Shown: in pieces, positions 1 to 64,000 of the stretch
How positions within the stretch are numbered: position 1 is the stretch's first letter
How the letters are laid out: every line of letters starts with the position of its first letter
NCBI RefSeq assembly: GCF_016798225.1
Contig: NZ_JAEUYX010000003.1
Location: forward strand, 1 to 64,000
Length of the DNA stretch: 64,000 nt
Direction of reading: 5' to 3'
DNA from: Anaerococcus sp. mt242
Lineage (GTDB): Bacteria > Bacillota > Clostridia > Tissierellales > Peptoniphilaceae
Notes under the pieces: model-generated
Database searches by the model: none
Seen by the model: only the letters and a program-made list of their open reading frames with translations
Told to the model about the DNA's origin: nothing
Program-made: the position numbers and the translations under genes

Positions 1-1
1 G

Positions 2-52
2 AAATTAGGATACTTATCACCGGTAGAATATAGAAGAAGGAATGCTGCTTAA
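2..52 (+). CDS. IS3-family transposase OrfB, C-terminal tail (partial)
   Basis: Reading from base 2 gives KLGYLSPVEYRRRNAA and a stop. The words GYLSPVEYR and a short basic tail are the usual end of the integrase-core OrfB of IS3-family elements, where the phrase follows the last helix of the DDE domain. Only 16 codons are in the window, so it cannot be said whether the upstream gene is intact. No catalytic residues are visible here. Confidence 0.75.
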   Translation, partial: KLGYLSPVEYRRRNAA

Positions 53-89
53 AAATAGATTTTCCCCTAGGGAAAAGTACAAACAAAAA

Positions 90-121
90 CATCAGACACA
101 GATATAAATCTATGCCTGATG
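90..121 (+). terminator. hairpin inside the IS right end
   Basis: A 14-bp stem with two mismatches (CATCAG at the base pairs with CTGATG) closes a four-base ATAA loop. It sits between the transposase stop and the terminal repeat. No long T run follows, so it may insulate the element or block read-through rather than act as a standard intrinsic terminator. Confidence 0.5.
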
Positions 122-210
122 TTAAGTCCAACTTTTTGGGGTCACCTTAGAAATTTGGGAGTTTTTTTAATGCCAAAATTAATATTTAAAATTTATAATG
201 GTTCATTAAC

Positions 211-240
211 TTGATATTTTTTGGTAAAGATTGCTATATT
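211..240 (+). promoter_or_regulatory. promoter of the 2-oxoacid decarboxylase gene
   Basis: TTGATA (211-216) and TATATT (235-240) are separated by 18 bases, a good sigma-A-type promoter. It lies between the IS end and the gene, so the gene does not depend on the IS for transcription. An AATAATGATAATC stretch between promoter and ribosome binding site resembles part of a Fur box. Confidence 0.6.
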
Positions 241-287
241 GGGTATAGTAATTAATAATGATAATCAACGAAAAGAAAGGAATAATA

Positions 288-1985
288 ATGAAAATTACAA
301 TAGGAGATTATATTCTTAAAAGACTTAAAGAATTAAATATAAAACACATTATCGGGGAACCAGGTGACTTTAACTTAGAATTCCTTGAGCAAATTTCAGA
401 AGATAAAGACATAGAATTTGTAGGTATGTCTAATGAGTTAAATGCTGCATTTGCGGCCGATGGGTATGCAAATGAAAATGGAATTTCAGCTTTAATGACT
501 ACTTATAGTGTAGGGGACCTTAATGCTCTAGGTGGTATTGCAGGATCTGTTGCAGAACACAGACCAATTATAATTATTTCTGGTACTCCACCTCTATTTG
601 CAATGAGAGAAAGAAAAATGACCCACCACACATTAGCCGATGGAGATTATGAAAATGTTCGTCGTGCTATGAATGAATTTGTGGATGATTCTGTTTTAAT
701 TACTCACGAAAATGCAAGATATGAAATTGATAGGTTAATTGAAAGAGCCGTAACATACAGCAAGTCTGTAAATATTGAGCTACCTTCAAATATTGCTTAC
801 CTTGATATTAAAATCGAAGATGATTTAAAACCAATTGAGAAAAAGAAAACTAAATCTGATGATGAAAGGCTAGATGCAGCGGCTAAAAAAATTGCAGAGA
901 GATTTGTAAATGCTAAAAATCCAGTTGTTTTAATTGATGAAGCTGTTGATAGATATGATGTAGCTGACAAAGTGCTAGAATTAATCGAAAGATCCCAAGT
1001 ACCATTTGCAGTTCTTGCAACAGCAAAAGCATATTATAATGAATCTCATCCGTTATATTTAGGGATCTATCAAGGTGAAGAATCAGATAAGGGTGTTCAA
1101 GAAAAGGTTGAAAGCTCTGACTTTCTAATTTCAATTGAGCCAGTGTTTATGCAAGCAAATAATGGGGAATTTACATCAAAATTACCAGAAGATGCAATTA
1201 TTATCAATGCAGATTATACAAAAGTAGGCGAAGAAATCTTTGAAGCGGTTTATGTAAATGACTTAGTAGAACTTGGTCTACAAAACATTACACAAAGAGA
1301 AAAAATCGAAAGTGTAAATAAGACAAAAGAAAAAGAATACAAATTTGAAGCTGATAAACTAATTATGCAAGAAGATTTCTATGCACAAATTGCAAGATAC
1401 TTTAAAGAAAATGATGTTGTTTATGGAGAAACTGGTACAGCTAGTCATGGGCTTACAGAAATAAAAATTCCTGATGGAGTAAAACTTGTAAGAAGTCAAA
1501 TTTGGGGATCAATCGGAGCCATGCTTCCAATGCAAATGGGTGGTATGCTAGCAAGTCCAGAAAAACGCCACATACTATTAATAGGAGATGGTTCCTTCCA
1601 AGTAAGTGCTCAAGCCCTATCAAGAATGATTTATAATAAACAAAATCCAATTATTTTCCTAATCGATAACGACGGATACACAATTGAACGTTATATCATG
1701 GGCATGAAAAGAGATTATAACGATATACCAAAATGGGATTACTCATTACTTCCACAAGCATTCAGTAAGGGTCAATCAAATATGAAAACTGCTGAGGCAA
1801 GAACACAAGGAGAACTTGAAGAAATTTTAAAAACACTTGATGATGTAAATGAAGGAATAATAATCACTGTTTATATGCACCAAGAAGATTCACCAGAAGT
1901 AATGGTAGATTATGGTAAAAACAAAGAAGACTTTAACTTTGGTGAAAGAGGACCTAAAAACCCAGAACCAGACTTTAAAGCTTAA
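288..1985 (+). CDS. thiamine-diphosphate-dependent 2-oxoacid decarboxylase (pyruvate/indolepyruvate decarboxylase family)
   Basis: Non-oxidative decarboxylase of a 2-oxoacid to an aldehyde. All family landmarks are present: the catalytic glutamate in NELNAAF (E50), the active-site pair His113-His114 in THHT, the ThDP/Mg motif GDGS (433-436) closing with asparagine 461, and the GYTIE glutamate (E467). The three-domain length of 565 residues is typical. The ATG at 288 is preferred over the ATG at 258 because an AAAGGA ribosome site precedes it. Substrate (pyruvate, phenylpyruvate, indolepyruvate or branched-chain oxoacids) cannot be read from sequence. It stands alone, with its own promoter and terminator, next to an IS end, which would fit lateral acquisition. 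Such enzymes are uncommon in strict anaerobic cocci; that last point is general knowledge, not computed. Confidence 0.9.
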   Translation: MKITIGDYILKRLKELNIKHIIGEPGDFNLEFLEQISEDKDIEFVGMSNELNAAFAADGYANENGISALMTTYSVGDLNALGGIAGSVAEHRPIIIISGTPPLFAMRERKMTHHTLADGDYENVRRAMNEFVDDSVLITHENARYEIDRLIERAVTYSKSVNIELPSNIAYLDIKIEDDLKPIEKKKTKSDDERLDAAAKKIAERFVNAKNPVVLIDEAVDRYDVADKVLELIERSQVPFAVLATAKAYYNESHPLYLGIYQGEESDKGVQEKVESSDFLISIEPVFMQANNGEFTSKLPEDAIIINADYTKVGEEIFEAVYVNDLVELGLQNITQREKIESVNKTKEKEYKFEADKLIMQEDFYAQIARYFKENDVVYGETGTASHGLTEIKIPDGVKLVRSQIWGSIGAMLPMQMGGMLASPEKRHILLIGDGSFQVSAQALSRMIYNKQNPIIFLIDNDGYTIERYIMGMKRDYNDIPKWDYSLLPQAFSKGQSNMKTAEARTQGELEEILKTLDDVNEGIIITVYMHQEDSPEVMVDYGKNKEDFNFGERGPKNPEPDFKA

Positions 1986-1995
1986 TAATAGTATT

Positions 1996-2028
1996 AAAAA
2001 ACTGCAGATTAATTTCTGCAGTTTTTTA
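1996..2028. terminator. bidirectional terminator
   Basis: CTGCAGA and TCTGCAG form a stem around TTAATT, flanked by an A run on the left and a T run on the right. It can therefore end both the decarboxylase gene (+) and the convergent CoaX-like gene (-). Confidence 0.85.
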
Positions 2029-2793
2029 TTAATTTAATTTATAAATTTTTTGTAAGCCGTAAAGTCCTAGATTTTCTATTATTTCAAAATTATAATTTTC
2101 TATATTTAAAATATCTACAAAAGGACCGGTAAGGATTATTTTTAACTTATCAACTTTTAATTTATTTTGGATGACTATTCTATCTATTATTCCATTTATA
2201 GAAAAATTATAAGAATGATAAATCCCGTTTTGTATTGCCTTTTTTGTAGAATTTCCTAAGACTTTATTACTTTTTAAAATTTCAACTTTTGGAAGCCTAG
2301 CGCTTTGTTCATTTAATGATTTTGCATATAAATCAATACCTGGTAAAATAACCCCGCCCAGAAATTGATTTTGGCTGTTGATAAAATCTATTGTGGTTAT
2401 AGTTGCTGCAGAGATTATTATTAAATCATTTTCAAAATTATTTACTCCGACAGCTCTAATTATCCTATCAGATCCAACATCTTTTGGATTTTCACATTTT
2501 ATGTTAAGACCGGTTTTAACGCCAGAAGAGATTAATATAGGTTTTTTTCCTGTAATATTTACAGCAATTTTTTCAAAAGTATATGCCATTTCTGGAACTA
2601 CTGTTGAAATTATAATATCATCAATATCTATAAAATAAATATTATATTCATTTAACATCAACTTAATTAAGAGATTAAGCTCATCTACGGTTTTATCTTG
2701 ATCGGTCTTAAAATTAAAATTTGCTATTAAACCTTCCTCATCAAATACCCCAAAACTAGTAAATTTATTATCTATGTCAATTGCAAGTAACAT
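2029..2793 (-). CDS. divergent CoaX-like (type III pantothenate kinase family) protein, probably inactive
   Basis: The 254-residue chain aligns end to end with the canonical CoaX at 39479-40264 (start MLLAIDI, DVGSDR at 105-110, LGGVILPGI, LPKVEI). Key motifs are lost, however. The phosphate-binding DxGNT is DIDNK (6-10), and the DMGTA motif holding the third acidic residue is SAATI (128-132). GADR survives as GSDR. Loss of the ATP/metal residues predicts no kinase activity. The gene directly follows the ECF transporter gene (start abuts its stop; GAGGAG ribosome site inside that gene's end), so a joint role in vitamin uptake or its control is likely. Baf of Bordetella is a precedent for a CoaX-family protein with a regulatory role. 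Function remains inferred. Confidence 0.75.
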   Translation of the reverse strand: MLLAIDIDNKFTSFGVFDEEGLIANFNFKTDQDKTVDELNLLIKLMLNEYNIYFIDIDDIIISTVVPEMAYTFEKIAVNITGKKPILISSGVKTGLNIKCENPKDVGSDRIIRAVGVNNFENDLIIISAATITTIDFINSQNQFLGGVILPGIDLYAKSLNEQSARLPKVEILKSNKVLGNSTKKAIQNGIYHSYNFSINGIIDRIVIQNKLKVDKLKIILTGPFVDILNIENYNFEIIENLGLYGLQKIYKLN

Positions 2794-3540
2794 TTATCTC
2801 CTCGCTTTTAAAACTGCTTTTATTACTCCACTTGTAATAATTATTGATAAAAATGCCTCTGGCAAACCGGATGTGATAGATACACCAAGTATGGCTGACC
2901 TGGCATTTTCTAATGGGATATTTAAAGCTTCTACATATTTTTGAGCATAAATTAAATATATCCCAGTTAAAACTAATATAGTATTAGTCATTGATCCGAC
3001 AAAGGCACCGATAGCTATAGGAAAATCTTTGGTTGCTGTTTTATTAGAATAATAAAATAGGCCTAAGCAAACTATAATTAAAATTATTACTAAAATAATA
3101 TTTACTTTTGAAGCCCCGTTTTTAATATTTTTGTACAAAATAAAAGCTAAAAATATCAAAAGTAAGGACCAAAGTATCTTTGATGCAGTTTTTAAATTTT
3201 TATCATCAAACTTCTTAACAGATGTGTAAGCATAATAAGAAGTAATTCCTATTAAAATACGCGGAATGACTGAAATCAGTGGATTGTAAAATACAAAAGA
3301 AATAGGTGTTGGCCTTATTACTGCATTTATCAGAGAAAAGACTCCAAAAATAAGTCCGACAAGTCCCCCAACAACAGGACCTTCTACAATTGCTGCAATA
3401 ATAACTGGAATATGCATTGTTGTTGCATTTATGATCCCTAAAGGAATAAGTCCAAGTGGGGTAAGTCCTAAAACAATAGTGATAGCACCAAGAACTGCAG
3501 CAGTAGTTAATTTTCTGCTGGATAGAGTTTTTTTATTCAT
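2794..3540 (-). CDS. ECF transporter S component, probable pantothenate or related vitamin uptake
   Basis: Membrane protein of the ECF substrate-binding family (PF12822-like), 248 residues. Hydrophobic segments fill most of the chain. The family signature is visible in the N-terminal half: a TTMHIPVI stretch near residue 40, then VEGPVVGGLVGLIFG and, further on, PLISVIPRILIG. S components bind a vitamin and dock onto a shared EcfT-EcfA energy module, which is not in this window. It heads a two-gene operon with the CoaX-like gene, which suggests pantothenate as substrate, as in known PanT-type proteins, but the substrate cannot be read from sequence. An insertion with additional hydrophobic helices in the middle (about 120-170) makes it longer than the usual 170-200 residues. 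Confidence 0.8.
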   Translation of the reverse strand: MNKKTLSSRKLTTAAVLGAITIVLGLTPLGLIPLGIINATTMHIPVIIAAIVEGPVVGGLVGLIFGVFSLINAVIRPTPISFVFYNPLISVIPRILIGITSYYAYTSVKKFDDKNLKTASKILWSLLLIFLAFILYKNIKNGASKVNIILVIILIIVCLGLFYYSNKTATKDFPIAIGAFVGSMTNTILVLTGIYLIYAQKYVEALNIPLENARSAILGVSITSGLPEAFLSIIITSGVIKAVLKARR

Positions 3541-3552
3541 TTTTGCCTCCTG

Positions 3553-3577
3553 ATACGGTTCGATATAGATACCGTTC
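3553..3577. promoter_or_regulatory. candidate operator before the ECF/CoaX-like operon
   Basis: Two near-identical 9-mers, ATACGGTTC (3553-3561) and ATACCGTTC (3569-3577), lie 16 bases apart. The same bases contain the inverted pair ACGGT/ACCGT. The site lies just downstream of the predicted promoter and close to the ribosome site. No regulator gene is adjacent. Confidence 0.4.
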
Positions 3578-3592
3578 TATTTATAACTCTTG

Positions 3593-3621
3593 ATTTTAAT
3601 TTTTATACTAGCTAGGATCAA
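3593..3621 (-). promoter_or_regulatory. promoter of the ECF/CoaX-like operon
   Basis: On the minus strand TTGATC (3621-3616) and TAAAAT (3598-3593) are 17 bases apart, upstream of the candidate operator and the ECF gene. Confidence 0.5.
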
Positions 3622-3723
3622 AGGTATCCTGCCTAAAAAATCTAAACCAATCCGATTATAACATAAGAAAAAATATTGGTAAATAATTGCAAAGTGGATT
3701 CCAAATTTTGCTTTAAAAAATGG

Positions 3724-3729
3724 TATAAT
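3724..3729 (+). promoter_or_regulatory. -10 box of the uppS operon
   Basis: A perfect TATAAT lies 27 bases before the uppS start. The -35 region at the proper distance (CCAAAT) is poor. Because this box lies inside the longer open frame beginning at 3676, it supports the start at 3757. Confidence 0.5.
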
Positions 3730-3756
3730 ATTGCTAGACTTTTAGAAGAGGGAATT

Positions 3757-4464
3757 ATGGATACTTTAAATACACCAAATCACCTTGCAATTATCTTAGA
3801 TGGCAATGGACGCTGGGCTAAAAGACAAAATAAGCCAAGAACTTTTGGCCACAAAAAGGGGGCGGAAAATGTCGTGGATATTGCAATTCATGCAAAAAAA
3901 CGTGGGGTAAAATACCTTACTTTATATGCTTTTTCTACTGAAAACTGGAAAAGACCAGCTAGTGAAGTGGATTATTTAATGAAGCTGTTGATAAAATTTG
4001 TTGAAAAAAAGATAGATCAGCTTATGGAAGAAGATTGCAGAATTAATTTCTTGGGAGATTTGTCTGCCTTACCAGATGCAACACGTGATGCAGTTAACAA
4101 GGCATTAGAAAAAACAAAAAATAATAAGTCTTTGTTTATAAACATCGCCCTAAATTATGGGGGCAGGGATGAAATTGTCTATGCTGTAAAACAAATTGTT
4201 GAAAAAGGATATAGTCCTGATAAAATCACAGAAAATTTAATTTCTGAAAATCTTTATACTGCTAGTATTCCTGATCCAGATTTATTGATCAGACCGGGGG
4301 GAGAATTACGCATATCAAACTTTTTGATATATCAAATTGCCTATTCTGAATTATATTTTACTGATGTTTTGTGGCCAGATTTTGATGAAGACGAGCTTGA
4401 CAAGGCTCTTGAGGCTTTTGCAAATAGAAATAGAAGATTTGGAGCACTTGATGAATCTAATTAA
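3757..4464 (+). CDS. uppS: undecaprenyl diphosphate synthase
   Basis: Cis-prenyltransferase that elongates farnesyl diphosphate with isopentenyl units to make the C55 carrier used for peptidoglycan and other envelope polymers. Diagnostic motifs are the catalytic ILDGNGRWA (D15), the FSTENW-type stretch and the C-terminal RPGGELRISNF followed by AYSELYF. The residues before E differ slightly from the common R-T-S-G-E form. The 235-residue length fits. The start at 3757 has a GAGGGA ribosome site and the family's usual N-terminus; the open frame from 3676 would add 27 unrelated residues. The gene opens a cluster with cdsA, rseP, ispG and polC and overlaps cdsA by 14 bases. Confidence 0.95.
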   Translation: MDTLNTPNHLAIILDGNGRWAKRQNKPRTFGHKKGAENVVDIAIHAKKRGVKYLTLYAFSTENWKRPASEVDYLMKLLIKFVEKKIDQLMEEDCRINFLGDLSALPDATRDAVNKALEKTKNNKSLFINIALNYGGRDEIVYAVKQIVEKGYSPDKITENLISENLYTASIPDPDLLIRPGGELRISNFLIYQIAYSELYFTDVLWPDFDEDELDKALEAFANRNRRFGALDESN

Positions 4465-5227
4465 GAGAACTTTGGGTGGGGCTATAATCCTTCTTGTGTT
4501 ATTTGCAATCACATATTTTGGCAAAATCAGTCTTGCAATTGGATTTACAATTTTTTCGCTAATTGCAATAAAAGAGCTAACAGATGCCTTTTGTAAAATA
4601 GGATTTAGATTTAATAAGCCCTTGCTTTATTTTTCTAATTTATTAATTATGGCAGCAAGTTTTGCCAAGGAAAGAGAACTTTTTGCAGTTAGTATCACCC
4701 TTTCATTTGCAATTATATTTGGCATATTAATCTTTGATGAAAAAAGAAATTTAGATGATATACTAGTACATATATTTATTTTAATTTATGTGGCAGGACT
4801 TATGGGCTCTATTGTAAAAACTCATGATACAAGATATTTATGGATGCTATATCTTACTGCTTGGGGTTCTGATACCTTTGCTTATCTTACTGGATCTCTT
4901 GTTGGTAAAAGAAAAATTGAATCAGTAAGTCATATTAGTCCCAATAAAACCTTGGAAGGATCAATTGGCGGGATAATTGGGGCTGTGATTTTAAATTTAA
5001 TTTATAATCACTATTCTGGACTTCATTTAGATATTAGTTTAGTAATTATATTTTCAGCACTAGGTGCTATACTATCGCAAATTGGTGATTTGGTAGCATC
5101 ATATATAAAAAGAAAGACAGGAATAAAGGACTTTGGAAATCTTATTCCAGGTCATGGGGGGATCATGGATCGCTTTGACTCTATGATATTTATCGCTCCT
5201 TTATTTTATTTATTTTCTGTTTTGTAA
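4451..5227 (+). CDS. cdsA: phosphatidate cytidylyltransferase
   Basis: Integral membrane enzyme making CDP-diacylglycerol from phosphatidate and CTP, the branch point of phospholipid synthesis. The C-terminal family signature is complete: KRKTGIKDFGNLIPGHGG followed by MDRFDS. Multiple hydrophobic segments cover the rest of the 258 residues. The start at 4451, inside the uppS end, is preceded by GGAG at 4441-4444. The longer frame from 4337 is only uppS read in another frame. The product feeds PgsA, encoded at 32373. Confidence 0.93.
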   Translation: MNLIKRTLGGAIILLVLFAITYFGKISLAIGFTIFSLIAIKELTDAFCKIGFRFNKPLLYFSNLLIMAASFAKERELFAVSITLSFAIIFGILIFDEKRNLDDILVHIFILIYVAGLMGSIVKTHDTRYLWMLYLTAWGSDTFAYLTGSLVGKRKIESVSHISPNKTLEGSIGGIIGAVILNLIYNHYSGLHLDISLVIIFSALGAILSQIGDLVASYIKRKTGIKDFGNLIPGHGGIMDRFDSMIFIAPLFYLFSVL

Positions 5228-5236
5228 GGAGGAGAA

Positions 5237-6256
5237 ATGGGAACAATTATTATTGCCCTTATAATGTTTTTAGCCTTGGTAACCATCCATGAGTTTGGAC
5301 ATTTTATTGTGGCAAAATTATCAGATATTAAAGTAAATGAATTTGCTGTTGGCATGGGGCCTGAAATATTTAGCAAGCAAAATGGTGAAACAAAATATTC
5401 GCTACGTGCTTTGCCTATCGGTGGATACTGTGCCATGGAGGGTGAAGAAGAATCTTCGACTGATCCAAGAAGCTATGACAATGCGCCTGCATTCAAAAGA
5501 TTTTTGACTATACTTGCAGGACCAGTCATGAATTTACTTTTAGCAATTATAGTTTTTACTATTGTAGTATTTAATACTGGAACAAGTACAAATTTTGTTG
5601 GGGGTTTTGCTGAAAATTCACCTGCAAAAGAAGCTGGAATCAGTGTTGATGATGAGATAGTCTCTATAGACAATAAGGAAATTAAGGAATTTACTGATAT
5701 TTCAAATGTACTTAGAGATTATTATGCTAGCAACGCAAAAGACAAAGCAGTTGAAGTTAAAGTAAAAGATACTAACAATGGAGAGACTAAAAATTATAAT
5801 ATTACACCAACTTTTGAAAATGATATACCACTTTTAGGTATCACTTCAAAAATGAGAAATGTTAGTTTTCTAGAGGCCGTTGGTCTAGGAGTTAGTGAGA
5901 CTTGGCGCAATTTCAAAATGATATTTAATATTTTAGGCATGCTTATAACTGGAAAGTTATCATTTGGTGCCTTATCAGGACCGGTTGGTGTAGTAAAGGA
6001 AATTGGCAACCAAGCTCAAAGTGGGATTATGAATGTTTTATATTTCTTATCCTACATTAGCGTAAACCTTGGTGTTTTCAATTTGATACCATTCCCAGCC
6101 CTTGATGGATCAAAGCTTGTAACCAATCTTTATGAGATGATTACGAAAAAAAGGGTTAACAAAAAAATTGAAGAAAGAGTTACTATTGTTGGTTTTATAA
6201 TATTAATCAGTTTGATATTAATAATCACAGTTAAAGATATATTTACACTTTTTTAA
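5237..6256 (+). CDS. rseP: site-2 family intramembrane zinc protease RseP
   Basis: Membrane metalloprotease that cleaves substrates such as anti-sigma factors or signal peptides within the bilayer. The zinc motif HEFGH (18-22) is in the first membrane segment. A PDZ domain covers about residues 100-190 (GFAENSPAKEAG, DEIVSIDN). The third ligand region NLIPFPALDG lies near the end, followed by the last helices. Length 339 is normal for Firmicutes. The ribosome site GGAGGAG is strong. In most Firmicutes dxr lies between cdsA and rseP; here only nine bases separate the two genes, so dxr is not in its usual place. Confidence 0.93.
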   Translation: MGTIIIALIMFLALVTIHEFGHFIVAKLSDIKVNEFAVGMGPEIFSKQNGETKYSLRALPIGGYCAMEGEEESSTDPRSYDNAPAFKRFLTILAGPVMNLLLAIIVFTIVVFNTGTSTNFVGGFAENSPAKEAGISVDDEIVSIDNKEIKEFTDISNVLRDYYASNAKDKAVEVKVKDTNNGETKNYNITPTFENDIPLLGITSKMRNVSFLEAVGLGVSETWRNFKMIFNILGMLITGKLSFGALSGPVGVVKEIGNQAQSGIMNVLYFLSYISVNLGVFNLIPFPALDGSKLVTNLYEMITKKRVNKKIEERVTIVGFIILISLILIITVKDIFTLF

Positions 6257-6265
6257 GGAGATGTA

Positions 6266-7327
6266 ATGAGAAAAGAAACTAGAAAAATTTATGTAGGAGA
6301 TGTTGCAATTGGAGGTGACTCTCCTATTTCTATCCAATCAATGACCACTGCAAAAACAAGTGATATTGATGCTGTTGTCAGCCAAATAAATGCCCTAGAA
6401 GAAGCAGGATGTGATATTTCAAGGTCAGCCATAAATGATATGAATGATGCAAAAGCAATTAGTGAAATCAAAAAAAGAACTAATTTGCCATTTGTTGCTG
6501 ATATCCAATTTGACTACAAACTTGCCCTAGCTGCAGTTGAAAATGGTTGTGATTGTCTAAGATACAATCCAGGAAATATTGGTAGCGAGGATAAGGTACG
6601 TGAAATTGTAGAAGCATGTAAAAGCAAAAATATTCCAATAAGAATTGGTGTAAATTCTGGTTCTATTTCCCGTGAAATAGTAGATAAATTTGGTGGAGTA
6701 AATGCAGATAGCCTAGTAGCTAGCGCTATAGAAGAGATAAAAATCCTAGAAGATATGGATTTTTATGATATGAAAATATCTGTAAAATCATCAGATGTAA
6801 ATATCATGATAGATGCTTATAGAAAATTGTCTTCATTAGTAGATTATCCACTTCATTTAGGAGTGACAGAAGCAGGACCACTTTACCAAGCCCTTGTAAA
6901 ATCATCAATAGGTATTGGATCTTTACTAAAAGATGGTATTGGAGATACAATCAGAGTTTCAATAACTGGCGATCCAGTTGAAGAAATCAAAGCTGGAAAA
7001 GCAATTCTAAAAGCTTTAAATTTACGTCGTGATGGTTTAGATATTGTATCTTGCCCAACTTGCTCAAGAACTACAGTTAACCTTGAAGAAATAGTAGCAG
7101 AAGTAGAAGAAAAAGCTTCTGGATTAAATATCGACGCCAAAGTAGCCATTATGGGTTGTCCAGTAAATGGACCTGGCGAAAGCAAGGAAGCCGATTATGG
7201 AATTTCTGCTGCAAATGGTATGGGTTTCTTATTTAAAGATGGAAAGACAATTAAAAAAGTAAAGGAAGATGAAATAGTAGATACACTTTTAGATGTATTA
7301 AAAGAAAGCTATAAGAATGAAGATTGA
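6266..7327 (+). CDS. ispG: 4-hydroxy-3-methylbut-2-enyl diphosphate synthase (IspG)
   Basis: Iron-sulfur enzyme of the MEP isoprenoid pathway that converts methylerythritol cyclodiphosphate to HMBPP. The N-terminal TIM-barrel contains the typical GGDSPISIQSMT start and RYNPGN. The three [4Fe-4S] cysteines lie in the C-terminal part: SCPTCSR and, about 30 residues later, MGCPVNGPGE. Length is 353, a one-domain-shorter bacterial form. It follows rseP by nine bases and overlaps polC by 11 bases. Its presence shows that the MEP route is used, so a DXR-type activity must be encoded elsewhere. Confidence 0.95.
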   Translation: MRKETRKIYVGDVAIGGDSPISIQSMTTAKTSDIDAVVSQINALEEAGCDISRSAINDMNDAKAISEIKKRTNLPFVADIQFDYKLALAAVENGCDCLRYNPGNIGSEDKVREIVEACKSKNIPIRIGVNSGSISREIVDKFGGVNADSLVASAIEEIKILEDMDFYDMKISVKSSDVNIMIDAYRKLSSLVDYPLHLGVTEAGPLYQALVKSSIGIGSLLKDGIGDTIRVSITGDPVEEIKAGKAILKALNLRRDGLDIVSCPTCSRTTVNLEEIVAEVEEKASGLNIDAKVAIMGCPVNGPGESKEADYGISAANGMGFLFKDGKTIKKVKEDEIVDTLLDVLKESYKNED

Positions 7328-10300
7328 TTTAAGCAGATTTGTTGACATCAAAGAAAATGAATACACTATTACAAATGCAATATACTATAAAAATACCAAT
7401 GAATTAAAATTAACTGTTGAGTCAGACCTAGATCATTTTGATGATAAGGTAAGGGTAGAGCTTGATGATTTTTTATCCTTTGTAACACTCACAATTGAAT
7501 TTGTAAACTTATCTCCAGATATTAATGAGGATGTATGTGGCAATGAAGTTGAGCCTGACATAAACGAGGTAGAAATTATCGAGGATAAGGACTTAGGTTC
7601 AAAACCAAAAGAGCTAGTAGAAAATATTTCTGAAAATTGTGAGCAAGATGCTGTCTCAGATCTTCTAAATCAAAAAGAAAAAGATCTTCAGGCCCGTATA
7701 AGCCATGCTATAAACCTTAGCCATAAGGAAGAAAAAAAAGAAATCGAACCTGTTGATGGTCTTGATTATGGTGGCAAGATAAAAAATGATGTGATTCCCA
7801 TAGCAGAAATTTATGATAAAAAGGGATTACGTGTTTCACTAATCGGTACTGTTTATAATCTTGATGTTTTTGAAACCAAAAATCATTATTTTATCTATAC
7901 ATTTGACCTAGAGGATAGCACTGATGCTATTTCTTGTAAGATATTCTCATCTGAAAAAAATAAAGAAAAGCTAAGACTTTTAAGAGATGGCGTTGCTGTG
8001 CAAGTTGAGGGTGTACTAAATTATGATGATTATGCCCACGAAGAAATTTTTACAGCAAATATTTTAAAAGAAGCACTTATCAGCAAAAAAACAGATACCG
8101 CCTATGAAAAAAGAATTGAATTAGAAGTTCATACAAAGATGACAAATCTAGATGGTTTTGTAGACAATACTGATATTTTAAAAGTTTTAACAGATTGGGA
8201 ATGGGAGGCAATTGGTATTACAGATACAGAAACCTTACAAGGCTTGCCAGACTTATACGATGCAATAAGTAAGACTGGAAAGAAAATGTTGCCGGGTGCT
8301 GAACTTTTGCTTGTAGAAGATGAATTAAGAATTTTAACCAATCTTTCATCTAATCCTGTCCCAACTACAAAAGATATAAAAGACCAAGAATTTGTAGTTT
8401 TTGACTTAGAAACTACAGGTCTTTCAAGATTTGCCGATAAAATCACAGAAATAGGTGCTGTTAGAATAAAAAATGGAGAAATCACAGAAGAATTTAATGA
8501 GCTAGTAAATCCAGAACAATTAATCCCAGAAAAAGTTATTGAACTAACTGGTATTACAAATGAAATGGTAATGGATAAGCCAAAAATCGATGAGGTTTTG
8601 CCTAAATTTTTAAAATTTGCGGGTGATGCAATCCTAGTCGGACAAAACTCAGACTTTGATATTGGTTTTGTAAGAGAAAACGCTAGAAACTTAAAGCTAA
8701 ATTTTGATCCTATTTATATGGATACTTTGCCTATGGCCAGAGCTCTTTTTGAAGATATGGGTAGATTTTCCCTAGATAAGATTGCTAAAAAATTAAATAT
8801 TCCATCCTTTAACCACCACAGGGCAAGTGATGACGCAAGAGCTACAGCTCAAATTTTTATAAAAATGTATGAAATGATAATGAAGCAAGATCTTGATTTA
8901 TCAACTATAAATAAGCTTGAAACTCATTATCCAAAGTCAAAATATGAAAACTTTTCTGCCCTTGTTTATGCAAAAAATGAAATCGGTCTAAAAAACTTAT
9001 ACAAGCTAATTTCAAAATCAAGGATGAAAAATTTTAATAATGAAGCAAAGACACCGATATCTATCTTAAAAGAGCATAGGGAAGGTCTTATAATTGGTAG
9101 TGGTGGACATGAAAGTATGCTTTTTAAGTATCTACTTGATGGCTATCCACAAGAAAAGATTGATGAATTAATAGAATTATTTGACTTTTTCCAAGTTGAA
9201 CCACTTGGCATCTTTGCCGATGAAGTTTCTAAAGGTAGGGTTAGGAATCTTGACCAAGTCATAGATATAAACAAAAAAATAATTGAACTAGGAAATGCAA
9301 ATAATAAATTAGTGGTAGCTACAGGTGGGGTAAGATATTTTAAACCAGATGATTATATATTAAGAAATATCCTTCATAAAGGCCAATATTTTAGATATCA
9401 TGAAAACAAACCACTATATTATCTTAGAACTACAAATGAGATGTTGGAAGGTTTTTCATATTTGGATAAGGATACGCAAAGAGATATTGTAATTATCAAT
9501 CCTAAAAAAATTGCTGATGAGATTGAGGATATCAGACCTATTCCTCCTGGTACTTTCCCACCAGTAATTGATGGGTCAGATGAAAAACTTCGAAATACTT
9601 GTTTTGAAAAAGCCTACTCAATCTATGGAAATCCACTGCCAAAAATTGTAGAAGATAGACTAAACAAAGAGCTTAATTCCATAATTTCAAATGGATATGC
9701 AGTTCTTTATATAATTGCAAAAGACCTAGTAGGGAAATCCAACGAAGACGGTTACTTAGTAGGATCTAGAGGATCGGTTGGTTCTTCTTTTGCGGCAACA
9801 ATGGCAGATATTACAGAAGTAAATCCATTGTCGCCTCATTATGTTTGCCCAAACTGCAAACACAGTGAATTTTTTGAAGAAGATAGGTTAGGGGCCGGAA
9901 TAGACTATCCAGATAAGGATTGTCCAAAATGTGGAACTCCTTTAAGAAAAGATGGGCACAATATCCCATTTGAAGTTTTCTTAGGATTTGAGGGAGATAA
10001 GGAGCCAGATATAGATTTAAACTTTGCTGGTGAATACCAACCAACCATCCATAGATTTACTGAAGAATTATTTGGTGAGGGCAAGGTATTTCGTGCAGGA
10101 ACCATAGGAGCTATCCAAGATAACACGGCCTTTGGTTATATCAAAAAATATTCTGAAGAATACCATGAAGAATTTACCAATGCTCAAATTAGAAAACTTC
10201 AAAGAGGGCTTAAAGATGTAAAAAGAACTACAGGCCAACACCCTGGCGGACTTATAGTCGTGCCAAATGATATAGATATCTTTGATATAACACCTATCCA

Positions 10301-11441
10301 GTATCCAGCAGATGATCCGGCAGGTGATATTAAGACAACCCATTTTACCTACAATATGATGCATGAAACTTTATTAAAGCTCGACTTACTAGGCCATGAT
10401 GTGCCCTCCATCATCCGTGCCTTACAAGATTTAACAGGTACAGATCCACTCAAAATAAAAATGGGTGACCCAAATGTAATGAAGATTTTCTCATCAACGG
10501 ATCCCTTAGATATAAAACATGATTTTTCAAATAATGAAATAGGTACCTTGGGAATTCCAGAATTTGGTACAAATTTTGTAAGGGGCATGCTTAAAGAAAC
10601 TTATCCAACAAAGTTTTCAGAAATGACCCGTATATCAGGACTATCCCATGGTACAGATGTTTGGAATAATAATGCCAGAGATCTAATTATGGCAAAAATT
10701 GCAAACTTTAATGAAATCATCTCAACCCGTGATGACATAATGAACTCCCTTATCCAGCAAGGTCTTGATAAGAAAAAGTCTTTCCAAATCATGGAAATTG
10801 TTAGAAAGGGTAGGGCTTTATCAGAAGAACAAGTAGATTATATGAGAGATAACGGTGTACCTGAATGGTATATAGAATCTTGCCTAAAAATAAAATATCT
10901 ATTCCCAAAAGCTCATGCTGTAGCCTATTGCTTGATGAGTTATAGAATAGCTTATTACAAAGTTTATTATCCAGCAGCATTTTATGCAACATACTTTAAT
11001 ACAAAAGTTAATGATTTTGTATATTCAATAATAATAAATGGTCTAGGATCTATCCAAACAGCTCTAAGTAGTTATAAAGAGAGATTTGACTTAACTGCAA
11101 GAGATGAAAATATCAGAAAAGTATTAGAAGTTGCAGAAGAAATGTATGCCCGAGATATTAAAATTGATAAGGCTGATTTGTACAAATCAGATGCTATAAA
11201 ATTTATCTTAAACGAAGAAAATGGATATTTAATTCCACCTTTAAGTTCTGTAGACAATGTATCAGAGGCTATGGCTCTAGATATAGTAGAAGAACGAGAA
11301 AAGGGAGAGTTCATATCTATTGAAGATTTTAATAAAAGAACAAAAGTAAATAAAAATGCCCTAGAAAGCCTAAAAACTTTTGGAATTATAGATGGCATCC
11401 AAGAAGAAAATCAAATGAGCTTATTTGATGGGATGTTTTAG
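7317..11441 (+). CDS. polC: DNA polymerase III alpha subunit, PolC type
   Basis: Main replicative polymerase of low-GC Gram-positives, with built-in proofreading. Order of parts: N-terminal domain, OB fold (about 155-250), split PHP domain (from about 265 and resuming after the exonuclease), DEDD exonuclease (D363 and E365 in FDLETTGL; HHRASDDA near the end), zinc finger (CPNC 844-847, CPKC 869-872), and palm with PDIDLNF (897-903). At 1374 residues it is slightly shorter than the usual ~1430. The PHP metal ligands look decayed: the expected HLHT is EVHT (270-273), TDH is TDT, and the late histidine of the VHY word is arginine (GVRYF). Exonuclease and polymerase motifs are intact. Start overlaps ispG. 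Confidence 0.96.
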   Translation: MKIDLSRFVDIKENEYTITNAIYYKNTNELKLTVESDLDHFDDKVRVELDDFLSFVTLTIEFVNLSPDINEDVCGNEVEPDINEVEIIEDKDLGSKPKELVENISENCEQDAVSDLLNQKEKDLQARISHAINLSHKEEKKEIEPVDGLDYGGKIKNDVIPIAEIYDKKGLRVSLIGTVYNLDVFETKNHYFIYTFDLEDSTDAISCKIFSSEKNKEKLRLLRDGVAVQVEGVLNYDDYAHEEIFTANILKEALISKKTDTAYEKRIELEVHTKMTNLDGFVDNTDILKVLTDWEWEAIGITDTETLQGLPDLYDAISKTGKKMLPGAELLLVEDELRILTNLSSNPVPTTKDIKDQEFVVFDLETTGLSRFADKITEIGAVRIKNGEITEEFNELVNPEQLIPEKVIELTGITNEMVMDKPKIDEVLPKFLKFAGDAILVGQNSDFDIGFVRENARNLKLNFDPIYMDTLPMARALFEDMGRFSLDKIAKKLNIPSFNHHRASDDARATAQIFIKMYEMIMKQDLDLSTINKLETHYPKSKYENFSALVYAKNEIGLKNLYKLISKSRMKNFNNEAKTPISILKEHREGLIIGSGGHESMLFKYLLDGYPQEKIDELIELFDFFQVEPLGIFADEVSKGRVRNLDQVIDINKKIIELGNANNKLVVATGGVRYFKPDDYILRNILHKGQYFRYHENKPLYYLRTTNEMLEGFSYLDKDTQRDIVIINPKKIADEIEDIRPIPPGTFPPVIDGSDEKLRNTCFEKAYSIYGNPLPKIVEDRLNKELNSIISNGYAVLYIIAKDLVGKSNEDGYLVGSRGSVGSSFAATMADITEVNPLSPHYVCPNCKHSEFFEEDRLGAGIDYPDKDCPKCGTPLRKDGHNIPFEVFLGFEGDKEPDIDLNFAGEYQPTIHRFTEELFGEGKVFRAGTIGAIQDNTAFGYIKKYSEEYHEEFTNAQIRKLQRGLKDVKRTTGQHPGGLIVVPNDIDIFDITPIQYPADDPAGDIKTTHFTYNMMHETLLKLDLLGHDVPSIIRALQDLTGTDPLKIKMGDPNVMKIFSSTDPLDIKHDFSNNEIGTLGIPEFGTNFVRGMLKETYPTKFSEMTRISGLSHGTDVWNNNARDLIMAKIANFNEIISTRDDIMNSLIQQGLDKKKSFQIMEIVRKGRALSEEQVDYMRDNGVPEWYIESCLKIKYLFPKAHAVAYCLMSYRIAYYKVYYPAAFYATYFNTKVNDFVYSIIINGLGSIQTALSSYKERFDLTARDENIRKVLEVAEEMYARDIKIDKADLYKSDAIKFILNEENGYLIPPLSSVDNVSEAMALDIVEEREKGEFISIEDFNKRTKVNKNALESLKTFGIIDGIQEENQMSLFDGMF

Positions 11442-11445
11442 TTTT

Positions 11446-11477
11446 AAACTGCTATTTTTATAATAGCAGTTTTTTTG
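11446..11477 (+). terminator. terminator after polC
   Basis: AAACTGCTATT and AATAGCAGTTT form an 11-bp perfect stem around a five-base loop, followed by a T run. It closes the uppS-polC cluster. Confidence 0.9.
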
Positions 11478-11532
11478 TTTTAATTTTTTTATTTAGAATT
11501 TCTAATATATATTTTGATAAAACTAAAAATGA

Positions 11533-11572
11533 TTGACTCACTATAAGTAAGGTGTTATACTAAACATAACAC
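11533..11572 (+). promoter_or_regulatory. promoter with overlapping palindromic operator
   Basis: TTGACT (11533-11538) and TATACT (11556-11561) are 17 bases apart, a near-consensus promoter. A perfect palindrome with arms GTGTTAT (11552-11558) and ATAACAC (11566-11572), separated by 7 bases, covers the -10 box and start point. The layout suits repression by a dimeric regulator. No regulator is encoded in the neighbourhood. Confidence 0.65.
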
Positions 11573-11600
11573 ACTGGTGCTATTGAATTTGGAGGTTATT

Positions 11601-13829
11601 ATGAAAAGGAGTGCAAGTTACAAGTTACTTATAGTTTTGATAGTCATACAATCAATAATATTTGCTGTAGTAACAAGCCTTTATTTAGATCAAAAATATA
11701 CGGAAAACTTTGATAATTTAGTTAGCGATTACAAAGAGATCTCTATAAATAATATTGATATAACTAAAGGCAATGAAGTAGGAGATTACATAGATGATTT
11801 TTTAAAGGAAAACCAGGCCTTAATGATAAAAAAAGTCGAAGGTACTGACTATACTGGAAAAAAATTAGTTCATGGCTATTGGATGAGTGGGAACTATGAG
11901 GCTAATAAAGAAAAATTAAATTTAAAGTTTTTGGATAAGCAATATGCTTCAGATAATAGTTTTAAAAATTTAGATAAGGGTGGGACTATTGGTCTGCTAG
12001 GAGGAGATTATAGTATGATAGAGTCCACTCCTAGATTTATTTTAGGGGATAGTTATTTTTTTATAAATTTAACCGGAACTGGAAAAATTGGAGGGTTTAA
12101 TGGTGAATATAAGCTAGTTGGCCTAGACGATGAAGGTGTAAATAGATTTTATGAAGGATTATCTAAGGTAACCGGACTAAGTGTAGATGATATTAAAACC
12201 TCAAATGGTGGATCAGCTATAATGGGAGGTGGATCTTCCCTTACCTTTATAATTATTTATGCAGTATTAACTTTAATAATTATAACAATTTTAACTACTA
12301 CAACAGTATCGTCCTTAAAGAATATGGGAGTTTACCTCCTTCAAGGTTGGTCTAAAAAATCTTATATAAAAAGTATATATAAACCTGTAAATAAAATAGC
12401 ATATTTTTCACCACTTTTATTTATTCCCTATGGCTTTATCTTAACTATGGGAAGCTTTAATACTTTAAAATTTTACTCGGTATTTTTGCTAGCAGGGATA
12501 ATAAATCTAGCTATATTTTTACTTTTTGAATTTTTAATATCACTAATCTTAAGAACTGTTAAGCCAATAGATGCTATCCATGGCAGGACATCAAAAAAGG
12601 GCTTACTTATTTTTGGCATAATTTTATTTATGATATTTAATACTTCAACAAGTGCCTTATCCTTTATGGATATAGATAATATGATAATCGAGTTAAAAGA
12701 TCAGATAGTTACTAAAAATGAATGGGAAAATGTATCTGATTATTATGTAAGTACTTCTTTTTACGAAGGAGATGATTTTGAGGGTGATCACTCTCGTACT
12801 CCTATGAGTTTTCACAGAGATTTTTATAAATTTTATGAGTCTATAGAAAATGATGATGGAGTTAAATTTATAAGTACAGACTTTCGTAGAAAAAATTGGA
12901 ATAAAGAAGTGAAAGAAATGGGGCTATATAATCATGCACCTAATTTTTCTTATCTCTTATTTACTGCTAATAAAAATTATATAGAAGATGATATGCAAGT
13001 AAAAGTGACAGATGAAATGGAAAATTTTGCTAATGAAGGTTATAGAGTTTATCTGATACCAAAAAGTTTTTCAAAAGAAGATAGAAAGTCCTTGGAGACA
13101 TCTTTAACAGAGATGGATGAAAAAATGTTTCTTGATGACACTGATGATAGCGATAGGGAAAATTTTGATATAAAGTTTAAAGGGATTAAGTTCTTTAGCT
13201 ATGATAATAATAAAGATTATTTTGCCTATCCAAGCAACATTGATGATGAAATGTTTGGTGAAGAATTTCCGGTTACATCTAAAAATCCAGTTATAAACTA
13301 TGTTAATACTAATAATATGAGTGTTCTTGAAACATTAAATTTAGTAACTGGTGGAGAAACTAATTCAGAAATAAAATTAAATCAAGAGGCTTATGATAAG
13401 TTTGTAAATAATGAATACTATAAAAAATATAATATTGATGATAATAAACCTGAATTTGTTCAGATAAGAGAACTGATAGGTGGCATGATTAGAAGTCTAA
13501 CCCAAGCTATCTTTACATTTTTATTAGTTGGCTTACTGTTTTTTGGGATATCGGCAGCGATATTATCTGCACTCATAAACCTTTATAGGGAGATATACCT
13601 AGAAGAAGTAAATATCAAAAAGTTCTTAGGCTATGATAATAAAAAAATATATAAGCCAATTTATATAATGGTGATAGTTGCAAGTATTATAAACTTAATA
13701 ATTGCAATATTTAATGGGTCAATATTTGGTATATGCTTTGGTATCATTTTTGCTTTAATTGAGCTTATACTATTAAGAAAGTTTACCAATAAAAATCAGT
13801 TTGAAATGTTAGTAGAGTTTTTAAAATAG
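11601..13829 (+). CDS. bacteriocin-associated integral membrane permease (DUF1430-like)
   Basis: Large membrane protein of 742 residues. One N-terminal membrane segment (about 5-25) is followed by an outside domain, a block of helices around residues 215-350, a second large outside domain, and three or four helices at the C-terminus. This FtsX/MacB-like duplicated layout, together with the ATPase that follows ten bases later, matches the putative immunity/export permeases found with lactococcin-972-type bacteriocins. The assignment rests on layout and pairing, since motifs in this family are weak. The start at 11601 has a GGAGG ribosome site. No bacteriocin precursor is visible upstream or downstream. 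It could instead be a stress-induced peptide-antibiotic resistance exporter. Confidence 0.7.
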   Translation: MKRSASYKLLIVLIVIQSIIFAVVTSLYLDQKYTENFDNLVSDYKEISINNIDITKGNEVGDYIDDFLKENQALMIKKVEGTDYTGKKLVHGYWMSGNYEANKEKLNLKFLDKQYASDNSFKNLDKGGTIGLLGGDYSMIESTPRFILGDSYFFINLTGTGKIGGFNGEYKLVGLDDEGVNRFYEGLSKVTGLSVDDIKTSNGGSAIMGGGSSLTFIIIYAVLTLIIITILTTTTVSSLKNMGVYLLQGWSKKSYIKSIYKPVNKIAYFSPLLFIPYGFILTMGSFNTLKFYSVFLLAGIINLAIFLLFEFLISLILRTVKPIDAIHGRTSKKGLLIFGIILFMIFNTSTSALSFMDIDNMIIELKDQIVTKNEWENVSDYYVSTSFYEGDDFEGDHSRTPMSFHRDFYKFYESIENDDGVKFISTDFRRKNWNKEVKEMGLYNHAPNFSYLLFTANKNYIEDDMQVKVTDEMENFANEGYRVYLIPKSFSKEDRKSLETSLTEMDEKMFLDDTDDSDRENFDIKFKGIKFFSYDNNKDYFAYPSNIDDEMFGEEFPVTSKNPVINYVNTNNMSVLETLNLVTGGETNSEIKLNQEAYDKFVNNEYYKKYNIDDNKPEFVQIRELIGGMIRSLTQAIFTFLLVGLLFFGISAAILSALINLYREIYLEEVNIKKFLGYDNKKIYKPIYIMVIVASIINLIIAIFNGSIFGICFGIIFALIELILLRKFTNKNQFEMLVEFLK

Positions 13830-13838
13830 GGGATAAAA

Positions 13839-14483
13839 ATGAAACATATAGAATTAAATAATATTTCTAAGTCTTATGGTAATAGAAAAATAATAGATGA
13901 TTTATCATTTTCAATAGATGAAAATGAGATAGTAGCGATAGTTGGAAAAAGTGGTTCAGGCAAATCAACTCTTTTAAATATGATTGGACTTTTAGAAACT
14001 TATGATAGTGGAAAGATCTTACTAAAGGGAGAAAAACTTCCTAATCTTAATAGTAAAGAAGCTACATCACTAAGGAGAAATGAAATAAATTATCTTTTTC
14101 AAACAAATGCTTTGATAAGTGAAAAAACTGTTAGAGAAAATCTTTTAATTTCTATGGAGTATGTAAGTATAAAAGATGAAGAAAAATCTAAAAAAATAAA
14201 TGAAATTTTAGATAAGCTTGATATCTTAGATATAGTAGAGCAAAAAATAAATACTATATCTGGAGGAGAAGCCCAAAGAGTAGCCTTGGCTAGATGTGTA
14301 CTAAAACCAGGAGATTTAATTTTGGCAGATGAGCCAACTGGATCTTTAGATCCTATTATGAGCGATGAGGTTTTTTCTCTACTTTTAAATTTAAGAAGTG
14401 CTTATAATAAAACTATTTTGATTGTAACCCATGATATGGATATAGCTAGAAGATGCGATAGGATTATAGATATAAATAAATAG
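13839..14483 (+). CDS. ABC transporter ATPase of the LolD/MacB (bacteriocin export) type
   Basis: Nucleotide-binding subunit of 214 residues. Walker A is GKSGSGKST (36-44), the signature is SGGEAQRVALAR, and Walker B is LILADEPTGSLD with the T-G-S-L-D ending characteristic of the MacB/LolD/FtsE branch. The switch histidine appears in VTHDMD. It drives the permease encoded just upstream. The short form without extra domains is usual for the lactococcin-972 export group. Good ribosome site (GGGGAT). A terminator follows directly, so the operon has two genes. Confidence 0.88.
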   Translation: MKHIELNNISKSYGNRKIIDDLSFSIDENEIVAIVGKSGSGKSTLLNMIGLLETYDSGKILLKGEKLPNLNSKEATSLRRNEINYLFQTNALISEKTVRENLLISMEYVSIKDEEKSKKINEILDKLDILDIVEQKINTISGGEAQRVALARCVLKPGDLILADEPTGSLDPIMSDEVFSLLLNLRSAYNKTILIVTHDMDIARRCDRIIDINK

Positions 14484-14490
14484 CAAATAA

Positions 14491-14524
14491 AAAATTCCAT
14501 TTTTTTAAAAATGGAATTTTTTAT
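14491..14524. terminator. bidirectional terminator between convergent genes
   Basis: AAAATTCCATTTTT and AAAAATGGAATTTT form a 14-bp perfect stem with a two-base loop, flanked by A and T runs. It serves the ABC operon on + and the small gene ending at 14521 on -. Confidence 0.9.
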
Positions 14525-14832
14525 GAATTTAAAGGTGAAAACTCAGTTGCGGTATAGAAACTTTTTCTATTTCCAATTCCAAAAACTGATATCTCTACTT
14601 GAGGACAATTGACTAGTAAGGATTCAAGTCTTGGGTCATAATAGGTTGTAACTAAATCAGAAACTTCTTTTTTATAATTTTCTTCATTACCACCTTTCTG
14701 ACTGATTTTTAACTTTATAGATCCTAAATCACAGCAACCCATTCCGCGTTCGATATCTTCTCTTATAAAAATTTTTTTAATATTATTTTTATTTATATAA
14801 TTTTTAGCTTTTTCACTATAAATAAATTTCAT
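14521..14832 (-). CDS. small cysteine-containing protein of unknown function
   Basis: A 103-residue soluble protein starting MKFIYSEKAK. It has a Cys-Cys pair (33-34) in GMGCCDLGS and another cysteine near residue 77 (VNCPQVE). The arrangement of a short N-terminal helix, then a glycine-rich word with cysteines, then beta-strand text is reminiscent of HesB/IscA-like iron-sulfur scaffold folds, but the usual CGCG ending is absent and I do not assign it. The ribosome site AAGGA lies before the start. It is downstream of cstA on the same strand, separated by a terminator hairpin, so it may have its own weak promoter or depend on read-through. Confidence 0.7.
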   Translation of the reverse strand: MKFIYSEKAKNYINKNNIKKIFIREDIERGMGCCDLGSIKLKISQKGGNEENYKKEVSDLVTTYYDPRLESLLVNCPQVEISVFGIGNRKSFYTATEFSPLNS

Positions 14833-14843
14833 CTAAAATCCTT

Positions 14844-14872
14844 TAAAAAAATGAGGAGATTAAATCTCCTCA
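14844..14872 (-). terminator. terminator after the CstA-family gene
   Basis: On the minus strand TGAGGAGAT and ATCTCCTCA form a nine-base stem with a TAA/TTA loop followed by a run of T. It lies between cstA and the small cysteine-protein gene, so the latter is probably transcribed weakly from upstream. Confidence 0.85.
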
Positions 14873-14882
14873 AATTTAATTG

Positions 14883-16337
14883 TTAGTTTAATATAATATT
14901 TGCAATTCTATCTTGATTTTTGCGAGCTTTTCTAACTGTTAGAACAGCTATTACTAAACTGATAATTGCTCCTAAGATGTATGCAATATTATAATCAGCA
15001 CCAAATCCTACTCCCTTATCAGAAATGATAAATGAGAATACAATAAATGCATAGAATAATTCTGGTATTAATGCAATCCAGTAATTGTTATGGTTATTTA
15101 ATAGATAGCTTGTTGCAGTTGCTAGAGCAAAGATTGCTACTAATTGGTTTGTAAATCCGAAGTATCTCCACAATAAGTTAAATCCGTTTGGATCGTTTTT
15201 AGCCCAAACCAGGATTAAAATAGCTGGTATAAATAGTACTGCAGCAACAGCAATTCTTTTTACAGGAACTTTTTGATCGATATTTAATTCTTCAGCTACG
15301 ATTAATCTTAATGATCTAAATGCAGTATCTCCAGATGTGATTGGAAGTACGATAACCCCGATAATTGCTAGAAGACCACCGATGTTACCCATGAAATATT
15401 TTGAAATTTCTCCTACCATTAAAGTAGCTCTTGTATCTAATGGAACAATTCCTTGTGAGAATATAACCATTGCACCAGCAGCCCAAACCATAGCTATAAC
15501 ACCCTCAGCAATCATTGTTGAGTAGAATGTAGCTCTGTTTTCTCTTTCACTTGCAACTGTTCTTGAAACTAATGTTACTTGAGAACCATGGAAACCAGAA
15601 AGTATACCACAGGCAACAGTAATAAAGAATGCTGGTATAAATCTTTGGCCAAGTGGGTGTTCACTTAAATATCCTGCTCCTTGAAACTCTAGATGAGAAG
15701 CTCCTTTTGTAAGAACTCCAAATAAAACTCCAACAGCTGAAATAATTAAAAATGCACCAAATAGTGGATAAATTCTACCGATAAGTTGGTCTATTGGAAG
15801 AACTGTAGAAAGTATGTAATATAAGAAAATAATCCCGTATATAATCCAAATTCCTTTTGAACCATCAGCAAGACCCATAACATCATTTGCAAGTAAGTCT
15901 CCAGGTGTATAAACGAAAACAGTACCAGTTAAAAGAAGTAAGATTCCTATAACTATATTATAAATTTTTCTAGTACCATTACCTAAGTATTTACCAACAA
16001 GCTTTGGAACTTGAGCTCCACCATTTCTCATTGACATAGTACCTACTAAAAAGTCGTGGGTGGCACCTGCAATTACACAACCTATTGGAATTGCTAAAAA
16101 GGCAATTTTTCCAAAAAGGATACCTTGAATAGGTCCTAAAATTGGGCCAGTACCTGCAATATTTAATAGATTAATTAGCCAGTTTTTCCATTTTGGCATA
16201 GCAACAAAGTCAATACCATCAGCTTTAGAAACAGCTGGTGTTGGTCTATCATCTAAATCTAGTTGGCTTTCAACGTATTTTGAATAAAAGTAACCACCAA
16301 CTAGGAGGATGAAAATACCAATTAAGAATAATAACAT
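14883..16337 (-). CDS. CstA-family transporter (carbon starvation protein family)
   Basis: Polytopic membrane protein of 484 residues with about 13 hydrophobic segments. The family hallmarks stand in the first third: LLNIAGTGPILGPIQG, then FLVGTMSMRNGG and PKLVGKYLG; later HGSQVTLVSRT and TSGDTAFRSLR. Relatives include the pyruvate importers CstA and BtsT and proposed peptide importers; substrate is not decided by sequence. The length is that of the shorter Firmicutes forms. It has its own promoter divergent from rimP. Pyruvate uptake would fit the oxoacid decarboxylase elsewhere in the window, but this link is only inference. Confidence 0.88.
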   Translation of the reverse strand: MLLFLIGIFILLVGGYFYSKYVESQLDLDDRPTPAVSKADGIDFVAMPKWKNWLINLLNIAGTGPILGPIQGILFGKIAFLAIPIGCVIAGATHDFLVGTMSMRNGGAQVPKLVGKYLGNGTRKIYNIVIGILLLLTGTVFVYTPGDLLANDVMGLADGSKGIWIIYGIIFLYYILSTVLPIDQLIGRIYPLFGAFLIISAVGVLFGVLTKGASHLEFQGAGYLSEHPLGQRFIPAFFITVACGILSGFHGSQVTLVSRTVASERENRATFYSTMIAEGVIAMVWAAGAMVIFSQGIVPLDTRATLMVGEISKYFMGNIGGLLAIIGVIVLPITSGDTAFRSLRLIVAEELNIDQKVPVKRIAVAAVLFIPAILILVWAKNDPNGFNLLWRYFGFTNQLVAIFALATATSYLLNNHNNYWIALIPELFYAFIVFSFIISDKGVGFGADYNIAYILGAIISLVIAVLTVRKARKNQDRIANIILN

Positions 16338-16376
16338 ATAAACCTCCTATCAAAATAATATGTATTATATAGCTAT

Positions 16377-16406
16377 ATTATAAACTCAATTAACAGATAA
16401 AAGCAA
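16377..16406 (-). promoter_or_regulatory. promoter of the CstA-family gene
   Basis: On the minus strand TTGCTT (16406-16401) and TATAAT (16382-16377) are 18 bases apart, upstream of an AGGAGG ribosome site. The 215-base gap between cstA and rimP holds only these divergent promoters and the rimP leader. Confidence 0.6.
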
Positions 16407-16461
16407 ATTTTTCGTAAAAAAATTATCAATAAAATCTGAGCTTCCATTAGCTTATATATTA

Positions 16462-16489
16462 TTGAATAAAGTAAGCTTTGCAGTATAAT
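16462..16489 (+). promoter_or_regulatory. promoter of the rimP-nusA-infB operon
   Basis: TTGAAT (16462-16467) and a perfect TATAAT (16484-16489) with a 16-base spacer. A structured leader follows. Confidence 0.75.
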
Positions 16490-16498
16490 ATTTCTATC

Positions 16499-16525
16499 AA
16501 AGAGTGGGCAAGGTATCCGCTCTTT
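16499..16525 (+). promoter_or_regulatory. leader hairpin before rimP
   Basis: AAAGAGTGG (16499-16507) pairs with CCGCTCTTT (16517-16525; one G-U pair) around a nine-base loop, starting very near the predicted transcription start. Similar AAAGAGTGGG-type hairpins precede rimP in other Firmicutes as I recall them. It could protect the 5' end or serve as a weak attenuator; the T run is short. Confidence 0.55.
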
Positions 16526-16552
16526 TAATATGTATAGGCAAAGGATGGTAAG

Positions 16553-16996
16553 ATGGATTTAATAACAAACCTTAAAGAAACCTTTGAAGATGATATAAAA
16601 AACTTAGGATATGAATTAGTTGATATAGAATTTAAAACAACAAAGGATGGCAAAACCTTAACATTTTTTATCTATAATGAAAACGGCATTACAATCGATG
16701 ATTGTGAAAAGGTAAGTACATTTTTAGATGAAAAATTGGATGAACTTGATTTAATAAAAGGCCAATACTATTTAGAAGTTTCATCCCAAGATTTATCAAG
16801 ACCCCTAAAAACTGATAGGGACCTTGAAAGAAACGCTGGTGAGCTTTTAAAAGTAGTAATGAAAAATGGTGAAAGCTTTGTAGGCTATATAGATGAAATA
16901 AATGAAAAAACTTATGTATTTTCTTTAAATGAACAAGAGGAAATAGAAGTAGAAAAAGAAGATATAAAACAAATAAAAATTGAGATTGTGTTTTAA
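16553..16996 (+). CDS. rimP: ribosome maturation factor RimP
   Basis: Small-subunit assembly factor of 147 residues. The N-terminal alpha/beta domain shows LGYELVDIEF and the ISS-type DDCEKVSTFLDEKLDE. The middle word YYLEVSSQDLSRPLK corresponds to the family's conserved YxLEVSSPGLDRPL, with the proline and glycine replaced by Q and D. The C-terminal SH3-like domain follows. It is first gene of the classic rimP-nusA-rnpM-infB order, and nusA starts nine bases after its stop. Confidence 0.93.
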   Translation: MDLITNLKETFEDDIKNLGYELVDIEFKTTKDGKTLTFFIYNENGITIDDCEKVSTFLDEKLDELDLIKGQYYLEVSSQDLSRPLKTDRDLERNAGELLKVVMKNGESFVGYIDEINEKTYVFSLNEQEEIEVEKEDIKQIKIEIVF

Positions 16997-17005
16997 GGAG
17001 AACTG

Positions 17006-18379
17006 ATGAATGAAGAGTTTATACTAGCCTTAGAGGAGCTAGAAAAAGATAAAAACATTGATAAGGATGTAATCTTAGATGCATTAGAAAAAGCCCTAGT
17101 AAAAAGTTATCAAAAAAATTATGATAACGCAGAAAATGTAGATGTTATAGTTGATAAACAAACTGGGGATATAGAGGTTTTTGCCTTAAGAGAAGTTGTA
17201 GATGATGTTAATGATAATATAAACGAAATTTCTCTAAAAGAAGCAAAAGAAGAAATTGATAGCAATTTAGAAATAGGGGATGTTGCAAGAATAAAAATTG
17301 CTCCAAAAAACTTTGGTAGAGTTGCAGCACAAACAGCTAGAAATATTGTCATCCAAAAAATTAGAGATGCACAAAGAGATTCTGTTTATGGAGAGTACCT
17401 AGATCGTGAAAACGAAATGATAACAGGAACTATCCAAAGACAAGATAACTACAATCTTTATGTAAACCTTGATAAAATCGAGGGCATCGTTCCAGTTAAG
17501 GAACAGGTGGTGAATGAAAAATATATTCCCAACGAGAGAATGAAGTTTTTAATTAAAGATGTTAAAAATTCATCAAAAGAACCACAAATTATCCTTTCTC
17601 GTACAAGCGAAAATCTTGTAACAAGACTTTTTGAGCTAGAAGTGCCAGAAATTACAGAAGGAGTAATTGAAATTTACTCCATTGCTCGTGAAGCTGGTTC
17701 TCGTACAAAGATTGCAGTTTTCTCAAATGATGAAGCAATTGACCCAGTTGGTGCTTGTATAGGCTATAAGGGGGCTCGTGTAAATTCAATAGTTGAAGAG
17801 CTTCAAAATGAAAAAATAGATATCATAAACTATAACAAAGATATTGAAGAATTCATTTCAAATGCCTTATCTCCAGCAGATATCATAGAAGTTTTGACAA
17901 ATGAAAAAAATAAACAATCACTAGTTGTAGTAAATGACCAACAACTATCACTTGCTATAGGCAAAGAAGGCCAAAACGCAAGACTTGCAGCAAGACTTAC
18001 AGGTTGGAAAATAGATATAAAATCAAAAGAGGACTTCGATAATATGACTAATGAAGATATCGATGAAATTTTGGGTTTAAATCAAGAAATGGAAGATGAA
18101 GACATTATGATAGATGAAAATTTAGTAGAAAATCCAAACGAAATTACTGATGATATGTCAAGCGTTGACGAACAAATTATTGAAGATGCTAGTGATGATT
18201 TATCTGATGAACAGGTAGAAGACATCACAAGCGATACATTAGAAGAAATCTATGATGAAGAAAACGATGAACTTTCTAATCAAATCGATGTAGATGATAG
18301 TCAACTCAATGAAGTATATACTGATGAATCTGACCTTATCCCACACAGGGAAAGTGATAAAGAAGATGAGGATCAGTAG
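17006..18379 (+). CDS. nusA: transcription termination/antitermination factor NusA
   Basis: RNA-polymerase-binding elongation factor. The N-terminal domain (1-125), S1 domain (about 135-200, ITGTIQRQDNYNLYVNL) and two KH domains (about 225-345, DPVGACIGYKGARVNSI and LAIGKEGQNARLAARLTGW) are intact. A strongly acidic tail of about 100 residues (350-457, many D and E) follows instead of the acidic repeat domains of proteobacteria. Such tails occur in some clostridial NusA proteins. Ribosome site AAGGAG. RnpM follows after three bases. Confidence 0.95.
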   Translation: MNEEFILALEELEKDKNIDKDVILDALEKALVKSYQKNYDNAENVDVIVDKQTGDIEVFALREVVDDVNDNINEISLKEAKEEIDSNLEIGDVARIKIAPKNFGRVAAQTARNIVIQKIRDAQRDSVYGEYLDRENEMITGTIQRQDNYNLYVNLDKIEGIVPVKEQVVNEKYIPNERMKFLIKDVKNSSKEPQIILSRTSENLVTRLFELEVPEITEGVIEIYSIAREAGSRTKIAVFSNDEAIDPVGACIGYKGARVNSIVEELQNEKIDIINYNKDIEEFISNALSPADIIEVLTNEKNKQSLVVVNDQQLSLAIGKEGQNARLAARLTGWKIDIKSKEDFDNMTNEDIDEILGLNQEMEDEDIMIDENLVENPNEITDDMSSVDEQIIEDASDDLSDEQVEDITSDTLEEIYDEENDELSNQIDVDDSQLNEVYTDESDLIPHRESDKEDEDQ

Positions 18380-18382
18380 AAA

Positions 18383-18649
18383 ATGAAAAAAACAAAAAAG
18401 ATTCCCCAAAGAAAATGTATTAATTGCGGAAATCTTTACGATAAAAATGACCTCTTAAGAGTTGTAAACAACAAGGAATTAGGGGTTGTTATTGATGAAA
18501 GTGGCAAACTTAACGGACGAGGTGCTTATATTTGTAAAAATAGTGAGTGTCTTTCAGATGTTAGGAAAAATAATAAGCTTAATCGTGTATTTAAACAAAA
18601 AATAGATGACAAACTTTACGAGGAGTTAGAAGCTTATGAAGTAAAATGA
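18383..18649 (+). CDS. rnpM: RnpM/YlxR family RNA-binding protein
   Basis: Protein of 88 residues (DUF448). Conserved features are IPQRKCINCG near the start, LLRVV, and GRGAYIC with cysteines. In Bacillus the family member YlxR/RnpM binds the RNase P RNA and modulates its activity. It sits between nusA and infB as in most Firmicutes. The ribosomal-protein-like ylxQ gene that usually follows is absent: infB begins ten bases after the stop. Confidence 0.9.
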   Translation: MKKTKKIPQRKCINCGNLYDKNDLLRVVNNKELGVVIDESGKLNGRGAYICKNSECLSDVRKNNKLNRVFKQKIDDKLYEELEAYEVK

Positions 18650-18659
18650 GGTGAAATAG

Positions 18660-20960
18660 ATGGCTGATAAAATAAGAGTTTACGAACTAGCAAAAAAACA
18701 AGGAATGCCAGCAAAAGAAATGGTTGAACTTTTGAATAAGGAATTTGGATTGGGAATTAAATCTCACATGTCAAATGTAAGTGGAGATAATCTTGAATTG
18801 ATTAAAGAGTACTTTAATGAAAATTCTAAATCTGATAATAAAGAGAATTCAAAAGAAAAACCAAGAGTAGAAAATAAAGACAATAATACAGAACTTAAAA
18901 ATAATCAAAAATCAAATAAGGCTACAGATAAAAAATCAAATATGAAAAATATCAATACTAGCAATAATGATAAGTACGATGATATGGATGAATACGATGA
19001 TGATGAAAGCATGCACGGATCAAAACAAAAAATCGGAAAATCTAATAAATCAAAAAATCAAAAAAAATCAAAATCTAAGAAAAACTTTGAAAATGATGAC
19101 AACGATGATTATGAAGTAAATAAACCTAACAAAAATCGTAAAAAGAAAAATAGAAAATCAAAATCAAACAAGTCTAATAACCAACAAGCTAAGAATAATG
19201 AAGCAAATGATAAAATAGAAATCCCTGAGGTTATCAATGTTGGAGCTTTTGCAGAAAAAATTGGCGAAAATCCAAATGCAGTTATAGGAAAATTAATTCA
19301 ACTTGGTGTAATGGCAGGTCTAAATGACCCAATCGAATTTGAACAGGCAGAATTAATAGCAATGGATTTTGGAAAAGAAATTACTTTAGAACAAGAATAT
19401 TCTGCAATTGAAGAACAAGCGATGGACCTAGATTATGAAGATAAAGAAGAAGATTTAATTACTCGTGCACCAGTAGTTTCAGTTATGGGACACGTAGACC
19501 ATGGTAAAACTTCTATCCTTGATGCAATTAAAAACACACGCGTAACAAGCGGAGAAGCTGGTGGTATTACACAACATATCGGTGCTTATTCTGTAGATTT
19601 AGATGGCAGACCTATTACATTCTTAGATACTCCAGGCCACGAAGCATTCACTGAAATGAGAATGAGGGGTGCTCAATCAACAGATATTGCAATCTTAGTA
19701 GTAGCAGCTGATGATGGGGTTATGCCTCAAACTGTAGAAGCTATCAACCACGCAAAAGCTGCTGAAATTCCAATAGTTGTTGCAGTAAATAAAGTGGATA
19801 AAGAACAATCTGATCCAAATAGAGTAAAACAAGAGCTTATGGAATATGGATTAGTTTCAGAAGATTGGGGTGGGGACACCATCACAGTTGATGTTTCTGC
19901 AAAAACTGGCCAAGGAATCGAAGATTTACTAGAAATGGTTCTATTAGTAGCAGAAATGAGAGAACTAAAAGCAAACCCAGATAGAGATGCTGTTGGTCTT
20001 ATCATCGAAGCTCAACTTGACAAAGCTCGTGGTCCAGTTGCAACAGTTCTAGTACAAAAAGGTACATTACATGCAAGTGACTATGTACTTACTGGATCAG
20101 CTTCAGGTAGGATCCGTGCTATGTTTGACTCAAAAGGAAATGCTATCAAAGAAGCAGGCCCATCTGTACCAGTACAAATCTTAGGTTTATCTGATGTAGC
20201 AGAAGCTGGAGATAAATTATTTGCAGTAGAAGATGAAAAAACTGCTAGGGCATATGCACAACGTGCTGAAGAACAAAAAAGAGAAGAACGTCTTATGGCA
20301 AAAGGTGCAAGCCTTGAAGATATATCAGGTGATGCAGCTGAAGGTGAGCTAAAAGACTTAAATATTATCGTAAAAACAGACGTAAAAGGTACTGTAGATG
20401 CCATGAGCCAATCACTTCTAAAACTTTCAAATGAAGAAGTAAAAGTTTCAGTAGTAGCTGGAGCTGTTGGTGGTATTACAGAATCAGACGTACTTTTAGC
20501 CCAAGCTTCAAATGCTATCATTATCGGATTTAACGTTCGTCCAACCCAAGGGGCAATGGAAAGAGCAAAAGATAATAGTATTGAAATTAGAACATATAGC
20601 GTAATCTATGAAGCAATAGAAGATGTAGAAAAAGCTATAAAAGGGATGCTTGATCCAGAATTTGTTGAAGAAGTCCTAGGTCGTGCAGAAGTACGTGATA
20701 CATTTAGAGTACCAAGTGTCGGAACTATTGCCGGTGTTATGGTAACAAGTGGTTCAGTACCAAGAAGAGCAAAAATTAGACTTCTTCGTGACAACGTAGT
20801 TATCTTTGATGGGGATATCACATCAATGAAACGATTTAAAGATGATGCCAAAGAACTAGCAAATGGTTATGAAGGTGGTATCGGCTTAAACAGATTTAAT
20901 GACATCAAAGTTGGAGATGTTATGGAAGCGTACGAAGTAGTCGAAAAAGAAAGAGAATAA
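18660..20960 (+). CDS. infB: translation initiation factor IF-2
   Basis: GTPase that places initiator tRNA on the ribosome. A short N-terminal IF2-N module (MADKIRVYELAKKQG) is followed by a low-complexity linker rich in Lys, Asn, Ser and Asp (about 55-180), a second IF2-N unit, the G domain (G1 GHVDHGKT 277-284, DTPGHE, NKVD), domain II and the C-terminal fMet-tRNA-binding part. It is 766 residues. The linker is AT-rich simple sequence, expected for the genus. One GGTG-type ribosome site precedes it. Confidence 0.96.
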   Translation: MADKIRVYELAKKQGMPAKEMVELLNKEFGLGIKSHMSNVSGDNLELIKEYFNENSKSDNKENSKEKPRVENKDNNTELKNNQKSNKATDKKSNMKNINTSNNDKYDDMDEYDDDESMHGSKQKIGKSNKSKNQKKSKSKKNFENDDNDDYEVNKPNKNRKKKNRKSKSNKSNNQQAKNNEANDKIEIPEVINVGAFAEKIGENPNAVIGKLIQLGVMAGLNDPIEFEQAELIAMDFGKEITLEQEYSAIEEQAMDLDYEDKEEDLITRAPVVSVMGHVDHGKTSILDAIKNTRVTSGEAGGITQHIGAYSVDLDGRPITFLDTPGHEAFTEMRMRGAQSTDIAILVVAADDGVMPQTVEAINHAKAAEIPIVVAVNKVDKEQSDPNRVKQELMEYGLVSEDWGGDTITVDVSAKTGQGIEDLLEMVLLVAEMRELKANPDRDAVGLIIEAQLDKARGPVATVLVQKGTLHASDYVLTGSASGRIRAMFDSKGNAIKEAGPSVPVQILGLSDVAEAGDKLFAVEDEKTARAYAQRAEEQKREERLMAKGASLEDISGDAAEGELKDLNIIVKTDVKGTVDAMSQSLLKLSNEEVKVSVVAGAVGGITESDVLLAQASNAIIIGFNVRPTQGAMERAKDNSIEIRTYSVIYEAIEDVEKAIKGMLDPEFVEEVLGRAEVRDTFRVPSVGTIAGVMVTSGSVPRRAKIRLLRDNVVIFDGDITSMKRFKDDAKELANGYEGGIGLNRFNDIKVGDVMEAYEVVEKERE

Positions 20961-20962
20961 GA

Positions 20963-21346
20963 ATGAAAAAAATAAGAACTGAAAGAATTGGAGCAGAAAT
21001 CCAAAAAGAATTATCAAAAATAATTAGAGATGATTTAAATGATCCAAGACTATCAGATACAGCAAGAGTTTCAGTAATCGAAGTAAGGGTCACAAATGAC
21101 CTTTCTTTTGCTGATTGCTACATCTCTGTCCTAGGAGATACTAGCAAAAAAGATGATGTCCTAGATGCTCTAAACCAAGCAAAAGGCTACATCAAAATGC
21201 TAATTGGTGATAGAATGAGACTTCGTTCCATGCCTGAATTCAGATTCAAACTTGATGAATCAATCGAATATGGTGCATATATGGAAAAATTAATCAAAGA
21301 AACCATCGCAAAAGATGAGAGGGCTCACCAAGAAAATGATAATTAG
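20963..21346 (+). CDS. rbfA: ribosome-binding factor A
   Basis: Cold-shock 30S maturation factor of 127 residues with a type-II KH fold. Family words: RTERIGAEIQKELSKII near the start, DLSFADCYISVLG and the late LRSMPEFRFKLDESIEYG. It starts two bases after infB and its end overlaps the next gene, consistent with translational coupling. Confidence 0.93.
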   Translation: MKKIRTERIGAEIQKELSKIIRDDLNDPRLSDTARVSVIEVRVTNDLSFADCYISVLGDTSKKDDVLDALNQAKGYIKMLIGDRMRLRSMPEFRFKLDESIEYGAYMEKLIKETIAKDERAHQENDN

Positions 21347-22292
21347 TAATGAAAATATCGAAAAACTTAAAAATCTAATAGATGATGCAGAGACAATCGG
21401 GGTTGTCTCCCACGTAAATCCAGATGGGGATAACCTAGGATCATCATTAGCATTTGCAAGAGCACTTAGAAATTATGGTAAAGATACACAAGTAGTAGGC
21501 CATGATACTATCGATAATTATTTGAAATTTTTACCAGATTTAGAATTTTATGAAAATAATTATAAAGATTCATATGACTTGCTTTTAATCCTTGATGCAT
21601 CAGAGTTAGACCGAATAGGAGATGCTCAACCACTTGCATCAAATTCTAAAAAAACTGCAGTAGTTGACCATCACCTAGGTGGTAAAATCACTTCAGATTT
21701 AAATATTATCCATCCAGAAGCTCCTGCAACTTGCCAATTAATTTTTGAAATAATCGAAAGAATGGCTTTACCATTAGATGAAAAAACGGCAAACCTATTA
21801 TTTACAGGAATTGTAACTGATACTGGCAGATTTATGTATTATGATACAAATCGTGAAACATTTGAAATTGCTGGAAAATTAATTGATTTAGGAGCAGATA
21901 AGGAAAAAATCTACTCAGCCCTTTATCAAAATAAACCTATAAATGTATTACAATTTGAAACAGACCTTATTGCCAATGCGGAATTTATGGGAGATAGGGT
22001 TTTTGCTGTTGCTTCAATCGATAAGGTAGATGAATATGGAGTGCAAATGGGCGATAGCGAACACATTGCAAATACCTTAAGAGATTTAGAAGGCATCAGT
22101 ATTTCCATGCTATTAAAAGAATATGGTAATGGTGAGTACAAGGTTTCTATGAGATCAAAAGGCGTTGATATATCAAAAACTGCCAGAGAAAACGGCGGTG
22201 GTGGCCATGCCAATGCCAGTGGTTTTTCAATTTTCGATGATAGTCTAGAGTCTGCAGCGGCTAAGGCGCGTGAAATTTTACAAAATATATAG
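21336..22292 (+). CDS. nrnA: DHH-family oligoribonuclease / pAp phosphatase (NrnA)
   Basis: Phosphoesterase that degrades very short RNAs and 3'-phosphoadenosine 5'-phosphate. The DHH domain carries SHVNPDGDNLGSS, LLILDAS and VDHHLGG, and the DHHA1 domain ends with GGGGHANASGF. It is 319 residues from the start at 21336, which lies 11 bases inside rbfA and has GAGAGG upstream; the earlier ATG at 21315 lacks a ribosome site. Its position between rbfA and truB is conserved in Firmicutes. Confidence 0.92.
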   Translation: MIISNENIEKLKNLIDDAETIGVVSHVNPDGDNLGSSLAFARALRNYGKDTQVVGHDTIDNYLKFLPDLEFYENNYKDSYDLLLILDASELDRIGDAQPLASNSKKTAVVDHHLGGKITSDLNIIHPEAPATCQLIFEIIERMALPLDEKTANLLFTGIVTDTGRFMYYDTNRETFEIAGKLIDLGADKEKIYSALYQNKPINVLQFETDLIANAEFMGDRVFAVASIDKVDEYGVQMGDSEHIANTLRDLEGISISMLLKEYGNGEYKVSMRSKGVDISKTARENGGGGHANASGFSIFDDSLESAAAKAREILQNI

Positions 22293-23177
22293 ATGATAAG
22301 TGGAATTTTAAACATAAATAAAGAAGTAGGCATTTCTTCTAATAAATGCGTAAGCCTTGTAAAAAAGGCTCTTGATATAAGAAAAGTGGGCCATACTGGT
22401 ACTTTGGATCTTGAAGCTAGTGGAGTTTTGCCAATTGTAATTGGAAAAGCTACTCGAGTTTCAGATTTTTTAATGGATGAGAAAAAAGAATATATTACAG
22501 AAGCTATTTTTGGAAAAAGAACTGATACTCTTGATTATGATGGGGAAGTTGTGGATACTTCTGATAAAGTTTTTTCTATCGAAGAATTAAAAAATGAGAT
22601 GGAAAACTTCACTGGCAAAATTATACAAATCCCACCCATGTATTCAGCTTTAAAAGTAAATGGTCAAAAACTTTACGATTTGGCTAGAAAGGGAGTCGAA
22701 GTTGAAAGAAAAAAACGTGAAGTAAATATTTTTTCTTTTGAAATAATTGGCTTTGATTTTCCAAAAGCAATATTTAAGATTACTTGCTCAAAAGGCACTT
22801 ACATTAGAACTCTTATTGATGATTTGGGAGAATCTTTAGGTTCTTTCGCATATGTAAATAGTTTGACTCGTTCTAAAGTTGGTGATTTTTATATAGAAGA
22901 TGCTATTAATTCCGAAGATTTACTTAAAATGAGCAAAGAGGAAATTTTAGATAAGCTAATGCCAGTAGACTATGCCTTAAAAGACTATCCACAGATTGTT
23001 CTTGATAAATCATATCTTAAACAGGCTACAAATGGAATGACCATGCATATTGATAAGTGCCATTTTGATAAACTGATTAGAGTCTATGTTGAAGATGATT
23101 TTATAGGACTTGGCAAGACCCACAAAGACAACGACAAATATTTTCTAAAAATGGAGAAAGTATTTTATGAAAAATAA
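22293..23177 (+). CDS. truB: tRNA pseudouridine(55) synthase TruB
   Basis: Makes pseudouridine 55 in the T loop of tRNAs. The catalytic aspartate is D39 in GHTGTLDLEASGVLP. Other family words are YITEA and CSKGTYIRTLIDDLG, with a C-terminal PUA-like part. It is 294 residues. The ATG directly follows the nrnA stop and the end overlaps ribF by 11 bases, so the three genes are coupled. Confidence 0.95.
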   Translation: MISGILNINKEVGISSNKCVSLVKKALDIRKVGHTGTLDLEASGVLPIVIGKATRVSDFLMDEKKEYITEAIFGKRTDTLDYDGEVVDTSDKVFSIEELKNEMENFTGKIIQIPPMYSALKVNGQKLYDLARKGVEVERKKREVNIFSFEIIGFDFPKAIFKITCSKGTYIRTLIDDLGESLGSFAYVNSLTRSKVGDFYIEDAINSEDLLKMSKEEILDKLMPVDYALKDYPQIVLDKSYLKQATNGMTMHIDKCHFDKLIRVYVEDDFIGLGKTHKDNDKYFLKMEKVFYEK

Positions 23178-24105
23178 TATTAAAATATATGACCTAGATA
23201 GGGGCATGACTGACTTTGAACCCAAGGCTATAGCCTTAGGTAATTTTGATGGTATCCACATAGGCCATCAAAAGCTTATAAAAAAAGATTTGGAGATTGC
23301 AAGACAACTTAATCTGGTCCCATCTGTTTTACTTTTTAAAGAAAATAGCAAGAAAACATTACATGATGAAAAAGATTATTTGACAAGTTTAGATGATAAG
23401 ATTGAAATACTTGCAAATATGGGCATGGATACCTTTTGCATCCTTGATTTTAATGAGGAATTTAGATCCCTAAGTCCTAAAGAATTCATCTCACAAATTT
23501 TATATAAAAAGCTAAATACTAAATATATTGTCATAGGCGAGGACTACCATTTTGGAAAGAATGCTGAAGGTAATATAAAAACCTTAGCTCGCTTTGAAGA
23601 TGAGTTTGCCTATGAGACATTCATTATAGATTTTGAACTTGATAATGGTGAGAAAATATCATCAGGAAATATAAAAGAGCTTATAAAAAGTGGCAATATA
23701 AAAAAAGCAAATAAATATTTAGCAAGACCATATAAAATAATAGGACAAGTAGTGGATGGTCATAAAAGAGGTCGCACTTTAAATTTCCCAACTGCAAATC
23801 TTAAAATGAAATTTTCTTACACAATCCCAAAAGATGGAGTTTATCTAACTAGGGTAAATGTAAAGGGGAAAAATCACTTTGCTTTAAGCAATGTTGGGTC
23901 TAATCCTACTTTTGAAAATGATTATAGAAAAATAGAAACATATATCCTCGATTTTAATCAGGATATATATGGAGAAAATATAACAATTGAGTTTTTGGAA
24001 TTTTTCCGTGATGATTTGAAATTTGATTCGGTTGATGAATTAATAAATCAGATGGAAATGGATAAAAAAAGAGCAATTGAAACCATAAATAATAAGTATT
24101 TGTAA
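23167..24105 (+). CDS. ribF: bifunctional riboflavin kinase / FAD synthetase
   Basis: Converts riboflavin to FMN and FAD. The N-terminal adenylyltransferase domain has LGNFDGIHIGHQKLI and YIVIGEDYHFGK. The C-terminal flavokinase domain has GHKRGRTLNFPTANL, VYLTRV and LSNVGSNPTF. It is 312 residues. It supplies the flavins needed by the Rnf complex encoded at 54351-59288. The stop codon lies inside its terminator stem. Confidence 0.95.
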   Translation: MKNNIKIYDLDRGMTDFEPKAIALGNFDGIHIGHQKLIKKDLEIARQLNLVPSVLLFKENSKKTLHDEKDYLTSLDDKIEILANMGMDTFCILDFNEEFRSLSPKEFISQILYKKLNTKYIVIGEDYHFGKNAEGNIKTLARFEDEFAYETFIIDFELDNGEKISSGNIKELIKSGNIKKANKYLARPYKIIGQVVDGHKRGRTLNFPTANLKMKFSYTIPKDGVYLTRVNVKGKNHFALSNVGSNPTFENDYRKIETYILDFNQDIYGENITIEFLEFFRDDLKFDSVDELINQMEMDKKRAIETINNKYL

Positions 24106-24127
24106 GCTTTACAAATGCTTTTTTTAT
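24094..24127 (+). terminator. terminator overlapping the ribF stop codon
   Basis: AAGTATTTGTAA (24094-24105) pairs with TTACAAATGCTT (24109-24120; one G-U) around GCT, followed by a T run. The right arm also contains the -35 box used for rpsO. Confidence 0.85.
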
Positions 24128-24136
24128 TGGTATAAT
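24109..24136 (+). promoter_or_regulatory. promoter of rpsO
   Basis: TTACAA (24109-24114) and a perfect TATAAT (24131-24136) with 16-base spacing. The -35 box coincides with the ribF terminator stem. Confidence 0.65.
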
Positions 24137-24140
24137 ACCT

Positions 24141-24217
24141 TAGGTACCTTGGCTTTGTAAATGCAACCTCGACTTTTACACGGTCAAAGGCAAATGCAAC
24201 ATATAGGAGGAAAAATT
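24141..24217 (+). promoter_or_regulatory. structured 5' leader of rpsO (probable S15 autoregulatory site)
   Basis: About 75 bases lie between the promoter and the S15 start. CTTTG...CAAAG (24153-24157, 24185-24189) encloses TGTAAA/TTTACA (24156-24161, 24175-24180). The 9-mer AAATGCAAC occurs twice, once in this loop and once just before the ribosome site. S15 represses its own translation through structured leaders in many bacteria, though these are not conserved in sequence. The assignment is inferred from position and pairing. Confidence 0.45.
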
Positions 24218-24484
24218 ATGTTATCACAAGAAAAAAAGACAGAACTAATTAAAGAATACCAATTAGAAGAAGGAGATACAGGATCTCCAGAAGTTCAAAT
24301 AGCAATTTTAAGCTATAGAATTAAAGATTTGACAGAACACTTAAAAGCTAATCCAAAAGACCACTCATCAAGAAGAGGACTTTTCAAAATGATTAGACGT
24401 AGAAAAGGGTTATTAAACTACTTAAGAGATAATGATATCGAAAGATATAGAGCTATTATCGAAAAAGTAGGCATCAGAGGTTAG
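24218..24484 (+). CDS. rpsO: 30S ribosomal protein S15
   Basis: Primary-binding small-subunit protein contacting 16S rRNA helices 20-22. The 88 residues include the invariant [18 protein letters not shown] and [10 protein letters not shown]. The start at 24218 follows a TAGGAGG ribosome site. The open frame from 24161 would add 19 residues read from the leader, which no S15 has. A hairpin separates it from pnp, the usual downstream partner. Confidence 0.97.
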
Positions 24485-24490
24485 TAGATT

Positions 24491-24516
24491 GGCGGGGTAT
24501 ATCCCGCCTTATTTTT
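24491..24516 (+). terminator. hairpin between rpsO and pnp
   Basis: GGCGGG (24491-24496) pairs with CCCGCC (24503-24508) around GTATAT and is followed by a broken T run. It can end rpsO transcripts partially, leaving pnp as a lower-expressed read-through gene. It lies just before the pnp ribosome site, where PNPase autocontrol also acts in other bacteria. Confidence 0.75.
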
Positions 24517-24527
24517 TAGGAGAAAAG

Positions 24528-26690
24528 ATGGAGAAAAATTATATTTATACATCAAATCATGGATATGAGCTTGATGTAACAATAGGAAAATTTGCAGAAC
24601 AGGCTAATGGCGAATGTTACATAAAATGTGGTGATACCTCTCTTTTAGTAACAGCAGTAGCTAGTGAAAAACCAAGAGAAGGGATAGACTTTTTTCCACT
24701 AATTTGTGATTTTCAGGAAAAATTATATGCAGTTGGCAAAATCCCTGGTGGTTTTTTAAAAAGAGAAGGTAAAGCATCTGATGAAGCAACCCTAATTTCC
24801 CGCCAAATGGATAGACCTTTGCGTCCACTTTTCCCAGAAAATTATTACAATGATGTGCAAGTAATTGCTACAGTTCTATCAATGGATGAAGATAATCAGC
24901 CAGATTGCCTATCAACAATTGGGGCAAGTATTGCACTTGGGACTTCTGATATACCATTTAACGGTCCAGTAGGAGCTGTTTCTGTTGGATTTGTAGATGG
25001 TGAATTTGTTGTATTCCCAAATGAAAAACAAAGAAAAAAATCTGAATTAGATCTTACAGTAGCAGGTAGCAAAGAAGCTATAAACATGGTTGAGGCTGGT
25101 GCAAATGAGCTAACTGAAGCACAAATGCTTGAAGCAATGCTTATTGCCCATGAAGAAATCGGCCATATTTCTGACTTTATTCAAGGAATAATTGATGAGA
25201 TCGGTAAAGAAAAAAATATGGTAGAAGTTATCGTGCCATCTGAGCTTGAAGAAAAGATTACAGCAGAATATGCTGAAGCTATTAAAGGATCTATCAGAAC
25301 AACTGATAAAATGGAACGTGGCGAAGCTATGTTTAATATAGAAGAATCTGCAAAAGAAAGATTTTTACCAGATTATCCAGAAAGTGAAGATGAAATCCAC
25401 AGAGTAATCGATAATATCATGAAACTTGAAGTGCGTCGTATGATTTCAATTGATAAAATCAGACCAGATGGTCGTGATCTTAAAGAAATCAGACCACTTT
25501 CAGCAGAAGCAGGACTTTTACCAAGAGTACATGGATCAGGTTTATTTAAACGTGGACAAACTCAAGTTTTATCAGTAACTACACTTGGTTCACCAGCGGA
25601 TGTTCAAATCATTGATGGTTTAAATCGTGAAGAAATTCAAAAAAGATACATGCACCAATATAACTTCCCACCATTTAGTGTAGGAGATGTAAAACCACTT
25701 CGTGCACCAGGACGTCGTGAAGTTGGTCACGGTCACTTAGCAGAAAGAGCATTAGTGCCAGTATTGCCAGATGAAAGTGACTTCCCATATACAATCAGAG
25801 TTGTATCAGAAGTTTTAAGCTCAAATGGCTCAAGTTCTCAAGCTTCAATTTGCGGATCTACACTTTCACTAATGGATGCAGGTGTTCCAATTAAAAAACC
25901 AGTTGCTGGTATTGCAATGGGACTTATTAAAGAAGACGAATCTATTTCAATTCTTACAGATATCCAAGGTCTAGAAGACCACCTTGGTGATATGGACTTT
26001 AAAGTTGCTGGAACTCGTGATGGAGTTACTGCCCTACAAATGGATATGAAAATTGCAGGAATTACTCGTGAAGTCTTAGAGGAATCACTTGATAATGCAA
26101 AAGAAGCTAGAATGCAAATCCTTGATTTAATCGAATCTACAATTGAAAAACCAAGAGAAGATATATCTGATTATGCACCAAGACTTTTCACAATTGATAT
26201 TGATCCAGAAAAAGTACGTGATGTAATAGGTTCAGGTGGTAAAACAATTAATAAAATTATCGATGAGACTGGTGTAACAATCGAGACAGAAGATGATGGA
26301 CACATAACAGTAGCTTCAACTGATGGAGCAAGTGGTAAAAAGGCAATCGAAATGATTCGCGCAATTGTTACTGACCCACAAGTAGGAGATGTTTACACAG
26401 GAAAAGTTACTAGAATTATGAATTTTGGTGCCTTTATCGAAATTGCAATTGGAAAAGAAGGACTTCTTCACATTTCTCAAATTGACCATACAAGAACTGA
26501 CAAGGTAGAAGATGTACTTGCAGTTGGAGATGAAGTTACTGTAAAGGTAACAGAAATCGACAAACAAGGCAGAATTAACCTATCAAGAAAAGCTCTTTTA
26601 GAAAAACCAGAAAGAGAAGAAAAAGAAGATTACAAAAACAATCCAAAAGCTGGGGCATGGCCAGCTGATGAAGATCCAAGAAATAAATAA
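24528..26690 (+). CDS. pnp: polyribonucleotide nucleotidyltransferase (PNPase)
   Basis: Phosphorolytic 3'-5' exoribonuclease. Two RNase PH domains (from about 10 and about 300, with GRDLKEIRPLSAE), then KH (IGSGGKTINKI) and S1 (GKVTRIMNFGAFIEI) domains are all present in 720 residues. The catalytic region words GSSSQASICGSTLSLMDAG are intact. The start at 24528 has an AGGAG ribosome site; the ORF could run upstream to 24489 but those codons overlap the hairpin. A terminator follows at 26701. Confidence 0.97.
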   Translation: MEKNYIYTSNHGYELDVTIGKFAEQANGECYIKCGDTSLLVTAVASEKPREGIDFFPLICDFQEKLYAVGKIPGGFLKREGKASDEATLISRQMDRPLRPLFPENYYNDVQVIATVLSMDEDNQPDCLSTIGASIALGTSDIPFNGPVGAVSVGFVDGEFVVFPNEKQRKKSELDLTVAGSKEAINMVEAGANELTEAQMLEAMLIAHEEIGHISDFIQGIIDEIGKEKNMVEVIVPSELEEKITAEYAEAIKGSIRTTDKMERGEAMFNIEESAKERFLPDYPESEDEIHRVIDNIMKLEVRRMISIDKIRPDGRDLKEIRPLSAEAGLLPRVHGSGLFKRGQTQVLSVTTLGSPADVQIIDGLNREEIQKRYMHQYNFPPFSVGDVKPLRAPGRREVGHGHLAERALVPVLPDESDFPYTIRVVSEVLSSNGSSSQASICGSTLSLMDAGVPIKKPVAGIAMGLIKEDESISILTDIQGLEDHLGDMDFKVAGTRDGVTALQMDMKIAGITREVLEESLDNAKEARMQILDLIESTIEKPREDISDYAPRLFTIDIDPEKVRDVIGSGGKTINKIIDETGVTIETEDDGHITVASTDGASGKKAIEMIRAIVTDPQVGDVYTGKVTRIMNFGAFIEIAIGKEGLLHISQIDHTRTDKVEDVLAVGDEVTVKVTEIDKQGRINLSRKALLEKPEREEKEDYKNNPKAGAWPADEDPRNK

Positions 26691-26700
26691 TAAAAAAATA

Positions 26701-26737
26701 AATCGGTTATTAAGTAAAACTTAATGCCGATTTTTTT
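26701..26737 (+). terminator. terminator after pnp
   Basis: AATCGG-ATTAAG on the left pairs with CTTAAT-CCGATT on the right, with a small bulge, followed by seven T. It ends the long translation operon that begins at rimP. Confidence 0.88.
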
Positions 26738-26772
26738 GTACCCACTAAAAAATGTAAAATTTATTTTATATA

Positions 26773-26801
26773 TTAGATTAATTATTAAATGATGATATAA
26801 T
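26773..26801 (+). promoter_or_regulatory. promoter of the ABC-2 exporter operon
   Basis: A perfect TATAAT (26796-26801) is 17 bases from TTAGAT (26773-26778), followed by an AGGAGGAG ribosome site. Confidence 0.55.
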
Positions 26802-26818
26802 TTCCCTAGGAGGAGCCT

Positions 26819-27757
26819 ATGGAAAATATAATTGAAATAAGAGGATTAGAAAAATCTTATAAAAAAATAAAAGCCATTGATAATCTGGATTTAGATGTGA
26901 AAAAAGGCAGGGTACTAGGACTTTTAGGCCCAAATGGATCTGGAAAATCAACAACTATAAATTGCCTTTTAGCCCTTATAAAAAAAGATAAAGGGTCAAT
27001 TAAAATTTATAGCAAAGAAATGACACCGGAATCTTATGATATAAAAGAAAAAATTGGTGCAGTGTTTCAAGATGTAGGTGTATATGATGAGCTAAGTGTC
27101 TATGAAAATATCGATTATTTTTGTGGCCTCTACATAAAAGATAAAGAGCAAAGAAAAAAACTTATCAGCGAAACTATCGACTTAGTAGCTTTAAATGATT
27201 TTTTAAATTTCAAACCAAAGGAGCTATCAGGTGGTTTACTAAGAAGGCTCAATATAGCTTGTGGTATAGCCCACAAACCAGAAATAATAATTTTTGATGA
27301 GCCGACTGTAGCTGTGGATCCTCAATCTAGAAATAATATTTTAGAAGGCATTAAAAGGTTAAACGAGAATGGGGCTACTATAATATATACATCTCATTAC
27401 ATGGATGAAGTCGAGGAGTTATGCGATGATATAGTAATAATTGACAGGGGAAAAGTCATTGCTAAAGGCAGCTCTGATAGTCTAAAAAATATAATTGCTA
27501 TAAACGAAAAAGTTTCTTTTGTTAGTGAAAATCTAGATGATTCTGTAATAAAGAAAATAAAATCAATGGAAACTCTTGTTAATTTTGAATCTAAGGACAA
27601 TTTTTATCATCTAAGCTTTGGCCATGGAAAGGATAATTTAATAAAGCTAATTAGTATTTTAAATGAAAATTCAGTGGCCTATGACAGTCTTACTAGCCAG
27701 TCTCCCTCACTTAATGATGTATTTTTATCACTAACTGGTAAAGAATTGAGGGACTAG
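26819..27757 (+). CDS. ABC-2 type exporter, ATP-binding subunit
   Basis: ATPase of 312 residues. Walker A is GPNGSGKST near residue 40, the signature motif is LSGGLLRR (L in place of the usual Q), Walker B is IIIFDEPTVAVD, and the switch region is YTSHYMDEVE. The form VAVDPQSR and a C-terminal extension of about 90 residues are typical of drug- or lipid-type ABC-2 exporters (DrrA/NatA-like). Two permeases follow with 1-base and overlapping spacing, so the transporter is probably a heterodimeric-permease complex. Substrate unknown. Confidence 0.88.
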   Translation: MENIIEIRGLEKSYKKIKAIDNLDLDVKKGRVLGLLGPNGSGKSTTINCLLALIKKDKGSIKIYSKEMTPESYDIKEKIGAVFQDVGVYDELSVYENIDYFCGLYIKDKEQRKKLISETIDLVALNDFLNFKPKELSGGLLRRLNIACGIAHKPEIIIFDEPTVAVDPQSRNNILEGIKRLNENGATIIYTSHYMDEVEELCDDIVIIDRGKVIAKGSSDSLKNIIAINEKVSFVSENLDDSVIKKIKSMETLVNFESKDNFYHLSFGHGKDNLIKLISILNENSVAYDSLTSQSPSLNDVFLSLTGKELRD

Positions 27758-27758
27758 T

Positions 27759-28856
27759 ATGTTTTTCCATGAATTTAAAAAGACATTTAGGGTCTTTGTT
27801 AGACAAAAATCTTTATTATTCTGGGCCTTAATATTTCCTCTAGTTCTTGGAGTGTTTTTTAAATTAGCACTTGGAAATATTGTAAATGCTGATGAATTTG
27901 AGCCTATAAAAGTTGCAGTAAATGAAAAATTATTGGATGATCAAAATTTTAAGAACTTCACTGATAATATGATAGAAGAAGAAATATTAGATATATCTCC
28001 AGTCGATGATGATAAGGATTTAGACAAGGAAGAAATCAAGGCCTACATCGATAAAAAAGACAAAGTTATTGTGAAGAAAAATGGGGTTTTTGAAAGTATC
28101 TTGGTAAGTTTATTAAGATATTATAATATGAGGGAATCAATGATAAAAACAATCCTTGAAAAAAATCCAAATCCTGATTTCGATACTATTCTAGAAGAAA
28201 AGTCCTACTTAAATATTAAGGGTCCTAGAAAAAAATTAGATCCAATGATGACATTTTTCTTTGCTTTGATTGCTTATCAATTAATATATGGCTATTCTTG
28301 GGGGCTTGAAATAATCCACCAATATGAAGCAAATCTATCTACAGTTGCAAAAAGAAATGCAATATCTCCAGTAAATAAAAAAGTAAGCTTATTTGCATCC
28401 ATGTGTGTTGGATTTATTCTAAATTTTTTAATATCAATAGTAACTATAATAATTTTCAATAAAATATTAGGGGTTGATTTTTCTGAGAAATTAGTAGAAC
28501 TATTGTTGATTACCGGCATAGGTGCCCTTTGTGGAGTATCTTTGGGTATGCTAATTGGTTCTAGCAATAAAGCTAATATTGAAATCAAATCTGGAATTGG
28601 TTTAGCTTTGTCATTATTAATGTCTTTTTTAGCTGGCATGATGGTTTCGAATGTCAAAGTAATGATTGCTGATAATGCTTCAATCATAAATAAATTAAAT
28701 CCAGTTGCTCTTATTAGTGATGGGATATATTCCTTGTACTATTACGACACCTTTGACAGATTTTACAATAATATAGCTTGGCTTTTGGCAGTAACATTAT
28801 CTTTTATAGTCCTAACATATATATTTACTAGAGGTAAGCAGTATGATAGTATTTAA
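27759..28856 (+). CDS. ABC-2 type permease, first subunit
   Basis: Permease of 365 residues. One N-terminal membrane segment (about 20-40) is followed by an outside domain of about 130 residues with many charged residues, then five or six C-terminal membrane segments (from about 165). This layout is that of the ABC2_membrane_3 family. It begins one base after the ATPase stop and its end overlaps the second permease by 14 bases. The two permeases share layout, so they probably pair. Substrate is not predictable. Confidence 0.85.
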   Translation: MFFHEFKKTFRVFVRQKSLLFWALIFPLVLGVFFKLALGNIVNADEFEPIKVAVNEKLLDDQNFKNFTDNMIEEEILDISPVDDDKDLDKEEIKAYIDKKDKVIVKKNGVFESILVSLLRYYNMRESMIKTILEKNPNPDFDTILEEKSYLNIKGPRKKLDPMMTFFFALIAYQLIYGYSWGLEIIHQYEANLSTVAKRNAISPVNKKVSLFASMCVGFILNFLISIVTIIIFNKILGVDFSEKLVELLLITGIGALCGVSLGMLIGSSNKANIEIKSGIGLALSLLMSFLAGMMVSNVKVMIADNASIINKLNPVALISDGIYSLYYYDTFDRFYNNIAWLLAVTLSFIVLTYIFTRGKQYDSI

Positions 28857-29955
28857 AAATTATTTTAAGATATTAAAAAGTCATATTAAGTCACTCTTAT
28901 TGTATTCGGTAATATTTTTAGTATTAATTTTTATATTTACAAAATCTGGTGATCCTGTTGATAAATATAGTAATTTAAAATTGCCGATTTATGTAAATGA
29001 TCAATCAAATACTGATAGGTCTAAGGCTCTTGTAGATTTCATAGATAAAAATCACAATCTAGTAAAAATTGATGATGATAAGGTTGATGACAAATTATTT
29101 TACGAAGAGATAGTTTGTGCTTTAACAATACCTCAAGATTTTGATGAGAATGGTAAGCTTGATTTTAAAGAAGTTTATGATAATTCCTATACACTTTATG
29201 CAAAAAATGAAATAAATTCATTTTTAAATCAAATTGATACATTTGAAAAAGCAGGATTTTCGACAAAAGAAGCTATAAAAAATGCAAAAGAAAATTTTGA
29301 CAAAGATATCGATGTGGAAGTTAAATCGCTTGTAAAAAATCAAAAAGATAATGCACCATACTTTTTTAGGATGCTTGGATATGTAATTATGAGCCAGATC
29401 ATAATGATGGTTGGTATTATAAGTCTTACTTATAATAAAGAAAGTACTAACAAAAGAAATTTAATATCTCCTCTTAAAAAATCTAAGCAAAATTTACAAA
29501 TAATCCTTGGCCATATAGTTTGTGGTCTAGGGATTTGGTTAGTCTATATGATTTTTTATTGTATATTCTTTAAAGATTTCACGTTTTCAAAACCAACTGT
29601 GCAAATGATGGCAAATGCACTATTATTTACAGCAACTATTGTATGTTTTGCGGTAATGATATCAAAACTTGCAAAGAATCAAAATACAATTACAGGAATA
29701 ATGAATGTATTTTCTCTGGGATCATCATTTTTGACAGGAATATTTGTACCACAAGAACTATTAGGCGATTTCGCTAGTAAACTAGGAAAAATATTCCCTT
29801 CCTTTTACTATGTGGCAAATATTAAAAATATAAATACAGATTTAAATTACTCATTTTTCAATACTAATACCTTTATATTACTTGGATTTTCGATTGTTTT
29901 TATTATAATAACCATATTTACAAAAATGAATGTAGAAAAAACCAAGACTGAGTAA
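28843..29955 (+). CDS. ABC-2 type permease, second subunit
   Basis: Permease of 370 residues with the same plan: an N-terminal helix (about 15-32), an outside domain, then six membrane segments (from about 180). The words GSSFLTGIFVPQELLG and FPSFYYVANI near the end are typical of ABC-2 permeases. It overlaps the previous gene (ATG at 28843) and a terminator follows. A three-gene unit of this type may export a peptide, lipid or antibiotic. Confidence 0.85.
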   Translation: MIVFKNYFKILKSHIKSLLLYSVIFLVLIFIFTKSGDPVDKYSNLKLPIYVNDQSNTDRSKALVDFIDKNHNLVKIDDDKVDDKLFYEEIVCALTIPQDFDENGKLDFKEVYDNSYTLYAKNEINSFLNQIDTFEKAGFSTKEAIKNAKENFDKDIDVEVKSLVKNQKDNAPYFFRMLGYVIMSQIIMMVGIISLTYNKESTNKRNLISPLKKSKQNLQIILGHIVCGLGIWLVYMIFYCIFFKDFTFSKPTVQMMANALLFTATIVCFAVMISKLAKNQNTITGIMNVFSLGSSFLTGIFVPQELLGDFASKLGKIFPSFYYVANIKNINTDLNYSFFNTNTFILLGFSIVFIIITIFTKMNVEKTKTE

Positions 29956-29965
29956 TAAATTCTTT

Positions 29966-30000
29966 GGGCAGCTAAGTTTTACTAGCTGCCTTTTATCTTT
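29966..30000 (+). terminator. terminator after the ABC-2 operon
   Basis: GGCAGCTA (29967-29974) pairs with TAGCTGCC (29983-29990) around eight bases and is followed by TTTTATCTTT. Confidence 0.85.
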
Positions 30001-30007
30001 ACCAAGG

Positions 30008-30036
30008 TTTATTTTTTTATTCATTTCATATATAAT
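30008..30036 (+). promoter_or_regulatory. promoter of the ftsK-pgsA-recA operon
   Basis: TTTATT (30008-30013) and a perfect TATAAT (30031-30036), 17 bases apart, precede a GTGAGG ribosome site. Confidence 0.55.
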
Positions 30037-30052
30037 TTATAGTGAGGTAATT

Positions 30053-32389
30053 ATGACAAACACTAAAAATGACAATAGAATAAGAAAAAAATCTACAAAT
30101 AAGCCTCCAAAAAATAGAGCTAAGAAAAAGAGAGAATGGGCCTTTGATTTTAATGTATTTTCATTAGTAATGATGGGCCTATCTTTAATTTTATTTATAT
30201 TTATATTTTCATCAAATACAGGAAAAGTTGGAAATATTATAACAAATGCTTTTAAAGGAACATTTGGAAAACTTGCATTGGCTTTTCCAGTAATTATATT
30301 TGTAAGTTTTTTATTTGCTTATAGGGATAAGTACAAAGAAAATATTAAAAACTTTTTGTTTTTGTATTTACTTTTTATAATGACTTTATCATTTTTCTCA
30401 AAAGCTTTTGTCAGAAATGATTTAAGCTGGTCAATGGATTATAGCATCCAAAATGCAGCTGACTCTGGAGGACTAATTGGTGGATTTTTTGCATATTATA
30501 TAATTAGTTTTCTAGGAAGCCTGGGACTTGATATATTGTTTGTACTTTCTATATTTTTATTTGTTATAGGGATTAGTCCTTTGACTTATGGAGAATTTAT
30601 TAGAAAGTTTAGAGATGTTTTAATTCTAATTGGAACTAAGATTACAGAATTTTTTAATAGGCTAAAAGAAAAAAGACAGCTATCAAGAGAAAATACAGAA
30701 AATGCTGATACAAGTGATGAAGAAATTATTGTAGCTAATGACAACCACAATCTTGGACCAACCTTAGAAGAAAAAGCTATTACAGAAACTGATATATCCC
30801 AAAAGATTGATCATCCAGTTGAAAGAGAAATAAAACCAAAAAGAAAACCAATCAAAGCTTACGATTTTTCAGAAGATGATGAGATAGAAGTAAGAAGCTA
30901 TAAGTCAAAGCAAATCGAGATGAAAGACTTAGATGATAGCTTTAAAAAAGAATTTGATAATTACAATTATCCACCAGCTGATTTACTAGAAGATAGGTCA
31001 GATGCAGGATCAATTGATGAGGGCGAAATAAAAGAAAAGGCCCTAGCCATAGAAGAAACTTTAGAAAGTTTTGGTATAGAAGCAAAAGTTGTTCAAATTG
31101 ACATAGGACCTACAGTAACCTGCTATGAATTAAAACCACAAAGAGGGGTAAAGGTAAGTAAGATATTAAACCTTGCGGATGATTTGGCCTTATCTCTAGC
31201 AACTAGTGGAATTAGAATTTTAGCCCCTATTCCTGGAAAAAGTCATGTTGGTATAGAAGTTCCAAATGATAGCAAAGAAATAGTAGGATTTAAGGAAATA
31301 ATATCTACATCAAAATTTGCAAATGCCAAGTCAAAAATACCTTTTGCTATGGGTAAGTCAATTGCTGGTGATCCAGTAGTTTCTGGCATAGAAAAAATGC
31401 CACACTTACTTGTTTCTGGGGCAACTGGATCTGGTAAGTCAGTTTGCATCAATACTATAATAATGAGTATCTTGTACAAACATTCACCAGATGATGTAAA
31501 ATTATTGATGATAGATCCTAAAGTGGTTGAGCTTTCAGTTTATAATGGCATACCACATTTGATAATGCCAGTTATTACAGATCCTAAAAAAGCTAGTTCT
31601 TCGCTATTTTGGGCTATATCTGAGATGGAAAAAAGATATAAGGCCTTTCAAAAATACCATGTCCGTGATATAGAAGGCTATAAAAAAGCAGCTGAAACTG
31701 ATGAATCTATGGAAAATTTACCATATATAGTAGTTATTATAGATGAGCTTGCTGATTTAATGATGACGGCCGCTAGTGAAGTGGAAGATTATATTATGCG
31801 TCTAGCTCAAAAATCTAGAGCCTGCGGAATCCACTTAGTAATTGCAACTCAAAGACCAACAGTTGATGTAATTACCGGTACAATTAAGGCAAATATTCCA
31901 TCTAGAATTTCCTTTGCAGTTACAAGCCAAACTGACTCTAGAACAATACTGGATACATCTGGAGCAGAAAAGCTTCTAGGAAAGGGTGATATGCTCTATG
32001 CATCAAGTGATTCTATGAAGCCACTAAGAATCCAAGGAGCTTTTGTATCTGATACAGAAGTTTTAGATGTGGTTGATTATATAAAACAAGAAACCAAGGC
32101 TGATTACAATCAAGAAGCCATTGAAACAGTTGAAGAAAATTCTCAAGTAAAAGAAGTAGATGATGAAGATGAACTAATTGATGAGGCCACTAAAATAATT
32201 ATAGACGAAAATACAGCCTCAGTTTCGCTTTTACAAAGAAAACTTAGAATTGGATATGCAAGAGCTGGTAGGATAATAGACCAGCTTGAAGCAAAAGGAA
32301 TTGTAGGCCCATATGAGGGTAGCAAACCAAGAAAAGTCTTGGTAGATAGGTCTTATTTTGAAGGAGATTTAGGTGAATATAGCGAATAA
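30053..32389 (+). CDS. ftsK: DNA translocase FtsK/SpoIIIE
   Basis: Membrane-anchored hexameric motor that moves chromosome ends through the division septum. Four hydrophobic segments (about 30-180) are followed by a charged linker (about 200-310), alpha and beta motor domains with Walker A GATGSGKSV and Walker B VVIIDELADLM, and a C-terminal gamma winged-helix domain (LLQRKLRIGYARAGRIIDQLE) for KOPS/SRS-type recognition. 778 residues is normal. First gene of an operon with pgsA and recA. I cannot tell FtsK from SpoIIIE use by sequence alone. Confidence 0.94.
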   Translation: MTNTKNDNRIRKKSTNKPPKNRAKKKREWAFDFNVFSLVMMGLSLILFIFIFSSNTGKVGNIITNAFKGTFGKLALAFPVIIFVSFLFAYRDKYKENIKNFLFLYLLFIMTLSFFSKAFVRNDLSWSMDYSIQNAADSGGLIGGFFAYYIISFLGSLGLDILFVLSIFLFVIGISPLTYGEFIRKFRDVLILIGTKITEFFNRLKEKRQLSRENTENADTSDEEIIVANDNHNLGPTLEEKAITETDISQKIDHPVEREIKPKRKPIKAYDFSEDDEIEVRSYKSKQIEMKDLDDSFKKEFDNYNYPPADLLEDRSDAGSIDEGEIKEKALAIEETLESFGIEAKVVQIDIGPTVTCYELKPQRGVKVSKILNLADDLALSLATSGIRILAPIPGKSHVGIEVPNDSKEIVGFKEIISTSKFANAKSKIPFAMGKSIAGDPVVSGIEKMPHLLVSGATGSGKSVCINTIIMSILYKHSPDDVKLLMIDPKVVELSVYNGIPHLIMPVITDPKKASSSLFWAISEMEKRYKAFQKYHVRDIEGYKKAAETDESMENLPYIVVIIDELADLMMTAASEVEDYIMRLAQKSRACGIHLVIATQRPTVDVITGTIKANIPSRISFAVTSQTDSRTILDTSGAEKLLGKGDMLYASSDSMKPLRIQGAFVSDTEVLDVVDYIKQETKADYNQEAIETVEENSQVKEVDDEDELIDEATKIIIDENTASVSLLQRKLRIGYARAGRIIDQLEAKGIVGPYEGSKPRKVLVDRSYFEGDLGEYSE

Positions 32390-32903
32390 AGTTACGGTTT
32401 TAAGATTACTTTTAATTCCGGTTTTTCTAGTTTTGTATTACATGTATGGGAGTACATATAATATTGCAGCAATAGTATTTGTAATTGCATCTTTAACAGA
32501 TGCACTCGATGGCCACCTAGCTCGTAGCCGCAATCTAGTTACAACATTTGGTAAATTTGTTGATCCATTGGTAGATAAATTATTAACCATGGCGGCATTT
32601 ATAGTTTTGGTAGAAGGAAGTATAATACCTGCTTGGGCGGTAATAATTATTATAGCAAGAGAGCTAACTATAACAGGTTTTAGAACACTTGCAGCCGATA
32701 AGGGTATAACTATTGCAGCTAGCAAATGGGGAAAACTAAAAACAACTAACCAGATGATAGCACTAGTTTTACTATTAGTAAACAATACTACTTTAAATAA
32801 TATAGGAATATATGTATTTTATATAGCAGTTATCCTAACGATTATTTCAGGACTTGATTATATAATCAAAAACAAAGAAGTTTTGGACTTAGAAAATATA
32901 TAG
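32373..32903 (+). CDS. pgsA: CDP-diacylglycerol-glycerol-3-phosphate 3-phosphatidyltransferase
   Basis: Membrane enzyme that makes phosphatidylglycerol phosphate from CDP-diacylglycerol. The CDP-alcohol phosphotransferase motif is complete: DALDGHLAR, eight residues, GKFVDPLVD. It has 176 residues and several membrane segments. The start is GTG at 32373, 17 bases inside ftsK, with AAGGAG at 32361-32366. It uses the product of CdsA (4451). Confidence 0.93.
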   Translation: MNIANKVTVLRLLLIPVFLVLYYMYGSTYNIAAIVFVIASLTDALDGHLARSRNLVTTFGKFVDPLVDKLLTMAAFIVLVEGSIIPAWAVIIIIARELTITGFRTLAADKGITIAASKWGKLKTTNQMIALVLLLVNNTTLNNIGIYVFYIAVILTIISGLDYIIKNKEVLDLENI

Positions 32904-32912
32904 GAGATTAAT

Positions 32913-33953
32913 ATGGATGATAACAAACAAAAAGCATTAGACCAAGCCTTTAAAAATATTGAAAAAAAATATGGTAAAGGCTCAATAATGAAAATGGGCG
33001 AGGCTCCAAAAGTTGCAGTTTCAGCTATACCTACAGGTGCCATCAATCTTGATATTGCACTTGGAATAGGTGGTATCCCACGCGGTAGGGTTATAGAAAT
33101 ATTTGGTCCAGAATCATCTGGTAAAACAACCCTTGCCCTTCATATGATTGCAGAAGATCAAAAACAAGGCCATATGTGTGCATTTATAGATGCTGAGCAT
33201 GCCATGGATGCAGAATATGCTAGAAATTTAGGAGTAGATATTGATAATCTTATCCTATCCCAACCAGATACAGGTGAGCAAGGTTTAGACATTGCTGAAT
33301 CTTTAGTGCGTTCTGGAGCTGTAGATTTAATTATTATTGACTCAGTTGCAGCTTTAGTACCAAGAGCAGAAATTGAAGGGGAAATGGGAGATAGCCACGT
33401 AGGTTTACAGGCTAGACTTATGAGTCAGGCTCTAAGAAGACTTACTGGTGTTATTGCAAAATCAAACACAACAGTAGTATTTATCAATCAATTAAGAGAA
33501 AAAGTTGGGGTAATGTTTGGATCTCCAGAAACCACAACAGGCGGACGTGCCCTTAAATTCTACTCATCAGTTAGACTTGATATTCGTAGAATAAAAACTA
33601 TTACAGAAGGTGATAATTCTATCGGATCACGTACTCGTGTAAAAGTTGTAAAAAATAAGGTGGCACCACCATTTAAGGTAGTAGAATTTGATATCATGTA
33701 TGGATCTGGTATTTCAAAGTCTGGGGTTATCCTAGATACAGCTGTAGAGATGGATATCGTTGATAAGGCTGGATCTTGGTTCTCCTACGGTGGAGAAAAG
33801 CTTGGTCAAGGTCGTGAAAATGTAAAAACATATCTTGAAGACAATCAAGATATCATGAATGAAATCGAAGGCAAAATAAGAGCATCATTAAGCCAATCAG
33901 AAGAAGGCGATTTGTTCGAAGAGGAAGATACTCAAGAAAGCCTAGATGTGTAA
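32913..33953 (+). CDS. recA: recombinase RecA
   Basis: DNA-dependent ATPase for homologous recombination and LexA co-protease activity. Walker A is GPESSGKT (65-72). Other hallmarks are [10 protein letters not shown], the loop 1 region [20 protein letters not shown] and loop 2 [22 protein letters not shown]. The acidic tail is typical. 346 residues. It is the third gene of the ftsK operon with no promoter or LexA-type box that I can see directly upstream, followed by a bidirectional terminator. Confidence 0.97.
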
Positions 33954-33960
33954 AATTAAA

Positions 33961-33992
33961 AAAAGTACTGGTTAAATCCAGTACTTTTTCTT
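33961..33992. terminator. bidirectional terminator between recA and dinB
   Basis: AAAAGTACTGG pairs with CCAGTACTTTT around TTAAAT; A and T runs on both sides allow use on either strand by the convergent genes. Confidence 0.88.
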
Positions 33993-35027
33993 TTATAAAA
34001 AAGATAATTGGTTACTATTGCGATTAGATAATTTGGATAGTGAGATGCCAATTAGCCTTATATATTCATTTTTGTAAACCTCGTTTAATAATTCGCTAGC
34101 TGATTTATATATATCCTCTCTTTTATAAATGGGCTCTTGGAGGGTTATAGCTCGTGTAATTGTTTTAAAATCACTATTTTTAAGTTTAAGATTTACTGTT
34201 TTGCCTTGCAGATCTTTTTTTTCTAAATCATTTTCGACTTTTTCAGATATTTCTTTTAGATACTGTTTAAGAATATTTATATCATTTGTATTTTCTCTAA
34301 AAGTACGTTCGCGACCAAGTGACTTTCGTTGACGGCTGGGATTTATTTCTCTATCATCCTCACCGCGGATGACCCCATAAATATAGGAACCATGTTTGCC
34401 AAAAAGACCTATTAGGAAGTCTTTATCAAGTCTTAGTAAATCTTTTATAGTATAAATTCCAATTTTTTTTAATTTTTCTACTCCGTGGCTACCAAGACCG
34501 TGGACTTTTTTTATATCAAGATCTAATAAGATTTCTGGAACATCTTTCCTAGATATTTCTTTTATGCCATGAGGCTTGTTCCAATCACTGGCAAGTTTTG
34601 CTAAAAATTTATTATAGGATATACCTATAGATACATTAATTTGAGTTTTTATAAAAACTTCATTTTGGATTTTTTTTGCAAGAGCAAATGGATTTTGATT
34701 TTCTATTCTCAAATAGGCCTCATCTATAGAAACCTGTTCAAAATTAACCGCATATTTTTTAATTATATTAAATACCTCTTCAGATTTTTTTCTATAATAA
34801 GGATGATCCACAGGTATTAAAATCAGATTTGGGCAAAGTTCTTTTGCCATAAAAACAGGCATTGCTGAGTGGATGCCAAATTTTCTTGCCTTATAATTTG
34901 CAGTTGTAATAATTGATTTATTTGTAAGTCCGCCAACAGCTACAGGAAAATTTTTTAGCTTGGGATTTCTAATTTCTTCACAAGATGCATAAAAAGCATC
35001 GCAATCTATATGTAAAATATTATTCAT
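33993..35027 (-). CDS. dinB: DNA polymerase IV (Y family)
   Basis: Error-prone translesion polymerase of 344 residues. Palm motifs: HIDCDAFYASCEE at the N-terminus and SIDEAYL; PVFMAKELCP follows the fingers. A helix-hairpin-helix region (KKVHGLGSHGVEKLKKIGI) and the little-finger domain follow. It lacks any C-terminal beta-clamp consensus that I can identify with certainty. Transcribed opposite to recA. The ribosome site is weak (GGTGAT). Confidence 0.93.
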   Translation of the reverse strand: MNNILHIDCDAFYASCEEIRNPKLKNFPVAVGGLTNKSIITTANYKARKFGIHSAMPVFMAKELCPNLILIPVDHPYYRKKSEEVFNIIKKYAVNFEQVSIDEAYLRIENQNPFALAKKIQNEVFIKTQINVSIGISYNKFLAKLASDWNKPHGIKEISRKDVPEILLDLDIKKVHGLGSHGVEKLKKIGIYTIKDLLRLDKDFLIGLFGKHGSYIYGVIRGEDDREINPSRQRKSLGRERTFRENTNDINILKQYLKEISEKVENDLEKKDLQGKTVNLKLKNSDFKTITRAITLQEPIYKREDIYKSASELLNEVYKNEYIRLIGISLSKLSNRNSNQLSFL

Positions 35028-35061
35028 ATCATCACCATATTTACTATACTTTTAAAATTGT

Positions 35062-35070
35062 GGGTATAAA
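35062..35070 (+). promoter_or_regulatory. GGGTAT-type -10 element before the short DUF2382 gene
   Basis: GGGTATAAA at 35062-35070 is part of a 15-mer ATTGTGGGTATAAAT that recurs exactly before the membrane protein gene at 47652. It could act as TATAAA of an ordinary promoter with a poor -35, or as a GGGTAT-type element of an alternative sigma factor. Confidence 0.4.
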
Positions 35071-35103
35071 TTAATAAACTGCGATGCGAAAGGATGATGT
35101 CAC

Positions 35104-35343
35104 ATGGAAACTTTAAATTTAAATGATGAATATTTAGAAAAGTTAAAAAATGGTGAAACTATTACTATTCCTCTTCATGAAGAGCGAATACGTGTAAAAA
35201 AAGAAAAAGTAGTTGTAGAAGAAATAGTTATTAAACGTGAAAAATATATAGAAATGCAAAAGATTACGGTACCAGTAAGAAGAGAAGTACTTAAGGTCGA
35301 TGATTCCAAATTAAATTTTGAAGATATTGATAAACATATATAA
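35104..35343 (+). CDS. short DUF2382 (YsnF-like) protein
   Basis: Protein of 79 residues that contains little more than half a DUF2382 unit: IPLHEERIRVKKEKVVVEE, then ITVPVRREVLKV. The same words recur in the larger protein encoded next (IRLHEERLRVNKEKV; IPIHEEKVSVDKEA). DUF2382/YsnF proteins are linked to general stress in Gram-positives but have no known activity. A clear AAAGGAT ribosome site and own upstream region suggest a real gene, possibly a partial duplicate of its neighbour. Confidence 0.8.
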   Translation: METLNLNDEYLEKLKNGETITIPLHEERIRVKKEKVVVEEIVIKREKYIEMQKITVPVRREVLKVDDSKLNFEDIDKHI

Positions 35344-35377
35344 ATAACTGTAGAGTTAAAAAAAGTTTGATATTTAT

Positions 35378-35403
35378 GTTTAATAATTTTTTCTAGGGGG
35401 TAT
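35378..35403 (+). promoter_or_regulatory. SigB-like promoter before the YsnF-family gene
   Basis: GTTTAA (35378-35383), 14 bases, GGGTAT (35398-35403) fits the general-stress sigma B consensus of Bacillus. The same bases could also be read as a weak sigma-A promoter (TATATA at about 35401). The factor is not identified in this window. Confidence 0.4.
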
Positions 35404-35464
35404 ATAGCTACTAGAACGATATAGACGAGAGTCTAAGAAGTTAAAAATCAAAAGGAGATATATA

Positions 35465-36277
35465 ATGGCAAATTTTGAAACATTTAGAACAGAAGATGAA
35501 TTACTAGCAAGAATTGATCAGCTAAGAGCTCAAGGTTTTAGCGACAGTGAACTTGAAGTTATTTCTGCTAACGAATTTAATAATGATAACTTAAGATACT
35601 ATGGAATTTCTGATAGAGCAAATAGAGACACACTAGATCCAGACTACAACGGAATCTATGCTTACTACACAGGTGAAGATTTAGATCCAGCTTACTTCGG
35701 AGATTTTGGATTTGATAGAACAGTTTCTGATGAAGCTCTTGGAGCTGTTGAAAGTGGTAACTACGTACTAGCTATCGAAAGAGATGACTATTTAGAAGAT
35801 CCAGAATATGTAGATACAGCTTATGAACAAAGAAAAGACTACATTGATGAAGATATACTAGAAAGAGATGACCTATCAAAAAGAGATAAAATCAGACTTC
35901 ACGAAGAAAGATTAAGAGTTAACAAAGAAAAAGTTCAAACTGGTGAAATCGGACTTAAAAAAGAAGTTGTAACTGAAACTCAAGAAATCGAAGTACCAGT
36001 AGAAAAAGAAAGAGTAACAGTTGAAAGACATGCAGTAGATGGAACAGCTGCTGATGGATACCAATTTGATGAAACAGCTGAAGAAATTAGAATTCCAATT
36101 CACGAAGAAAAAGTATCTGTAGATAAAGAAGCTTACGTAACAGAAGAAGTAGATGTAAATACAGAAACAGTTACAGAAAACGAAAAAGTTTCTGATACAG
36201 TTAGAAAAGAAAGATTAGACGTTGTTGAATCTGGTGATGTTAAAGAAGTAGATTCAGAAGACGATAACTTACTATAA
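35465..36277 (+). CDS. YsnF-type general stress protein (YflT-like + DUF2382)
   Basis: 270-residue, very acidic soluble protein. The N-terminal part (1-110) resembles the YflT/GsiB-type general stress domain (ELLARIDQLRAQGFSDSELEVI). The C-terminal part (about 140-250) holds two DUF2382 units with the HEE-R/V-V-K-E words. Relatives occur in Bacillus SigB regulons and in Deinococcus. Strong AAGGAG ribosome site; a terminator follows. No enzymatic motif is visible. Its stretch of charged residues suggests a structural, possibly nucleic-acid or surface role, which is speculative. Confidence 0.82.
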   Translation: MANFETFRTEDELLARIDQLRAQGFSDSELEVISANEFNNDNLRYYGISDRANRDTLDPDYNGIYAYYTGEDLDPAYFGDFGFDRTVSDEALGAVESGNYVLAIERDDYLEDPEYVDTAYEQRKDYIDEDILERDDLSKRDKIRLHEERLRVNKEKVQTGEIGLKKEVVTETQEIEVPVEKERVTVERHAVDGTAADGYQFDETAEEIRIPIHEEKVSVDKEAYVTEEVDVNTETVTENEKVSDTVRKERLDVVESGDVKEVDSEDDNLL

Positions 36278-36289
36278 AAATAATCTTTT

Positions 36290-36321
36290 AAGCCCAGGCC
36301 ATCCTGGGCTTTTATTTTTTT
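36290..36321 (+). terminator. terminator after the YsnF-type gene
   Basis: AAGCCCAGG pairs with CCTGGGCTT around CCAT and is followed by a T-rich run. Confidence 0.9.
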
Positions 36322-36348
36322 GCCTAGATATAAATCCTCCCTTATAGT
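36320..36348 (+). promoter_or_regulatory. promoter of the rqcP-divIC-tilS-hpt operon
   Basis: TTGCCT (36320-36325) and TATAGT (36343-36348) are 17 bases apart. With the transcription start about seven bases after the -10 box, only about five bases would precede the rqcP ATG at 36360, and no ribosome site is present, so the transcript looks leaderless. Confidence 0.6.
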
Positions 36349-36359
36349 AAAATTAAGCT

Positions 36360-36605
36360 ATGAGAATAGATAAATTTTTAAAAAATTCAAGAATAATAAA
36401 GCGTAGACAAGTAGCAAAAGAAGCTTGTGAAAATGGTAGAGTATCTATAAATGGAAATCTCGCAAAACCAGGTTCTGTGGTAGAAGAAGGCGATATAATC
36501 GAGATTGTATTTGGAAAGAGTAATTTAAAAATAAAAGTTATAGATCTAATAGATGGAGCTAAAAAAACAACTGCAGAAGAAATGTATGAGGTGATAGATG
36601 GCTAG
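36360..36605 (+). CDS. rqcP: S4-domain ribosome quality-control factor RqcP (YabO)
   Basis: RNA-binding protein of 81 residues that helps RqcH and tRNA-Ala during C-terminal tailing of stalled 50S subunits. The S4 words are MRIDKFLKNSRIIKRR, AKEACENGRVSINGN and AKPGSVVEEGD. This is the usual start of the family, so ATG 36360 is right despite missing a Shine-Dalgarno sequence. Its stop overlaps divIC by eight bases. Confidence 0.9.
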   Translation: MRIDKFLKNSRIIKRRQVAKEACENGRVSINGNLAKPGSVVEEGDIIEIVFGKSNLKIKVIDLIDGAKKTTAEEMYEVIDG

Positions 36606-36978
36606 GGCAAAATCTTATCAAAAAAAGAGAAAGGCTAAAAATAGACGATTTTTATTAAGCATTTTTCTCATACTAATACTTAGCACTATTGCTTATGTAT
36701 TTTTAAACAATATGATGAATGCAGAGATAAACACCCTTAATTCTGAGATAAATTCTACTAAGAAAAAATTAGATGCAGTAAATGAAGAAATAACATCGCT
36801 AGAAAGTGATTATGAGATTAGAAATACTGATCAATTTAAAGAAAAAATTGCGAAAGAAAGACTAGGAATGGTTAAGGGAAAGAAACCTATACTAGATGAA
36901 GAAGAAAAAGATAACAAAGAAGATAAAGAAAAAACAGAAGAATTAGATCAAGAAACAAATAATGACAGTAACGAATAG
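36598..36978 (+). CDS. divIC: septum formation protein of the DivIC/FtsL family
   Basis: 126-residue single-pass membrane protein. A basic cytosolic tail (RAKSYQKKRKAKNRR) is followed by a membrane segment (about 18-38), a coiled coil (about 40-85) and the family word IAKERLGMVKGK, then a highly acidic tail. DivIC stabilises the divisome with FtsL and DivIB. It sits between yabO-type and tilS genes, as in Bacillus. Confidence 0.85.
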   Translation: MARAKSYQKKRKAKNRRFLLSIFLILILSTIAYVFLNNMMNAEINTLNSEINSTKKKLDAVNEEITSLESDYEIRNTDQFKEKIAKERLGMVKGKKPILDEEEKDNKEDKEKTEELDQETNNDSNE

Positions 36979-38323
36979 ATTTTTATCAAATATAAATAAA
37001 TATAATTTAATAGATAAAAATGATACCATAATAATAGGCTCCAGTGGCGGACCAGATAGTCAATTTCTTATATATCTTCTCAATGAAATAAAAAATGAAT
37101 ATAATCTTACTATTATCCTCGCTCATCTAAACCACTTACACAGAAAAGAAGCTAGTTTTGATGAAAAATTAGTAATAGATACTGGAGAAAAGCTAGGGCT
37201 AAAGGTAGAAGTCAGAAAAGCGAGTATGGATGAGCTTGCAAAAGCAAATAAAATCTCCCCAGAAGATGCCGGCAGAAGGCTAAGATATGAATTTTTTAAT
37301 GATATAGCAAGTTCTTATAGAAATTCAAAAATTGCCGTTGCTCACAATATGGACGATCAAGCAGAAACAATGCTATTTCGTATGGCACGTGGGACAGGAT
37401 TAGATGGACTCGCTGGCATGGATTATAAAAATAAAAACATTATAAGACCAATTTTATCATTTAAAAAATCAGAAATTTTAGAATACCTAAATCAAAATAA
37501 TATTTCCTATGCCATTGATGCAACTAATTTAGAAAATGATTATAGTAGAAATTACATAAGAAATGAAATCTTTCCAAAAATTAGTGAGATTAATCCAAAT
37601 GCAATAAATAACTTTTTTAATCTATCAGATATAATAAAAAATGATTTGGCTATTATAGATGAAATTATTGATAAAAAGTATAAAGAAATAGTAATAAATG
37701 AAAAAGATTATTTTGTAAAATTTGATAAAGGAAAATTTGAAGACATATCTTATCCTATAAAAACTCGCTTAATTAGAATAGCAATTTTTAAACTTACAGG
37801 AGATACTAAAAATATTTCTAAGGAGAATATAGAAGACTTCATAAATATAGAGAATCTTCAAACTGGAAAGAAAATTATAAAAGATAAACTAGTATTTCAA
37901 AAAAATTATAATAGCTATGAATTGATGATTTTAAATCGTGAACAGAATTATAGTGTCATAAAAAAAATTAATTTGGATGAAGAAATAGTTTTTAATGGTA
38001 GAAAAATTAAAACGTCCATAGTTTTTGGAAAAAAAGATAAATCGAGAAATGTAGGGTACTTTGATTTGGACAAAATTTCTTTCCCTCTTACAATTAGAAC
38101 AAGAGAAAATGGAGATAAATTTAGGCCGATTGGCATGGATCACAAAAAAAAGTTAAAAGACTTTTTTATAGATGAAAAGATAGATAAAAGCATTAGGGAT
38201 CAAATCCCTATAATTTTATCAAATGATGATATAATTTGGATAGTAGGATACAGAATTTCTGAACAATTTAAGGTCGATAGTGGTACAAAAAACATTTTAA
38301 AAATAGAGGTTGAAGATGATTAA
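36962..38323 (+). CDS. tilS: tRNA(Ile)-lysidine synthase
   Basis: Essential enzyme that modifies C34 of the AUA-reading tRNA-Ile to lysidine. The PP-loop is SSGGPDSQF, with DDQAETMLFRMARGTG further on and RNYIRNEIFP, then C-terminal TilS substrate-binding domains. 453 residues is normal. The ATG at 36962 lies 17 bases inside divIC, with no clear ribosome site, which implies translational coupling. No alternative ATG precedes the PP-loop. Confidence 0.93.
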   Translation: MTVTNRFLSNINKYNLIDKNDTIIIGSSGGPDSQFLIYLLNEIKNEYNLTIILAHLNHLHRKEASFDEKLVIDTGEKLGLKVEVRKASMDELAKANKISPEDAGRRLRYEFFNDIASSYRNSKIAVAHNMDDQAETMLFRMARGTGLDGLAGMDYKNKNIIRPILSFKKSEILEYLNQNNISYAIDATNLENDYSRNYIRNEIFPKISEINPNAINNFFNLSDIIKNDLAIIDEIIDKKYKEIVINEKDYFVKFDKGKFEDISYPIKTRLIRIAIFKLTGDTKNISKENIEDFINIENLQTGKKIIKDKLVFQKNYNSYELMILNREQNYSVIKKINLDEEIVFNGRKIKTSIVFGKKDKSRNVGYFDLDKISFPLTIRTRENGDKFRPIGMDHKKKLKDFFIDEKIDKSIRDQIPIILSNDDIIWIVGYRISEQFKVDSGTKNILKIEVEDD

Positions 38324-38870
38324 TGATACAAACGAAATTATAGAAAAGATTTTGATTGATGAAGAAAGCTTAAATATTCGAATCAAAAAATTAGCAGCAA
38401 ACATAAATGAGCATTACAAAGATGAGGATACTTTGATAATGGTTGCTATTTTAAAGGGTTCAGTTATGTTTATGTCAGAGCTTGCAAAACATATAAAGCT
38501 TGATATAAATTTAGAGTTTATGGCTGTTTCTTCATATGAAAGTGGCACTACTTCTAGTGGAAATGTTAAGATTTTAAAAGATTTAGATACTGATATTACC
38601 GATAAAAATGTATTGTTAGTTGAAGATATTATCGATACTGGAAATACACTTTTGAAACTTAAAAACAATTTAGAAAAAAGGGATCCAAAAGATATTAAGA
38701 TTGTAACTTTGCTTGATAAACCAGAAAGAAGAGAAGTTAAGATAAAACCAGATTGGTATGGATTTAAAATACCGAATGAATTTGTTGTTGGATTTGGTCT
38801 TGATTATGATCAAAAATATAGAAACTTGCCATATATCGGCGTACTAAAAAGATCAGTTTATGAAGGATAG
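38316..38870 (+). CDS. hpt: hypoxanthine phosphoribosyltransferase
   Basis: Purine salvage enzyme using PRPP. The PRPP loop is LLVEDIIDTGNTL; other words are ILKGSVMFMSEL and KPDWYGFKIPNEFVVGFGLDYD. The protein is 184 residues from ATG 38316, which has AGAGG (38305-38309) at good spacing. The earlier TTG at 38310 is unlikely. The ftsH gene that commonly follows is absent; a terminator ends the unit. Confidence 0.94.
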   Translation: MINDTNEIIEKILIDEESLNIRIKKLAANINEHYKDEDTLIMVAILKGSVMFMSELAKHIKLDINLEFMAVSSYESGTTSSGNVKILKDLDTDITDKNVLLVEDIIDTGNTLLKLKNNLEKRDPKDIKIVTLLDKPERREVKIKPDWYGFKIPNEFVVGFGLDYDQKYRNLPYIGVLKRSVYEG

Positions 38871-38889
38871 GTCAATTGACCTATTTTTT
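38867..38889 (+). terminator. terminator after hpt
   Basis: The palindrome ATAGGTCAATTGACCTAT is followed by six T. Confidence 0.85.
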
Positions 38890-38903
38890 GTTAAGGAGAT
38901 ATT

Positions 38904-39407
38904 ATGTTTAAGGGAAAAAATAATTTAGATAACTTTGTTTTGATAATGTATATTGCAATTATTGCATTTTTTATTTATAGAATTTATAAATCATTTAAAA
39001 ATAAAAAGCTACTTGCAGGAGATATTAATAAATTTGATAGACCATCTACCACTTTTGAATGGGTACTATTAGCCTTTTTACTTGCAACAGGAGTTTTTAA
39101 CTTAATAGCAGGAATTAAACAAAATAACCAAAATGCTATCTATATGTCAGTAGTAATGGTTGTCCTAGCAATTGTATTCTTAGTGGCTCAGCAAAATAAA
39201 TTATATGTTGCAGAAAATGGAATCTTAATTAATTCTACTTTTTATACCTACAAAGAGCTTAAAAAATGGGGATTTGATAAAGAAAAAAATGATTTTGTAA
39301 TGGCAGTAAAAAAAGATAGGCAAGATACTAGTGAAGCAACAAAAGTAAAAAGTGAGGATATCAAGCCTCTTAATGATCTAATTAGAAAATATAAATTAGG
39401 TAAATAG
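38904..39407 (+). CDS. uncharacterised membrane protein (DUF5673-like)
   Basis: 167-residue protein with three hydrophobic segments (about 9-27, 49-68 and 77-95) followed by a soluble C-terminal domain of about 70 residues (KLYVAENGILINSTFYTYKELKKWGF) of the type seen in DUF5673 and bacterial PH-like domains. The start has an AAGGAG site. It is separated by a terminator from hpt and has a long gap to coaX. Function is unknown. Confidence 0.75.
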   Translation: MFKGKNNLDNFVLIMYIAIIAFFIYRIYKSFKNKKLLAGDINKFDRPSTTFEWVLLAFLLATGVFNLIAGIKQNNQNAIYMSVVMVVLAIVFLVAQQNKLYVAENGILINSTFYTYKELKKWGFDKEKNDFVMAVKKDRQDTSEATKVKSEDIKPLNDLIRKYKLGK

Positions 39408-39408
39408 C

Positions 39409-39436
39409 TTGAATATCACAAAAAATATCGTATCAT
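39409..39436 (+). promoter_or_regulatory. promoter of the coaX-dus-greA-lysS operon
   Basis: TTGAAT (39409-39414) and TATCAT (39431-39436), 16 bases apart, 40 bases before coaX. A GGGGAG ribosome site follows. Confidence 0.5.
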
Positions 39437-39478
39437 ATTAGGGTTAAATTTGATTATAAAACTCTAAGGGGAGAATAG

Positions 39479-40264
39479 ATGCTTCTAGTAGTAGATATTG
39501 GAAATACCAACACTGTGCTTGGTGTTTTTAACAATGGTAAATTAGAATTCAGATATAGAGTGGCTACAAATTTAAAACGCACCAGCGACGAATTGGTAGC
39601 TACCCTTTTTAATATGTTCATAATTCATGAGATTAAAAAAAATTGCATTGAAGATACCATAATTTCTTCAGTAGTTCCAGATATCATGTATGCATGGCAA
39701 TCGTGCAATAGAAAGATGTTTGGTAAAGATCCAATAATTATTGATTATAAAACCGATACTGGAATTATAAATGATTATGAATCACCAAAGGATGTTGGAG
39801 CTGACAGAATTGTAAATGCAGTTGCAACTTTTAACAAATACGGTGGTCCGGCGATAATTGTTGATATGGGTACAGCAATAACTTTTGATGTAATTACTAA
39901 AGAAGGAAAATACCTAGGTGGGTCGATAGCTCCAGGAATCCGAATTGCCCAAGATGGTCTTTTTGGAATGACTGCTCAATTACCAAAAATAGAACTTCGA
40001 AATCCAACAACAGCAATTGCAAGAACTACACCTGAAAGTATGAATGCAGGTATTGTGTATGGTTATATTTCGCTAATAGATGGAGTAATCGAACAAATAG
40101 AAAAAGATCTTGTAAATGATTATGAACTTTGTGGGAAAATAAATGTAATTGCAACTGGAGGATACTCAGAATTAATTGCTCATGAATCAAAATATATCGA
40201 ATATATAGAACCTGATCTAATGCTAGATGGGCTAAAAATTATTTATGACCGAATTAAAAAATAA
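39479..40264 (+). CDS. coaX: type III pantothenate kinase
   Basis: First step of coenzyme A synthesis. All CoaX motifs are intact: DIGNTNTVLG at the start, GADRIVNAV, the acidic VDMGTAITFD and LGGSIAPGI. 261 residues. Compare the degenerate paralogue at 2029-2793, which has lost the GNT and DMGTA motifs. It heads the coaX-dus-greA-lysS cluster known in Firmicutes. Dus overlaps its last 20 bases. Confidence 0.95.
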   Translation: MLLVVDIGNTNTVLGVFNNGKLEFRYRVATNLKRTSDELVATLFNMFIIHEIKKNCIEDTIISSVVPDIMYAWQSCNRKMFGKDPIIIDYKTDTGIINDYESPKDVGADRIVNAVATFNKYGGPAIIVDMGTAITFDVITKEGKYLGGSIAPGIRIAQDGLFGMTAQLPKIELRNPTTAIARTTPESMNAGIVYGYISLIDGVIEQIEKDLVNDYELCGKINVIATGGYSELIAHESKYIEYIEPDLMLDGLKIIYDRIKK

Positions 40265-41207
40265 AGAGTTAATGCTAGCTCCCCTAGCAGGAGTTACTGA
40301 TGTAGCCTTTAGGATAATTTGCGAAAAATATGGTGCTGATAAAACATTTACAGAAATGGCAAGTGTTAATGCCATGGTCTATGATAATAAGCAAACTGAT
40401 GAGATACTTTTTATCTCAGAAAAAGAAAAACACGCAAATGTCCAAATTTTTGGTAGAGATCCAGAAAAAATAGAAAGGGCTATTAAAGATAAGATAAACC
40501 CACTTGAAAATATTACCGATTTAAGTTTTAATATGGGTTGTCCTGCACCCAAAATTTTTAAAAATGGGGAAGGCTCTGCCCTAATGAAAGAACCTGATCT
40601 AGTAGATAAGATTACAAAAACTTTAGTAAAATCAACTAATAAAAAAATAAATGTAAAATTTCGATCAGGCGTAGATGAATCTTTAAAAAATTATATTGAA
40701 ATTGGTAAGATTTGCGAGGATAATGGAGTAGATTATGTCATCCTCCACGGCAGAACACGTGAACAACATTATAGTGGAATTGCAAATTGGGATGATATTA
40801 AAAAATTAAAAGAAGCTCTTACTATACCAGTAATTGCAAATGGTGATGTATTTACTGTAGATGATTTTAAAAATATTATCGAAAAGACAAATGCTGATGG
40901 CGTTATGCTTGCAAGAGGAGCAATGGGCAATCCATTTTTATTTAAATACATTAAGGAATATCTAGAAACTGGAGACTATACTCCAATAACTCCAAGTGAG
41001 ATTATAGATCAGATTAGAGAGCAATACGATTTATCACTAGAATTTAAAGATCAAAAACTAGTAGTAAATCAAATGAGAAAGCATGTAGGCTGGTACATCA
41101 AGGGTTTACCAGATTCAAGCAAAGTTAGAGATGAAGTTAATAAATTAAAAACAAAAGAAGAGATTTTTGATTTATTAGATGAATATAAGAATGTTTTAGA
41201 GGGATGA
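40245..41207 (+). CDS. dusB: tRNA-dihydrouridine synthase
   Basis: FMN enzyme reducing uridines in tRNA D loops. Family words: LAPLAGVTDVAFR, FTEMASVNAM, NMGCPAPK (catalytic cysteine), HGRTREQHYSG and GVMLARGAMGNPF. 320 residues. It overlaps coaX by 20 bases and greA starts two bases after its stop (TGAAATG). The subtype (DusB) is inferred from length and position. Confidence 0.93.
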   Translation: MTELKNKELMLAPLAGVTDVAFRIICEKYGADKTFTEMASVNAMVYDNKQTDEILFISEKEKHANVQIFGRDPEKIERAIKDKINPLENITDLSFNMGCPAPKIFKNGEGSALMKEPDLVDKITKTLVKSTNKKINVKFRSGVDESLKNYIEIGKICEDNGVDYVILHGRTREQHYSGIANWDDIKKLKEALTIPVIANGDVFTVDDFKNIIEKTNADGVMLARGAMGNPFLFKYIKEYLETGDYTPITPSEIIDQIREQYDLSLEFKDQKLVVNQMRKHVGWYIKGLPDSSKVRDEVNKLKTKEEIFDLLDEYKNVLEG

Positions 41208-41208
41208 A

Positions 41209-41682
41209 ATGGCAGAAAATAAAGAAGTTATACTTTCTAAAGAATATTTAGAAAAATTAGAAGACGAATTAGAGTACTTAAAAACCAAAAGAAGACCAGA
41301 GATTGCAGAAAAAATCAAAATTGCAAGAAGTTTTGGTGACTTATCAGAAAATGCTGACTATGATGAAGCTAAAAATGAACAAGGTGAAATCGAAAGTCGT
41401 ATAGCAAAAGTTGAAGATATGATAAGAAATGCAAAAACTATCGAAGTAGACTTAAATTCTGATGAAGTTGGGGTAGGAAATACAGTGACAGTATATGATG
41501 AAGAATTTGATGAAACTTTGGATTACAAAATCGTTGGAACAGCAGAATCTGATCCAATAAAAGGTTTCATATCAAATGAATCACCAGTTGGTGCTGCACT
41601 TTTAGGTAAAAAAGTCGAAGACAGGGTAGAAGTAGCTACTCCAAACGGCAAAATGTATTTCACTATTAAAGACATTAAATAA
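41209..41682 (+). CDS. greA: transcription elongation factor GreA
   Basis: Rescues backtracked RNA polymerase by stimulating transcript cleavage. The 157-residue protein has the N-terminal coiled coil with the acidic tip (FGDLSENADYDEAK) and the C-terminal FKBP-like domain (SPVGAALLGKKVEDRVEV). It overlaps neither neighbour and shares the coaX operon with lysS. Confidence 0.95.
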   Translation: MAENKEVILSKEYLEKLEDELEYLKTKRRPEIAEKIKIARSFGDLSENADYDEAKNEQGEIESRIAKVEDMIRNAKTIEVDLNSDEVGVGNTVTVYDEEFDETLDYKIVGTAESDPIKGFISNESPVGAALLGKKVEDRVEVATPNGKMYFTIKDIK

Positions 41683-41691
41683 GGAGAAATG

Positions 41692-43593
41692 ATGACTGAT
41701 AACAACAAAGATTTAAATGAAATGCTTAAGATTAAAAGAGAAAAACTTGAAGAACTTAAGCAAGAAGGCAGAGATCCACACGAAATTGTAAACTTTAAGG
41801 ACCGCACACCTGCAAATGAAATTAAAGATAATTTTGAAAATTACGATGGCAAGTCTGTAAGAATTGCTGGTCGTATAAGAGCAAAACGTGGTCACGGAAA
41901 CATGAGCTTTATGGATATCCAAGATGAATCTGGAACAATCCAAATTGTAAATCGTAAAAATGTTATCGGTGATGAATTCAAACAAGTTAAAAAATACGAT
42001 ATTGGTGATATCGTTGGTATAGAAGGAAATGTATTTAAGACCAATCAAGGTGAAATTTCAATTGAAACACAAAATCCTCAATTACTAACAAAATCCTTAC
42101 AAATATTGCCAGAAAAATGGCACGGACTAAAAGACCCTGACTTAAGATATAGACAAAGATACCTAGACCTTATTGTAAATCCAGAAGTAAAAGAAGTTTT
42201 CTACTTAAGAAGCAAAATCATTACTGAAATTAGAAAATTTTTAGACGGTAGAGGATTTATAGAAGTAGAAACTCCAATTCTTAATACAATTGCAGGGGGA
42301 GCTACAGCACGTCCATTTATAACCCACCACAACACTTTAGATATCGATATGTATCTAAGAATTGCAAACGAACTTTACCTAAAAAGACTAATTGTCGGTG
42401 GATTTGATAAAGTTTATGAAATGGGCAGAATGTTTAGAAACGAAGGTATGGATGCTACTCACAATCCTGAGTACACCGCAATGGAACTTTACCAAGCCTA
42501 TGCTGATTACGAAGATATGATGGAAATTACCGAACATATGGTAGAAACAGTTGCTACAAATGTTTTAGGAAAAACCACTATCGAATATGACGGCCAAGAA
42601 ATAGAATTAAAAGCTCCATGGGCTAGAATACCTATGATTGATGCTATTAAAAATGAAATTGGTATCGACTTTAACGAAATCACATCCTATGAAGATGCAG
42701 TTGCAATTGCAAAAGAAAAAGGCGTTGAAGTAAAAGATGCACGTGGAGAAATTATCGCAGAATTCTTCGAAGAATTTGTAGAAGATAAGCTAATCCAACC
42801 AACATTTATAATTGACTACCCAGTAGAAATCTCACCACTAGCTAAAAGAAAAAATGATGATAAATCATTAACATATAGATTTGAAGCATTTATTAATGGT
42901 AAAGAAGTAGCAAATGCCTTCTCAGAATTAAATGATGCTGCAGATCAAAGAGAAAGATTTGAAGCTCAAGTTGCTAAACGTGAAAAAGGTGATGATGAAG
43001 CACAAATGATGGATCACGATTTTGTAAATGCTCTAGAAGTAGGACTTCCTCCAACAGGTGGCCTTGGTATAGGTATTGATAGAGTGATAATGCTGCTTAC
43101 TGGCCAACACTCAATCCGTGATGTCCTATTATTCCCAACTATGAAACCAACTGGCAAAAATGCTGTAGAAAGCAATGAAATAGCACCTACAAAAACAGTT
43201 GAAGAAACTAATGAAGTAATAGACTTTACAGGTGTAAAAACAGAAGATTTCTATGATGATATAGACTTTGATACATTTACAAAATCTGACTTTAGAGTTG
43301 TAAAAGTAACTGATTGTGAAGAAGTACCAAAATCAAACAAACTTCTTAAATTTACCCTTGATGATGGATCTGACACACCAAGAACAATCCTATCAGGTAT
43401 CAAAAAACATTACACAGCAGAAGAGTTAATCGGCAAAAACTTAGTAGCCATAGTTAACCTACCACCAAGAGCAATGATGGGTGAGGAATCTCAAGGTATG
43501 ATTCTATCAGCAGTACATGAGCAAAACGGTGAAGAAAAACTAAATGTCCTAATGGTAAGCAATAATATCCCAGCTGGGGCAAAATTATATTAA
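41692..43593 (+). CDS. lysS: lysyl-tRNA synthetase class II with C-terminal tRNA-binding domain
   Basis: Charges tRNA-Lys. The anticodon OB fold (about 55-150) precedes the class II core with motif 2 ([15 protein letters not shown]) and motif 3 ([14 protein letters not shown]), which ends near residue 495. The protein then continues for about 135 more residues, beyond the usual ~500: a linker and an EMAPII/Trbp111-type tRNA-binding OB domain (about 523-633, with [19 protein letters not shown] and [11 protein letters not shown]), like the dimerising tail of many MetRS. The fusion is unbroken in frame. The second ATG (41692) suits the GGAG site better than the first (41689). A terminator follows. 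Confidence 0.94.
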
Positions 43594-43605
43594 TAGAAAA
43601 TGTAG

Positions 43606-43643
43606 ACTTCCTAAATCTCCTAGAGACTTAGGAAGTTTTTTTA
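43606..43643 (+). terminator. terminator after lysS
   Basis: ACTTCCTAA-TCTC pairs with GAGA-TTAGGAAGT around CTA, one mismatch, followed by seven T. Confidence 0.9.
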
Positions 43644-43724
43644 TTGAAATTAGAGTATTTTTAATAAATTTAATTGACAATCTAAATAGAGAGATTTTGT
43701 AACAAAATATATTAGTTCTTAATC

Positions 43725-43753
43725 TTGACTAGTTTACTAGGGTATGTTATACT
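43725..43753 (+). promoter_or_regulatory. promoter of the siderophore importer
   Basis: TTGACT (43725-43730) and TATACT (43748-43753) with exactly 17 bases between, a near-consensus promoter. A TTGACA lies about 50 bases upstream but lacks a matching -10 box. Confidence 0.75.
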
Positions 43754-43759
43754 TTTGCT

Positions 43760-43778
43760 AATGATAATCAGTATCATT
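43760..43778. promoter_or_regulatory. Fur box
   Basis: AATGATA-ATCAG-TATCATT, a 7-5-7 palindrome of the classic ferric-uptake-regulator type, lies directly after the -10 box. Binding of iron-loaded Fur would block transcription, which fits the siderophore importer that follows. Confidence 0.75.
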
Positions 43779-43801
43779 AATAATATGTTTAAGGAGTATT
43801 T

Positions 43802-44878
43802 ATGAAAAATACAAAAATCATGTCAATAGCAATACTTGCACTGGCTTTATCAGCTTGTGAAAATAATGTAGGCACCGAAAATACTAAAGCAGAAAATCCT
43901 GCCCCCAAAAGTGAAGTTAGTCAAGAGCTTGAAAAAGACTCGCCAAGTATTGATGAAAATTCAAAAGATACTGAATCAAGCATGGAAAAATCAGATATTA
44001 TTACTATAACAGATGCCCATGGTGAAGTAGAAGTAGCCCGCAATCCAAAAAAAGTTGTTGCTCTTGATAGCAGAAACTTTGAAGTTTTAGAAGCAATGGG
44101 AGTTGATTTAGTAGCTGCACCAAAAGATGTTATGCCAGAGACATCTTCTTATTTAAAAGATGATAGTATAGAAAATATTGGCAACCACAGAGAACTAAAT
44201 CTAGAGTTACTCGCAGCAACTGATCCAGATCTAGTAATTATAGGTCAAAGATTTGCTGATTACTATGAGGATATTAAAGCTATTGTACCAAATGCTTCTG
44301 TAATTGATTTAGATACAGATGTCTCAGAAGAAGCAAATTCTCCAGGAAATAATCTTATAGAAGGATTTACAAATTCTACAATGATTTTAGGAGAAATCTT
44401 TTCTAAGGAAGATAAGGCAAATGAGCTAATAACAGACCTTGAAGAATCAATTGAAAAAGCAAAAGATGCCTACAAGGGTGGCAGTGTAATGGGAATGGTA
44501 GTTTCTGGTGGAGAAATTGGATATTCAGCTCCAAAATATGGAAGAGTTTGGGGTCCGGTTTATGAAATATTAGAACTAGAACCATCTTTAGATGTGAAAA
44601 ATGATTCTTCAGACCATAAGGGAGATGATATTTCTGTAGAAGCAATTGCAGAATCAAAACCAGATTATCTAATGGTCTTAGACCGTGATGCCGGAGTAGC
44701 TAGCGAAGAAAATGCAAAACCTGCTATGGAAGTAATTGAAGGATCAGAAGCCTTAAAGGACCTTGAAGCCATTAAAAACAATAAAATTTATTACGCTCCA
44801 AATGATACCTACACCAACGAATCAATCATTACTTATACAAAGATATTTGATGGTTTAGCAGAATTGTTTAGCAAATAA
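43802..44878 (+). CDS. siderophore-binding lipoprotein of an iron ABC importer (FatB/YclQ-like)
   Basis: Periplasmic-type binding lipoprotein, 358 residues. The signal peptide ends with the lipobox LSAC near residue 19, followed by a Glu/Lys-rich linker (about 20-65) and the TroA-type fold. Words DPDLVIIGQRF and YSAPKYGRVWGPVYEIL resemble the catecholate- and petrobactin-binding group (FatB, YclQ, CeuE). It starts a four-gene operon with two permeases and an ATPase. The iron type is suggested by family resemblance and the Fur box. Confidence 0.88.
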   Translation: MKNTKIMSIAILALALSACENNVGTENTKAENPAPKSEVSQELEKDSPSIDENSKDTESSMEKSDIITITDAHGEVEVARNPKKVVALDSRNFEVLEAMGVDLVAAPKDVMPETSSYLKDDSIENIGNHRELNLELLAATDPDLVIIGQRFADYYEDIKAIVPNASVIDLDTDVSEEANSPGNNLIEGFTNSTMILGEIFSKEDKANELITDLEESIEKAKDAYKGGSVMGMVVSGGEIGYSAPKYGRVWGPVYEILELEPSLDVKNDSSDHKGDDISVEAIAESKPDYLMVLDRDAGVASEENAKPAMEVIEGSEALKDLEAIKNNKIYYAPNDTYTNESIITYTKIFDGLAELFSK

Positions 44879-44879
44879 G

Positions 44880-45845
44880 ATGGAAAATACAAAAAGAAAA
44901 ATATTTACAAAACCCTATATTTTTGCACTAGGGTTAGTAATAGTCCTTGCCATAGCTTCTGTTTTTACAGGAGCTTATGATATTTTTAAAGAGGGTAATT
45001 CTATTGAAATGGTATTTATAACAAGAATTCCAAGGACCTTAGCCCTAATGCTTTCAGCAGTAGCCATGAGCCTATCGGGCATTGTCATGCAGCTAATATC
45101 ACAAAATAAATTGGTAGAACCAACCACAACTGGAACTATTGAATGGGCTGGTCTAGGCCTTGTTTTAGTTTATATTTTAATTCCAAAGCCTAGCCTGCTT
45201 CAAAGAATGACAGGTGCAATCATAGCTTCATTTATTGGATCTATGGTTTTCTTTTATTTACTTAGAAATATAAAATTAAAATCATCCCTATTTGTGCCAA
45301 TTGTTGGTATTATGCTAGGAGCAGTTGTTTCTGCAATTTCAACCTTTATTGGCCTAGAATTCAATATGACTCAGGTAATAGAAGTTTGGTTTCAAGGATC
45401 ATTTGCCCCAGTCCAACGTGGTCGCTACGAATATTTATTTTTTATAATAATAATTACAATAGTTATTTATAGGTATGCTGATAAGCTGACAATTGCAGGG
45501 CTTGGAGAGGATATAACAACAAATCTTGGTCTTAATTATAATCAGATTATATTAAGGGCTAATATTTTAGTTGCATTAGCTTGTGGGATAGTTTCTGCAG
45601 TGATTGGCAATATCCCATTTTTAGGTCTAATAGTGCCAAACATTGTTTCCATCTATAGAGGAGACAATCTAAGGGAAAATATACCTTGGATTTGTTTGGT
45701 ATCCATGATGGTGATGCTAGCAGCAGATATTATTTCAAGGACGATTATTGCACCATTTGAATTACCCGTATCACTTATTTTAGGAAGCGCAGGTTCAATT
45801 ATATTTATAATTATTTTATTAAATATGAGGAGATTTAAGATATGA
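44880..45845 (+). CDS. iron-siderophore ABC permease (FecCD/YclN family)
   Basis: Permease of 321 residues with about nine membrane segments. The FecCD coupling region shows GEDITTNLGLNYNQI and GNIPFLGLIVPNIVSIYRGDNL. The N-terminal stretch FITRIPRTLALMLSAVAMSLSG is typical of the family. It begins two bases after the binding protein and its stop overlaps the next gene. It forms the importer with the second permease and the ATPase. Confidence 0.9.
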   Translation: MENTKRKIFTKPYIFALGLVIVLAIASVFTGAYDIFKEGNSIEMVFITRIPRTLALMLSAVAMSLSGIVMQLISQNKLVEPTTTGTIEWAGLGLVLVYILIPKPSLLQRMTGAIIASFIGSMVFFYLLRNIKLKSSLFVPIVGIMLGAVVSAISTFIGLEFNMTQVIEVWFQGSFAPVQRGRYEYLFFIIIITIVIYRYADKLTIAGLGEDITTNLGLNYNQIILRANILVALACGIVSAVIGNIPFLGLIVPNIVSIYRGDNLRENIPWICLVSMMVMLAADIISRTIIAPFELPVSLILGSAGSIIFIIILLNMRRFKI

Positions 45846-46855
45846 AAAGTAAATCTTCTTTTATGAGTAGTTTTAGATCAGAAAAAGAAAAAAAATCATA
45901 TTTTATATGTCTGGTAATTTTATCTTTGCTAGCTATTTTAACAACATATGGGCTCCTTGTTTATAAGAACCCAGTCCCAATTGATTCACCATCATTTTTA
46001 CCAATTATTAAACGCAGGCAAAATGCTATTATTGCCATGGCAATAGCAGCTATCTGTCAATCAGTTGGAAGCATACTTTTTCAAAGTGTAACAAATAATA
46101 GGATTATAACACCATCGATTTTAGGCTTTGAGGCTATCTATTCCACAATAAATACAGCAATCATGTATTTTTTAGGAATAACAGGATTTTTGGTCATAGG
46201 AGGTAAGGGTTATTTTATATTTCAGATAATCCTTATGGTTGGCCTTTGCTTATTTTTGTTTATGGGGATTTTTGCAAAAAAAGATGGAAATATTGAACTC
46301 ATGCTTTTAATAGGAGTTATTTTAGGCCAAGGGCTTAGAGCAATAGCAGCCTTTATGCGTAGGCTCCTTTCTCCATCAGAATTTGATATTTTGCAAGCAA
46401 AACTTTTTGCTTCTGTAAATAATTCTGATACAGAATATTTCCCCCTAGCAATTGGAATAATCTTTTTTGTGACACTGGGAGTATTTTTAAATATGAGAAA
46501 GCTAAATGTTTTAAGTCTTGGCAAGGATGTGGCTACAAATTTAGGTCTAAACCACAAAAAAGCAACTTTTCTATCATTGATAGCAGTTGCGATTTTAATT
46601 AGTATTTCAACAGCCCTTGTTGGCCCAATGACCTTTTATGGTTTTCTAGTAGCTACATTAACTTATGAACTAGCGAAAACTTATGACCATAAATACCTGA
46701 TGATTATGGCAATACTACTTGCCTTTGATATATTAGCTGGTTCATATTTTATTATGAATCACATATTCAATGCAAACGGAGTGGTTTCAGTCTTGATTGA
46801 ATTAATAGGAGGGATTTCATTCCTTATTTTAATATTTAAGGAAGAAAAATTATGA
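45842..46855 (+). CDS. iron-siderophore ABC permease (FecCD/YclO family)
   Basis: Second permease, 337 residues, about nine membrane segments. It has RRQNAIIAMAIAAICQSVGSILFQ and the coupling words SLGKDVATNLGLNHKKATF, with GPMTFYGFLVATLTYE. It starts four bases before the end of the first permease (ATGA) and overlaps the ATPase start by four bases. Two distinct permeases suggest a heterodimer. Confidence 0.9.
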   Translation: MKSKSSFMSSFRSEKEKKSYFICLVILSLLAILTTYGLLVYKNPVPIDSPSFLPIIKRRQNAIIAMAIAAICQSVGSILFQSVTNNRIITPSILGFEAIYSTINTAIMYFLGITGFLVIGGKGYFIFQIILMVGLCLFLFMGIFAKKDGNIELMLLIGVILGQGLRAIAAFMRRLLSPSEFDILQAKLFASVNNSDTEYFPLAIGIIFFVTLGVFLNMRKLNVLSLGKDVATNLGLNHKKATFLSLIAVAILISISTALVGPMTFYGFLVATLTYELAKTYDHKYLMIMAILLAFDILAGSYFIMNHIFNANGVVSVLIELIGGISFLILIFKEEKL

Positions 46856-47607
46856 TAAGTTTAGAGAATGTAGAAAAAAAATATAGCGATGAAGTTAGTA
46901 TAGGTCCAGTTAGTCTTGATATAAAAACAAACGGTATAAACTCAATAATCGGCCCAAACGGTGCAGGCAAGTCTACCTTACTTATGATGATTGGTAGACT
47001 TTTGCCAAAGGATGCCGGAAAAATAAATGTAGGTGGTCTGGATATTGATAATACAAATCCAAATCAAATGGCAAAGACAATTTCAATTTTAAAACAAGAA
47101 AATAATTTTATCAGCAAATTAACCGTAAAGCAACTAGTAAGTTTTGGAAGATTTCCTTATAGCCAAGGCAGACTTACTAATGAAGATGTAAAAATAATTG
47201 AAAAATATATAGACTTTTTTGATTTAAAAGCTCTTGAAAATAGGTATTTGGATGAATTATCTGGAGGACAAAGACAAAGGGCCTATGTTGCAATGGTCCT
47301 AGCCCAAGAAACAGAATATGTTTTGCTAGATGAGCCGTTAAATAATCTTGATGTGGCAAGATCAGTTTCAATGATGAAACATCTAAGATGTGCTTGTGAC
47401 ACTTTGAAAAAAACTTTTGTTTTGGTAATCCATGACATAAATGTAGCAGCCCAATATTCAGATAGGATATTTGCTATGAAAAATGGAAAATTAGTCCTAG
47501 AAGGATCTGTAGATGAGGTAATGGATGGGGATAAATTAACAAATATTTTTGATACAAGTATAAATATTGTAAATGGTCCCTATGGGAAAATTGCTGTCTA
47601 TAATTAA
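46852..47607 (+). CDS. iron-siderophore ABC ATPase (FecE/YclP family)
   Basis: 251-residue nucleotide-binding subunit. Walker A is GPNGAGKST, the signature LSGGQRQRA, Walker B YVLLDEPLNNLD, and the switch residue lies in VIHDIN. Its terminal word LEGSVDEVM and the NIVN tail are family-typical. It completes the Fur-controlled importer and has no terminator that I can see directly after it. Confidence 0.92.
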   Translation: MISLENVEKKYSDEVSIGPVSLDIKTNGINSIIGPNGAGKSTLLMMIGRLLPKDAGKINVGGLDIDNTNPNQMAKTISILKQENNFISKLTVKQLVSFGRFPYSQGRLTNEDVKIIEKYIDFFDLKALENRYLDELSGGQRQRAYVAMVLAQETEYVLLDEPLNNLDVARSVSMMKHLRCACDTLKKTFVLVIHDINVAAQYSDRIFAMKNGKLVLEGSVDEVMDGDKLTNIFDTSINIVNGPYGKIAVYN

Positions 47608-47624
47608 CTTTAGCAATCCATTGT

Positions 47625-47630
47625 GGGTAT
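47625..47630 (+). promoter_or_regulatory. GGGTAT element before the membrane protein gene
   Basis: GGGTAT sits in the 15-mer ATTGTGGGTATAAAT (47620-47634), identical to the one at 35057-35071. It lies 21 bases before the start codon of the membrane protein. Confidence 0.35.
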
Positions 47631-47651
47631 AAATCCATAAAGGAGATAATT

Positions 47652-48167
47652 ATGAACGATAATTTTCAATCAGAATATAAGGACACCGAATCAGTTAGAA
47701 AATACGTAAATAGACATAATATTTATTCATTACTTTTTGCCCTAGGTTTTTTTATCATTATTGTATCAATAATTCCATATTTACTAATAACTTCTGAAAA
47801 GATAGAAGATAGGATATTACCATCTATTATAGTTTTCTTAATTGGTTTGATTATGATAATTGCAAGTAATTTTTCCAAAAGAAAATTAAGAGACAAACAA
47901 GCCAATAAATATACTGTTTCTGCAAGTGAATTTATAGATTTAGAGACAGAATCTAGAAGGAAAATATTTAGAAAAGATCTTATAATTGCAATTTTATTAA
48001 TAATTTTAGTTCCGATTATCTACTATCTAATTCACACAAAAACATCGATGCTTGCTACAAATTCAAATAAATATATAAACTCAATATTAATATTAATTAT
48101 TGCCATAGCAGTATTTATTATTTTATATAGCAAGGGTAAAAAAGACGCATATAATAGCTTACATTAA
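47652..48167 (+). CDS. uncharacterised membrane protein
   Basis: 171-residue protein with a short N-terminal cytosolic part (about 1-25), two membrane segments (about 26-48 and 58-75), a charged stretch (about 80-110) and two more segments (about 114-132 and 145-162). No recognised domain. An AAGGAG ribosome site is present and a GGGTAT element lies upstream, so it is probably transcribed apart from the iron importer. Function unknown. Confidence 0.7.
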   Translation: MNDNFQSEYKDTESVRKYVNRHNIYSLLFALGFFIIIVSIIPYLLITSEKIEDRILPSIIVFLIGLIMIIASNFSKRKLRDKQANKYTVSASEFIDLETESRRKIFRKDLIIAILLIILVPIIYYLIHTKTSMLATNSNKYINSILILIIAIAVFIILYSKGKKDAYNSLH

Positions 48168-48169
48168 AA

Positions 48170-48196
48170 TGCACCTAGCAATGGGTGTTTTTTTAT
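48170..48196 (+). terminator. weak terminator after the membrane protein gene
   Basis: CACC pairs with GGTG around an eight-base loop, with A and T runs extending the stem, followed by T's. Confidence 0.45.
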
Positions 48197-48225
48197 TGCT
48201 TTATTTTAAGCTTATAGGTTACAAT
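48196..48225 (+). promoter_or_regulatory. promoter of the capA-PAP2 pair
   Basis: TTGCTT (48196-48201) and TACAAT (48220-48225), 18 bases apart. Confidence 0.5.
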
Positions 48226-48251
48226 GGATGTAGTATATATTTGGAGGGAAT

Positions 48252-49532
48252 ATGAAGTATATAAAAAGAACACTCACCTTTATTTTTTCAATTTTGCTAC
48301 TTGCTGCTTGTGGCCAAAAAGAGCTAAAGGAAGAAAGTAATGAGCCAATAAGAACAACTGACCTTATTGAAAATTTAAATTCAAATGATCTTGCAAAGCA
48401 AGATGATAAAGAAGTAGATAATGAAGTTGCCGCTGAAAATACTAAAAAATCAGATGAAGTAGAAGAAAGTAAAGAAGAAAAAATCGAAACCATTACTTTA
48501 AAAGCCGGCGGAGATCTTATGGCAAATATGGGTCAAACTCAATATGCCTACAACAAGGGCGGTGGGTCTTATGATTTTTCTGATTCGTTTATGTATATTT
48601 CGGATTTTATAAGCGATGCAGATATTGCAATTGCTAACTATGAGACAACAACAGATCCAAATGTTCCATATGCGGGCCACCCAAGATTTAATGCACCAGC
48701 AGAATATTTGGACGCTATAAAAGAAGCTGGATTTGATATTGTAACAACTGCTAACAATCACTCGCTAGACAATGATATTGAGGGAGTCAATACCACAATT
48801 GAAGCTATCCAAGATGCAGGACTAGACCATGTTGGTACACGTGCTGAGGATGATGATACTAGATTTATTATAAAAGAAGTAGGTAATATTAAGCTTGCAT
48901 TTTTATCCTACACCTTTGGTTGTAACGGGAAAGAAGATTTATTCCAAGTACGTGAGGAAGTTCCAGAAGTAAATTATTTACATGAAGATCAAATCAAGGA
49001 TGACATCAAAAAAGCAAAAGCAAAGGATACTGATTTTGTTGTTGTATATCCTCATTGGGGCATAGAATTGCGTTCAAATGCAGATCCTAGTCAAATAGAA
49101 TTAGGACGAAAGATGATTGATTGGGGAGCAGATCTTGTAATAGGAAATCATCCACATGTAGTAGAGCCTTATGAAGAATATGAAACTGAGGATGGGAGAA
49201 AAGGATTTATAGCTTATGCTTGCGGCAATTTCATTAGCATCCAAAATTTAGAAACGGTAAATGATATCAGAACAGAACAATCAGTTGCTTATAGTTTTAA
49301 GTTATCAAAAGATTTAGCTAACGGCACAACATCAATAGATGAAATCGAAGCATATCCACTCTGGGTTGGCATGACTTATAATGAATATGGCCGCAGTGTA
49401 AGAACTTACTTATGTGAAGATTTCCTAGAAGGTGGCAAATATTATGATGAAGTTGACGAGTCCCAAAGAGATAGGATACAAAAAGCCTATGATGCAACCA
49501 TGGCGACTATTAGCAGTGAGGTAGATTATTAA
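48252..49532 (+). CDS. CapA-family lipoprotein (metallophosphatase-like, PGA capsule family)
   Basis: 426-residue lipoprotein: signal peptide with lipobox LLAACG (Cys about 18), an acidic linker (about 20-75), then the CapA domain with GGDLMANMGQ, DADIAIANYETT, TTANNHSLDND and NHPHVVEPYE, metal-ligand-type residues of the metallophosphatase fold. CapA relatives help make poly-gamma-glutamate capsules, but the polymerase genes (CapB/CapC) are not seen nearby, so another envelope role is possible. The next gene overlaps its stop (TAATG). Confidence 0.85.
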   Translation: MKYIKRTLTFIFSILLLAACGQKELKEESNEPIRTTDLIENLNSNDLAKQDDKEVDNEVAAENTKKSDEVEESKEEKIETITLKAGGDLMANMGQTQYAYNKGGGSYDFSDSFMYISDFISDADIAIANYETTTDPNVPYAGHPRFNAPAEYLDAIKEAGFDIVTTANNHSLDNDIEGVNTTIEAIQDAGLDHVGTRAEDDDTRFIIKEVGNIKLAFLSYTFGCNGKEDLFQVREEVPEVNYLHEDQIKDDIKKAKAKDTDFVVVYPHWGIELRSNADPSQIELGRKMIDWGADLVIGNHPHVVEPYEEYETEDGRKGFIAYACGNFISIQNLETVNDIRTEQSVAYSFKLSKDLANGTTSIDEIEAYPLWVGMTYNEYGRSVRTYLCEDFLEGGKYYDEVDESQRDRIQKAYDATMATISSEVDY

Positions 49533-50098
49533 TGGGACCTTGGACTAGTTTTGAAATAGGAATTCTAGATGCGATTCATAAATTATCGACACCAGGCCTG
49601 AATAAGTTTATGGTAACTATAACAAATCTTGGAAATCTGTCTATAATTTGGATTGCATTTATTATAATTTTTATGTCAACAAAAGAGTACAAGTCTATGG
49701 CTAAGGTCATGGTAATAGGATTTATGCTAAATATAATTATAGTTAATCTTTTGCTAAAAAATATTTTTGCAAGAGTCAGACCCTTTGATTATGTTAATAA
49801 TATTGAATTACTAGTACCTAAATTAAAAGATGGATCTTTTCCATCAGGGCACACATCATATGCCTTTACATTTTTTACGATTATATTTTTTATGAGTAAA
49901 TCAAAAATGATAAAAATATTCACTGGTATACTTGCCTTGCTCATAGCTTTAAGTAGACTATATTTATACGTTCACTTTCCAACAGATGTAATAGCAGGAG
50001 CTGTGATAGGATTTGCTATAGGGATCCTATCAATGAAAATCTATTTTGACAAAAACATAAGAAAAAAACTAGCCAATTGCAATTTGCAAAGAAAGTAA
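49532..50098 (+). CDS. PAP2-family membrane phosphatase
   Basis: 188-residue membrane phosphatase with five or six segments. The three PAP2 motifs are visible: KNIFARVRP (K-x6-RP), PSGHTSYAF and SRLYLYVHFPTD. These residues form the phosphate pocket for lipid phosphates such as undecaprenyl diphosphate (BcrC-like) or phosphatidylglycerol phosphate. It overlaps the stop of capA by one base. Substrate is not decided; either role would fit the envelope genes in the window. Confidence 0.88.
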   Translation: MGPWTSFEIGILDAIHKLSTPGLNKFMVTITNLGNLSIIWIAFIIIFMSTKEYKSMAKVMVIGFMLNIIIVNLLLKNIFARVRPFDYVNNIELLVPKLKDGSFPSGHTSYAFTFFTIIFFMSKSKMIKIFTGILALLIALSRLYLYVHFPTDVIAGAVIGFAIGILSMKIYFDKNIRKKLANCNLQRK

Positions 50099-50111
50099 AA
50101 AGTGTTATAAT
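50084..50111 (+). promoter_or_regulatory. promoter of the tRNA-Leu gene
   Basis: TTGCAA (50084-50089) and TATAAT (50106-50111), 16 bases apart. It lies partly inside the PAP2 gene end. Confidence 0.7.
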
Positions 50112-50128
50112 TAATAGGTAACCATTGA

Positions 50129-50215
50129 GCCGGTGTGTTGGAATTGGCAGACGAGACAGACTCAAACTCTGTTGTCCACCAGGGCGTGTGGGTTCGAGTC
50201 CCACCACCGGCACCA
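50129..50215 (+). tRNA. tRNA-Leu (anticodon CAA)
   Basis: Acceptor GCCGGTG pairs with CACCGGC. The anticodon arm ACAGA-CTCAAAC-TCTGT gives anticodon CAA (UUG codons). A long variable arm follows, as in all tRNA-Leu, and the T arm is GTGGG-TTCGAGT-CCCAC. The discriminator A and encoded CCA (50213-50215) are present. A long variable arm with CAA identifies leucine. Confidence 0.96.
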
Positions 50216-50266
50216 ATAAAGCCTATACGGTTAAAATAGGACCAAGAGTCTATAAAAATAATATAT

Positions 50267-50303
50267 AAAAACCTCGTAGTCAATTAGATTACGAGGTTTT
50301 TTT
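50267..50303 (+). terminator. terminator after the tRNA gene
   Basis: AAAACCTCGTA pairs with TACGAGGTTTT around an 11-base loop that can close further, followed by T's. The 50-base stretch between the tRNA and the hairpin holds nothing recognisable. Confidence 0.88.
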
Positions 50304-50362
50304 ATATGATTTCTTAAAAGACTTTACAAACCTATAAAATCATATGCTATTTTAATCAAATC

Positions 50363-50391
50363 TTTAAAATATCCACATTTTACGTTATACT
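50363..50391 (+). promoter_or_regulatory. promoter of the polA-coaE-transglycosylase operon
   Basis: TTTAAA (50363-50368) and TATACT (50386-50391), 17 bases apart, 18 bases before the polA start. Confidence 0.5.
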
Positions 50392-50409
50392 ATTACTAAG
50401 GAGTGACAA

Positions 50410-53052
50410 ATGAGTAAAACACTTATGCTAATAGATGGTTCTAGTTTGATTTTTAGGGCGTTTTTTGCTCTTCCAAACCTTACAAACAACGATGGAGTCA
50501 TGACCAATGGTGTGTATGGTTTTTTAACTATGTACCAAAATGCTTTTGATAAATATAATCCAGATTCTGTTCTAGTTGCCTTTGATAGGTCTAGTAAAAC
50601 TTTCCGACATGAGGAGTTTAAAGATTATAAGGCAACTCGTGATAAGATGCCAAGCGAACTTTCTTATCAGTTTGGAATTTTAAAAGATATACTTGATTCT
50701 ATGAAAGTAGCCTATACTGACCTTGATGGTTTTGAAGCTGATGATATAGTTGGAACCTATGCTGATATGGGCCAAGATGCAGGTTATGAAGTTGTAATCA
50801 TAACTGGAGACCGTGATTATTTACAGTTAGTTGATGAGCATATTACAGTTTATCTCACTAAAAAAGGCATTTCTGATATGGTTGAGTATAACTTATCAAC
50901 TATAAAAGAAGAATATGGTTTGACACCCCAACAATTAATAGATGTTAAAGGTCTTCAAGGAGATAAATCTGATAACATTCCTGGTGTAGATGGAATTGGT
51001 CCCAAAAAAGCAGTGGGCTATATTCAAAAATACGGGTCCATTGAGGGATTATACGAACATATTGATGAAATTTCTGGTAAAAAAACCAAGCAAACTTTAA
51101 TAGATAGCGAATCTATAGCCTACATGAGCAAAAAAATTGGAACAATAGTAAAAAATGCTCCAGTTGAAATAGCTTTATCTGACTTGCAATTAACCGATCC
51201 AGATTATCCAACTCTTAAAGAAAAGTTTTCAAAATATAATTTTAATAAGTTTTTAGAAAAAATAGAAGGTCATGTAGACCTAGCAGATACTGATAGAGAA
51301 TTTGAGTTTACCGAAACTGATGATTATACTGATTTAATTGATGATATCAAAAAGAATAAAGAATTTGCTTTCAAATCATTGTATAATGGGGAAAATTACA
51401 TCCATTCTGTGATTTATAAACTAGCTATAAAAACAGCCAATAGCAAAGCTTATATTATAAAAGCTGATGAGAATTTTATAACAAACTTTAAAGAAATTTT
51501 CGCAGACAAGACTATAATCAAAAATTCATTTGATATAAAAGAAGATGTAGTTTTATTGGATAAATTAGGAATTGATTTGGCGCTACCTTATAATGATGCT
51601 ATGCTCATGCATTACCTAATTGACCCATCTAGGTCATCTTATGATGTAAAAACTTTAAGCCAAACTTATTCGGATTTTGAAGTGATAAATGAAGTGGATT
51701 TAATTGGCAAGGGTGCAAAAACTAAAAAATATGAAGACATTGACCAAGATGAGCTAAACTCATACATGGCATCAGTCCTTTATACAATAGAAAATTCAAA
51801 AGAAAAACTAGAAGAAGAATTAAAATCATATAAAATGTATGACCTTTACCAAGATATTGAAATCAAGCTTTCTAAAGTTTTAGCTAGCATGGAAATAGCT
51901 GGTTTTGTAACCGATATTAATGTTTTAGAAAAGCTGAAAGCTGAAATCGATGAGGTTTTAAAAGGACTTACAAGTGAAATTTATGAACTGGCTGGTTCTG
52001 AATTTAATATCAACTCTACAAAACAATTAGGAGAGGTTTTATTTAAAGATTTGGCATTGCCTGTTATTAAGAAAACAAAAACTGGATTTTCAACTGACGC
52101 TTCGGTTTTAGAAAAATTACGCGATGAACATCTAATAATCCCTAAAATTGAGCAATATAGGGAAATGTACAAATTGCGTTCAACTTACATCGAAGGTCTT
52201 GAAAGTGCAATCGATGAAGATGGAAGAATCAGATCGACTTTTAGACAAAGTATTGCATCTACTGGTAGACTCTCATCTACAGAGCCAAATTTACAAAACC
52301 TACCAATAAGAACAGAAGAAGGCAGAAAAATCAGAAAAGCATTTAAAGCAAGTCCCGGAAAAGTTTTGATAGATGCCGATTATTCTCAAATTGAGTTAAG
52401 AATCTTAGCTTCACTTTCAGAAGATGAAAATATGATAGATGCTTTCATAAATGGGGTTGATATTCATACAAAAACAGCATCAGAAGTTTTTAATAGACCG
52501 CTTGATGAAGTGTCTAAAGTTGAAAGATACAATGCAAAGGCAGTAAATTTTGGTATAATTTATGGAATAAGTGATTATGGTTTGTCGCAAAACTTAAACA
52601 TTCCAAGACCTGTGGCAAAAGACTATATAGAAGGATTTTTTGAAGGATATCCAAATGTAAAAAAATATATGGATAATATAATCAAGCAAGCACGCGAAGA
52701 TGGATTTACAGATACCTTATTTAACCGCAGAAGATATATACCAGAGATCACTTCAAAAAACTTTAATGTAAGAAGCTTTGGAGAAAGGGTTGCCCTAAAT
52801 ACTCCAATTCAAGGTACTGCAGCAGATATTATCAAAATTGCTATGATAAAGACAGACGAAAATCTAAAAAAAGCAAATCTTGATGCTCAAATCATCCTTC
52901 AGATTCACGATGAAATTATTCTTGAATCGTCTATTGAAGATAAAGAGAAGGCTATGGAAATTTTAAGAGAATCAATGGAATCAGCAACAAATCTTAAAGT
53001 ACCTTTATTAGTTGAAATAGACACTGGAGAAAGTATGTATGAGTCCAAATAA
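50410..53052 (+). CDS. polA: DNA polymerase I
   Basis: Repair and Okazaki-fragment polymerase, 880 residues. The N-terminal 5'-3' nuclease domain (1-290) has VAFDRSSKTFRHEEF, GFEADD and GDRDYLQLV. The middle 3'-5' exonuclease fold lacks the DxE pair: FAFKSLYNG stands where FDTETT-type text is expected, so proofreading is probably lost, as in Bacillus. The polymerase has motif A DYSQIELR (D657), motif B with AVNFGIIYG and motif C IHDE (833-835). It is followed by coaE and a transglycosylase with overlaps, a conserved clostridial arrangement. Confidence 0.96.
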   Translation: MSKTLMLIDGSSLIFRAFFALPNLTNNDGVMTNGVYGFLTMYQNAFDKYNPDSVLVAFDRSSKTFRHEEFKDYKATRDKMPSELSYQFGILKDILDSMKVAYTDLDGFEADDIVGTYADMGQDAGYEVVIITGDRDYLQLVDEHITVYLTKKGISDMVEYNLSTIKEEYGLTPQQLIDVKGLQGDKSDNIPGVDGIGPKKAVGYIQKYGSIEGLYEHIDEISGKKTKQTLIDSESIAYMSKKIGTIVKNAPVEIALSDLQLTDPDYPTLKEKFSKYNFNKFLEKIEGHVDLADTDREFEFTETDDYTDLIDDIKKNKEFAFKSLYNGENYIHSVIYKLAIKTANSKAYIIKADENFITNFKEIFADKTIIKNSFDIKEDVVLLDKLGIDLALPYNDAMLMHYLIDPSRSSYDVKTLSQTYSDFEVINEVDLIGKGAKTKKYEDIDQDELNSYMASVLYTIENSKEKLEEELKSYKMYDLYQDIEIKLSKVLASMEIAGFVTDINVLEKLKAEIDEVLKGLTSEIYELAGSEFNINSTKQLGEVLFKDLALPVIKKTKTGFSTDASVLEKLRDEHLIIPKIEQYREMYKLRSTYIEGLESAIDEDGRIRSTFRQSIASTGRLSSTEPNLQNLPIRTEEGRKIRKAFKASPGKVLIDADYSQIELRILASLSEDENMIDAFINGVDIHTKTASEVFNRPLDEVSKVERYNAKAVNFGIIYGISDYGLSQNLNIPRPVAKDYIEGFFEGYPNVKKYMDNIIKQAREDGFTDTLFNRRRYIPEITSKNFNVRSFGERVALNTPIQGTAADIIKIAMIKTDENLKKANLDAQIILQIHDEIILESSIEDKEKAMEILRESMESATNLKVPLLVEIDTGESMYESK

Positions 53053-53632
53053 AATTGTGATCACTGGGACAATTGCATCTGGGAAGTCAACCTTGTGCAA
53101 GCTTTTAGAACAAATGAATTTTAAAGTTATATCTGCTGATGAGGTCAACAGAAACTTGCTAATTCCGGGAGCGAAAAATTTCGAAGCAATAAGAGCTTCA
53201 GATGAATTTGAGAAAGCATTCAATAATGATAGCTTAGATAAAAAAAAGCTAGCACAGATAATTTTTTCTGATAGAGAAAAGTTAAAAAAATTAAATCAAC
53301 TAACTCACAAAAATATATTAAATGAGATTGAAAGACAAATAGAACTCCTAGATGAAAAAGTAGTTTTTATAGAAATTCCGCTTTTTTTTCAAATGGATGA
53401 AAGATTTGATGCAGATGAAGTCTGGTTAGTAGTTGCTGATTATCAAATTCAACTTGAAAGATTGATGCAAAGAGATAAAATCAGCCTTGAATATGCTAAA
53501 GCAAAATTAGAAAGTCAAGAGCAATTACTAACCATGAAGGAAAATAGTGATGTAGTTTTTGATAATAGCACAAGTGTGGAGCATCTTACAAAAGAGCTCA
53601 AAAAAACCTTAAAGCAAAAGGATTTACTATGA
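53039..53632 (+). CDS. coaE: dephospho-CoA kinase
   Basis: Last step of coenzyme A synthesis. P-loop GTIASGKST (about 10-18), then DEVNRNLL and later FIEIPLFFQ and LVVADYQIQLERLMQRD. 197 residues. It starts 14 bases inside polA (ATG 53039), and the transglycosylase overlaps its end by four bases. It works downstream of CoaX, also encoded in this window. Confidence 0.93.
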   Translation: MSPNKIVITGTIASGKSTLCKLLEQMNFKVISADEVNRNLLIPGAKNFEAIRASDEFEKAFNNDSLDKKKLAQIIFSDREKLKKLNQLTHKNILNEIERQIELLDEKVVFIEIPLFFQMDERFDADEVWLVVADYQIQLERLMQRDKISLEYAKAKLESQEQLLTMKENSDVVFDNSTSVEHLTKELKKTLKQKDLL

Positions 53633-54285
53633 AAGTATTAAAATTTATAGGAAAATTAATAGGATATATACTGCTAACAATACTATTAGCAATAGCTCTA
53701 TCCTACGGCATAATAGCCTACCAAACTTCTCGTACACGAATTAACTATCAGGATCAAATCACAGAAATCTCAGATGAGGCTAATGTAGATCCTTTACTTA
53801 CTGCAGCTATTGTAAAAGTAGAATCAGACTTTGACAATGATGCCCACAGTCATCAAGGTGCCCAAGGGCTCATGCAACTTTTAGATGATACAGCAAGACA
53901 CTCTGCAGAAGTAATTGATATGGACTATTATCCTGAAAAATTAAACGACATTGACTACAATCTAAAACTAGGCGTAGGATATTATGATTATCTAATGAAA
54001 TATTACAATAATCGTAAGCTAGCTCTTGCAGCCTACAATGGGGGAGTAGGAAACGTTGATAAATGGATAAAAGAAGGAGTTTTGGATAAGGAAAATCCAG
54101 ACATTTCAAAGATACCATTTGAAGAAACTAGACAATATGTCACAAAGGTAGAATCCACCTATGATGTTTATAAAACATTTTATAAGGATGGATTACCAAC
54201 AAATTCTGAACTGTCAGATATTGGACAATTAAGCTATAATAATTTTATGACATTCATCAGCGAACTTTTATATAATATTGCATAA
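53629..54285 (+). CDS. membrane-anchored lytic murein transglycosylase (SLT family)
   Basis: 218-residue Slt/LtgE-type enzyme. One membrane segment (about 5-31) anchors it outside. The SLT domain (from about 43) has the catalytic glutamate E65 in IVKVESDF, then GAQGLMQL and the AYNGGVGNV word, all family hallmarks. It cuts glycan strands to form 1,6-anhydromuropeptides, useful in wall growth and division. It overlaps coaE by four bases (ATGA). Confidence 0.92.
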   Translation: MKVLKFIGKLIGYILLTILLAIALSYGIIAYQTSRTRINYQDQITEISDEANVDPLLTAAIVKVESDFDNDAHSHQGAQGLMQLLDDTARHSAEVIDMDYYPEKLNDIDYNLKLGVGYYDYLMKYYNNRKLALAAYNGGVGNVDKWIKEGVLDKENPDISKIPFEETRQYVTKVESTYDVYKTFYKDGLPTNSELSDIGQLSYNNFMTFISELLYNIA

Positions 54286-54301
54286 TTGTTGATGAATGTC
54301 A
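54248..54301. repeat. 12-bp perfect inverted repeat at the rnf promoter
   Basis: TGACATTCATCA (54248-54259) and TGATGAATGTCA (54290-54301) are exact inverted copies 30 bases apart. The left arm is in the end of the transglycosylase gene; the right arm covers the -35 box of the rnf promoter. Confidence 0.7.
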
Positions 54302-54317
54302 CAAATTCATTTATAAT
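54289..54317 (+). promoter_or_regulatory. promoter of the rnf operon
   Basis: TTGATG (54289-54294) and a perfect TATAAT (54312-54317), 17 bases apart. A TTGT...ACAA element (54286-54304) that resembles an imperfect Rex site overlaps the -35 box. Confidence 0.7.
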
Positions 54318-54350
54318 AGAAAAGAACAAAAAAATATTAAGGAGATGCAT

Positions 54351-55688
54351 ATGGCAGGAAATGCTTTGACATTTAAGAAAGGTGTGCACATTGATGAGTT
54401 TAAAGAACTCTCTGAAAATAGTGAACTTTACACCTTACCTACACCAAATGAGCTAGTGATTCCGCTTACTCAGCATATTGGTGCACCAAGTAAATGTCTT
54501 GTTAATAAAAAAGACGAAGTACATATTGGAGATTTAATCGGGCAAGCTGTTGGTAATTTCTCAGCAAATATCCATTCATCTGGAAATGGAGTTGTAAAAG
54601 ACATAATCGATATACAAACAGCATCCGGTAAAAACGCTCAAGCAGTTGTGATAGATACAGAAGGCTACGATCAAGAAAAAGAGTACATACTTAACGAAAA
54701 CGTTCGCTTAAACAAAGAAGAGATTGTAGAAAAAATTAAAGAAGCTGGAATTGTTGGTATGGGAGGAGCAGCTTTCCCAACTCATATTAAATATACACCG
54801 GCAAAAGAAGTCGATACAGTAATTGTAAATGGTGCTGAATGTGAACCATACGTTACTTGCGATGACTATATTCTAAAAAATAAACCGGAAAATATCGTAA
54901 AAGGCCTTGAGATATTAGTAGTAGCATCTGGTGCAAAACAAGGAATTATTGCAATTGAAGATAATAAACCAAAAGCCTTTGACGCAGTTTCAGCATTCTT
55001 AAATGAATACTCAAATAATGCTACAAATCTGCCAGATTTAAAAGTTGTAAAACTTGCTACAAAATATCCACAAGGGGATGAAAAGAGACTTATAGACGCT
55101 ACTCTAAATAGAACTGTACCATCAGGTGGTTTACCAATGGATGCAGGTGTTATAGTTTCTAATGTTTCTACTGTAAATGCTGTTTATGAAGCAATCTACT
55201 ATGACAAACCACTTTATGAAAGAGTAATGACAGTTACAGGTCATAATGTTAAAAATCCTCAAAATGTTCTAGTAAAAGTAGGTACATCTTTTAACTATGC
55301 AATAGATGCAGTTGGAGGATTAAATGGTGAAATTGGAAAACTAATTAGTGGTGGTCCAATGATGGGTATTGCCCAACCAAATTCAGGAAATCCAGTAGAA
55401 AAAGCAACAAACTGTATTTTAGTACAAACAAAAGAAGAAGCAATCCCAGCAGACATCGAACCATGTATCAGATGTTCTCGTTGCGTAAATGTTTGTCCAG
55501 TAAATCTTCTTCCACTTTATATTCACAAATTTGCTTTAAATGAAAAATTTGAAAAGGCCGAAGATTATAGAATTATGGATTGTATAGAATGTGGATCTTG
55601 TTCTTATATTTGCCCATCTAAGAGACCTCTTGTTGAAGCGATTAGATTTGGTAAACGTCAAATAAGACAAGCAGGAAAGGGTAAGTAG
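54351..55688 (+). CDS. rnfC: Rnf complex subunit C (electron transport, NADH/ferredoxin side)
   Basis: Soluble subunit of the Rnf ferredoxin:NAD+ oxidoreductase. The NAD/FMN-binding NuoF-like part shows GMGGAAFPTHIK and NGAECEPYVTCDDYI. Two [4Fe-4S] motifs lie near the end: CIRCSRCVNVCP and CIECGSCSYICP. 446 residues if the ATG at 54351 is used, which is better spaced from the GGAG site than the ATG at 54345. It starts the operon rnfCDGEAB. Confidence 0.95.
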   Translation: MAGNALTFKKGVHIDEFKELSENSELYTLPTPNELVIPLTQHIGAPSKCLVNKKDEVHIGDLIGQAVGNFSANIHSSGNGVVKDIIDIQTASGKNAQAVVIDTEGYDQEKEYILNENVRLNKEEIVEKIKEAGIVGMGGAAFPTHIKYTPAKEVDTVIVNGAECEPYVTCDDYILKNKPENIVKGLEILVVASGAKQGIIAIEDNKPKAFDAVSAFLNEYSNNATNLPDLKVVKLATKYPQGDEKRLIDATLNRTVPSGGLPMDAGVIVSNVSTVNAVYEAIYYDKPLYERVMTVTGHNVKNPQNVLVKVGTSFNYAIDAVGGLNGEIGKLISGGPMMGIAQPNSGNPVEKATNCILVQTKEEAIPADIEPCIRCSRCVNVCPVNLLPLYIHKFALNEKFEKAEDYRIMDCIECGSCSYICPSKRPLVEAIRFGKRQIRQAGKGK

Positions 55689-55698
55689 GAGTAGATAA

Positions 55699-56673
55699 AT
55701 GGAAAATAGAGAAAAATTATTAGTTACATCTTCTCCTCATGTGAGAAGTAAAAATACTATTCAAAGCGAGATGAGAGATGTAATTATCGCTTTAATACCA
55801 GCAGGTATAGCTGCAGTATATTATTTTGGATACAGAGCCTTAATTTTAATATTGGCATCAGTATTAGCTTGTGTATTATCAGAGTATTTATTTAATAAGG
55901 CAACAAAAAGAAAACAAACAGTGAAAGATTTATCAGCAGTTGTAACAGGTATATTACTCGCTTACAATGTGCCATTTACACTACCTGTTTGGCAAATAGT
56001 AATAGGTGCAGTTTTTGCAATTGTAGCTGTAAAAATGGCCTTTGGAGGAATTGGTCAAAATATTGTAAACCCAGCCTTAGCTGCAAGAGCATTTTTACTT
56101 GCTTCTTGGTCTGAGTCAATGTCAACATTTGTGCCACCACAAAGAGTAGCAACTTTAAAATCAGTTAGTACTATCTCGGCTCTTTCTGCTGCAACACCAC
56201 TTTCAGAACCACAATCTTATTCTGTAATGGATTTATTTTTAGGAAATATACCTGGTTCTCTTGGTGAAGTGTCAGCCCTAGCCCTACTTTTAGGATGTGC
56301 TTACTTACTAATTAGAAGAGTTATTAATATAAAAATGCCACTTATTTACATAGCAACAGCAACATTACTTTCAGGATTATTTACAGGTTTTGATAATATC
56401 CTAAAAGATGTTTTATCAGGTGGTTTATTACTTGGTGCAATCTTTATGCTTACAGATTATACAACTAGCCCAGTAACACCAAATGGACAAATTGTCTATG
56501 CAGTTTTAGCTGGTGTATTAACAGCGATAATAAGAGCATTTGGAGGATATCCAGAAGGTGTAAGTTATTCTATACTTTTATCAAACCTTGTGGTGCCAAT
56601 TATAGAAAAATACACAAGACCAAAAGTATTTGGTGTTGATTATAGCAAGAAAAAAGGAGTAGCAAATGAATAA
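55699..56673 (+). CDS. rnfD: Rnf complex subunit D
   Basis: Membrane subunit of 324 residues with eight to ten segments, from the NqrB/RnfD family. Family words: SPHVRSKNTIQ, the FGGIGQNIVNPALAARAFL stretch and FMLTDYTTSPVTPNGQ. A covalent flavin site is expected at a Ser/Thr in the loop near residues 155-180. Overlaps rnfG by eight bases. Confidence 0.95.
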   Translation: MENREKLLVTSSPHVRSKNTIQSEMRDVIIALIPAGIAAVYYFGYRALILILASVLACVLSEYLFNKATKRKQTVKDLSAVVTGILLAYNVPFTLPVWQIVIGAVFAIVAVKMAFGGIGQNIVNPALAARAFLLASWSESMSTFVPPQRVATLKSVSTISALSAATPLSEPQSYSVMDLFLGNIPGSLGEVSALALLLGCAYLLIRRVINIKMPLIYIATATLLSGLFTGFDNILKDVLSGGLLLGAIFMLTDYTTSPVTPNGQIVYAVLAGVLTAIIRAFGGYPEGVSYSILLSNLVVPIIEKYTRPKVFGVDYSKKKGVANE

Positions 56674-57205
56674 TTTTAAATTAGGTTTAAGATTATTTGC
56701 CATTACAGCAGTAGTAGGATTGGCTCTAGCTTTTACAAATAGCCTAACTGCTCCAGTAGTTGCAGAAAATCAAGCTCAAGAACTAAAAGAATCACTTTCT
56801 GTGGTATATCCAGCAGATTCTTATGAAGAAATAGATGTAGAAAAACCAGAAACAATTCAAAATGTTTACAAGGCAACAACAGCTGATGGAGATGGATATG
56901 TATTCCAAATCAATTCTCCAGGTGGATATGGTGGAGATATCGAATTTTTAATCGGTGTTGATCCTGAAAATAAAATCACAGGATTTGCTCCATTAGTTCA
57001 CTCAGAGTCACCAGGATTTGGTGCTGAAATGGAACAAGACTTCTTTAAAGAAGGTACGGTTGGAGTAAACATGGATAATGAGGTTGGTTTTTCTGATGAG
57101 GGTGGCGAAAATGAAATTGTAAAAATTTCTGGAGCTACTATTTCTACTACAACTATTGTAAAAGGAATTAACGATGCTAGAGAAGTTCTAGCTAGTCTAA
57201 ATTAG
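56666..57205 (+). CDS. rnfG: Rnf complex subunit G
   Basis: 179-residue subunit with one N-terminal membrane segment and an outside FMN-binding domain. The flavinylation word SGATIST (S-G-A-T-x-S/T) is near residue 153. The GYGGDIEFLIGVD and HSESPGFGAEM words are typical. FMN is attached by an ApbE-type transferase not seen in this window. Confidence 0.95.
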   Translation: MNNFKLGLRLFAITAVVGLALAFTNSLTAPVVAENQAQELKESLSVVYPADSYEEIDVEKPETIQNVYKATTADGDGYVFQINSPGGYGGDIEFLIGVDPENKITGFAPLVHSESPGFGAEMEQDFFKEGTVGVNMDNEVGFSDEGGENEIVKISGATISTTTIVKGINDAREVLASLN

Positions 57206-57214
57206 GAGTTATTT

Positions 57215-57895
57215 ATGGAACAACAATTAGATAGACCTTTTGTGGATGAAGATGCAAAGGTAGATAGTAAAAGAAAACAGAAAGTAAACCTAGGTAAGGT
57301 TTTTTCTGATGGGATATTTAAAAATAATCCAGTATTTGTCCAATTAGTTGGGATGTGCTCGGTACTAGGGGTTTCATCAACTATGCAAAATGCTATTGGT
57401 ATGGGATTATCAGTAATATTTGTACTTACAATGAGTAACTTAGTAGTATCACTACTTAGAAATTTTATTAAAGATGAAATTAGAATCCCTGCTTTTATCG
57501 TTATTATTGCAGGTTTTGTAACCATAGTTCAATTAGTACTTAGGGCTTATGTACCATCCTTATACAAATCTCTTGGTATATTTATCCCACTTATAGTAGT
57601 AAACTGTGTAATCCTTGCTCGTGCAGAAGGATTTGCTTCAAAAAATGGTCCTATTGCATCAATTGTAGATGGACTTGGCCAAGGACTTGGTTATGCTCTG
57701 GCTATTTCAGTGTTAGCTTTCGTAAGAGAATTACTTGGAGCAGGAACTGTTTTTGGAAAAACAATAATACCAGCAGAATATACAATTGGATTTTTACAAC
57801 AACCAGCATCATCTTTCATAGTACTAGGCTTATTATTTGCAGCATATGCAGCATTTACTAACAAAAAAGAAAGAAAAGCTGCTTTAGCTAAGTAG
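57215..57895 (+). CDS. rnfE: Rnf complex subunit E
   Basis: Membrane subunit of 226 residues with six segments, part of the ion-translocating core that pairs with RnfA. Words GIFKNNPVFVQLVGMCSVLGVS and NCVILARAEGFAS with a cysteine in the membrane are typical. An N-terminal extension of about 28 charged residues precedes the first conserved stretch. RnfA follows after ten bases. Confidence 0.94.
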   Translation: MEQQLDRPFVDEDAKVDSKRKQKVNLGKVFSDGIFKNNPVFVQLVGMCSVLGVSSTMQNAIGMGLSVIFVLTMSNLVVSLLRNFIKDEIRIPAFIVIIAGFVTIVQLVLRAYVPSLYKSLGIFIPLIVVNCVILARAEGFASKNGPIASIVDGLGQGLGYALAISVLAFVRELLGAGTVFGKTIIPAEYTIGFLQQPASSFIVLGLLFAAYAAFTNKKERKAALAK

Positions 57896-57905
57896 GGAGG
57901 GGCAT

Positions 57906-58478
57906 ATGACAGATTTAATTTCAATAATTATTGGTGCAATATTTGTATCAAACTATGTATTAGGACAATTCTTGGGTATCTGCCCTACTTTAGGTGTAAC
58001 TAGCAAGGTAGAAACAGCAAGGGGAATGAGTTTTGCCGTAATATTTGTAATTACTTTAGCTTCTATAGTAACTTGGTTTATCCAATACTACTTATTAGAA
58101 CCACTAAATATTGAGTACCTACAAACTGTAGTATTTATCTTGGTTATAGCATCTTTAGTACAATCAGTTGAAACTGTAATGAAAAAAAATATGCCTAGCT
58201 TATACGGAGCTTTGGGGGTATTCTTACCGCTTATTACAACTAACTGTGTAGTACTAGGTGTAGCTATAAAAACAATTACAAACCAATATGATTTGCTTCA
58301 AACAATAGTTTATGCCCTAGCAGCATCATTAGGATTTATGCTAGCTATGATGATCCTATCATACATAAGAGAAAGAATTGCAGAAAATGATACTCCAGAA
58401 GCCTTTAAGGGTGCGCCAATGAGTCTAATTACTCTTGGACTTATGTCAATTGCATTTATGGGCTTTCAAGGTTTATAG
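57906..58478 (+). CDS. rnfA: Rnf complex subunit A
   Basis: 190-residue membrane subunit, six segments, homologous to RnfE. Words NYVLGQFLGICPTLGVTSKVETARGM and PLITTNCVVLGVA contain the conserved cysteines thought to bind the membrane iron centre shared with RnfE. Ribosome site GGGAGGGG. RnfB follows after nine bases. Confidence 0.95.
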   Translation: MTDLISIIIGAIFVSNYVLGQFLGICPTLGVTSKVETARGMSFAVIFVITLASIVTWFIQYYLLEPLNIEYLQTVVFILVIASLVQSVETVMKKNMPSLYGALGVFLPLITTNCVVLGVAIKTITNQYDLLQTIVYALAASLGFMLAMMILSYIRERIAENDTPEAFKGAPMSLITLGLMSIAFMGFQGL

Positions 58479-58487
58479 GAGTAATTT

Positions 58488-59288
58488 ATGAATGATATTA
58501 TAATTCCAATTTTAGTTCTAGGAGCATTAGGATTTTTATTTGCTGTTGCTCTTGGAGTTATTAGTTCAAAATTTAAAGTTGAAACATCAGTTACTGAAGA
58601 AGCAGTTAGAAATGCACTTCCAGGTGCAAACTGTGGTGCTTGTGGTTATCCAGGATGTGATGGTTGTGCAGCAGCAATTGCAAAAGGAGAAGCACCTGTA
58701 AGTGCTTGTGTAATTGGTGGACCAACTACAACAGAAGCAGTTGCAAAAGCTATGGGAGTTGAAGCAGTTGCAAATGATGATAGACAAGTAGCAGTTGTAA
58801 AATGTAATGGAGATTGCGAAAGTGCAAAAGATTTATTTGAATACTCTGGTCTTGATGATTGTAGATCTCAAATAGCACTTTTTGGTGGTAAGAAAGAATG
58901 TAACTACGGATGTATAGGCTGTGGTACTTGTGAAAAAACTTGTCCTTTTGATGCAATTCACGTACATAATGGTGTAGCAAAAGTTGATCGTGATAAATGT
59001 GTAGCTTGTGGTAAATGTGTTGAGGCTTGTCCAAAAGACATCATCACACTAGTACCATATGCACAAAAGGCAGTTGTTTTATGTTCAAATCAAGAAAAAG
59101 GTAAAGATGCACGTAAAAAATGTGATAAAGCATGTATAGCATGTACACTTTGTGCAAAAACTTATCCAGAAGGATTTGAAATGAAGAAAAACTTATCAGT
59201 TGAAAATATTAATCCTGATCTTGATGTTGAATTATTACAACAAGCAGCTGATAAATGTCCAAATAAATGTATAGAAGTTTTTAATTAA
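58488..59288 (+). CDS. rnfB: Rnf complex subunit B (ferredoxin-binding)
   Basis: 266-residue subunit that takes electrons from ferredoxin. One N-terminal membrane helix, a 4Fe-4S motif NCGACGYPGCDGCA, then ferredoxin-like motifs CIGCGTCEKTCP, CVACGKCVEACP and further cysteines (CDKACIACTLCAK) near the C-terminus. It ends the rnf operon; a strong terminator follows. Confidence 0.95.
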   Translation: MNDIIIPILVLGALGFLFAVALGVISSKFKVETSVTEEAVRNALPGANCGACGYPGCDGCAAAIAKGEAPVSACVIGGPTTTEAVAKAMGVEAVANDDRQVAVVKCNGDCESAKDLFEYSGLDDCRSQIALFGGKKECNYGCIGCGTCEKTCPFDAIHVHNGVAKVDRDKCVACGKCVEACPKDIITLVPYAQKAVVLCSNQEKGKDARKKCDKACIACTLCAKTYPEGFEMKKNLSVENINPDLDVELLQQAADKCPNKCIEVFN

Positions 59289-59310
59289 AGAAATTTTTAA
59301 TTGATAAATG

Positions 59311-59339
59311 ATAAACCGGTAGAGCCGGTTTATTTTTTT
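59311..59339 (+). terminator. terminator after rnfB
   Basis: ATAAACCGG pairs with CCGGTTTAT around TAGAG, followed by seven T. Confidence 0.9.
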
Positions 59340-59361
59340 GCCATCCACAATTTGCCCTAAA

Positions 59362-59390
59362 TTGACAATAAAAACTATAAAATGTAAACT
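59362..59390 (+). promoter_or_regulatory. promoter of the NusG-II to mre gene cluster
   Basis: TTGACA (59362-59367) and TAAACT (59385-59390), 17 bases apart. A TATAAT at 59393-59398 lacks a good -35 partner. Confidence 0.5.
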
Positions 59391-59409
59391 CATATAATGA
59401 GGTATTTTT

Positions 59410-59790
59410 ATGAAAATTAAAAAAGGTGACATTATAATTTCACTGGGACTTTTAGTATTAAGCATGCTAATGGCCTTTGGAATATCAAATATGAATACAA
59501 AATCTGGAGGGCAGATTTTAAGAATTGAAAAGGATTCTAAATTATATGGAGAATTTCCTCTAAACGTGGATAGAGAAATAGTTATAGATGATGATGCTCA
59601 CTATAATAAAGTAATTATTAAAGATGGAAAAGCTTATATGCAAGAGGCAAATTGTAGAGACCAAATTTGTACACATATGCAAGAAATTAGCATCAATGGA
59701 GAAACAATAATATGTCTTCCAAATAGAGTTTTTCTAGAAGTAATAGACACTTCAAATCAAGACGATGGGATAGATAAGGTGAATAGGTAA
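59410..59790 (+). CDS. NusG domain II-family protein
   Basis: 126-residue protein with one membrane segment (about 8-26) and an outside domain of the NusG_II type (PF07009). Words GQILRIEKDSKLYGEFPL and CRDQICTHM with two cysteines, then ICLPNRVFLEV. Such proteins commonly sit next to Gx transporters in clostridia and occur with redox or ApbE genes; precise role unknown. The next gene starts three bases after its stop. Confidence 0.85.
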   Translation: MKIKKGDIIISLGLLVLSMLMAFGISNMNTKSGGQILRIEKDSKLYGEFPLNVDREIVIDDDAHYNKVIIKDGKAYMQEANCRDQICTHMQEISINGETIICLPNRVFLEVIDTSNQDDGIDKVNR

Positions 59791-59793
59791 GCT

Positions 59794-60324
59794 ATGCGAG
59801 ATATAAAAAAAATTACAAATATAGGACTACTTACTGCTATGGCCCTTGCCATTTCATTAATTGAACATATGATTCCAATTCCAGTTCCAATACCTGGAGC
59901 AAAACTTGGTTTTTCAAATATGATTATTTTGCTAACCCTATATTTTTACGGTTTAAAATCAGCACTTTTAGTAGGGGTACTAAAATCTTTTTTACTAATG
60001 CTTATTACTGGATCTGTGACTGCATTTTTCTATTCATTTGCTGGAGCGGTCTTAGCATCCATTTCTATGGGACTTTCTTTAAAACTTTTAAATAAATTTT
60101 CATCATTTATCGGTATTTCTGAAATTGGAGCATTTTTTCATAATCTTGGTCAAATACTAGTTGCCGCAGTTTTTATGGGCAATATAAAGATGCTAATATA
60201 TTTTCCAGCTTTAGTAATGATGGGTGTTTTCACAAGTTTTTTTGTAGGTCTTAGCGTAAATTATGTTGCAAGTCATATGGATAAATTAAATATCGGAGAT
60301 ATTAAAAATGAAAAAGGCAATTAA
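59794..60324 (+). CDS. Gx transporter family protein (heptaprenyl-diphosphate-synthase-component-I-like)
   Basis: 176-residue membrane protein with five or six segments. Words IPIPVPIPGAKLGFSNMIILL and KSFLLMLITGS are typical of the PF07456 family. Despite the old name the family is now seen as a membrane transport protein, related to ECF S components. It is encoded between a NusG-II protein and radC, which overlaps it by 17 bases. Substrate unknown. Confidence 0.85.
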   Translation: MRDIKKITNIGLLTAMALAISLIEHMIPIPVPIPGAKLGFSNMIILLTLYFYGLKSALLVGVLKSFLLMLITGSVTAFFYSFAGAVLASISMGLSLKLLNKFSSFIGISEIGAFFHNLGQILVAAVFMGNIKMLIYFPALVMMGVFTSFFVGLSVNYVASHMDKLNIGDIKNEKGN

Positions 60325-60988
60325 GGACTTTGATGTAGACGATAGACCAAGGGAGAAATTAATCAGCAAGGGTGCAAATAGCTTAACAGATGAGGAGCTT
60401 CTTGCTATCATTATTTCTACTGGTACTAAGGAAAAAAATGTAATCGAACTTTCTAGAGAAATTTTAGAAACTTTTTCTTATGAAAATTTAGCCGATATTG
60501 AAGTCAGTGAACTTACAAAAATTAAAGGGATAAAGTCAGCAAAAGCAAGCTCAATTGTAGCATCCCTTCGTTTTGGGCAGAGGGTTGCCCAAAAAACTAT
60601 TGAAAAAAAGATTACAAAAATAAAAAATAGTGATGATATCTATCAATATTTAAAAAATGAGCTTCAAGAAAAGAAAAATGAATACTTTTACGCTATCCTT
60701 TTAGATACTAAAAATGTTATAATATCTAAAGAAGTAATTAGTATAGGCATACTAGATGCATCAATTGTTCATCCTAGGGAAGCCTTTAAAACTGCTATCA
60801 AAAAATCAGCAAAATCAATTATTTTTGCCCATAATCATCCAAGTGGAGATTTTACACCATCAAAAGATGATTTTAAAACAACCCAAAGACTATTTGAAGC
60901 AGGCGAGATATTAGATATAGAAGTCTTAGACCATATAATTATTGGTAAGGACGGATACTATAGTTTTAAAAAAGAAAATTTTATATAG
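60308..60988 (+). CDS. radC: RadC family protein (JAMM domain)
   Basis: 226-residue protein with an N-terminal helix-hairpin-helix part (DRPREKLISKGANSLTDEELLAIIISTG, and the TKIKGIKSAKASSIVA word) and a C-terminal JAB1/MPN-like JAMM domain with HNHPSGDFTPSKDD. It probably is a metal-dependent DNA-associated protein; the classical repair role is disputed. Its place before mreB is conserved. It overlaps the Gx transporter. Confidence 0.92.
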   Translation: MKKAIKDFDVDDRPREKLISKGANSLTDEELLAIIISTGTKEKNVIELSREILETFSYENLADIEVSELTKIKGIKSAKASSIVASLRFGQRVAQKTIEKKITKIKNSDDIYQYLKNELQEKKNEYFYAILLDTKNVIISKEVISIGILDASIVHPREAFKTAIKKSAKSIIFAHNHPSGDFTPSKDDFKTTQRLFEAGEILDIEVLDHIIIGKDGYYSFKKENFI

Positions 60989-61000
60989 GAGCAAATGTAG

Positions 61001-62011
61001 ATGAATTTAAGAATGGTTGCCACAGATTTTGCTATAGATCTGGGCACTAGCAATATTTTAGTTTATAAAAAAAATGAGGGTGTAATTATAAATGAACCTT
61101 CGATGATAGTTTTAGATCAACATAATACTAAGGTTTTGGCCATTGGACAAGAAGCTAAAGATATGATTGGTAAAACCCCATCAAGTATTCATGTTGTAAA
61201 ACCAATAGAAAATGGAGTGATTACTGACTTTAACCTCACTGAAGCAATGCTAAAACATTTTTTTAATCAAGTAAATCCAGGTACATCTATTTTTCAGCCA
61301 AAAGTTGTAATTTGCGTACCAAGTGGAATTACAGACATTGAATCACGCGCTATAGAAGATGCAGCTCTTCATGCTGGCAGCCGTGATATTATTTTAGTGG
61401 ACGAATCATTAGCAGCAGCATTCGGTATGGGACTTACTCCAGAAGATCCTAAAGGGATTATGCTTTTAAATTTAGGAGCAGGAACTAGCGAAGTAAGCGT
61501 AATTTCTCTAAATGGTGTAGTTACAAGTAAAACCATTAATAAAGGTGGGGATTACATAGATGATGCCATAATTGATCTATTTAGAGATAAAAAACGCCTA
61601 GACATAGGCAGGCAAACAGCTGAAGATATAAAAATAAATCTTTTAAGCCTAAGGATAAAAGATGGGGAAACATCAATAACTGTTGATGGTAGAGATTTAT
61701 TATCCGCTGCACCAAAGACTGTAGATATCAAAAGCAAAGACCTAGTAGAATGCATAATGCCTTATGCTGATGAAATTGTAAATATGATATATGAAGTTTT
61801 AGAAAAAGTACCACCAGAACTTACAGCTGACATCAAAAAAGATGGATTTGGTCTAACTGGTGGACTAAGTCAAATACGTGGACTTCGAGAGTATATCGAA
61901 CATAAACTAAATCTATCTTCCTATATATCTGATAATCCAGAGACAGATGCTATCCTTGGTGCTGGTAAAATCTTGGAAGATCCAGATAGATTTTTTAAAT
62001 ATCGTAAGTAG
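61001..62011 (+). CDS. mreB: MreB-family rod-shape actin homologue
   Basis: 336-residue actin-like protein that organises wall synthesis. Phosphate-1 is AIDLGTSNILVY (from D13), followed by NEPSMIV, CVPSGITDIESRA and GGLSQIRGL near the adenosine site. Compared with the usual phosphate-2 word DIGGGT, this protein has NLGAGT (157-162), and the IEEPMAAA-type catalytic word reads VDESLAAA (133-140). The family is certain, but ATP hydrolysis may be altered. It may be a paralogue beside another MreB/Mbl elsewhere. MreC follows after six bases. Confidence 0.92.
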   Translation: MNLRMVATDFAIDLGTSNILVYKKNEGVIINEPSMIVLDQHNTKVLAIGQEAKDMIGKTPSSIHVVKPIENGVITDFNLTEAMLKHFFNQVNPGTSIFQPKVVICVPSGITDIESRAIEDAALHAGSRDIILVDESLAAAFGMGLTPEDPKGIMLLNLGAGTSEVSVISLNGVVTSKTINKGGDYIDDAIIDLFRDKKRLDIGRQTAEDIKINLLSLRIKDGETSITVDGRDLLSAAPKTVDIKSKDLVECIMPYADEIVNMIYEVLEKVPPELTADIKKDGFGLTGGLSQIRGLREYIEHKLNLSSYISDNPETDAILGAGKILEDPDRFFKYRK

Positions 62012-62017
62012 GTAAAA

Positions 62018-62908
62018 ATGTCATATAGAAGAATTAAAAAATCCAACAAATCTTTTATAATTACAGTCCTAGCGCTCTTAATAGTAATGGGAGTTTCTTC
62101 ACAAACTGATGCTCTTTCAGGTGCTGGATCAAATATTGCAAATACAATATTTAAACCAATAGAGGGTGTTACATACTCGGTATCATCAGAAATAATGAAT
62201 CAAATTGAAAGAACAGTTGGTTCTAAAGAAACCAGAGCAGAAGTAATGAGACTTGAAGCGGAGAATAGATCGCTAGTAATGGAAAATGCTAGACTTACAT
62301 CTGTAATAAATAAAGAGGACTTTTTGAAAAATGAGGCAGAGGCTGTAGATAGTTCAAAAAATGAATACATTAAGGCAAATGTTGTAAACTCTGATGTAAG
62401 TTCTCTAACCAGCAATTTTACAATAGATAAGGGGAAAAAAGATGGTATTAAACAAAATGATATTATCTTACAAGCTATTGGAGATAGTAAATATTACACA
62501 GGATTAGTAGGTAAAGTTACTGAAGTATTTGAAAGTACAGCTCGTGTTGAAACAATTAATAATCAAGCAAATGACGTATCCTTTATAAACACCAGAAGTG
62601 GTGACTATGGGGTTATTGATAAATTTACATCAAGAACTATTCAAGGATATATGCTAGATGTAGAAAGTGAAGCAAAAAATTCTGATGTAGTAATGACAAG
62701 TGGTCTAGGTGGAGTATATCCATATGGTATATACATTGGGACAATCAGTAATGTTTCAATGAGTCAAGATTCACTTAGAAAAAATATTACAGTAGATTCA
62801 CCAGTAGATTTTTCACATGTTTATAGAGTTTTAGTACTTAAAGGCAATAATTCTTATGAAATAGATGAAAAAGCTAATGGAGTAGAGGAGGAGAATATAA
62901 GTGAATAA
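62018..62908 (+). CDS. mreC: rod-shape protein MreC
   Basis: 296-residue single-pass membrane protein. One segment (about 12-28), a coiled-coil stretch (about 65-95) and the MreC beta domain with VNSDVSSLTSNFTIDKGKKDGI and VMTSGLGGVYPYGIYIGTI. It couples MreB to PBP2 and RodA. The stop overlaps mreD by eight bases. Confidence 0.93.
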   Translation: MSYRRIKKSNKSFIITVLALLIVMGVSSQTDALSGAGSNIANTIFKPIEGVTYSVSSEIMNQIERTVGSKETRAEVMRLEAENRSLVMENARLTSVINKEDFLKNEAEAVDSSKNEYIKANVVNSDVSSLTSNFTIDKGKKDGIKQNDIILQAIGDSKYYTGLVGKVTEVFESTARVETINNQANDVSFINTRSGDYGVIDKFTSRTIQGYMLDVESEAKNSDVVMTSGLGGVYPYGIYIGTISNVSMSQDSLRKNITVDSPVDFSHVYRVLVLKGNNSYEIDEKANGVEEENISE

Positions 62909-63389
62909 ATTTAAAACTTTTTTAGTATTTTTAATATCTTTTATTCTCCAAACAACAATTTTTTCTAAAATTGATATTTTTGGAGCTAATATTAACATTA
63001 TGATTCCAGCAATAGTTGCTCTTTCACAAATATTGGGCAATAAAATTGGACCATATGGGGCGATGATTACAGGATTAATTGAGGATTTTCTTTTTACTAA
63101 CCTAGTAGGTCCTAGAGCCTTATCATATTTTTTGGTAGGATCATTTGTTTCAAGTGATAGACTTAATTTAGCAAAAGATAAACCAACAGGTCTTGTCATG
63201 ACATTTTTTGCAAGTATTTTTAACTTCTTGCTTTTAACATTAATTTATTTTATATTTACTGGACAAAATAATTTGATGAATTACTTGCCAACACCTTTAC
63301 TAGTTGAATCTATATTAAATACACTTATTTACTTTATTTACTATTATATAGTTAAGAAAATAATGTATATACCAACATATAGGATTTAG
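62901..63389 (+). CDS. mreD: rod-shape protein MreD
   Basis: 162-residue membrane protein with five segments. The words LQTTIFSKIDIFGANINIMIP and FLFTNLVGPRALSYFLVG fit MreD. GTG at 62901 with the ribosome site GGAGGAG is the likely start, overlapping mreC. It completes mreBCD; PBP2 follows after 11 bases. Confidence 0.88.
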   Translation: MNKFKTFLVFLISFILQTTIFSKIDIFGANINIMIPAIVALSQILGNKIGPYGAMITGLIEDFLFTNLVGPRALSYFLVGSFVSSDRLNLAKDKPTGLVMTFFASIFNFLLLTLIYFIFTGQNNLMNYLPTPLLVESILNTLIYFIYYYIVKKIMYIPTYRI

Positions 63390-63400
63390 GAGTTTTTAAA

Positions 63401-64000
63401 GTGAGGAAGATAAAGGAAAGACGATTAGTATTTATTCAAGTTCTTGTAATTCTCCTAATGGCCGTTATAATCGGTAGGCTATTTACAGTTATGATTGGCC
63501 AGGGAGATTATTATAGAGACTTATCAGATAATAGAAAAGTAAAAGAGGTAGATGAAATTGCAAGCCGTGGTAATATTTATGATAGAAATGGGAAAATACT
63601 TGCAACAAGTATCCCATCTTTTGCTGTTCAAATTTATAAGGACCAACTTCAAGAAGTAGAAGAAAAAGACAGAATAAAAAATTTAGGAAAACTTGTTAAT
63701 ATCCTAGAGGCTGATGGAGTAAATTATACAGATGATTTTGCTTTAAAATTAAATTCATTTGTATATAAAAGAAAAGAAGATTATTTTATCTTAGGCCAAA
63801 TGCCTACAGAAGTAGCAGTATCAACAATAATAGACAATGATCTTGTAAGAGACTTTTTAACTACTGTATACAAAGATGAAAATATCGAATATGAAACTAT
63901 GAGCACAGCCTTGCTTGCACTAAAAAAACGTGGAATTGATATTCCAGCAAATGTTAGTCAAGAAGATGGTCAACTAAAAATGGCTTATAGGGAAAATTCA
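63401..64000 (+). CDS. class B penicillin-binding protein 2, N-terminal part (partial)
   Basis: Open reading frame that runs past the window edge, with 200 codons visible. It starts with GTG at 63401, GGAG eight bases before. The N-terminal membrane segment (about 8-30) is followed by RDLSDNRKVKEVDEIASRGNIYDRNGKILATS, split in the text as RGNIYDRNGKILATS, the highly conserved PBP2/PBP3 start of the outside dimerisation domain. The transpeptidase active site lies beyond the window. Position after mreD identifies the elongation-type transpeptidase (MrdA/PBP2). Confidence 0.9.
   Translation, partial: MRKIKERRLVFIQVLVILLMAVIIGRLFTVMIGQGDYYRDLSDNRKVKEVDEIASRGNIYDRNGKILATSIPSFAVQIYKDQLQEVEEKDRIKNLGKLVNILEADGVNYTDDFALKLNSFVYKRKEDYFILGQMPTEVAVSTIIDNDLVRDFLTTVYKDENIEYETMSTALLALKKRGIDIPANVSQEDGQLKMAYRENS

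Follow-up and report, generated by a model that had tools for sequence, protein, structure and literature searches.

An RNA hairpin, a gene for a PanT-like importer component and a gene for a type III pantothenate kinase (PanK, CoaX) homologue without ATP-site motifs form a cassette in the window, that is, the whole 64,000-nucleotide stretch of Anaerococcus sp. mt242 DNA analysed here (assembly GCF_016798225.1, contig NZ_JAEUYX010000003.1, positions 1 to 64,000). Judged by its residues, this homologue, which we call motif-less CoaX, is a pseudokinase, and our comparison of its relatives indicates that it probably binds pantothenate or phosphopantothenate and regulates the importer operon. Many relatives have retained it together with the importer, and the hairpin stands in front of the pair, so that it probably senses the vitamin and does not process it. 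We favor, with moderate confidence, the reading that motif-less CoaX, in a cassette with the hairpin and PanT, acts as a broken-kinase sensor for the importer operon.

The locus and its gene products

The features of the window that concern us are listed below; read along the minus strand, the hairpin (3577-3552) comes first, then the Shine-Dalgarno sequence (3551-3546), the PanT-like S component (3540-2794) and motif-less CoaX (2793-2029).

2029 to 2793, minus strand: motif-less CoaX, a PanK III fold without ATP-site motifs (DIDNK, SAATI, TGP) but with GxDR kept
2794 to 3540, minus strand: PanT-like ECF S component (PF12822, PDB relatives 4rfs and 6zg3), with the pan-type hairpin in front
3546 to 3551, minus strand: PanT Shine-Dalgarno sequence AGGAGG, directly 3' of the hairpin
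3552 to 3577, minus strand: pan-motif-like RNA hairpin with two bulged A and five covarying core pairs
39479 to 40264, plus strand: canonical CoaX with DIGNT, GADR and DMGTA present

The motif-less CoaX has 254 amino acids and matches PF03309 with 174.9 bits (cut-off 24.7) over model positions 1-205 of 205, and the canonical CoaX matches it with 221.2 bits. At E 0.001 the genome has no other CoaX match (the assembly is 98.5% complete), and the canonical one is presumed to be the working pantothenate kinase; from their translations we take its neighbors to be tilS/hpt and dusB/greA/lysS. The PanT-like protein (248 amino acids) belongs to the ECF S-component family PF12822 (89.7 bits, cut-off 30.7), and its only PDB relatives at E <1e-6 are 4rfs (8e-11) and 6zg3 (4e-7), which we take to be ECF-PanT structures. 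NCBIfam gave just ThiT and FolT matches for it, both below threshold. From these matches it is presumed to be the substrate-binding subunit for pantothenate uptake. Its stop codon and the start of motif-less CoaX are directly adjacent with a spacer of 0, so the genes abut, as the preliminary description had said in placing the CoaX-like gene directly downstream of an ECF S component. Tail to tail with motif-less CoaX lies a thiamine-diphosphate enzyme gene (258-1985, plus strand), whose best NCBIfam match is indolepyruvate decarboxylase at 403 bits, far under the cut-off of 946.

Loss of the ATP-site motifs

It had been claimed that the CoaX-like protein lacks the DxGNT and DMGTA residues and that a canonical CoaX is encoded at 39479. 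Both statements hold: the former reads DIDNK and SAATI at these positions, and the latter has DIGNT, GADR and DMGTA. Two refinements can be made, namely, that the first Asp and the Asn of DxGNT and the Asp-Arg of GxDR are still present, and that the adenosine motif TGG is lost as well (TGP in the window). From 115 canonical CoaX rows, 49 from the family and 66 from named loci, with genome G039 in both, we took the 46 columns whose invariance reaches 95% or more. The 35 motif-less rows keep 32 of these columns in at least half of the rows and lose 14. Those lost are G8 and T10 of phosphate-1; D129, G131, T132 and A133 of phosphate-2; the further ATP-site positions G195 and G228, the latter within the adenosine TGG; R27 and D37; and, as mild changes, A108, V112, Y145 and I156. 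D129 is lost in all 35 copies, and Gly is not among the four commonest residues at G228. Invariant in all 35 are, among others, N9, E38, P103, G107, D109, R110, T135, G147, G148, I150, G153, T184 and G191. The GxDR/PGI core is thus kept while ATP-site residues go; the roles of the motif positions, including that of the GxDR Asp as the catalytic residue, are those that we take from PanK III structures. Compared with type III PanK (CoaX, PF03309), motif-less CoaX shares fold, length, the GxDR core and the PGI and AKLP segments but is without the phosphate-1, phosphate-2 and adenosine motifs and has K/R10 in 33/35. Since all three ATP motifs are lost, ATP binding of the usual kind would be impossible for it.

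Counting against a pure sensor is that the GxDR Asp (35/35), N9 (35/35) and the first Asp (26/35) are retained, which makes residual or altered catalysis possible. If the protein had kept an enzymatic activity but used another donor or catalyzed another reaction, say, as a phosphopantothenate phosphatase or as a kinase using a different phosphate donor, this would account for the first two of these residues and for a largely consistent new phosphate-1 loop, in which position 8 is D, E or N in 32/35 and position 10 is K or R in 33/35. However, the three nucleotide motifs were lost together and the replacement of phosphate-2 differs between genera, and we consider such an enzyme unlikely. Besides K/R10, the basic residues newly conserved in the motif-less copies are K44 (33/35), R/K113 (30/35) and K185 (27/35). 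The mean net charge is +0.8 in motif-less CoaX (n=35) versus -6.3 in canonical CoaX (n=48), and it is higher than that of the canonical copy of the same genome in 17 of the 17 genomes in which both were read; lysine drift in the faster-evolving protein could add to this shift.

Distribution, linkage to PanT and origin

CoaX was found in 128 and a PanT-like S component in 119 of the 130 genomes of the family sample (E 0.001). From these, 84 distinct CoaX proteins, a chosen subset, were read and 83 were classed and placed in a tree, G095 being dropped; a copy was called motif-less when GN[TS] was absent from its first 40 residues. This gave 35 motif-less copies, 25 canonical copies linked to PanT and 23 canonical unlinked copies. 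The motif-less copies, that of the window included, come from the Anaerococcus and Peptoniphilus lines, and PanT adjoins every one of the 35, with a gap of -29 to 18 nt that is 0 or 1 nt in 27. Conservation of the gene pair, the lack of which the preliminary description had named beforehand as one of two outcomes that would refute its proposal, was therefore found in all motif-less copies read. Among 80 named loci found with the motif-less alignment, 14 were motif-less and 66 canonical, and all 14 are titled Peptoniphilus or Anaerococcus.

A second CoaX match is present in 35/35 genomes with a motif-less copy, and it is canonical in the 17/17 where it was read. In contrast, each of the 25 canonical PanT-linked copies is the sole CoaX match of its genome; their operons have the same gene order, which also occurs in other Bacillota behind birA/bioY, but the CoaX in them is intact. 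Type III PanKs are dimers. Motif-less CoaX might heterodimerize with the canonical CoaX and tune its activity, and heteromeric type II enzymes with a degenerate partner are known from apicomplexan PanK1/PanK2 (PMC8366970). In those, too, a degenerate paralogue is kept beside another one, but they are type II enzymes and obligate heteromers. Heterodimerization would not call for the linkage to PanT in 35/35; a single motif-less clade stands beside two very different canonical clades, of the Anaerococcus and the Peptoniphilus lines; and the canonical partners that were read, with all their motifs present, should not depend on a helper. We give this explanation a low probability.

In the CoaX tree, rooted with a Bacilli outgroup, the 35 motif-less copies form one clade (support 100/100, recovered in all of 200 bootstrap trees) whose stem is long (0.54), and its sister (91/96) holds Peptoniphilus-line canonical CoaX, both linked and unlinked. 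By this tree, motif-less CoaX arose once, within the PanT-linked CoaX lineage. In the midpoint-rooted PanT tree a clade of 37 (99/94) includes all 35 PanTs linked to it. The two extra members are from G127, whose contig breaks off at this point, and from G069, in which the locus (L070) has a cassette-clade PanT with a hairpin and no motif-less CoaX or detectable remnant of it in the 4 kb read. In both trees the Anaerococcus copies are grouped with those of the Peptoniphilus harei group, yet canonical CoaX of Anaerococcus and of Peptoniphilus stand far apart, which suggests that PanT and motif-less CoaX were transferred together between the two genera. A second CoaX is present in 14 of 31 Anaerococcus genomes and absent from 17, and the three cassette-less Anaerococcus PanTs included in the PanT tree form their own clade.

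A class-wide search covered 391 genomes, with CoaX in 337. Possible second copies were inspected in 28 genomes, 7 from order and family searches and 21 from the class sample, the latter being all those outside the family with two CoaX matches; the motif check covered the copies of these 28 genomes, and a wider spread among single-copy CoaX is possible. Most full-length copies that were aligned retain the D.GN and D.GT motifs, and several other matches are split or broken genes. In G358 a PanT-like gene (L327, 1648-2343) is followed by a CoaX gene (685-1482, minus strand) with EIGNT, VFMGT and TGI, and the genome also has a canonical CoaX; this partial parallel is possibly an independent one. 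G258, G466, G484 and G533 have a partly degenerate CoaX and no S component within 1.5-kb flanks. The idea that motif-less CoaX serves auxotrophs alone was rejected: panC, although absent from the genome of the window, is present in 17 of 36 cassette genomes versus 19 of 94 others (Fisher p 0.004, uncorrected for kinship and with G127 counted as a cassette genome).

Selection and predicted fold

Pairwise dN/dS of motif-less CoaX was 0.06-0.19, as expected under purifying selection, in 16 pairs of which several share a genome and six have a dS >1 for this gene, where the estimate is rough. The values were 0.06-0.09 for canonical CoaX (the three pairs with finite values) and 0.02-0.15 for PanT, and the evolutionary rate of motif-less CoaX is above that of canonical CoaX and, for most pairs, also above that of PanT. 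The AlphaFold2 (AF2) model of the protein has a pLDDT of 92.9, and its best PDB match is the PanK III 3djc (Z 31.8, rmsd 1.6 over 251 residues), followed by the PanK III structures 2h3g (Z 29.9) and 9b78 (Z 29.4). The dN/dS values and the fold matches of the model together point to a protein that is intact and under selection but has a broken nucleotide site. The faster evolution also fits relaxed constraint, and one could suppose a slowly eroding relic that is kept by its position behind PanT, the more so as 17 of the 31 Anaerococcus genomes do without a second CoaX. That supposition we hold to be highly improbable: the reading frame is open over its full length (240-262 amino acids) in 35/35, dN/dS is low, GxDR and other core residues are invariant and the AF2 model is intact.

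The nearest precedent with a known function is the CoaX of mycobacteria, which is not a kinase; according to a review it enhances Dop depupylation of PanB in the absence of pantothenate, is inhibited in its presence, and is a trimer of dimers (PMC12288473). This protein (PDB 9b78 and 9cku), inactive as a PanK, has its fold in common with motif-less CoaX (Z 29.4) and is likewise degenerate where motif-less CoaX has lost G8, T132, A133 and G228. Unlike motif-less CoaX it keeps T10, D129 and G131, and its targets are Dop and PanB whereas motif-less CoaX is linked to an importer. Since motif-less CoaX falls among the family CoaX in a tree without mycobacterial CoaX, we take the likeness as parallel, apparently independent evolution.

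A pan-type hairpin at the PanT ribosome-binding site

The preliminary description did not include the hairpin, which was first found by reading the regions upstream of PanT. A repeated pattern, GA-N5-A-UC-loop-GA-N5'-A-UC, stands there just before the Shine-Dalgarno sequence, and the hairpin is two-fold symmetric in that each strand reads GA-N5-A-UC. It was seen in 57 of 66 PanT upstream regions and in 35/35 cassettes with motif-less CoaX read, although in G112 it was identified by eye and the top pick of the script was a different hairpin. Imperfect forms occur in G050, G065 and G068. In G058 the first half lies within the 60 scanned bases and the covariance model described below places the complete element 16 nt ahead of the PanT match. 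No acceptable hairpin was found upstream of PanT in G009, G044, G066, G072 and G127, the last being a cassette genome in which it is unrecognizable. The hairpin is also present in 18 of 25 canonical PanT-CoaX operons read and before PanT in 8 of 16 Anaerococcus genomes that have PanT and no second CoaX.

A loose hairpin score could not serve as a control, since 170 of 1320 shuffled upstream regions passed it, and covariation and a covariance model were used in its place. The covariation rows came from 50 of the 66 regions, the nine without a standard hairpin and seven others (G112 and the near-copies G023, G034 and G118-G121) being left out. Over the nine pairs and 49 distinct rows, 99.3% of cells are paired, a percentage inflated by picking rows for their hairpin look, which hardly affects double changes. 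Double changes occur in six pairs, a number reached by 6 of 500 shuffles; the covariation score of 0.445, compared with a shuffle mean of 0.173, was reached by none of 500, and sliding the partner strand abolishes the covariation. The folding energy is modestly better than that of shuffles (z -1.7 for 37 nt and -0.7 for 81 nt), with 10/200 and 50/200 shuffles, respectively, folding as well.

The best Rfam match to the window hairpin is RF01749, the pan motif; at 26.9 bits (E 0.012 in 401 nt) it falls short of the gathering score, which is 36.2. At the gathering threshold the window gives only a tRNA, and no hairpin is reported in the window or in ten family loci. The pan motif is defined as a stem interrupted by two conserved bulged A in the available text of its description (PMC2864571), and the window hairpin is such a stem. 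Both stand before pantothenate-related genes, with pantothenate taken as the likely substrate of PanT, but the pan motif is mostly in tandem whereas the family hairpin is a single copy that touches the importer ribosome-binding site and stays under the gathering score. A covariance model of the family elements (R1) gave one match in the window, the hairpin, with 36.8 bits, this element being among its training rows. In all, R1 has 80 matches in 79 of the 130 family genomes, a single one in 78 of the 79, and by coordinates 78 of the 80 lie just before PanT. The two exceptions are G066:C27:1608-1632 and G006:C10:53824-53849. It recovers 34/35 cassettes, the weak G113 element being seen in a smaller search only. 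Since R1 was built from 50 of these loci, it shows placement and single copy and is not an independent discovery. RF01749 could be widened, as Rfam gathering misses the Peptoniphilaceae form.

pan RNA and CoaX across Bacillota

In a phylum sample of 398 genomes, for which both draws were taken as the same set, RF01749 was found in 164 at E 0.01, in 138 of them above the gathering score, a count that is too low since the window's own genome is missed. PF03309 was found in 358 of the 398. When the lists were compared by hand, CoaX was present in 159 of 164 pan-positive versus 199 of 234 pan-negative genomes (Fisher p 6e-5, uncorrected for kinship). In a search that covered type III and type I kinases, the pan-positive, CoaX-negative genomes G714, G779, G637 and G873 show no type I kinase either. 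Their assemblies are in 90-180 contigs, and two of them are 97 and 99% complete; same-genus relatives of these two have CoaX. In the fifth exception, G942, the pan match is weak and the kinase match is partial. With PanT in other families meaning a PF12822 gene adjoining coaX, pan RNA was seen before birA-PanT-coaX (G694), before bioY-PanT-coaX (G626, and G994 by ORF likeness) and before a panC-birA-bioY-coaX cluster (G742); L322, L318, L321 and L323 are loci of other Bacillota where it lies ahead of these coaX operons. Neither the importer nor coaX is among the genes named in the available text of the 2010 description of the pan motif, which proposes that the motif binds a dimeric protein (PMC2864571). 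Our literature search gave no report of a pan-RNA-binding protein and none of a PanT-linked degenerate CoaX among the matches listed, subscription papers being mostly outside its scope.

These data raise the possibility that type III PanK is the missing dimeric reader of pan RNA. An ancestral CoaX linked to PanT would have acted as a kinase and would also have controlled the translation of its own operon in response to pantothenate. Duplication would then have left catalysis to the unlinked copy and regulation alone to the linked motif-less CoaX. In Bacillus subtilis a coaX mutant shows wild-type growth, coaA being present (PMC11487621). A two-fold symmetric hairpin is what a homodimer would need. 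Docking of the bulged A in the adenine pockets of CoaX was put aside, since the adenosine motif is lost in motif-less CoaX. We regard this history as quite unlikely.

Proposed role of the cassette

The cassette has three elements: a pan-type hairpin at the ribosome-binding site, PanT as the importer S component, and a CoaX whose nucleotide site is broken. By the tree and the motifs, motif-less CoaX would have originated in genomes where another CoaX does the phosphorylation. It would have lost the usual binding of ATP and kept the pantothenate-side core, and most likely binds either pantothenate or, through the new basic residues K/R10, R/K113 and K185, the phosphorylated product. The state of the ligand would then be reported to the importer operon, either by docking of motif-less CoaX on PanT or by an autogenous control in which the pan hairpin governs translation of PanT and motif-less CoaX. 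Since the hairpin also occurs in half of the cassette-less Anaerococcus genomes with PanT and in most canonical operons read, motif-less CoaX is not the sole RNA reader, and in cassette-less Anaerococcus the reader must be something else, canonical CoaX being one example. Also counting against the proposal are the hairpin without motif-less CoaX in G069 and the cassette without a recognizable hairpin in G127.

The preliminary description had proposed a dead PanK fold coupled to a vitamin importer as a sensor or regulator, similar in spirit to Baf. The broken ATP site and the pairing with PanT stand, and a sensor or regulator role fits the retained core, the lost ATP site, the purifying selection and the mycobacterial precedent. 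The comparison with Baf is weak, as Pfam at E up to 0.1 gives PF03309 alone and no DNA-binding domain.

To our knowledge, type III PanKs are not feedback-inhibited by CoA. Few control points of bacterial vitamin B5 synthesis are known, according to a review (PMC12288473). Motif-less CoaX is apparently a pseudokinase that evolved apart from the mycobacterial one and is tied to an importer and an orphan RNA. It bears on why organisms keep apparently non-functional PanK copies, an open question according to PMC8366970. With or without its motifs, CoaX is also a candidate answer to the question, posed in 2010 (PMC2864571), of which protein binds the pan motif. A dead kinase, an importer and an orphan RNA together would be a compact system for finding a pantothenate sensor.
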